Source of the DNA: a virus
Direction: 5' to 3' (one strand)
DNA length: 21,248 nucleotides
IMG/VR virus record: IMGVR_UViG_3300026077_000371
Location: 1 to 21,248 of that record
The notes below the pieces were generated by a model. It saw nothing but the letters and a program-made list of their open reading frames with translations. It was not told where the DNA came from and did no database searches. Shown in pieces: positions 1 through 21,248 of this stretch. Positions within the stretch are counted from its first letter, which is position 1. Every line of letters starts with the position of its first letter. A program made the position numbers and the translations under genes.

Positions 1-11
1 CACTAAGCATT

Positions 12-40
12 AAAGCACCTCTACAACTGGGGTGCTTTTT
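12..40 (+). terminator. Rho-independent terminator
   Basis: AAAGCACC (12-19) can pair with GGTGCTTT (31-38) to give an 8-bp stem, followed by a T run at 36-40. This is a classic intrinsic terminator. It would end transcription arriving from the left, upstream of the first gene here, and so insulates the early region. Confidence 0.75.
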
Positions 41-100
41 CTATTGTGCTAATTGATACAAGGTGTAGTTTTCATTTCCATATGGACACATAACCCACAT

Positions 101-121
101 ATTTGGTGTACACTTAGCAAA
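101..121 (+). promoter_or_regulatory. SP6-like promoter or palindromic operator, copy 1
   Basis: The site contains TGGTGTACACT (104-114) followed by TAGCAAA. It matches the site at 2952-2972 at 19 of 21 positions, and its palindromic core recurs at 17952-17961. It resembles the SP6 RNA polymerase promoter (ATTTAGGTGACACTATAG) if one or two single-base gaps are allowed. It lies 60-80 bases upstream of the first gene. Function is inferred: either a phage RNA polymerase promoter or an operator for the MarR-like regulator at 2978. Confidence 0.45.
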
Positions 122-180
122 TCAAAGTTATACATAAAACGTGGAGAAATTCACGATACCTCTTCTCACTGGTTTATTAA

Positions 181-387
181 ATGAATGAATTGTATTTGGT
201 CTACGATGTTAAGTATCGAGATAGACAGGGAAATATAAGAATATTTAGTTGTTTAGATAGTGATAGCTGCTCTGCTAGGAGACAAGCTATGAGAATGGTT
301 AACGACCTCGCTGAGTATGAGGGTACTATTCTCACTGTTCTGGTTGCAAAAGACGATAAGGAGTGGAGTAATGGACTTACTGTATGA
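181..387 (+). CDS. small early protein, unknown function (68 aa)
   Basis: A 68-residue protein that I do not recognise. It reads as an alternation of short beta-like segments (LYLVYDVKYRD, IRIFSCLD) and one helix (ARRQAMRMVNDLAEY), with no Cys motif, signal peptide or membrane segment. The first ATG is at 181; a second in-frame ATG at 185 is out of frame and not an alternative. No good ribosome binding site precedes it. It overlaps the RNA polymerase start by 17 bases, which suggests translational coupling. In T7 this position holds small host-takeover genes, but nothing here resembles T7 gp0.3 or gp0.7. Confidence 0.6.
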   Translation: MNELYLVYDVKYRDRQGNIRIFSCLDSDSCSARRQAMRMVNDLAEYEGTILTVLVAKDDKEWSNGLTV

Positions 388-2716
388 TTTCGCAAGGCAA
401 CTAAAAGCCGAGACAAACCAGCGTGAGATCGGGAGACTGAAGAACACTAACGCAACTATAAAAGCAGAACAAAGAAGTTACGCATCAAACACTATATATG
501 GACAAACGATATTAAAACATCATACAGAATTAATAGCGAATGAAGTACAAGATAGATTGCATTTACTAAGGCGAGGTAAAGCCGCTGTTGATGCTGTTGT
601 AGTTAATAAACATCTGAAGGAAGCTAACCACGAGACCTTAGCGGTTATTGGCTTAAAGGTAATGCTCGATGTACTGGGGAAAGAGTCGAAGCCCGTCTTA
701 GCTGATCTCACTGTGCCTCTTGGTCAGGCTGTAGAAGTTGAGCTTCGCTTGTCTCACTATTTCAATGAGAACCCAGACCTTTATAAAAGAATCGAGAAGT
801 CTTTTCACTCTTCTACTGGTACAAGACAAAAGGCATCAGTTTTTAGACTGAGGTTCAATAGAGAGAATATTGATTGGAAGCCGTGGACACGGAGAGAAAG
901 ACATATCATTGGTTCCTTCTTGCTCGATTGTATAAATAGAAAAACAAGTTGGGTTAAAAAAGAAACCATCACCCAAGGCAAGAAATCAAAGAAAACTTGC
1001 ATGAGATATAGTGAGGACTTTCTTGGATTAAAGGAAGCAATCATAAACAAAGCGCAGCACCTAGCTTTTTGCGCTGAACCTATGTTCTGTGAACCACTTG
1101 ATTGGTCTAATGAAGAGTCTGGAGGTTGGCTAACAAGTGAGGTTAAAGACATGTTCCCACTGGTCAGAACTCATAGTGGATCATTACCAAGATGTAAGCA
1201 GGGAGATATTCCTATTCGCACTTTGAATAACATGCAACATGTGAAATTCAAGGTAGACACGAATACCCTTGCTGTTGTCAAGTGGGCTAAAGAAACTGGG
1301 CAAACGATAGGCAAGTTTCGTATTGAGAATCGTAAGGACTTTACAGCCACTCTTCCAGAACACCCATCTGAGGAGGAGCTAAAGGACTACAAACGTCTTA
1401 GACGTGACATTGAAAACTTTAATGCACAACTCGAACAGAAGAATTACAGGACATTAGAGACTGTATTAATTGCTGAGAAATTTGCTGATGAGCCTAAGTT
1501 CTATATCCCTATGTCTTTTGGATACCGAGGACGGATTTATTGTTTAACTCACTATTTAAATCCCCAAGGTACTGACTTAGATAAGTCACTATTGCTATTT
1601 GCGGACGAGTCACCAGTTGATGAATACTGGTTGGCTTTTCATTGTGCCACCACTCATGGTCTTGATAAGGAATCTTTGATGGACAGAGTTGCATGGACAA
1701 GAGCTAATACAGACCACATTACCAAAGTGGCTACAAACCCAATAGATAACAGAGACTTATGGATTACCGCAGAAGAACCTTGGACACACTTACAGAGTTG
1801 TTACTGGTATTGGTTATGTTGTATTGCGAAAAAAAGCAAGACATCAGGCTTAATGATTGGTATTGATGCTACTTGTTCAGCACTTCAACACCTATCCGCT
1901 GCTACCCGTTCCTACAGTGGAGGCTCACTTGTCAACCTAACACCCTCTGATAAACCTAAAGATGGTTATGCAGTTGTGGCAGAAGTATCTAAACAATACA
2001 TTCGTCCAGAGCTACATAAATACATAGATAGGAAAACTGTTAAGAGAGTATGTATGACCACTTCATATGGTCTTACTTATAGATCTGCTAAAGGATACAT
2101 AAGAGAAGCACTAATAGAAAAAGGCTGTGACTTGTCACAAACTGGAGTACTTAAAGAAGTAACCGATGCTGTGTACCGCAAAGCTGTACCAGAAGTCTTT
2201 GATGGTGCTATTAAACTTATGAATTTCTGGAGGACTATACCTAAACAAGTACTTGAATCACGAGACCGAATACAGTGGACAACACCGAGCGGCTTTGAAG
2301 TGGTGCAAGACTTAAGGTTCTCACAAACAACAAGAGTTGACACACGACTGATGGGATCAGTCATTGCATGCCAACTCGCTACTGGGTGGGGTAAGCCCGA
2401 TATGCAACATCACATCGGAGCTATAAGCCCAAATATAGTACATAGCTGGGACTCATCGTTAATTCATCTCACTTTTAGTGAGCCTGAGTTCACAAATGGT
2501 AACATTCCATTCGCTTGTGTACATGATTGTGTGCTTGGAAGATCATCTGACATGACATTTATTTCTAAACTTGTGCGTCAAAAGTTTGTTGATATGTATA
2601 AACAAAACATATTAATGGAATGGTGTGAACAAGTTGGAGTAACTTTTGATGAATCAGTAATGGTTAATACGTTAAATATTCAAGATGTTCTTTTAAGCGA
2701 TTACTTTTTTTGTTAA
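371..2716 (+). CDS. T7-like single-subunit RNA polymerase
   Basis: DNA-directed RNA polymerase of the T7/SP6 family, which transcribes middle and late phage genes from phage promoters. All catalytic motifs are visible: YRGRIY with NPQGTD (T7 WRGRVY/NPQGND); motif A with the metal-binding Asp in GIDATCSALQH (D499, T7 D537); motif B in KRVCMTTSYG (K558 and Y566, T7 K631 and Y639); PNIVHSWDSS; and motif C in VHDC (D719, T7 D812). The ATG at 371 is chosen because GGAGTGGAG (360-368) precedes it. The reading frame is open further upstream to 317, but that extension overlaps the preceding gene and lacks such a site. At 781 aa it is shorter than T7 (883), in line with cyanophage homologues. The 49-aa gene begins immediately after the stop. 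Confidence 0.97.
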   Translation: MDLLYDFARQLKAETNQREIGRLKNTNATIKAEQRSYASNTIYGQTILKHHTELIANEVQDRLHLLRRGKAAVDAVVVNKHLKEANHETLAVIGLKVMLDVLGKESKPVLADLTVPLGQAVEVELRLSHYFNENPDLYKRIEKSFHSSTGTRQKASVFRLRFNRENIDWKPWTRRERHIIGSFLLDCINRKTSWVKKETITQGKKSKKTCMRYSEDFLGLKEAIINKAQHLAFCAEPMFCEPLDWSNEESGGWLTSEVKDMFPLVRTHSGSLPRCKQGDIPIRTLNNMQHVKFKVDTNTLAVVKWAKETGQTIGKFRIENRKDFTATLPEHPSEEELKDYKRLRRDIENFNAQLEQKNYRTLETVLIAEKFADEPKFYIPMSFGYRGRIYCLTHYLNPQGTDLDKSLLLFADESPVDEYWLAFHCATTHGLDKESLMDRVAWTRANTDHITKVATNPIDNRDLWITAEEPWTHLQSCYWYWLCCIAKKSKTSGLMIGIDATCSALQHLSAATRSYSGGSLVNLTPSDKPKDGYAVVAEVSKQYIRPELHKYIDRKTVKRVCMTTSYGLTYRSAKGYIREALIEKGCDLSQTGVLKEVTDAVYRKAVPEVFDGAIKLMNFWRTIPKQVLESRDRIQWTTPSGFEVVQDLRFSQTTRVDTRLMGSVIACQLATGWGKPDMQHHIGAISPNIVHSWDSSLIHLTFSEPEFTNGNIPFACVHDCVLGRSSDMTFISKLVRQKFVDMYKQNILMEWCEQVGVTFDESVMVNTLNIQDVLLSDYFFC

Positions 2717-2866
2717 ATGAAAAAACCGAAACCGCCTGAAAATGCAACGCTTGTAGAGCGTATTCAATTCTATGTAGATAACAATCAGATTATTGAGGCT
2801 AAAACCTTAGCACTTCTAGGGGACACTTTGGAGGAAGCATTTAGCTGGGATACAGAATTTATCTAA
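2717..2866 (+). CDS. small protein, unknown function (49 aa)
   Basis: Its ATG follows the polymerase stop with no gap, so it is probably translated by re-initiation. The 49-residue product starts with a basic Pro-rich stretch (KKPKPPENA), continues with a helix-like segment, and has an acidic C-terminal part (LEEAFSWDTEFI). No known motif is recognised. It lies between the polymerase gene and the AT-rich gap before the regulator. Coding status is supported by the tight spacing and a normal composition; the function is unknown. Confidence 0.6.
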   Translation: MKKPKPPENATLVERIQFYVDNNQIIEAKTLALLGDTLEEAFSWDTEFI

Positions 2867-2977
2867 GTTTTGTATAAAAGGCGACTCACTGTTCTGAGTT
2901 TGAACTATAGTTTAAATAACAATTTGTATCGGCTACTACTTTAAATTAAGTATCTGGTGTACACTCAGGAAAGTGAA
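2867..2977. other. AT-rich intergenic gap, candidate replication origin
   Basis: A 111-base gap with no gene in an otherwise packed genome. Bases 2901-2950 are about 76% A+T and include TATAGTTTAAAT. The gap ends in the second copy of the GGTGTACAC motif. In T7 the primary replication origin lies just downstream of the RNA polymerase gene, in an AT-rich block next to phage promoters. The position and composition here are the same in kind, but origin function is inference only. Confidence 0.3.
2952..2973 (+). promoter_or_regulatory. SP6-like promoter or palindromic operator, copy 2
   Basis: CTGGTGTACACTCAGGAAAG lies at 2954-2973, nearly identical to the copy at 101-121. The 10-bp core GGTGTACACT (2956-2965) is almost perfectly palindromic. 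If transcription began at the GG of GGAAAG, the leader before the regulator's ATG at 2978 would be only about 10 bases and would begin inside its ribosome binding site. That favours an operator, or a promoter that mainly serves genes further downstream. Confidence 0.45.
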
Positions 2978-3334
2978 ATGCCAAGTCCCATTACTAACCA
3001 ATCAGCCCACAAAGCATACATGGTCATGGAGTTACTACGCTCCTCGGGTGAGCGAGAGTTTCCTATGCAACTGGCATCATGCTTTTTTTATATAGCTGCA
3101 CATGATGGTTGCGAACAGCAAGAATTAATCGACGCTGTTAACATCAGTCATTCGTCAGTAAGTAGAAATGTATCTTGGTTAGGTGGAAAACACCGCCTTG
3201 ATAATAGAAAGGGCTTAGAATTAGTAAGTCGAGAACGTAACCCAAAAAATTACAAATCTTGGCTGCTGTACCTTACACCAAAGGGACGGCAATGGGCGAA
3301 GCAGATCGAAAATTTACTCACTGTTTCCGCATGA
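2978..3334 (+). CDS. MarR-like winged-helix transcriptional regulator
   Basis: A 118-residue protein with the pattern of MarR-type DNA-binding proteins. It has a helix-turn-helix at about residues 47-68 (QQELIDAVNISHSSVSRNVSWL region), a basic wing at about 79-100, then LTPKGRQWAKQIE, which resembles the conserved MarR end of the wing and following helix. The ATG at 2978 is chosen over an upstream GTG at 2957 because AGGAAAG (2967-2973) precedes it and the GTG lies inside the palindromic motif. The stop overlaps the integrase ATG (ATGA), so the two are co-translated. The likely role is control of integration or early phage transcription; target and ligand are unknown. Confidence 0.75.
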   Translation: MPSPITNQSAHKAYMVMELLRSSGEREFPMQLASCFFYIAAHDGCEQQELIDAVNISHSSVSRNVSWLGGKHRLDNRKGLELVSRERNPKNYKSWLLYLTPKGRQWAKQIENLLTVSA

Positions 3335-4323
3335 CCAGACAAATAACCGTGAAGGACTGTATAGACCATACAGCCCGTTCTCACTGGAAAAACATGAGAA
3401 GTTATAAAACTTCCATGATGTATGCAAAACTATTTATGGATTGCAGAAGTCCATCAACACCTATTAAAAAGTTGTTGAAGGGCGATTACTGGATTAAAAC
3501 TCAGAACATGCTTCTGGAGGATCATCCACGCTGGACACATGCGACTGTGAATAGAACAATCACAGCGGCTCGCACCGCTATTAACAAGGCTAGAAAAGCT
3601 GGACTACATGAATTTCTTCTACCTGAGATTGATAAGTTGAAGGAGAATAAGTGTCGTATGGTTTGGTTAACTAGAAGCCAAGTTGATAACATAGCCAATG
3701 TTGCTGAAGAGATCTTTGATATGAAAGATTTAAGTGATGCGATTCTTGTTAGTGCCTATACAGGTATCAGACAAGATGAACTACTTAAATTAAGAGTTAA
3801 AGATTTAGATCAACATCACAAATCTCTCCATGTTGGAGGGATGCAATATCTAGTAACCAAGGCTAATGAAATTAGACATTTGCCTATTGGTGAAATCAAC
3901 CGAATATGGGACATTCTTAATACAAGATGTACTCACCTCGATTCACGAGACAGAATATTCGGAGACTGTTGGCGTAATGGTCAAGCCTTACGAAGACAGT
4001 TCTACAAAGTCCGTGACTATTGTGGACTAGATGATGGAGTAGTTTGGCATACTCTTCGTCATAGTTACGGAACATGGTTGGCAGAGACTGAATCGGTCAG
4101 TACGATTCAAGCTTTGATGGGACATGCTTCAAGCACTACCACTGAGCGTTATGTTAAGGTCAACCCAACCAGACTAAGAACAGCATTATCTTCACTGAAT
4201 GACAAACAGCCAAATGAGTTTGCTTCAGTGTCCGATGATATGATTTCCGAGTTGAAAGCCCAGATCAAAAAAGAATTGATGCTGGAGTTTCTCAATAAGG
4301 ATAAAACCAGCTTAACCGCATAG
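3331..4323 (+). CDS. int: tyrosine recombinase / phage integrase
   Basis: Site-specific recombinase of the lambda integrase family, about 330 aa. The catalytic set is complete: Arg in YTGIRQDELL (R147), Lys in TKANEIRH (K177), HTLR (H240, R243), His in LMGHASS (H265) and the nucleophile Tyr in TERYVKV (Y274). An N-terminal SAM-like DNA-binding domain precedes it (about residues 1-110). The ATG at 3331 overlaps the regulator stop as ATGA; an upstream in-frame ATG at 3295 would add 12 residues and is less likely. A region of inverted repeats and a strong terminator follow directly. Integrases occur in P-SSP7-type cyanophages, although lysogeny has rarely been shown for them. Confidence 0.93.
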   Translation: MTRQITVKDCIDHTARSHWKNMRSYKTSMMYAKLFMDCRSPSTPIKKLLKGDYWIKTQNMLLEDHPRWTHATVNRTITAARTAINKARKAGLHEFLLPEIDKLKENKCRMVWLTRSQVDNIANVAEEIFDMKDLSDAILVSAYTGIRQDELLKLRVKDLDQHHKSLHVGGMQYLVTKANEIRHLPIGEINRIWDILNTRCTHLDSRDRIFGDCWRNGQALRRQFYKVRDYCGLDDGVVWHTLRHSYGTWLAETESVSTIQALMGHASSTTTERYVKVNPTRLRTALSSLNDKQPNEFASVSDDMISELKAQIKKELMLEFLNKDKTSLTA

Positions 4324-4332
4324 GTTAAGATT

Positions 4333-4405
4333 AACAGTAGATCTCGGCTAATTGCTTTAGTTGTGTTTAGTGGGTTAGCCGAGATCCCCTGCTATCGCTA
4401 CTGTT
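4333..4405. repeat. long inverted repeat after int, candidate attP region
   Basis: GATCTCGGCTAA (4340-4351) and TTAGCCGAGATC (4375-4386) form a perfect 12-bp inverted repeat with a 23-base loop. An outer arm AACAGTAG (4333-4340) matches CTACTGTT (4398-4405). Smaller inverted repeats flank it: GTTAA-GA-TTAAC (4324-4335) and TTAAGT-CC-ACTTAA (4441-4454). Position directly behind the integrase gene suggests an attachment or recombinase-binding region. I see no tRNA 3' end here of the kind reported for P-SSP7, so the core site is undefined. It could also be a structured RNA or a processing site. Confidence 0.45.
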
Positions 4406-4468
4406 TAAACAGCACACGCTGGTTTTAGGTTCTGGCATATTTAAGTCCACTTAACCAACTGAAAACTA

Positions 4469-4506
4469 CCTCGTATAGATAACTTCCTTTCTATACGGGG
4501 TTTTTT
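4469..4506 (+). terminator. Rho-independent terminator after int
   Basis: CCTCGTATAGA (4469-4479) pairs with TCTATACGGGG (4490-4500), giving 11 bp with one G-T pair and a 10-base loop, followed by six T (4501-4506). It separates the regulator-integrase module from the replication operon. Confidence 0.88.
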
Positions 4507-4539
4507 AGTGTCTATTCTCAATTACAGGTATGACCTAAA

Positions 4540-4707
4540 ATGAGCTGTAAAAAACCAATAACAATCGAACAGCGGGAAATAGACCGCATGAGTGCTAATG
4601 AGTACTCTTTTTTTTTGGCTCACGGCGATGATGCCTTGGACAAAAAGAAACTAAACGAAGCTGAGTACGAAAGGTACTTAGCCAGAAATCTTATTTACGA
4701 CATCTAA
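4540..4707 (+). CDS. small acidic/helical protein, unknown function (55 aa)
   Basis: First gene after the terminator and probably the first of the replication operon. The 55-residue product has a Cys/Lys-rich start, then a helix-rich body with many charged residues (KKKLNEAEYERYLARN). No known family is recognised. A run of nine T within the Ser-Phe-Phe-Leu codons (about 4608-4616) is a possible slippage point, but the frame is open through it. It ends four bases before the SSB ATG, so the two are presumably coupled. Confidence 0.6.
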   Translation: MSCKKPITIEQREIDRMSANEYSFFLAHGDDALDKKKLNEAEYERYLARNLIYDI

Positions 4708-4711
4708 GCCT

Positions 4712-5281
4712 ATGGCAAACGAGTATATCTTCCCGACCAAACTAGAAGGATACATAAGAGTTGATGAAAATGGTGGTAAGTACGACAACCGCTGCTTTTC
4801 ATTCACCCTACCAACCGACATCCGTACAAAAATGGATGAGGATAGGGAACAATTACTAGCTTGGCTCGAAACAAAACCAAATGCAAAAAGCGCCGTCACG
4901 AGACCTGCAAAATGGGAAGGGAAAGACGTAGTTTCATACAACTATGACGGCAAGAAAAGTAAAGCTCCAATCTTTGTTGATACAGAAGGAACACCTTTAG
5001 GAAAGGACGTTCTTAAATCACTGGGTAAAGGATCAGAAGTACAGTTAATAGTGCAGCAAAAGCCGTATTGTGTAAGCGGTGTAAAGGGAACTTCCTTTCA
5101 TGTAATAGCTGCAAGAGTACATAAGCTGGTTACTTTCTCAGGTGCATCAGACAAAGGAGAGTTATCTATAGAGGACATCAACAGTATGTTCCTTAAAACT
5201 GAGGGATATAAACAAGATCAACCAGTAGTAACCGATGCTTCACCGAGCAGTTACGAACCGTCCTACGAAGTTGATTTCTAA
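4712..5281 (+). CDS. ssb: gp2.5-like single-stranded DNA binding protein
   Basis: 189 aa, placed directly before the gp3-like endonuclease as in T7. The body has the mixed beta-strand pattern of the OB-fold gp2.5 family (FVDTEGTPL, GSEVQLIVQQKPY, VKGTSFHVIAARVHKLV). The C-terminus is acidic and ends in an aromatic residue (SYEVDF). In T7 the acidic tail and terminal Phe of gp2.5 contact the DNA polymerase and helicase. Expected role: coating single strands at the fork and aiding annealing. Its last base is the first base of the next gene's ATG. Identification rests on position, length and tail rather than on strong motifs. Confidence 0.82.
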   Translation: MANEYIFPTKLEGYIRVDENGGKYDNRCFSFTLPTDIRTKMDEDREQLLAWLETKPNAKSAVTRPAKWEGKDVVSYNYDGKKSKAPIFVDTEGTPLGKDVLKSLGKGSEVQLIVQQKPYCVSGVKGTSFHVIAARVHKLVTFSGASDKGELSIEDINSMFLKTEGYKQDQPVVTDASPSSYEPSYEVDF

Positions 5282-5670
5282 TGACCTATCGCTCAGGTTT
5301 GGAAGAGCGTGTAGCAAAGATATTTGATATAAATTCTATCCCGTATAAATACGAGAGTAAGAAATATAAATACGTTATCGAAAGCAACTATACCCCCGAC
5401 TTCTTTGTTGGTGGTTTAGTTCTCGAAGTGAAAGGTTTCTTTAAACCTGAACAGAGAAGAAAGATGTTAGCGGTAAAGCGTCAGCATCCAGAGCTAGATA
5501 TACGCATGATTTTCCAACGCAATAACACCTTAAGTAAATCATCTAAAACTCACTATGGAGATTGGTGCGACAAGCATGGATTTCCTTGGTGCATATTCCC
5601 TCACATCCCAAAGGAGTGGTTCAATGAGCTACCAAAACCTAATAACAAAAAAGCAAGTGGTAAAGAGTGA
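5281..5670 (+). CDS. T7 gp3-like endonuclease I (Holliday junction resolvase)
   Basis: 129 aa, close in pattern to T7 endonuclease I, which resolves branched DNA and helps degrade host DNA. Matching segments are RSGLEER (T7 RSGLEDK), YTPDFF (T7 YTPDFL), LEVKGFF (T7 VETKGLW), QHPELDIRMIF (T7 QHPELDIRIVF) and YGDWCDKHG (T7 YGEFCEKHG). The catalytic acids and Lys correspond to E8, D40, E49 and K51. It overlaps SSB by one base and the next gene by 47 bases. The T7 lysozyme gene (3.5), which follows gp3 in T7, is absent; a 57-aa unknown takes its place. Confidence 0.95.
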   Translation: MTYRSGLEERVAKIFDINSIPYKYESKKYKYVIESNYTPDFFVGGLVLEVKGFFKPEQRRKMLAVKRQHPELDIRMIFQRNNTLSKSSKTHYGDWCDKHGFPWCIFPHIPKEWFNELPKPNNKKASGKE

Positions 5671-5797
5671 CTTCCTGTTTCTCTCACTTGATGCTTGGGT
5701 AGAACAATTTCAAGGGGAGATTCCCTTTCAAGAGATAGTTGAAGTGATGAGAGATTACGTCGAACTCGCTGACGACTTTTATGGATTCCCAAAATGA
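5624..5797 (+). CDS. small protein, unknown function (57 aa)
   Basis: Starts at ATG 5624, preceded by AAGGAG at 5611-5616 with ideal spacing, inside the 3' end of the endonuclease gene in another frame. It ends inside the start of the primase gene. The 57-residue product is acidic in its second half (EVMRDYVELADDFYGFPK) and has aromatic residues, but no known motif. It occupies the T7 gene 3.5 slot and is far too short to be an amidase/lysozyme: there is no zinc-ligand pattern. The strong ribosome binding site is the main reason to believe it is real. Confidence 0.65.
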   Translation: MSYQNLITKKQVVKSDFLFLSLDAWVEQFQGEIPFQEIVEVMRDYVELADDFYGFPK

Positions 5798-7373
5798 ATT
5801 TGTTCGCCATGAAGCATGTCCTTTCTGTACTAGCAGCGATGCCTTTGCTGTTTACTCAGATGGATCAGGCTATTGCTTCTCATGCGGCAACCATCGTCGC
5901 AGTGAAAACAACAATAGAAAAGAGCCAATGTCATCAACTCAGACCAACAGTACGAGAGTTTCGTATGACGGAGACTTCGCCCGCATCACCTCTCGAAATA
6001 TAACCGAAGATACTTGTAGGAAATTTAATGTCAGGATCGATACTGTACGGAATGTTATTAAGTTCCCGTACTATTCAGATACGGGGAGAATTGTGGCATA
6101 TAAGGAGAGAACGAAAGCGAAGGGTTTTTCGTGGAAGGGTAAAAATGAAGGTCATCGGCTTTTTGGTCAGCATCTATTCGGTAGTGGTAAAACTATTGTG
6201 GTTGTTGAAGGAGAGCTTGATGCACTTGCTACCTTCCAAGCAAGGCCGAACTGGGCGGTAGTGTCCATTGATTGTGGAGCAAAGGCAGCAAAGAAATCTC
6301 TGTTGTCTCAGCTCGACTATCTACTTGGCTTCGATGAAATCGTACTTATGTTCGATAACGATGAAGCTGGCACAAATGCCACCGCAGAATGTATCTCCTT
6401 ATTCCCACCTGAAAGAGTTTTTATAGCAGCTCTTGGAACATACAAAGATGCTTGTGAAGCATTGATAGCAAAGGATAGTGAGGCAATACGCCAAGCTATA
6501 TGGAACAAGAAAACATATTCACCTAAGTCCATCATTGATGGGCGTAATCTATTTGATCTAGTAAGTAAACCATTACACGGCAAAGATGCTGACTACCCAT
6601 ACAAAGCTGTAAACGAAATGACATCAGGACTCCGTTTTGGAGAACTCGTATGTTTAACAAGTGGTAGTGGCGTTGGGAAGAGTACCATTTGCGGTGAAAT
6701 ATCTCAGGCGTTAGTCGATCAAAATTTTAAGGTCGGGTACATTGCTTTAGAAGAAAGCGTACAAAGAACAGCACTACGATTAATGAGTGTTGTTGCTAAT
6801 AAACCATTGCATCTAAACAATGACATACCAAAAGAAGAATTAAAGGAAGCCTTTGATAAATCTATTGGTACTGGACAAGTGTTGTTAAGAGATGGATTTG
6901 GCAGCGTTGATCCTAAGTCAATACTGAATGACATGCGTTACTTGGTAAACCAAGGAGTGCAATGGATAATACTAGATCACTTGAGCATATTGTTGTCAGC
7001 AAATGAAGCCGACAATGAAAGACAATTGATAGATAGAACGATGACCCAGCTTCGATGCTTTGTTGAGGAGACAAACGTAGGAATGATACTTGTATCTCAC
7101 TTACGAAGAAGTCAATCAGATAAAGGACATGAGGACGGCAATACCATCTCTCTTAGCCAACTGAGAGGGAGTGGATCTATAGGTCAGTTGAGCGATATTT
7201 GTTTAGGTGTAATCCGCTCAGTCAGTAGTGGTGACAATACATCTAAGGTTGTTTGCCTCAAGAATAGATTTAATGGTCAGACAGGTGAATGTGGAAATCT
7301 TATTTTCCAGAAAGAAACTGGAAGATTAATAGAACATCCAACCGCATTAAATACAGACTATGAATCGTTTTAA
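5781..7373 (+). CDS. gp4-like DNA primase/helicase
   Basis: 530-aa bifunctional replication protein. The N-terminal zinc-binding domain has two Cys pairs, CPFC (C13, C16) and CFSC (C32, C35). The TOPRIM primase domain shows VVEGELDAL (E143) and MFDNDEAG (D192, D194). The C-terminal hexameric RecA-type helicase has a Walker A motif GSGVGKST (295-302), a Walker B-like ILDH (D399), LVSHLRR and a QLRGSGSIGQLSD segment. The C-terminus is acidic and ends in Phe (DYESF), like the T7 gp4 tail that binds the polymerase. It unwinds the fork and makes primers for the lagging strand. It overlaps genes on both sides by 14-17 bases. Confidence 0.97.
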   Translation: MDSQNEFVRHEACPFCTSSDAFAVYSDGSGYCFSCGNHRRSENNNRKEPMSSTQTNSTRVSYDGDFARITSRNITEDTCRKFNVRIDTVRNVIKFPYYSDTGRIVAYKERTKAKGFSWKGKNEGHRLFGQHLFGSGKTIVVVEGELDALATFQARPNWAVVSIDCGAKAAKKSLLSQLDYLLGFDEIVLMFDNDEAGTNATAECISLFPPERVFIAALGTYKDACEALIAKDSEAIRQAIWNKKTYSPKSIIDGRNLFDLVSKPLHGKDADYPYKAVNEMTSGLRFGELVCLTSGSGVGKSTICGEISQALVDQNFKVGYIALEESVQRTALRLMSVVANKPLHLNNDIPKEELKEAFDKSIGTGQVLLRDGFGSVDPKSILNDMRYLVNQGVQWIILDHLSILLSANEADNERQLIDRTMTQLRCFVEETNVGMILVSHLRRSQSDKGHEDGNTISLSQLRGSGSIGQLSDICLGVIRSVSSGDNTSKVVCLKNRFNGQTGECGNLIFQKETGRLIEHPTALNTDYESF

Positions 7374-7680
7374 TAAAGCGAGTATTGCTGTGTTGTTTAA
7401 AAAATCAGGGTGTAAACCTTGCAAAGTGGCACAGAAGAATCTAAGAGAAGTACTTCTTGAAAAGAAAGACTTAGATCCGCATATCAAAGTTCTAGATATA
7501 GAACATCACAATGCCTTAAGAGGTGTTTACTGTCTCGAAATGTTCCCAACTTTATTGTTGCTGGATAACCACGGACAGGAAGTAAAAAGGACAGTAGGTG
7601 GAAAACATTTGACAACTGAATTATTTGAAACTGTACTAACTGCAATACACGATAATCACAGTGACGAACTACCTATTTGA
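7360..7680 (+). CDS. trxA: thioredoxin-like protein, possible polymerase or reductase partner
   Basis: 106 aa with a thioredoxin fold pattern: a beta strand (IAVLFKKSG), the redox motif CKPC (C18, C21) at the start of a long helix, KVLDIEHH, and a cis-Pro segment MFPTLLLL (P63) before the last strands. The usual Trp before the motif (WCGPC) is Gly here, and the middle residues are Lys-Pro, so redox potential and partner choice may differ from host thioredoxin. It lies between the helicase and the polymerase, overlapping the polymerase start by 20 bases. T7 polymerase uses host thioredoxin as its processivity clamp; a phage copy here might serve that role or reduce the ribonucleotide reductase. 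Confidence 0.87.
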   Translation: MNRFNKASIAVLFKKSGCKPCKVAQKNLREVLLEKKDLDPHIKVLDIEHHNALRGVYCLEMFPTLLLLDNHGQEVKRTVGGKHLTTELFETVLTAIHDNHSDELPI

Positions 7681-9433
7681 TATTGAAACTAACGGCTTAC
7701 TAGATGAAGGTGATACTGTTCACTGTCTTGTTATTAAAGACTTGGATACAGGAAAGATACATCGTTACGACGAATCAGGTAAGCACGACCATATCGCAGA
7801 AGGAGTTAAATCTCTTATGTATGCGAACTCAATATGGGGTCATAATTTAATTTCATTTGATATACCATTTTTAATCAAATGTTATCCATATTTTAAAAAG
7901 TACACAGCCAAGGTATATGACACCTTGATTATGTCGAGAATGTTCTTTACTGATTTATTAGATCGAGACTTCCGAAATAAACCACCAAACATGCCAGCCC
8001 AAATGTATGGGAGACACGGCTTAGAAGCTTGGGGTTACAGACTCGGAGTTATGAAATCTGAATACGGTAAGAGCTTGGATGGTGATTGGTCATCATACAC
8101 CCCAGAAATGCTCGAATATTGTGTAGCAGATGTAGAAGCAAACACACCATTAGTTGAATTGTTCAAGCCTAAAATAGATGTTCACGAGACATCAATCAGA
8201 CTCGAAACAGAGTGTGCAAAGGTAATGCAATGGCAGTGGGAGGTAGGCTTTCCATTTAATGAAGCAAAAGCACATAAGTTAGAAACTAAATTAAGAGTTG
8301 AATTAGAAACGCTCTCAGACGAGATGCGATCTACGTTTCCGCATGTAGACGGAGGTAACTTCACACCCGCTCGCCCTAATCAAAACAAAGGGTATGTAAC
8401 GGGTGCTGAGTTTTGCAGACTTCGAGAGTTCAACCCCACAAGTAGACAACACATAGCTTTTGCTTTCCAGAACTTCCGAGGCTGGGAGGCTATAGAAAAA
8501 ACAGATACAGGCAGACCAAAGATTGATGAAAAGGTGTTGATGGAACTCGGCACAATTGAATCAAAAAAATTTGCTCGTATTCTTGAATTACAAAAAGCCC
8601 TTGGTCAGCTATCAGAAGGACAAAATGCTTGGCTCAAACTTGTTGATAAGACAGGTAAGATTCACCATTCTTGTGCATTAGCTACTAACACATTTAGACA
8701 AGCCCATTATCGTCCAAATTTATCTCAAGTAAATTCCGCTGAAGAGTATAGAGAACTCTTTAATGCTGGATCTGGACGAGTACAAGTGGGAGCTGATGCA
8801 AGCCAGCTCGAATTGAGAGGACTTGGGCATTACTTGTCACTGTTTGATGGTGGTGAATTTAGTAAGGAAGTTGTAGAAGGTGACATTCATACAAGACTTG
8901 CCAAAATTTACGGTACAAGCCGTCAAGTTAGCAAGACTGTTACCTACTGCATGATCTATGGAGGGGGAGACTTTCGCATAGGTTTGTCTGCTGGTTTTGA
9001 TAAAAAACAGGCAGCAAAAGAGGGTAAAAGGATAAGAGCTGCTGTATTAAGTAACTTAAAAGGTTATAGAGAACTATCACTAGCAATACAACAAAAAGCA
9101 AGGTTTGGTGTACTCAAAGCACTGGATGGTAGACCCTTGAGGATAGGTGACAAATCCCACGTTGCCATGAACTATCTAATCCAGAGTGCGGGTGCGATCA
9201 TTTGCAAGACTTGGCTAGTTGAATCTATTAAAAAACTAAAAGCACAACATGTGGACTTTGTTCCCTTGGCTTTTATACATGACGAAATACAGCTATCAGT
9301 TCATCCGAAAGACACAAACGAAGCAAAGAAAATATTAGAGGAAACAATTATTGACGTACAAGCAATGCTCGCTTTTCGATGCGAACTTGCCGCCGAATCA
9401 AAGTCAGGACTTACTTGGTGGGACTGCCACTAA
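7661..9433 (+). CDS. T7 gp5-like family A DNA polymerase
   Basis: 590 aa replicative polymerase with a 3'-5' exonuclease domain (DIETN with D7 and E9; GHNLISFDIPFL; YCVADVEANTPL) and a palm/fingers domain. Motif A is GADASQLELRG (D379, T7 D475); motif B is KTVTYCMIYGGG (K425, Y429, matching T7 K522 and Y526); motif C is IHDEIQL (D541, E542). The end (GLTWWDCH) resembles T7 (GPNWAICH). The start is GTG at 7661, overlapping the thioredoxin gene. It is about 110 residues shorter than T7 gp5 (704). About 42 of these are missing between TFP and FNPTSR (residues about 226-256), where T7 has its thioredoxin-binding loop. Confidence 0.97.
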   Translation: MTNYLFDIETNGLLDEGDTVHCLVIKDLDTGKIHRYDESGKHDHIAEGVKSLMYANSIWGHNLISFDIPFLIKCYPYFKKYTAKVYDTLIMSRMFFTDLLDRDFRNKPPNMPAQMYGRHGLEAWGYRLGVMKSEYGKSLDGDWSSYTPEMLEYCVADVEANTPLVELFKPKIDVHETSIRLETECAKVMQWQWEVGFPFNEAKAHKLETKLRVELETLSDEMRSTFPHVDGGNFTPARPNQNKGYVTGAEFCRLREFNPTSRQHIAFAFQNFRGWEAIEKTDTGRPKIDEKVLMELGTIESKKFARILELQKALGQLSEGQNAWLKLVDKTGKIHHSCALATNTFRQAHYRPNLSQVNSAEEYRELFNAGSGRVQVGADASQLELRGLGHYLSLFDGGEFSKEVVEGDIHTRLAKIYGTSRQVSKTVTYCMIYGGGDFRIGLSAGFDKKQAAKEGKRIRAAVLSNLKGYRELSLAIQQKARFGVLKALDGRPLRIGDKSHVAMNYLIQSAGAIICKTWLVESIKKLKAQHVDFVPLAFIHDEIQLSVHPKDTNEAKKILEETIIDVQAMLAFRCELAAESKSGLTWWDCH

Positions 9434-9788
9434 AGTTTGTAAGACATGTCATAAACGTAAACCAGATAACCAATTTACTAGAGCTGATGGACGACACAGA
9501 GCTACGAGAAACCGCTGTAAAGAGTGTACAAACATTCAAAACAATATCCGCAATACCCTTAAAAAACAACATTCAGAACCCGCCGCTGGTAACTGCCAAA
9601 TATGTGGACAGTACACGAGCGAGTGGGTATTGGATCACTGTCATAAGAACTTATCTTTTAGAGGGTATATTTGTAGATCTTGCAACAGCGGTATTGGTTT
9701 GCTACATGATGATCCCGACACGGTAAAGCGGGCTTTTATTTATCTCACTAATGAAACTGAAACCAACAACAATATTGCTAGACGCTGA
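9351..9788 (+). CDS. endonuclease VII-like HNH nuclease with extra zinc ribbon
   Basis: 145 aa. The C-terminal part fits the recombination endonuclease VII family: CQIC (C82, C85), the catalytic LDHCH (D95, H96, H98), FRGYICRSCNSGIGLLHDD (C108, C111, N112) and a YL-containing helix. An N-terminal CxxC-CxxC set (C30, C33, C56, C59) forms a second zinc ribbon common in phage HNH proteins. The start is taken as TTG 9351, with AGAGGAA upstream; no ATG is available and a TTG at 9384 is the alternative. It overlaps the polymerase 3' end by 83 bases and the exonuclease start by 38. It may resolve branched DNA alongside endonuclease I, or be a selfish or homing-type insertion. Confidence 0.87.
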   Translation: MTYKQCSLFDANLPPNQSQDLLGGTATKVCKTCHKRKPDNQFTRADGRHRATRNRCKECTNIQNNIRNTLKKQHSEPAAGNCQICGQYTSEWVLDHCHKNLSFRGYICRSCNSGIGLLHDDPDTVKRAFIYLTNETETNNNIARR

Positions 9789-10485
9789 TTACTTTTTTTA
9801 TAGAGCAGCATCAGCATCTGAGTATGAAATGACTTGGGACGCTGATCTGACTGTAATCGCTGGTAGTTTAACCAACGGTCAAAAAATAATTAGATCAGAT
9901 GTTAAGCAATTAAAAGAGAGGTTTGATACAGACGACATAATAATGACGTTTACTGACCTCAAAAACTTTAGAAAAACAATAGATAGTACGTATAAATCCA
10001 ACAGAACCAAGCGTAAACCTTGTGGATTTAAACGGCTAATTAACTGGGCAATGACTGAATACAACAGTGTTCGCATGCCACAGCTAGAAGCTGATGATGT
10101 TTTAGGCATCTTAGCTAGTCGAGGTGATCTAGATAACTTTGTAATTGTAAGTCCAGACAAAGATATGGAGCAAATACCATGCCGTATCTACAACTTGAAG
10201 GAAGAGTTTACCCAAACACCTGAGCAAGCAGAGTATAAATTATACGAGCAATGCCTAAGTGGTGACACGGTAGATGGATACAGTGGAGTCAAAGGTATAG
10301 GTAAGAAAAAAGCACAGACAATACTTAATAAATGTGATGGTAGTTACTGGGGTAAGGTTGTTGAAACCTACTGCAATAACGGCTACACGGAAGCTGATGC
10401 TTTAAGAAACCTAAGACTAGCCAAGATTTTGCATGCAAAGGATTGGGATTTTGATAGAGAAGAACCAATATTGTTCACGCCATGA
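9751..10485 (+). CDS. gp6-like 5'-3' exonuclease (FEN family)
   Basis: 244 aa, 5' nuclease related to T7 gp6 and the N-terminal domain of DNA polymerase I. Metal-binding acids are visible in LLDADYF (D11, D13), LEADDVLG (E113, D115, D116), SPDKDMEQ (D136, D138) and GDTVDGYSG (D172, D175). These are followed by the helix-3-turn-helix GVKGIGKKKA that binds duplex DNA. In T7 this enzyme removes primers and degrades host DNA to feed the nucleotide pool; the adjacent reductase and MazG genes fit that. The start at ATG 9751 lies within the HNH gene. The stop overlaps the next ATG. Confidence 0.95.
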   Translation: MKLKPTTILLDADYFFYRAASASEYEMTWDADLTVIAGSLTNGQKIIRSDVKQLKERFDTDDIIMTFTDLKNFRKTIDSTYKSNRTKRKPCGFKRLINWAMTEYNSVRMPQLEADDVLGILASRGDLDNFVIVSPDKDMEQIPCRIYNLKEEFTQTPEQAEYKLYEQCLSGDTVDGYSGVKGIGKKKAQTILNKCDGSYWGKVVETYCNNGYTEADALRNLRLAKILHAKDWDFDREEPILFTP

Positions 10486-10643
10486 ATAGACCATATCTAA
10501 CTAAACAGGAACTCACATATATAAGGAATCATTTATTGGTTACTCGAATGTATAAAGGTGTTGAAGTTCCTAATGGTTATGTCATTTGGGAAGAGTGGAT
10601 GAATGATTTTCTGAAAAAAATAAACGATCAATTAGATGAGTAA
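10482..10643 (+). CDS. small protein, unknown function (53 aa)
   Basis: ATG at 10482 overlaps the exonuclease stop (ATGA) and the gene ends 8 bases into the DUF3310 gene. The 53-residue product has a helix start (LTKQELTYIRNHLL), a short strand-turn (GVEVPNGYVIW) and an acidic/hydrophobic C-terminal helix (EEWMNDFLKKINDQLDE). No family is recognised. Overlap on both sides in a compact operon supports it being a real gene. Confidence 0.68.
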   Translation: MNRPYLTKQELTYIRNHLLVTRMYKGVEVPNGYVIWEEWMNDFLKKINDQLDE

Positions 10644-10854
10644 GTATTCACCTAACCACTACCAAAGAGGATTCATAGAAGTATGGGACTTCATTGATGA
10701 TCAAAACCTCGACTACTTTCTTGGGAATGTAATTAAGTATGTTTGTCGAGCTGGACACAAACCAGACGAAGATGTACTTGAAGATCTAAAGAAAGCTAAA
10801 ACTTATATCTCAAAAAAAATATCCATTCTTGAAAAAGAAAAAGACTATTCTTGA
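10636..10854 (+). CDS. DUF3310 protein
   Basis: 72 aa with the signature of the DUF3310 family of phage proteins: NHYQRGFIEVWDFI, then LDYFLGNVIKYVCRAG, then LEDLKKAKTYI. The family is widespread in phages near nucleotide metabolism and replication genes and is sometimes called a nucleotide kinase, without firm proof. It overlaps the genes before and after (8 bases and near-coupled). Position before MazG and the reductase suggests a role in nucleotide handling; that is inference. Confidence 0.88.
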   Translation: MSKYSPNHYQRGFIEVWDFIDDQNLDYFLGNVIKYVCRAGHKPDEDVLEDLKKAKTYISKKISILEKEKDYS

Positions 10855-10862
10855 AAAAGACT

Positions 10863-11222
10863 ATGACGCACTATGACTTTTTAGGTCAAGCAATCCAATT
10901 TAGATTGCAAATGGATCAGCCTATCGGTAAGGACGCTGATCTAAAACTACAACGAGACCTCATTCGTGAGGAGTACTGGGAGTTTAATCAAGCAGTTGCT
11001 GATTATAAACCAGATGAAGATGCACTCAAAGAACTAGCAGATCTTGTCTTTGTTTGTTTTCAATATGCCACCGCTGCTGGATGGGAACTTGATGAAGCTC
11101 TAGACAGAGTATTCAAAAGTAATATTTCCAAGCTAGAAGATGGTAAGCCTGTCAAAAACAAATCAGGCAAAGTCACTAAAGGTCGAAACTACAAACCCCC
11201 TTATTTAGAAGATTTAGTATGA
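10863..11222 (+). CDS. mazG: MazG-like nucleotide pyrophosphohydrolase
   Basis: 119 aa, all-alpha NTP pyrophosphohydrolase of the MazG/PRA-PH superfamily. The Mg-binding pattern EExxE is at REEYWE (E36, E37, E40) and ExxD at KELADL (E57, D60), followed by a SNISKL-DGK segment typical of phage MazG-like proteins. It would hydrolyse (d)NTPs to monophosphates, and cyanophage MazG has been proposed to affect ppGpp, though tests have favoured dGTP/dCTP. A TTG at 10851 overlapping the DUF3310 stop could add four residues; ATG 10863 is preferred. The stop overlaps the reductase ATG (ATGA). Confidence 0.88.
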   Translation: MTHYDFLGQAIQFRLQMDQPIGKDADLKLQRDLIREEYWEFNQAVADYKPDEDALKELADLVFVCFQYATAAGWELDEALDRVFKSNISKLEDGKPVKNKSGKVTKGRNYKPPYLEDLV

Positions 11223-12586
11223 ATGAAAAGATAGCCAGAACAGGACGTGTACAATCTTGGCTTGATGAACCATCACACCGACTACCTGTTTCCTGTACAA
11301 TCGTTGTACCCGAAGATGATATGGAGTCTATTCAGGACTCTTGGACATTTGCAAGTTACGCATTAAGACACGGAGCTGGAGTAGCTGTACACCTAAGCAA
11401 CCTTAGACCAAAAGGATCTGATAATGGTAGAGGTTTGATTGCTAGTGGGGCTGTAAGTTTTGGCAAGATATATTCAACTCTTAATGAAGTACTTAGGAGA
11501 GGTGGAGTCTACAGATCAGGTGCGATTACACTGCATCTTGACGCAGACCATAAAGACTTAGTAGATTTTATAACTGCAAAAAGGGGCGAGTTACCTTGGG
11601 TTAAAAGGTGTGTAAATATAGATCAGGAGTCATGGGACAATCTCGATAGTCTTACAAGAAGTTTGTTATTACATGGCATACAGGCTGGAGATATTTGGTT
11701 AGCTAAAAAGAAGTATGACAAGAAAGGTAGAAGAGTTAGGTTTAATGTTTGTTTAGAGGTTGCCCTTTTAAATAAAGGCAGTTGTTTGCTCCAACATGTG
11801 AACTTGGCAGCGTGTGAGAAACAGGAACTTATACCTGTATTTGAACAGGCGATGAAGGAACTATGTGAACTACATCCAAAGACAGGTGTAGATAGAGATG
11901 GTTACTATCGTCATCCTAAAGAGGATAGACAGGTTGGCTTAGGAATGATTGGTCTAGCTAACTTCCTTAGTTATTACAATGTTTCATACAAAGAGTTTGG
12001 AGAAGCGTTGGCATTACTAAATGCTGATCGTGCGCCTGAACAAGACAATGAAGCATACGATCTCGCAATCTATTTTATGAGGGCTATTAATGCCGCTGCT
12101 GATGTAGCTGACAAGTACAACATGGATAGAGCTTTTGCTATTGCTCCTACTGCAACTTGTTCATATAGATACTCCGATAGAAATGGCTATACTTCTACAC
12201 CTGAAATTGCTCCACCAATCGCAACCAGTGTTGATAGAGATAGTTCAACTTATGGAGTTACAGCCGTTGACTATGGTTATGTTGAGACTGCTTGGGAGGT
12301 TGGTTGGGAAGCATACTATTCTGTTGCTACTGGAATGTGTCAGTTGTTAGAAAACACTGGACTATTTCATGGCTATTCATTTAATACATGGACAGATGTA
12401 TGCAAATACGATGAGGAGTTTATTCAGAGATGGTTAGACTCTCCACTGACAAGCATGTATTACTCATTAAGAGTGATGCCTGATACTCAAAGAAAGGATG
12501 ATGCCGCTGCACTAATTGATGATGAAGATTATAAAGACCTATTTAATTTTGAAGAAAACGATGTGTGTTCAACTTGTGCAGAATAA
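11219..12586 (+). CDS. nrdA: class I ribonucleotide reductase alpha subunit (cyanophage type)
   Basis: 455-aa catalytic subunit that reduces ribonucleotides to deoxyribonucleotides. Redox Cys in VSCTIV (C26, E. coli C225) and NLAACE (C199, C462); the radical loop FNVCLE has N176, C178 and E180 (E. coli N437, C439, E441). A double Tyr in SMYYSLRV (Y414, Y415) matches Y730-Y731, the radical path found in class I but not needed in class II. The C-terminus has CSTC (C450, C453), the shuttle thiols. There is no N-terminal ATP cone and the protein is very short for an alpha subunit. Such cyanophage enzymes were long labelled class II (B12) and later reannotated as class I. The beta gene follows with a 1-base overlap. 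Confidence 0.93.
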   Translation: MNEKIARTGRVQSWLDEPSHRLPVSCTIVVPEDDMESIQDSWTFASYALRHGAGVAVHLSNLRPKGSDNGRGLIASGAVSFGKIYSTLNEVLRRGGVYRSGAITLHLDADHKDLVDFITAKRGELPWVKRCVNIDQESWDNLDSLTRSLLLHGIQAGDIWLAKKKYDKKGRRVRFNVCLEVALLNKGSCLLQHVNLAACEKQELIPVFEQAMKELCELHPKTGVDRDGYYRHPKEDRQVGLGMIGLANFLSYYNVSYKEFGEALALLNADRAPEQDNEAYDLAIYFMRAINAAADVADKYNMDRAFAIAPTATCSYRYSDRNGYTSTPEIAPPIATSVDRDSSTYGVTAVDYGYVETAWEVGWEAYYSVATGMCQLLENTGLFHGYSFNTWTDVCKYDEEFIQRWLDSPLTSMYYSLRVMPDTQRKDDAAALIDDEDYKDLFNFEENDVCSTCAE

Positions 12587-13305
12587 TGACTAGCCCCTAT
12601 ACGAAATTAAAAAATAGAAAAAGAACATGGACTCCAATAGAAGTAACTAAAGGAAAACTATTGGAGGGTTCTGAGGAAACTTTTTACAGAGCTTTAGCAC
12701 TAAGAACGTTAGAGCTTCCTGTAAAAGAAATGCTCGAACAAGGATTAGCAAAGGAGTTACCAAAGATAGATGGATGTGAAGAAGCCCTTAGATCAAATCA
12801 GAAAGACGAAGACAAGCACGATCTTGCTTTCAACTATCTCGTTAATGCACATGGTGTGGATGAGAAGGCAGAAAGAGAGGCAAATGTCATTCGTAAGGCA
12901 TGGCTTGAAGCTCCAGAACACCCCATTCTTAAAACGGCTGTTTTGGAAAGATCGGTATTTTTTGTACTTCTACCTTTTTATAGATACTGTGGTGACATGG
13001 CTGCTAGGTCAATATCTCAAGATATATCTGGCGATGAGTCGATTCATGTATTACAGCATCAAATGGTCTGCAAAGATTTAGGTATAGATAATGCTAAAAA
13101 CCTAGATAATCTAAGAAGACAAACTGTTGCTTGGGTAATGGATACTCTTGGCAACTCAGATAACAAATATCTAAACAAAGACTTTTGGATTAACACTAGC
13201 GACTCACTATATCGCAGTGGTAAAGCCAACTTACAAGAAACCAAACGCTCCCGTATGCCAGCATTTTTCGAGAGCGATAATAGAGACCTACCTTCATATG
13301 GATAG
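12586..13305 (+). CDS. nrdB: class I ribonucleotide reductase beta subunit, lacks radical Tyr
   Basis: 239 aa ferritin-like protein. The dimetal ligand set can be read as E43 (helix B), E75 and H78 in EDKH, E121 in ERSVFF, and E151 and H154 in ESIH, matching the two ExxH motifs of R2 proteins. The residue four after the first His, which is Tyr122 in E. coli, is Phe (F82). So the usual tyrosyl radical cannot form there; a Mn/Fe (class Ic-like) or other centre is expected. The protein is much shorter than E. coli R2 (375). ATG 12586 overlaps the alpha stop (TAATG). The cofactor is inferred, not shown. Confidence 0.87.
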   Translation: MTSPYTKLKNRKRTWTPIEVTKGKLLEGSEETFYRALALRTLELPVKEMLEQGLAKELPKIDGCEEALRSNQKDEDKHDLAFNYLVNAHGVDEKAEREANVIRKAWLEAPEHPILKTAVLERSVFFVLLPFYRYCGDMAARSISQDISGDESIHVLQHQMVCKDLGIDNAKNLDNLRRQTVAWVMDTLGNSDNKYLNKDFWINTSDSLYRSGKANLQETKRSRMPAFFESDNRDLPSYG

Positions 13306-13480
13306 TTTTACCGTTATGAATGGGGGTGTTGGATATCTAGATGAACTCATTGAGGAACTAGAACTTACATTCCCTGCATATACTCCCAACCCTGATGACA
13401 CCCTCGCAAAGATTATGTATAAAGCGGGGCAGCGTAGTGTCGTTGAACATTTACAAAATAAAAAAGATGTGCCAACCTGA
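13298..13480 (+). CDS. small conserved phage protein, unknown function (60 aa)
   Basis: ATG 13298 lies inside the end of the reductase beta gene. The 60-residue product has an acidic helix (YLDELIEELE) followed by a Pro/Asn turn and DTLAKIMYKAGQRSVVEHL, a segment I associate with small proteins encoded just ahead of the portal gene in T7-like phages. No enzymatic motif. It overlaps the next gene by 14 bases. A part in tail or head assembly is suggested by position only. Confidence 0.7.
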   Translation: MDSFTVMNGGVGYLDELIEELELTFPAYTPNPDDTLAKIMYKAGQRSVVEHLQNKKDVPT

Positions 13481-13733
13481 CTTACCAGAGATGCCTGAGT
13501 ATAAGGAGCAGAAGACACCTCCTTCAACTCCCAATGCACTTTCACCTCAAGGAGTAGAGAATTTAGCAGCACCTGTTTCCACATCTGCTGGACAAGGTGA
13601 TGAAGTAAAAATTAAAAAGAAAAGTTCTAAAAAAGATTTATTGGCGAGAACTAAAGGAGTCAACAGATTTCGTATTCCTTTAAACACTCAAGGCGGCGGA
13701 AGCGGCAAGGGTCAATTAAATATTCCTAGATAA
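13467..13733 (+). CDS. gp7.3-like tail assembly / host range protein
   Basis: 88 aa, low-complexity protein in the place of T7 gene 7.3, directly before the portal. Starts MCQPDLPEMPEYKEQ, continues with a Pro/Ser/Thr-rich linker, a Lys-rich block (KIKKKSSKK) and ends in a Gly-rich RIPLNTQGGGSGKGQLNI segment that resembles the SLSVARSSGGGINI end of T7 gp7.3. T7 gp7.3 is a minor virion protein needed for tail fibre assembly. The start at ATG 13467 avoids a longer upstream frame that overlaps the neighbour more. Confidence is limited by low complexity. Confidence 0.7.
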   Translation: MCQPDLPEMPEYKEQKTPPSTPNALSPQGVENLAAPVSTSAGQGDEVKIKKKSSKKDLLARTKGVNRFRIPLNTQGGGSGKGQLNIPR

Positions 13734-13736
13734 ACA

Positions 13737-15413
13737 ATGAAAGAAACAGCGTTATCACGCTATGAAAGTTTGAGATCAGGAAGACAACAGTTTCTAGATG
13801 CGGCAAGAGAAGCAGCTGCGTTGACAATACCTTACCTAATGACTGAAGAAGGTTTCGGTGAAGGCGAAAAGCTACCGATACCTTGGCAGTCCTTGGGAGC
13901 TAAAGGATGTAACGTATTGAGTTCAAAACTCATGCTTAGTCTTTTCCCTCTAAATACAAGTTTCTTTAAGTTATCAATTAACGAAAAAGAACTCGCAACC
14001 CTACCAGAGATAACCCCAGACATTAGATCAGAAATTGATTTGACATTAGCCAAGATGGAACGAACCATCATGCAGCAAATATCAGAATCTAGTGATCGAG
14101 TTACTCTATACTCAGCAATGAGACATTTGGTTGTCACAGGCAACGTATTATTGTTTTCTGGGAAAAAGCATTTGAAACTGTTTCCGCTCAATCGTTTTGT
14201 AGTGGACAGAGATGGCAATGGAGAGATATTGCACATCGTAACTAAGGAGCATGTTCATAGATCATTACTACCAAAAGAGTTTCAGAAACTACCTGATGGA
14301 CAGCCTAATATAAATAGTGCTGGAGAAGATGGGGTTAAGCATGGCATAGCTGGAAGCGATGTCGAAGATGCAACTATCTTTACTCATGTAGAACTTAAGG
14401 ATGGATCTCATAAGTGGTATCAAGAATGTGACGGAAAAATTTTACCTAACTCTCAAGGGTCTAGTCCTAAAAATATTAGTCCTTGGATTTGTTGTAGATT
14501 TAATATCACAGATCAAGAGAGCTACGGAAGATCAAGAGTATCTGAATATCAAGCAGACTTACAAAGTCTAGATGGACTAATGCAAAGCATGGTTGAAGGA
14601 AGTGCAAGTATGGCGAAGGTCGTCTTTGCAGTTTCACCAAGCTCGGTAACAAAACCACAGTCCCTAGCTAGAGCTGCAAACGGAGCAATAATTTCTGGAC
14701 GAGCAGATGATGTTAGCGTCATCTCTACAAACAAACAGTCTGACTTCAGAACTGTAAGAGAGATGATAGAGATATTAACTCAAAGAATATCTGATGCTTT
14801 CCTTATCCTTAGTCCTAGACAATCAGAACGTACTACTGCTACAGAAATATCAGCAGTACAACAAGAGTTGAACGAACAACTATCAGGAGTTTACGGTAAC
14901 TTAACTATTACTTTATTGACTCCATATCTAAATAGAAAGCTACACATACTTCAAAGAAATAAATCTATCCCACAACTACCAAAAGGCTTGATAAGTCCTG
15001 TAGTTGTAGCTGGATTAAATAGCCTTGGTCGTCAACAAGACAAGGTAGCTTTAATGGAATTTATGAATACAGTAGCGCAATCGCTTGGTGCGGAAGCGTT
15101 AGCTAAATACATAGTTCCTACAGAAGTATTAAAACGTCTAGCTGCTGCGTCAGGTATTGAGACATTGAACTTGATTAAAGATCAATCAACAATGGATCAA
15201 GAAATGGCACAGATGCAACAACAACAAACCCAAGACACGCTTATGAAACAGGCGGGTCAACTAGCGAAATCCCCAATAGCGGAGCAAGTATTAAATGGCA
15301 ACCAACAGCAAGAACCCCCAGCCCTCAAACCAGAAGAAGAAGGAGGAGTCCCCATCCCCCAGCCCCAAGGTGGAGAAGGTACAGGACAAGGAGAGGATAA
15401 CCTCAGCGGGTAA
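13737..15413 (+). CDS. gp8-like portal / head-tail connector protein
   Basis: 558 aa, close to the T7 portal (536). Recognisable portal features are the N-terminal ESLRSGRQQFLDAAREAAALTIPYL, GAKGCNVLSSKLMLSLFPLNTSFFKL, the central WICCRFNITDQESYGRSRVSEYQADLQSLDGLMQSMVEGS, and RTTATEISAVQQELNEQLSGVY. The C-terminus is rich in Gln, Pro and Gly. Twelve copies form the ring through which DNA enters and leaves the head. It starts three bases after the preceding stop. A second frame is coding over its last 119 bases (next entry). Confidence 0.97.
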   Translation: MKETALSRYESLRSGRQQFLDAAREAAALTIPYLMTEEGFGEGEKLPIPWQSLGAKGCNVLSSKLMLSLFPLNTSFFKLSINEKELATLPEITPDIRSEIDLTLAKMERTIMQQISESSDRVTLYSAMRHLVVTGNVLLFSGKKHLKLFPLNRFVVDRDGNGEILHIVTKEHVHRSLLPKEFQKLPDGQPNINSAGEDGVKHGIAGSDVEDATIFTHVELKDGSHKWYQECDGKILPNSQGSSPKNISPWICCRFNITDQESYGRSRVSEYQADLQSLDGLMQSMVEGSASMAKVVFAVSPSSVTKPQSLARAANGAIISGRADDVSVISTNKQSDFRTVREMIEILTQRISDAFLILSPRQSERTTATEISAVQQELNEQLSGVYGNLTITLLTPYLNRKLHILQRNKSIPQLPKGLISPVVVAGLNSLGRQQDKVALMEFMNTVAQSLGAEALAKYIVPTEVLKRLAAASGIETLNLIKDQSTMDQEMAQMQQQQTQDTLMKQAGQLAKSPIAEQVLNGNQQQEPPALKPEEEGGVPIPQPQGGEGTGQGEDNLSG

Positions 15414-15474
15414 CTACGAACTTAAAGAAAAAATAACAAGATCATTTGGATCAGCAAAAACTACATTTCACTAA
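15295..15474 (+). CDS. 59-aa basic protein nested in the portal gene 3' end
   Basis: ATG 15295 opens a +1 frame inside the portal gene, running 61 bases past its stop to TAA 15472-15474. The product is Lys/Pro/Ser-rich in the part that overlaps the portal's Pro/Gln tail and then reads TSAGNYELKEKITRSFGSAK, a plausible folded segment. A GGAG lies about 10 bases upstream. It fills the otherwise empty 64 bases between portal and scaffold; the non-overlapping part is unlike random sequence. Unknown function; position suggests head or internal virion protein. It is easy to miss because it is short. Confidence 0.62.
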   Translation: MATNSKNPQPSNQKKKEESPSPSPKVEKVQDKERITSAGNYELKEKITRSFGSAKTTFH

Positions 15475-15477
15475 ACC

Positions 15478-16287
15478 ATGCCAAGTAAGATGATTGATCC
15501 TACTGAACAGAATCAGTCGGAGAAAGAAGCAGAAGCTCAAGCTTATGCACAGGGACAAGCTAACGAGGAAGCATTACAAGCTGACAAAGAAGCAACCCTA
15601 GCAGCTCTTGAAAAAGAAAATGAAGCACAAGCTCTTATTGATGGTAAGTTTAAAAATCAAGAAGACTTACTATCTGCTTATAAAGAACTTGAAAAGAAAC
15701 TCCATAAGCCAGAAGAAGAAAAAGAAACTGAAGAGCAACCTACTGAAGATAAACAGGAAGAAGAAACACCTGTAATGGAACAGAGTCTTCAGAAGGCTGC
15801 TGATGTGTTCAGAGACAAAGGTGAATTAACTCCAGAAGTCATCGAAGATTTATCGAAGATGGATAGTAAGGATTTAGTTAAAGCTTACATGGATTTTTAT
15901 TCAAAAAATCAAAACCAAGCTTTAGCACAAAGCGCAGTATCTCAAATACATGAAATTGCTGGAGGAGAACAAGGTTATAACGATCTCATGCAATGGGCAT
16001 CTACTAATCTTCCAGAACAAGATGTTATGGAATTTAATAAAGTTGCTGAATCTAATAATTCTGTAGCTATTAAGTTTGCAGTAGAAGCTTTAAATAATAG
16101 ATATAAAAATTCTGAAGGATATGAGGGTCAATTATTAACTGGCAAATCACCGACCAACGACGGGCAAAAACCATACCGTAGCCATGCAGAACTTGTGCGG
16201 GATATTGGTAATCCTTTATATCAATCTGACCCAGCGTTCAGACAAGATGTGGAGGCGAGACTAGCTCGTTCACCCGAACTTTTATAA
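15478..16287 (+). CDS. gp9-like capsid scaffolding protein
   Basis: 269 aa, very acidic and helical, with Glu/Gln/Lys-rich repeats (AQAYAQGQANEEALQADKEA, EEEKETEEQPTEDKQEEE), no Cys and a coiled-coil look in the first 110 residues. It sits between portal and capsid genes as T7 gp9 does (307 aa). Scaffold guides procapsid assembly around the portal and then leaves. The C-terminal part (YRSHAELVRDIGNPLYQSDPAFRQDVEARLARS) is the type of conserved end that contacts the capsid protein. Starts three bases after the nested 59-aa gene. Confidence 0.92.
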   Translation: MPSKMIDPTEQNQSEKEAEAQAYAQGQANEEALQADKEATLAALEKENEAQALIDGKFKNQEDLLSAYKELEKKLHKPEEEKETEEQPTEDKQEEETPVMEQSLQKAADVFRDKGELTPEVIEDLSKMDSKDLVKAYMDFYSKNQNQALAQSAVSQIHEIAGGEQGYNDLMQWASTNLPEQDVMEFNKVAESNNSVAIKFAVEALNNRYKNSEGYEGQLLTGKSPTNDGQKPYRSHAELVRDIGNPLYQSDPAFRQDVEARLARSPELL

Positions 16288-16296
16288 CAACGAATA

Positions 16297-16626
16297 GTGA
16301 CAGCTACAACACATACTTTTCAAGACGGAAAATATTCAGTCCGTCAGGTAGAGGTTGCGAGACAACCTGTTACCGCAAGGCAGTTAGCCGCTGGAGCGGC
16401 AAGTGCAAATACAGCGTTAACAGCTACCGTGCGCATAATTAGTGTACGGGCTGTAGGTGCTGACATTAGATATTCCATAGGAACATCGGCTCAGACAGCA
16501 ACAACATCTAGCCACTTTATTGGTAATGGTGAAAGATTAACTTTGGTTGTTCCAAGTGGAGCAAACATTGGCGTTATTAGAAACGCATCAACAAACGGTA
16601 CACTCGAATTAACGGAGCTAGATTAA
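16297..16626 (+). CDS. small beta-rich protein, putative virion component (109 aa)
   Basis: Starts at GTG 16297. The 109-residue sequence is Ala/Thr/Ser-rich and alternates like a beta-sandwich (TATVRIISVRAVGADIRYSIG, SSHFIGNGERLTLVVPSGANIGVIRN, GTLELTEL). No Cys, membrane segment or signal. Similar small proteins are common among structural genes of marine phages, but the role is not known; a head decoration or accessory structural protein is my guess. Its stop overlaps the hli ATG by one base. Confidence 0.75.
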   Translation: MTATTHTFQDGKYSVRQVEVARQPVTARQLAAGAASANTALTATVRIISVRAVGADIRYSIGTSAQTATTSSHFIGNGERLTLVVPSGANIGVIRNASTNGTLELTELD

Positions 16627-16736
16627 TGGATTGGGAAAACGTAGAACTAACAAACGGAAGGATGGCAATGATTGGTATAATGGCAGCTCTTGGAGCTTAC
16701 ATATTTACTGGTCAAATAATTCCTACTATTTGGTGA
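16626..16736 (+). CDS. hli: high-light-inducible protein (Hlip), minimal 36 aa
   Basis: 36 aa with the chlorophyll-binding signature of the Hlip family: ELTNGRMAMIGIMAALGAYIF, where Glu, Asn and Arg are the pigment/helix-pair residues. One transmembrane helix spans about residues 14-31; only a short stroma-side N-terminus and a 5-residue tail remain. Host Hlips bind chlorophyll and carotenoid in the thylakoid and protect photosystem II and its assembly under light stress; cyanophages carry them to keep the infected cell energised. A GGAG at 16614-16617 serves as ribosome binding site. The gene identifies the host as a cyanobacterium. Confidence 0.93.
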   Translation: MDWENVELTNGRMAMIGIMAALGAYIFTGQIIPTIW

Positions 16737-16744
16737 ACGAATGA

Positions 16745-17272
16745 ATGTTCAACCCACCTCATTGGCATCATAAGAATATTAAATTTCCAAAAAAAGAAAT
16801 TGATATTGTTTCTTCCAAATTAAAACAAATACCAATACCCTTTAAAAATAATTGTTTCACAACTTTCTATCAAGATACTCTTCGTCCAGAATCCATATGG
16901 TATGAAAATTACAGTGAGATTCTGGAGGATATTCTATCAAGTATAGGAATCTTCCAAAATGGAAAATATGATTATTATTATTGGGCGCAGCTATATGTAG
17001 ATGGTAGTACACATGGAGTTCATAACCATGTTCCTAACTCTGATATTAGTTTTGTACATTTCCTACAAGTTCCTGACGAACCTTTGTTTAGATTTACAAA
17101 TACTATAGGTGACTACTATTTACCAAAACAAGAAGAAGGTGACATTATATGTTTCCCATCATGGGCATGGCACGAAGTTATAACTAATAAATCTAATACA
17201 GAAAGGTTAGTCGTATCTGGAAATATAAATATCACCGATATGTCACCAATACCATTGGAGAATAGCAATTGA
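16745..17272 (+). CDS. 2OG-Fe(II) dioxygenase-like protein A
   Basis: 175 aa. The C-terminal two thirds fit the 2OG-Fe(II) oxygenase pattern: AQLYVDGSTHGVHNHVPNSD (H93/H95 region), EGDIICFPSWAWHEV (distal His H143), and an Arg 11 residues later (R154) in TERLVVSGNINI that would hold 2-oxoglutarate. The pattern is closest to the phage 2OG-FeII_Oxy_5 type. Cyanophages often carry such genes and their substrates are unknown. The acid of the HxD pair is not obvious (HNH instead), so activity is uncertain. The region is more AT-rich than the capsid gene. The TGA overlaps the next start. Confidence 0.8.
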   Translation: MFNPPHWHHKNIKFPKKEIDIVSSKLKQIPIPFKNNCFTTFYQDTLRPESIWYENYSEILEDILSSIGIFQNGKYDYYYWAQLYVDGSTHGVHNHVPNSDISFVHFLQVPDEPLFRFTNTIGDYYLPKQEEGDIICFPSWAWHEVITNKSNTERLVVSGNINITDMSPIPLENSN

Positions 17273-17751
17273 AAGTAATAGACAACTTCTTACCTGATGA
17301 TGTTTTCGAGAATATTCAAAACAAACTCATGGATACAATGTGGATATTTCAGAAAACTGTAGCTATAAAAAGAGATAAAGAAGAATTTGAAAATAGTTTT
17401 TACACACATGTTGCTTATAAGAATGATGTACCAGTATCAGAAATGTTCGAGCATCTTCAATATTTCCATACTGATAAAAGACTTGGTTTAAAATCAATGC
17501 TTAGATTAGTTATAAACGCCTACCCTTACACACCTAAATTGTATGAACATTCAAATCATTATGATTTTTTCTACGAACATAAGGGTGCGATATTGTATCT
17601 AAACACCTGTGATGGTTATACTTTTGCTGAAGGACAGAGAGTTCAATCAATAGCAAATCGTGTACTTTTACATGACCCTTCAAACCTGCATCACAGTACT
17701 ACAACTACTAATGCACAAAGAAGAGTTATATGTAATTTAAATTATTTTTAA
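17269..17751 (+). CDS. 2OG-Fe(II) dioxygenase-like protein B
   Basis: 160 aa starting at TTG 17269, overlapping the previous stop (TTGA). It begins KVIDNFLPDDVFENIQ, a common opening of phage prolyl-hydroxylase-like proteins. The motif HYDF (H97, D99) gives the HxD iron pair, followed by GAILYLNTCDGYTFAEGQRVQS, then the distal His (H141 or H142) and Arg (R151/R152) in NAQRRVICNLNYF. So the full HxD...H...R set is present, and this protein looks catalytically intact, unlike its neighbour. Substrate unknown. Together with gene A it occupies the interval where psbA lies in P-SSP7. Confidence 0.85.
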   Translation: MKVIDNFLPDDVFENIQNKLMDTMWIFQKTVAIKRDKEEFENSFYTHVAYKNDVPVSEMFEHLQYFHTDKRLGLKSMLRLVINAYPYTPKLYEHSNHYDFFYEHKGAILYLNTCDGYTFAEGQRVQSIANRVLLHDPSNLHHSTTTTNAQRRVICNLNYF

Positions 17752-17760
17752 TGCTACGTC

Positions 17761-17810
17761 CGTTCATCCCTTCGGGGACGCATGAAAACTAAGCATGGAA
17801 CGGGGCTTAG
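17761..17810 (+). promoter_or_regulatory. glutamine riboswitch, downstream-peptide type
   Basis: The RNA matches the glutamine-binding 'downstream-peptide' motif of marine cyanobacteria. P1 pairs CGTTC (17761-17765) with GAACG (17798-17802). A hairpin TCCC-TTCG-GGGA (17767-17778) sits inside it. A pseudoknot joins CTAAGC (17789-17794) to GCTTAG (17805-17810). The invariant GTTCATCC, GGACG and GGAACGGG segments are present. In cyanobacteria these riboswitches sense glutamine, a nitrogen-status signal, and control glutamine synthetase inhibitors or small peptides. Here the ribosome binding site GGAG (17816-17819) of an 18-aa peptide lies six bases after the pseudoknot, so control of translation is likely. 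Confidence 0.88.
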
Positions 17811-17825
17811 TATATGGAGATGACA

Positions 17826-17882
17826 ATGAAAAAAGTTACTTTCGTATATCGTGGCGTTGCTTACACAAGAGTAATCGGTTAG
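17826..17882 (+). CDS. 18-aa downstream peptide, DUF4278/PirA-like N-terminus
   Basis: Short open frame just after the riboswitch. ATG 17826 is six bases from GGAG (17816-17819); an ATG at 17820 directly abuts that site and is less likely. The product MKKVTFVYRGVAYTRVIG matches the start of DUF4278 proteins (YRGxxY), a cyanobacterial family that includes PirA, a PII-interacting regulator of arginine synthesis controlled by nitrogen supply. Only the first strand-turn-strand of that family remains. The role of the phage peptide is unknown; it may tune nitrogen assimilation of the host. Too short for gene finders. Confidence 0.7.
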   Translation: MKKVTFVYRGVAYTRVIG

Positions 17883-17914
17883 GCGATCTTGGGGGGTTCG
17901 ATTCCTCCCTACTC
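17869..17914 (+). ncRNA. tRNA-like fold without anticodon arm
   Basis: GAGTA (17869-17873) pairs with TACTC (17910-17914) as an acceptor-like stem. Inside are a D-arm-like hairpin ATCG-GTTAGG-CGAT (17874-17887), three bases, and a T-arm GGGGGG-TTCGATT-CCTCCC (17891-17909) with the exact 7-base T-loop sequence. The T-stem runs straight into the acceptor strand, as in tRNA. There is no room for an anticodon arm and no CCA follows, so it is not a normal tRNA. It overlaps the last codons of the 18-aa peptide. It could be a transfer RNA remnant, an attachment site, an RNA-processing or stability signal, or part of a tmRNA-like domain. Confidence 0.45.
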
Positions 17915-17946
17915 AATTTCCCATTAGCCCGATACGTCGGATAACT

Positions 17947-17969
17947 ACTGGGGTGTACACCTCGGAAAG
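17947..17969 (+). promoter_or_regulatory. SP6-like promoter or palindromic operator, copy 3
   Basis: ACTGGGGTGTACACCTCGGAAAG contains the same core GGTGTACAC as the copies at 105 and 2956, here as a perfect 10-bp palindrome (17952-17961), followed by GGAAAG as in copy 2. It lies about 70 bases upstream of the capsid ATG, the place of the strong T7 promoter phi10. That position supports a phage RNA polymerase promoter for the capsid gene. Confidence 0.45.
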
Positions 17970-18037
17970 AGGGTTAAATCTTTCAAACCTTAGACATGTC
18001 GAAATTGTAAATATCTTTTTTATAGGAGTTAAAGACC

Positions 18038-19024
18038 ATGACTAACATGGCAAACATTACCAGACCCAACTCGGTCAATGGTAATCAGAGCAATACATTT
18101 GCAAACAAATATGCGACAGCGTTAACCGTCTTTTCTGGCGAAGTATTTAACGCATTTAACGCAGCTTCAATCGCTAAAGGTCTAGTTAGAAGCTACACCT
18201 TGAGAGGAGCAAAGAGTAAGCAGTTCTTACTACAAGGAACACTCGGAGCGGGTTTCCATACCGCTGGGCAGCCTATACTAGGAGATACAGCATTAAAGGC
18301 AAACGAAGTAACCATTAATGCAGATGACCTATTAATAAGCTCTCAGTTTGTATATAACCTCGATGAGATTCTTTCTCAGTACGGTCAAAGATCTGAGATC
18401 AGTAAGCAGATCGGTGAGGCATTAGCAAAATTCTACGATCAGAGAATCTTCAGAGTTCTTGATATAGCATCTAGAGCTAGTGCAGCCGTAACAGGTGAGC
18501 AAGGTGGATTTGAAGTTTCTATCGGATCTGGTAAGCAGTTTGATGCACAAGCTATCGTTGACGGTATCTTCGAGGCAAGAGCTGTACTAGAAGAGCGCAA
18601 CGCTCCTACTGATGGAATCTCTTGTGTACTTTCTCCACGTCAGTACCTATCACTTATTTCTTCTGTTGATACAAATATTCTTAACAGAGAGTTAGGTGGA
18701 ACACAGGGTTCTGTAAACAGTGGCGAAGGACTTTACTCTATCGCTGGAGTTAAGTTATACAAGTCAAATAACCTTCCTTTCATGGCAGCTTATAACTCAG
18801 CAGTAACTGGGGAAAATAACGACTACACAGATGCAAATGACAAATGTGCAGGATTAATTTTCCATAGAGAAGCCGCTGGCGTTGTTGAGACTGTTTCTCC
18901 AACTGTGGAAACAACATCTGAATCTTTCAGAGTTCAGTACCAAGGTGACTTAATTGTAGGAAAACTAAGTATGGGTGTAGGCGCATTGCGTACATCAGTT
19001 GCTGGTTCATTACAAGCAAAATAA
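18038..19024 (+). CDS. gp10-like major capsid protein
   Basis: 328 aa (T7 gp10A is 344), the shell subunit with the HK97 fold. Typical segments are an N-terminal arm (QSNTFANKYATALTVFSGEVF), VRSYTLRGAKSKQFLLQG with HTAGQPILGD, the helix-rich ISSQFVYNLDEILSQYGQRSEISKQIGEALAKFYDQRIFRVL, and ISCVLSPRQYLSLIS. AGGAG (18023-18027) about ten bases upstream of ATG 18038 is a strong ribosome binding site, fitting a highly expressed gene. A second ATG at 18047 would trim three residues. It has its own intergenic leader with a promoter-like site and is followed by a hairpin. No gp10B-type frameshift extension is visible. Confidence 0.97.
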   Translation: MTNMANITRPNSVNGNQSNTFANKYATALTVFSGEVFNAFNAASIAKGLVRSYTLRGAKSKQFLLQGTLGAGFHTAGQPILGDTALKANEVTINADDLLISSQFVYNLDEILSQYGQRSEISKQIGEALAKFYDQRIFRVLDIASRASAAVTGEQGGFEVSIGSGKQFDAQAIVDGIFEARAVLEERNAPTDGISCVLSPRQYLSLISSVDTNILNRELGGTQGSVNSGEGLYSIAGVKLYKSNNLPFMAAYNSAVTGENNDYTDANDKCAGLIFHREAAGVVETVSPTVETTSESFRVQYQGDLIVGKLSMGVGALRTSVAGSLQAK

Positions 19025-19033
19025 TTTTTAGTT

Positions 19034-19058
19034 CCCACGGGCATCTCGCCCGTCGGGG
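19034..19058 (+). terminator. GC-rich hairpin after capsid gene, T7 Tphi analogue
   Basis: CCCACGGGC (19034-19042) folds back on GCCCGTcGGG (19048-19057) with loop ATCTC; the inner ACGGGC/GCCCGT is a perfect 6-bp stem. In T7 the main phage-polymerase terminator lies at this spot, between genes 10 and 11. The T tract after the stem is weak (CTTCTC), so read-through or an RNA-processing role is possible. Confidence 0.6.
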
Positions 19059-19079
19059 CTTCTCATTCCCTAGAAATAA

Positions 19080-19673
19080 ATGGCAACTAAATTAACAAAA
19101 CTCGGTGCTGTCAATATTGTTATATCTAATATTGGTCAAGCACCTGTAACCTCACTCGCAACACTTAACCCAGCCGCAAAATTAGCAGAACAAATTTTAG
19201 ACGAAGTATCATTATCTACTCAGTCTGAGGGCTGGGTGTTTAATACTGAGCAAGATTATCCCTTTACACCTAATAATTCAAAAGAGATTCTTGTACCTGC
19301 CAATGTTCTTTCATTAGACTTCGTAAGTTTTGGTGATAAAAATACAGTACTCAGAAGTGGAAAGCTTTACGATAAACGAAATCATACATACGAGTTTGAC
19401 AATATTGTTTATGGAAAAGTTACTTGGGTATTTGATTTTGTTGATTTACCAGAAGTATTCAAAAACTATATTGCTATGCGAGCTGCAAATGTTTTTGCAA
19501 ATAGATCAATTGGTAGTAATGAAATAGTTAAATATTCAAAAGAAGAAGAGCAAATTGCTAGAGCTGCCGTCATGGAATATGAGACACAGCAAGGCGATTA
19601 CAACATGCTCAATGATAGAGCGGGCGGTACAGAGTTTCATACATATTTACCATACAACGCTATTAAGAGGTAA
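19080..19673 (+). CDS. gp11-like tail tubular protein A
   Basis: 197 aa (T7 gp11 is 196). Features of the family: N-terminal KLGAVNIVISNIGQAPV, an AEQILDEVSLSTQSEGWVFNTEQDYPFTP segment, strands ending in TWVFDFVDLPEVFKNYIAMRAANVFA, and a charged helix (YSKEEEQIARAAVMEYETQQGDYNML). It forms the gatekeeper ring of the short tail between portal and nozzle. The next gene starts two bases after the stop. Confidence 0.95.
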   Translation: MATKLTKLGAVNIVISNIGQAPVTSLATLNPAAKLAEQILDEVSLSTQSEGWVFNTEQDYPFTPNNSKEILVPANVLSLDFVSFGDKNTVLRSGKLYDKRNHTYEFDNIVYGKVTWVFDFVDLPEVFKNYIAMRAANVFANRSIGSNEIVKYSKEEEQIARAAVMEYETQQGDYNMLNDRAGGTEFHTYLPYNAIKR

Positions 19674-19675
19674 CA

Positions 19676-21248
19676 ATGGCAGCAATATCACAACAAGTAC
19701 CTAATTTATTAGGAGGTGTTAGTCAACAAGCAGATCCATTAAAACTCGCTGGACAAGTAAAAGAAAGTGTCAATGCTTATTTAGATCCAACTTTCGGATG
19801 TAGAAAAAGACCTCCCCTTCAATACATAAAAAATTTAGCCTCAGATATTCCATCTACTGCTAAGTGGTTTTTTATTTTACGAGACAGCCTAGAGCGTTAC
19901 GCCGTCACAATATATAAAAATACTGCTTCACCTTACGATATGAAGGTAAGAGTATTTGACTTAAATAGTGGTGATGAAAGAACGGTTACTATCGGCTCTA
20001 ATGTAAATGATTATATAGATACTGATGATCTTAATACTTTAAGTACGTTTACTTTAGCTGACTTTACTTTGATAGCTAATAGTAAAAGAGAAGTCAGTAT
20101 GAACCAAGTTGCTCTGACTGATGATCCAGAGGAAGCTTTGGTGATGATTAATACTGTTGCTTATAACACAACCTATAGTGTTGACTTAGCTAGAGATGGT
20201 GTAAGTACTCAAACGAAAGTTTATAAAGCTACAGGTTTAGAAGTAACTCCAGCGTCATATGAAGTAGCAGATGGTGGTTTATGTCCTAATCATTCAGCAA
20301 CAGATCATTCTTATAATCACCCAACAGATAATACAAAGACAGGATTACAATTCCGTTTAGTCAATCAATGTTCGGCTTATTTTGATGAAGCTTCAAACGC
20401 ATATAGATCAAGATATTCAGCAAGTATTATTCTCAAAAATGGTGGAAGTGGTTGGAGAGTTGGAGATAATTTTGATGTTACACAATCTGGTAAAACATTT
20501 AATGTAAGAGTTTCTTCAGAAGCTTTTGAATTTACATATGCTAGTGACGGAACAGCTACATTTACAACGCCAAGTAATGCAACAAGTGGAACTTTAAAAG
20601 TTGACGATATAGTTAATGATTTAAAAGCTGATATAAATAATATTTCTGGATATACTGCTGAGTCTATTGGTCATGTCATAAAAGTTAAGCGAAGTGATAC
20701 TAGAAGTTTCAACATAGCAGTTCGTGGTGGTACGACTAACAAAGCGATGGATGTTATTAAAGGAACAGCCAACGATGTAAGTAAATTACCAAGTCAATGT
20801 TTTCCTGATTTCTTTGTGAAAGTAGCAAACACATCGGAATCAACCTCTGATGATTACTATGTAAAATTTGTTCCTGATGCGGCTGGTATAGCTGGAACTG
20901 GTTCTTGGATTGAGACAGTTAAGAAAGGCATAAATATAAGCTTTAACCCATCTACTATGCCTCACGCTTTAATAAGGCAAGCGAATGGTACTTTTACTTT
21001 AGACCCTTTAAACTCTAGTGGTACACTGGGAGGTTTCTCAGATAGAGAAGTTGGGGATACAGAGACAAACCCTGATCCAAGTTTTGTAGGACGAGCCATT
21101 TCAGGCATGACATTCTTCGCTAACCGTTTAGGTTTTCTGTCCGAAGATGCAATCATAATGAGTCAAGCTGGAGACTTTCTTAACTTCTTCGCAAACTCAT
21201 CTATGACTACCAGTGATGCTGACCCTATCGATCTAACAGCAGCTTCAG
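19676..21248 (+). CDS. gp12-like tail tubular protein B (nozzle), 3' partial
   Basis: Open from ATG 19676 to the end of the window (524 codons and one base), so the C-terminus lies outside. The start AAISQQVPNLLGGVSQQAD and FGCRKRPPLQYI match T7 gp12 (ALISQSIKNLKGGISQQPD; QKRPPL). Later conserved parts are FVGRAISGMTFFANRLGFLSEDAIIMSQAGDFLNFF and SDADPIDL. T7 gp12 (about 794 aa) forms the hexameric nozzle of the tail. No stop or frameshift was found in the visible part. Confidence 0.96.
   Translation, partial: MAAISQQVPNLLGGVSQQADPLKLAGQVKESVNAYLDPTFGCRKRPPLQYIKNLASDIPSTAKWFFILRDSLERYAVTIYKNTASPYDMKVRVFDLNSGDERTVTIGSNVNDYIDTDDLNTLSTFTLADFTLIANSKREVSMNQVALTDDPEEALVMINTVAYNTTYSVDLARDGVSTQTKVYKATGLEVTPASYEVADGGLCPNHSATDHSYNHPTDNTKTGLQFRLVNQCSAYFDEASNAYRSRYSASIILKNGGSGWRVGDNFDVTQSGKTFNVRVSSEAFEFTYASDGTATFTTPSNATSGTLKVDDIVNDLKADINNISGYTAESIGHVIKVKRSDTRSFNIAVRGGTTNKAMDVIKGTANDVSKLPSQCFPDFFVKVANTSESTSDDYYVKFVPDAAGIAGTGSWIETVKKGINISFNPSTMPHALIRQANGTFTLDPLNSSGTLGGFSDREVGDTETNPDPSFVGRAISGMTFFANRLGFLSEDAIIMSQAGDFLNFFANSSMTTSDADPIDLTAAS

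Follow-up and report, generated by a model that had tools for sequence, protein, structure and literature searches.

Oriented repeats beside a MarR-fold regulator in a T7-like phage genome of cyanopodovirus kinship: possible asymmetric operators

The window analyzed here, a stretch of 21,248 nucleotides of viral DNA, comes from the genome of a T7-like phage that is a relative of the marine cyanopodoviruses; its RNA polymerase shares 49.7% identity with the SS120-1 enzyme and 45.0% with the Syn5 enzyme. A small ORF, the RNA polymerase gene, a small gene, a regulator gene, the integrase gene and the replication genes follow one another (Table 1). The question raised by this locus is whether the palindromic site just before the regulator gene, which recurs ahead of the RNA polymerase unit, is an operator of that regulator. 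According to the accessible part of PMC8776855, stable lysogeny has not been seen in the T7-like cyanophages, which integrate, and no homologue of a known repressor turned up when these phages were searched for one. Repression of the polymerase by a MarR-type protein encoded close to the integrase has already been proposed for T7-like phages (PMC10134795, citing Boeckman 2022), and in the open-licence literature we found no description of the oriented repeat treated here as the target of a regulator. A named regulator together with predicted operators makes the balance between integration and lysis directly testable.

Table 1 Features of the window that bear on the operator question.
Feature	Position	Strand	Basis
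Site 1, TGGTGTACACTTAGCAAA, upstream of the RNA polymerase unit	104..121	+	sequence; G001, G002
Small ORF, 3' of site 1, ahead of the polymerase gene	181..387	+	ORF list
Single-subunit phage RNA polymerase	371..2716	+	
Probable Syn5-type phage RNA polymerase promoter, TCATTACCAAGATGTAAGCAGGGA, within the polymerase gene	1181..1204	+	
Small gene between polymerase and regulator, phrog_24878	2717..2866	+	
Site 2, oriented element TGGTGTACACTCAGGAAAG before the regulator start	2955..2973	+	sequence; 6-sequence alignment
MarR-fold regulator (predicted structure), phrog_9665	2978..3334	+	
Tyrosine integrase	3331..4323	+	PF00589; start inferred from sequence
Family-motif match 3' of the integrase gene, 14.2 bits	4441..4458	+	PWM
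Weak family-motif match at the scaffold gene start, 7.5 bits	15462..15479	+	PWM
Glutamine-II riboswitch upstream of the capsid leader	17758..17811	+	RF01704, 50.6 bits
Site 3, GGTGTACACC, hairpin of the capsid-leader RNA	17952..17961	+	

The regulator and its predicted fold

The regulator gene had been called MarR-like, and its predicted structure bears this out by showing the MarR winged-helix fold. The model (pLDDT 74.6, pTM 0.68) has MexR and MarR as best Foldseek matches (E 1.5e-5), matches MarR chains across residues 1-115 and aligns to FabT in VIA-align with a Z of 13.0 and an rmsd of 2.7 (106 aligned), so that on this model the regulator is a MarR-fold protein. In Pfam the window regulator falls below the curated cut-off of MarR_2 (20.7 bits vs 27), and MarR_2 matches are found in 11 of 11 regulator homologues at E values up to 0.01.

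A homologue in P-SSP7 (79.5 bits), pMarR, likewise adjoins an integrase gene and is reported to be a DNA-binding dimer in which a conserved arginine, R67, is essential for binding (PMC9692554). By our own reading the window regulator family retains an S-R pair in the helix that matches the R67 helix. pMarR reportedly interacts with the alpha subunit of the host polymerase and raises rne expression; it differs from the regulator proposed here in its reported activation of the internal promoter of host rne, and the accessible text of that paper describes no phage operator motif (PMC9692554). We count against an operator reading both this reported role as an activator of host rne and the preference of MarR dimers, which usually bind symmetric sites (PMC9692554). 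In phage LUZ100 a MarR-like regulator is located upstream of the integrase, is cotranscribed with it and was proposed to repress the phage polymerase; LUZ100, however, is a Pseudomonas phage, the proposal is a hypothesis, and the accessible text describes no oriented repeat family (PMC10134795). In the window the likely ATG of the integrase overlaps the regulator stop. ARAGORN found no tRNA in the window, and an exact 17-mer search for an attP 3' of the integrase returned 16 stretches, none with a cyanobacterium in its title.

The conserved unit at sites 1 and 2

The original prediction placed a palindrome 13 bases before the regulator ATG, in overlap with the region of the ribosome binding site. 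The site is real: the 10-mer GGTGTACACT covers positions 2956-2965, and its inner 8 bp, GTGTACAC (2957-2964), form the perfect palindrome. The gap between the 10-mer and the ATG at 2978 is 12 bases, however, and the Shine-Dalgarno-like AGGAAAG (2967-2973) lies 3' of the palindrome without overlapping it; the whole site 2 element ends 4 bases before the ATG. In the mechanical ORF list the regulator frame begins at the GTG of the palindrome (2957), but the relatives do not conserve this frame, the distance from GTG to ATG being 19 bases in them and 21 here. The repetition ahead of the RNA polymerase unit was confirmed, with a second copy of the 10-mer at 105-114.

Exact copies of GTGTACAC occur three times in the window (at 106, 2957 and 17953), all outside nameable genes, where a dinucleotide model expects 0.26. 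When one mismatch is allowed, GGTGTACACT has four matches (17952 counted on both strands), a number reached in 4 of 100 shuffles. Since other 8-bp palindromes also recur in the window (CAATATTG four times and AAGTACTT three times), the palindrome count alone is indecisive, and position and conservation weigh more. TTTCCACT may bear some likeness to a DnaA box.

Conservation was assessed in an alignment upstream of the regulator, comprising the window together with five relatives in which the regulator shows 90-95% identity. The block TGTACACTNAG..AAG is invariant in all six sequences, while most other intergenic columns have diverged. This invariance at homologous positions within diverged surroundings makes a chance or low-information repeat without function very unlikely, even though the recurrence of further 8-mer palindromes would suit it. 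The outer G of GTGTACAC at site 2 is replaced by A in two of the six sequences, and the outer pair is also broken in the G003 counterpart of site 1; the palindrome is therefore not the conserved unit, and the conserved block is directional. Judged from these sequences, the palindromic form is most likely a feature of the window lineage. The idea of a palindrome common to the whole family was dropped after an exact 16-mer search of viral contigs, which gave 47 stretches, five of them in close relatives (G001, G002, G003) and the remainder with protein matches absent or only distant.

At the equivalent position of the polymerase unit G001 and G002 carry the site 1 block. G003 has the variant GTTTACACTTAGACAA near its contig end, which is presumably its site 1, an assignment that stays provisional because the contig stops 13 bases beyond. 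From site 1 in the window to the start of the next acceptable ORF the distance is 60 nt.

One alternative is a host sigma-70 promoter in which TACACT would serve as the -10 hexamer and the palindrome would be incidental; TACACT is invariant in the lineage and agrees with TATAAT at 4 of 6 bases. A simple consensus scan (-35/-10 at 16-18 nt) nevertheless gave no match at 2956 or 105, promoter-like matches in positions 1-4600 numbered three against 12.0 in shuffles, and a consistent -35 element was not seen in the six-sequence alignment, and we regard such a promoter as quite unlikely.

The third palindrome and the capsid leader

Three sites had been proposed. The palindrome at 17952 exists, yet we judge it to be a different element and rejected it as a third operator, because the palindrome varies between lineages and the capsid leader around it covaries as RNA. 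The leader alignment held 17 sequences including the window (16 of 24 distinct sequences plus L034) and omitted three near copies of the window (L029, L031, L032) and five leaders of other layout (L035, L043, L046, L059, L073). In these 17 leaders the three-hairpin structure has both-side changes in 9 of 12 pairs, and 86% of the leader cells pair, as against 30-47% when slid. Most of the covariation is carried by the flanking hairpins, the palindrome hairpin having a both-side change in one of its three pairs. The GGAAAG that makes site 3 look like site 2 belongs to the next stem, and the likeness was therefore judged coincidental. For the hairpin part of the leader Rfam reported no match. A repeat search with the site 3 core gave no second copy in G008 or Syn5, and further matches, counted irrespective of their setting, in G012 (two), G015 (one) and G016 (one).

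The capsid-gene leader (17750-18037) as a whole combines the Glutamine-II riboswitch, a short peptide ORF, a tRNA-like T-arm (by eye) and the three-hairpin RNA. In many relatives the centre of the hairpin is perfectly palindromic.

An oriented repeat family in related phages

Related phages carry a family repeat ahead of early and replication genes, with copy numbers that range from several to about 20. In the more distant phages this repeat occupies the place of the conserved block, mostly directly in front of the starts of early genes. Among the matches listed for SS120-1, TTCCACTAAGCCA stands about 290 nt upstream of the polymerase, before the small post-polymerase gene and before the regulator. 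A strict pattern of this SS120-1 element gave, in 23 genomes, 66 matches on the coding strand and 15 on the other, with 21 for the reversed and 11 for the complemented pattern. A position weight matrix (PWM; consensus TCACTTCCACTNARCCAA) was trained on 118 coding-strand sites from 8 genomes and run on 37 genomes; the window-clade genomes were absent from all training, and S-TIP28, obtained after the motif had been defined, was held out. Because training on the coding strand makes strand counts partly circular, the counts were repeated with one genome left out at a time and with strand-blind training.

At 9.5 bits the leave-one-genome-out counts (coding/other strand) were 24/1 in G024, 16/4 in G025, 19/3 in G026, 4/1 in G027, 13/3 in G016, 13/3 in G008, 16/4 in G015 and 10/4 in SS120-1, a coding-strand skew with p<0.02 (one-sided) in six of these eight genomes with a close regulator homologue; G027, a 25-kb fragment (p 0.19), and SS120-1 (p 0.09) were not significant. 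The held-out S-TIP28 gave 22/3. Strand-blind training gave 25/3 in G024, 15/8 in SS120-1, 26/3 in S-TIP28, 30/6 in S-CBP42, 17/5 in Syn5, 2/3 in the window, 4/7 in P60 and 9/9 in G012. G002, G004, G025, G026 and G027 are short contigs.

Within the window clade the counts were 3/3 in the window, 7/3 in G001, 3/3 in G002, 10/2 in G003 and 0/1 in G004, so that four of the five genomes, the window included, have no significant strand skew despite the regulator, and G003 alone is skewed. The family PWM gives site 1 a score of 3.7 bits and site 2 a score of 1.9 bits, which we count against the operator reading, and gives 12.6 bits for the G003 counterpart of site 1 and 6.6 bits for site 2 of G004. 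We infer that sites 1 and 2, although diverged, are members of the wider repeat family. A de novo search for oriented intergenic repeats, which is noisy, had the family motif among its top seeds in G008, G024, G026, S-CBP42 and, as a variant, G015; it was not among the top seeds in SS120-1, G016, G025, G027 or the window clade, where the leading seeds were A-rich, T-rich or other.

The site upstream of the regulator in G016, TTCCACTAGTGGAA, is a perfect palindrome. Syn5 and P60 (L006, L008), which lack the regulator, have different coding-strand-skewed, CA-rich intergenic repeats of the CTGATCACCATCATC type.

The phage RNA polymerase promoter

Promoters of the phage's own RNA polymerase were the reading that the original prediction set against an operator. 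Site 1 contains GCAAA, which resembles the Syn5 transcript start GCAAG, and the family motif, as CACTTCCACTCAACCAACCG, has been put forward in print as the promoter of the S-CBP42 polymerase on the strength of a PHIRE prediction (PMC11475235). The Syn5 polymerase has only two genomic promoters, ATTGGGCACCCGTAA followed by the start site (PMC3950665), and we find these copies at 4929, within the polymerase gene, and at 44797. A different two-copy element, specific to each lineage, has one copy about 790-860 nt into the polymerase gene in 14 of 16 genomes, as in Syn5; the exceptions are the window and G002, fragments that start shortly before the polymerase gene. G001 carries its copies at 3310 and 6431, where the best second match agrees at 23 of 24 positions and 200 mononucleotide shuffles never exceeded 18, and G003 has the upstream copy. 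The Syn5 promoter is, like the sites studied here, a short near-palindromic element in a related phage (PMC3950665), but its window counterpart is the element at 1181-1204, and sites 1 and 2 are not the Syn5-type element. As to the published prediction, six of the eight active enzymes are named in the accessible part of PMC11475235, and S-CBP42 (R2) is not among these six. The promoter reading, first favoured for its likeness to Syn5, was abandoned in view of the two-copy element elsewhere, and we consider it very unlikely. The probable polymerase promoter is thereby distinguished from the repeat predicted as the S-CBP42 promoter (PMC11475235).

Co-occurrence with the regulator and placement at gene starts

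Regulator homologues of 161-214 bits are encoded by the eight cross-validated genomes and S-TIP28. For comparison we used 23 genomes, 15 without a regulator match and 8 with a distant one (42-112 bits), and 21 of the 23 have no skew at p<0.05. The exceptions, both without a regulator match, are S-CBP42 (29/3) and, more weakly, Syn5 (11/3). As there are exceptions on both sides, the association of motif and regulator is a tendency only. A polymerase tree of 35 rows forces at least three changes in the presence of a close regulator, so the link is not the history of a single clade. S-CBP42 (L007) has the highest coding-strand motif count of the 37 genomes, and a regulator homologue was not found in it; either a recent loss or a different binder would explain its motif.

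A strict-motif scan of viral contigs returned at least 120 loci, and 23 of the 120 listed encode relatives of window proteins. Among the matches listed, all seven loci that extend upstream of the integrase encode the regulator; L213, truncated within the integrase, is uninformative. Outside the window clade, 14 of 15 regulators are preceded, at a distance of no more than 110 nt, by a site of at least 9.5 bits, the exception being G027 with 5.3 bits; among random 110-nt windows drawn from the nine genomes the proportion is 4.5%. These 15 regulators include L225, which is nearly identical to G015, and six L loci chosen for holding the motif somewhere; the scanned length was 75 nt generally, 110 nt for the six L loci and 150 nt for G008 and G016, and L193 (9.52) and S-TIP28 (9.73) barely exceed the threshold.

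When 75 nt upstream of each gene were scanned in nine genomes with aligned starts, sites of at least 9.5 bits were most frequent at the exonuclease (7 of 8), followed by the regulator (6 of 9), the small post-polymerase gene (5 of 9), the polymerase (4 of 9) and the ssDNA-binding protein (3 of 9), with a single one at the scaffold. In the same 75 nt of these genomes no site was found before the integrase, endonuclease, primase, DNA polymerase, MazG, reductase, portal, capsid or tail tube genes. The exonuclease start thus carries the motif more often than the regulator start, which speaks against an operator.

Sites of at least 14 bits in the nine genomes lie no more than 60 nt from a start codon in 82 of 101 cases and 0-4 nt from it in 25, counting open frames of at least 40 codons, as opposed to 47% and 5% of random positions. 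This placement fits both operators in short intergenic gaps and a signal at start codons. The main rival to the operator is a start-associated signal for translation or mRNA processing of early genes that works independently of the regulator. Besides the placement, with many copies abutting the ATG, the motif in S-CBP42 and Syn5 without a regulator and the other skewed CA-rich repeats of Syn5 and P60 argue for such a signal. On the other side, site 1 is 60 nt away from the next accepted ORF start, loose matches (by eye) are also found ahead of terminators 3' of the integrase in several genomes, and regulator and motif co-occur in lineages spread across the polymerase tree. The Start-Associated Sequences of cluster K mycobacteriophages are similar oriented repeats near the starts of non-structural genes, but they have another sequence and occur in another host group, with no regulator link described in the accessible text, and site 1 of the window is not at a start codon (PMC3203893). 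We consider a start-associated signal rather unlikely, although it was raised, and the operator reading lowered, by the cross-validation and the exonuclease count.

A possible stoperator-like operator

The operator model itself survives in altered form: the MarR fold, the block at both units, the alignment footprint and the co-occurrence speak for it, while the conserved palindrome and the capsid site fell away. The likeliest account, to which we give somewhat less than an even chance, is that sites 1 and 2 are asymmetric, stoperator-like operators of the neighbouring MarR-fold regulator and not a palindrome of the classical MarR kind. From the site 2 copy the regulator would control its own operon with the integrase by autoregulation, and from the site 1 copy, ahead of the RNA polymerase unit, it would hold down early transcription for as long as integration is possible, in the manner of stoperators. 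We infer both binding and repression by the regulator.

The stoperators of cluster A mycobacteriophages, bound by the L5/TipsytheTRex repressor, are comparable in being short asymmetric sites in many copies, located in short intergenic spaces with an orientation tied to transcription, next to a phage repressor gene (PMC9283540). In contrast, the cluster A repressor combines an HTH with a Stoperator domain and contacts its sites in monomeric form, whereas the candidate here has a predicted MarR fold, and the window has only two to four copies with a 3/3 strand count (PMC9283540). Doubtful in our opinion is the extension that T7-like cyanophages with an integrase carry a genome-wide repression network made up of a MarR-fold regulator and up to about 20 oriented asymmetric operators. 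With the same reserve we suggest that these operators would be positioned at early and replication starts, including the regulator gene and often the RNA polymerase unit, and, no more confidently, that the network would correspond to a stoperator system built on a MarR protein, with an operator sequence that drifts by lineage and is palindromic in that of the window.

Two further matches in the window deserve mention. Downstream of the integrase gene, positions 4441-4505 hold a family-motif match followed by a hairpin and a T-run. A weak second motif match (72-89, 9.6 bits) lies 32 bases upstream of site 1, and near the equivalent position G001 has TGTGCATTTAGGAAC and G002 has TGTGCATATAGGAAC.

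Follow-up and report, generated by a model that had tools for sequence, protein, structure and literature searches.

Gene content of the window and limits of the slot

The window, by which is meant the whole stretch of DNA analysed here, is a linear fragment of 21,248 bp that makes up its entire record and covers the left-hand and central portions of the genome of a T7-like cyanophage. Its genes run in the order RNA polymerase, regulator, integrase, primase/helicase, DNA polymerase, exonuclease, ribonucleotide reductase, gp8 and gp9, followed by a variable slot, gp10, gp11 and the start of one more gene. Within the slot, two genes resembling 2-oxoglutarate (2OG)-Fe(II) oxygenases, here called ORF-A and ORF-B, occupy a cassette of ~1.0 kb that lies exactly between the stop of hli and a Glutamine-II riboswitch. 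The features of the slot and its borders are as follows, with the contigs used for comparison designated by L numbers.

15478..16287, + strand: gp9-like scaffold or capsid assembly protein, the left border of the slot (PHROG_1052 head assembly, E 2e-49; PF05396, E 5e-6)
16297..16626, + strand: orf109, a small lineage-conserved protein (86-94% amino acid identity and the same position in L006-L010)
16626..16736, + strand: hli, a high-light-inducible protein of 36 aa (PHROG_178, E 3e-15; Pfam PF00504, E 2e-4)
16737..17750, + strand: cargo cassette, from the hli stop to the riboswitch (not in the nearest relatives by blastn; GC content)
16745..17272, + strand: ORF-A, 175 aa, PF13759/PHROG_81 2OG-Fe(II)-oxygenase-like (profiles, alignment, AlphaFold, Foldseek)
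17269..17751, + strand: ORF-B, 160 aa, PHROG_274, predicted prolyl-hydroxylase-type fold (profile, alignment, AlphaFold, Foldseek)
17758..17811, + strand: Glutamine-II (Downstream-peptide) riboswitch aptamer, the right border of the cassette (Rfam RF01704)
17826..17882, + strand: short YRG peptide ORF, MKKVTFVYRGVAYTRVIG* (sequence; YRG peptides at the equivalent spot in relatives)
17869..17914, + strand: tRNA-like RNA element (minimum free energy fold; covariation across 18 sequences)
18038..19024, + strand: gp10 major capsid protein, the right border of the slot (PF21703, E 1e-51)

The retention of a 36-aa hli between the scaffold and capsid genes, noted in the initial annotation, is confirmed by the PHROG_178 and PF00504 matches, and the coordinates and motif readings given there for the two oxygenase-like genes are correct, HNH belonging to the first gene and HYD to the second. 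To this can be added orf109, which intervenes between scaffold and hli. The 36-aa length of hli is common to the nearest relatives, contigs L005-L010, which have capsids 93-97% identical to that of the window and carry, where in view, orf109, the 36-aa hli and a 48-aa basic protein. The last left-hand gene in common with these relatives is hli, the DNA being collinear with L006-L010 until 16734. In blastn comparisons with L005-L010, the match ends at 16734/16736 and resumes at 17749 (L005), 17756 (L006, L009) or 17867 (L007, L010). The GC content of ORF-A and ORF-B is 31-32%, versus 35-45% in the other genes measured. A relative of orf109 with 63% identity occurs in phage S-B28 among genes of the tail-fibre region (L003, 4875-5180), which suggests that a structural protein may have moved.

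Lineage and slot contents across cyanopodoviruses

The capsid protein is 77% identical to that of SS120-1, 65% to Syn5, 62% to P60 and 40% to those of MPP-B (the P-SSP7 clade); gp8 is 64% identical to its SS120-1 counterpart, and the ribonucleotide reductase is a class Ia beta subunit, as in SS120-1. On this core-gene affinity to SS120-1, Syn5 and P60, the phage is assigned from its sequence to the MPP-A cyanopodoviruses. In Huang et al. 2015, SS120-1 appears as P-SSP9 (accession HQ316584), an MPP-A phage that has hli and no psbA, and psbA is missing from all MPP-A genomes in that study (PMC4646655); given the MPP-A affinity, psbA is not expected here. None was found in the 21,248-bp fragment, an incomplete genome that could hold one elsewhere, nor anywhere in those contigs of its nearest relatives that reach 29-45 kb, and the slots of L005-L010 contain neither psbA nor either oxygenase family. 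P-SSP7 does have the order gp9-hli-psbA-gp10, in agreement with the initial annotation. The slot of P-SSP7-type (MPP-B) phages resembles the present one in its position between gp9 and gp10, in its kind of hli and in the Glutamine-II riboswitch before gp10, and has variable small genes beside psbA; in contrast, the slot in the window has no psbA, contains two oxygenases where the others have small hypothetical genes, and lies in the MPP-A capsid lineage.

Slot contents were surveyed at 75 usable capsid-seeded loci with enough upstream sequence, these being the loci most similar to two query capsids and not a random set. psbA is present at 43, an oxygenase at 12, both at eight and neither at 28. 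Among the 28 usable loci of type A, psbA occurs at five and an oxygenase at three (plus the window), with both at none, a sample too small to argue exclusion; the 47 usable loci of type B include 38 with psbA and nine with an oxygenase, eight of which have both while the ninth is truncated. Some further oxygenase slots were found via the oxygenases themselves, outside the capsid seeding. Overall, the slot may hold nothing, hli, psbA, outer-membrane-protein-like genes or one of several oxygenase families, and its contents differ between relatives, which agrees with its initial description as a possible cargo hotspot; both genes of the window are clearly variable, neither being universal at the site.

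Relatives of the two genes stand in several arrangements. In the P-SSP7-type contigs L052 and L163, the order is psbA, small genes, ORF-B, riboswitch and gp10, the ORF-B relative being 56-57% identical to that of the window, with a more distant one in L162. Other P-SSP7-type contigs have the order psbA-p38-ORF-A, namely L067/L068 (56% identity) and L165 (50%), and ORF-A relatives lie before hli in L105/L197 and L079. Other PF13759 proteins occur in the slots of L165, L171, L180, L184 and L188, and L165 and L079 have psbA plus two oxygenases each. The close relative L010 carries yet another beta-helix oxygenase-type gene in the same slot, directly before the capsid leader (JmjC_2-like, PF08007, 141 aa, 5415-5840); this gene differs from ORF-A and ORF-B in its family, that of ribosomal oxygenases such as YcfD, and in that L010 has no riboswitch match. 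The 3' end of the L010 gene runs straight into the tRNA-like element, with no riboswitch between.

Additional cargo was observed in the course of the survey. Outer-membrane-protein-like beta-barrel genes (PF24653) are frequent in the slot (L034 5212-5565, L028 4027-4377 and others), a C39/papain-like peptidase-type gene (PHROG endolysin) occupies that of L168 (3070-3732), and PKD-domain proteins are found in those of L179 (1445-2437) and L191 (37-861). Within the capsid gene itself, the match is split by a gap of ~210-225 bp in L028, L029, L042, L043 and L047, which suggests an inserted stretch.

The two oxygenase-like genes

ORF-A falls within Pfam family PF13759 (2OG-FeII_Oxy_5), scoring 42.2 bits against a cut-off of 27 (E 1.1e-10), and within PHROG_81 (E 6e-28), and gave weak matches in PDB sequence searches. 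Its candidate active-site residues are H93-N-H95...H143...R154. Members of the same family in cyanomyoviruses, e.g. SSSM7_226 of S-SSM7, have HxH...H...R and 46% identity to ORF-A; these homologues reside in myovirus genomes, whereas ORF-A sits in a podovirus structural-gene slot. ORF-B matches PHROG_274, named 'DNA endonuclease V' (E 1.4e-33), and no Pfam family. It carries H97-Y-D99...H141...R152, with H97, D99, H141 and R152 invariant in a 52-sequence alignment, and thus has the motif of the Fe(II)/2OG superfamily, an HxD...H metal triad with an arginine ~11 residues further on for 2OG.

AlphaFold models both proteins as double-stranded beta-helices, with pLDDT 92.2 for ORF-A and 93.2 for ORF-B. 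In Foldseek searches, ORF-A best matches 3bvc (E 6e-8) and 2rg4 (E 7e-8), followed by the prolyl hydroxylase (P4H) of P. putida, and the best matches of ORF-B are PHD/P4H prolyl hydroxylases (E 9e-8, probability 1.00, query TM-scores 0.53-0.69). The prolyl hydroxylases PHD2 and bacterial P4H (that of P. putida being bound to EF-Tu in 4iw3) have the fold and the order of metal and 2OG residues seen here, but are <20% identical to ORF-A and ORF-B, and ORF-A has HxH instead. Since dozens of homologues with invariant motifs accompany confident folds for both ORFs, the resemblance is not due to chance; the original reading of both genes as 2OG-Fe(II)-oxygenase-like holds at the level of invariant motifs and predicted structure.

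2OG oxygenases are common genes of cyanomyoviruses (PMC3037559, PMC9602691), and those of cyanophages are believed to move chiefly among phages, within their own gene pool (PMC9602691). A scan of cellular genomes for ORF-B agrees with such circulation, in that the only relatives were four weak ones from assemblies of marine bacteria, with cyanobacteria giving none; hence, no host origin is visible. The open-access literature, in the part of it that was covered, contained nothing specific on oxygenases in cyanopodoviruses. Genes of PHROG_274 labelled denV or DNA endonuclease V are also seen in L062 (1201-1698) and L063 (1195-1728), with HxD...H...R present.

Two other identities for these proteins have to be weighed. 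The PHROG and GenBank names would make ORF-B the DNA repair enzyme endonuclease V, and PHROG_274 and 'denV' labels do stand in many cyanophages, including Syn19 and P-SSM2, the labelled members of which (T4-GC 100) are 39-40% identical to ORF-B. However, the Syn19 and P-SSM2 'denV' proteins align with the same invariant HxD...H...R. T4 endonuclease V is all-helical and structures of it exist in the PDB, yet searching the PDB with the ORF-B profile gave no chain with an E of 1 or below, there is no Pfam match, and the model is a beta-helix resembling prolyl hydroxylases. There is next to no chance that ORF-B is endonuclease V; its predicted fold and active-site motif mark the label as wrong, the same correction extends to the Syn19 and P-SSM2 'denV' proteins, and, going by the models, many records seem to carry a mistaken name. 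The initial annotation further suggested that the two may act as an active and a degenerate partner; in that case ORF-A, with its HNH site, would have no catalytic activity and would serve as a regulatory subunit for ORF-B, with its HxD site. The adjacency and overlap of the genes and the lack of the canonical acidic ligand in ORF-A speak for this, but HxH...H...R is invariant across all 43 aligned ORF-A homologues, divergent PF13759 proteins in other slots have HYH, HNH, HCH, HHH or HDH with histidine always in the third position, and the solved PF13759 relatives 2rg4/3bvc carry HIH, so HNH is no degenerate site. Moreover, ORF-A is found without ORF-B in L067/L068 and L105, and ORF-B without ORF-A in L052 and L163; their separate occurrence indicates no obligate pair and, together with the histidines, leaves the dead-subunit idea very unlikely. 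With its three histidines, the site of ORF-A is out of the ordinary, and it might not bind 2OG in the way that an HxD site does.

RNA elements and exchange at the right border

The Glutamine-II riboswitch scores 50.6 bits against the RF01704 cut-off of 33 (E 8e-10), and also precedes gp10 in P-SSP7, SS120-1 and others. Riboswitch plus short YRG peptide matches the published Downstream-peptide arrangement (PMC2864571), and the combination before the capsid gene (17758-17882) is common to MPP-A and MPP-B cyanopodoviruses. Overlapping the end of the YRG peptide ORF, upstream of the capsid gene, is a tRNA-like element with a 5-bp acceptor-like stem, a D-arm-like hairpin and a T-arm-like hairpin with a TTCGATT loop, without an anticodon arm (minimum free energy -16.6 kcal/mol). 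Across 18 sequences, 95% of pair cells are standard, four pairs show two-sided (compensatory) changes, and the covariation score exceeds that of every one of 500 shuffles and of every slid control. In L007 and L010 the riboswitch part cannot be aligned, but the element is still there. ARAGORN found no full tRNA in the 21,248-bp window, and no Rfam family matches the element; in NATL1A-7, a tRNA-Gly is annotated in the same interval before the capsid gene. One possible role of the tRNA-like element is as a site for processing by RNase P.

Sharing between the capsid lineages goes further for the riboswitch element than for the capsids, in that phages of capsid types A and B are interspersed in the element tree, which forces at least four switches. 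The L006 element groups with type-B phages, its placement with the kin of the window being rejected (p-AU 2e-5). In the window, the element has 97% identity to one of type B, against 85% to that of the nearest kin, L005, with which the sequence directly downstream of the element agrees at 97-100%. An MPP-B origin was considered for the window's element; the identities are suggestive, but the tree test does not reject its grouping with L005/L008/L009 (p-AU 0.16), which is too little to settle on a donor clade or on a direction of exchange. As far as the sequences go, element identities and tree fit exchange at conserved borders.

Interpretation and significance

The locus is very probably an accessory cargo cassette of ~1 kb, carrying two oxygenase families in the variable hli-riboswitch slot of an MPP-A-like phage, with the oxygenases being additional to psbA, rather than its substitute, and forming no active/degenerate pair. 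Such a cassette may have been swapped in by recombination, with hli on one side and the riboswitch, peptide and tRNA-like element on the other serving as shared conserved borders. The TTG start of ORF-B overlaps the TGA stop of ORF-A as ATTGA, which makes coupled translation of the two genes, within the late structural transcript, likely. By analogy with prolyl hydroxylases, whose fold suggests hydroxylation of a protein, ORF-A and ORF-B might be Fe(II)/2OG-dependent enzymes that hydroxylate a protein of the host (or of the virion), although this step is tentative and somewhat less probable than its opposite. A bacterial P4H structure with EF-Tu (4iw3) is among the Foldseek matches, and ribosomal protein L16 is a hydroxylation substrate of YcfD (PMC4295552); the translation machinery would therefore be a sensible first place to look.

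Two alternatives concern what the cassette is for. In one, the oxygenases take the role or place of psbA in phages that lost it, as the initial annotation implied in calling psbA expected and replaced. Although this draws on synteny with P-SSP7, where psbA fills the slot, and on the lack of any sampled type-A contig with both genes, it conflicts with the absence of psbA from MPP-A isolates altogether (PMC4646655), with nearest relatives that carry neither psbA nor these oxygenases, and with P-SSP7-type phages that hold the same oxygenase families beside psbA, which is in view in eight of nine oxygenase-bearing type-B slots (the ninth being the truncated one); such replacement is extremely improbable. 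In the other, the enzymes matter by consuming 2OG and thereby shifting NtcA signalling and nitrogen status. An effect of cyanomyovirus oxygenases on 2OG signalling was put forward by Sullivan et al. (PMC3037559), a Glutamine-II riboswitch adjoins the slot, and glnA/Downstream-peptide RNAs are tied to nitrogen state (PMC2864571). Yet the riboswitch lies downstream of the oxygenases and is present with or without them, and a pure sink would need no variety of enzyme families, which makes the 2OG-sink idea unlikely, if much less so than psbA replacement. The preferred reading of accessory cargo can be carried further, into a picture that is likewise improbable as a whole: a dedicated exchange site between hli/psbA and the riboswitch plus tRNA-like element, into which PF13759, PHROG_274 and JmjC_2 proteins would be repeatedly loaded as interchangeable host-protein hydroxylases, e.g. 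acting on the translation machinery, with the RNA element as both recombination border and processing signal for capsid mRNA.

The slot itself is already known as variable in marine cyanopodoviruses, and the finding here is the accessory oxygenase cargo within it. T7-like cyanophages repeatedly carry 2OG-type oxygenases, described so far mainly from T4-like cyanophages, as cargo in the psbA slot and next to psbA. Finally, the 'DNA endonuclease V' family of many cyanophage genomes is, according to the structural models, prolyl-hydroxylase-like, and its substrate becomes a testable question.
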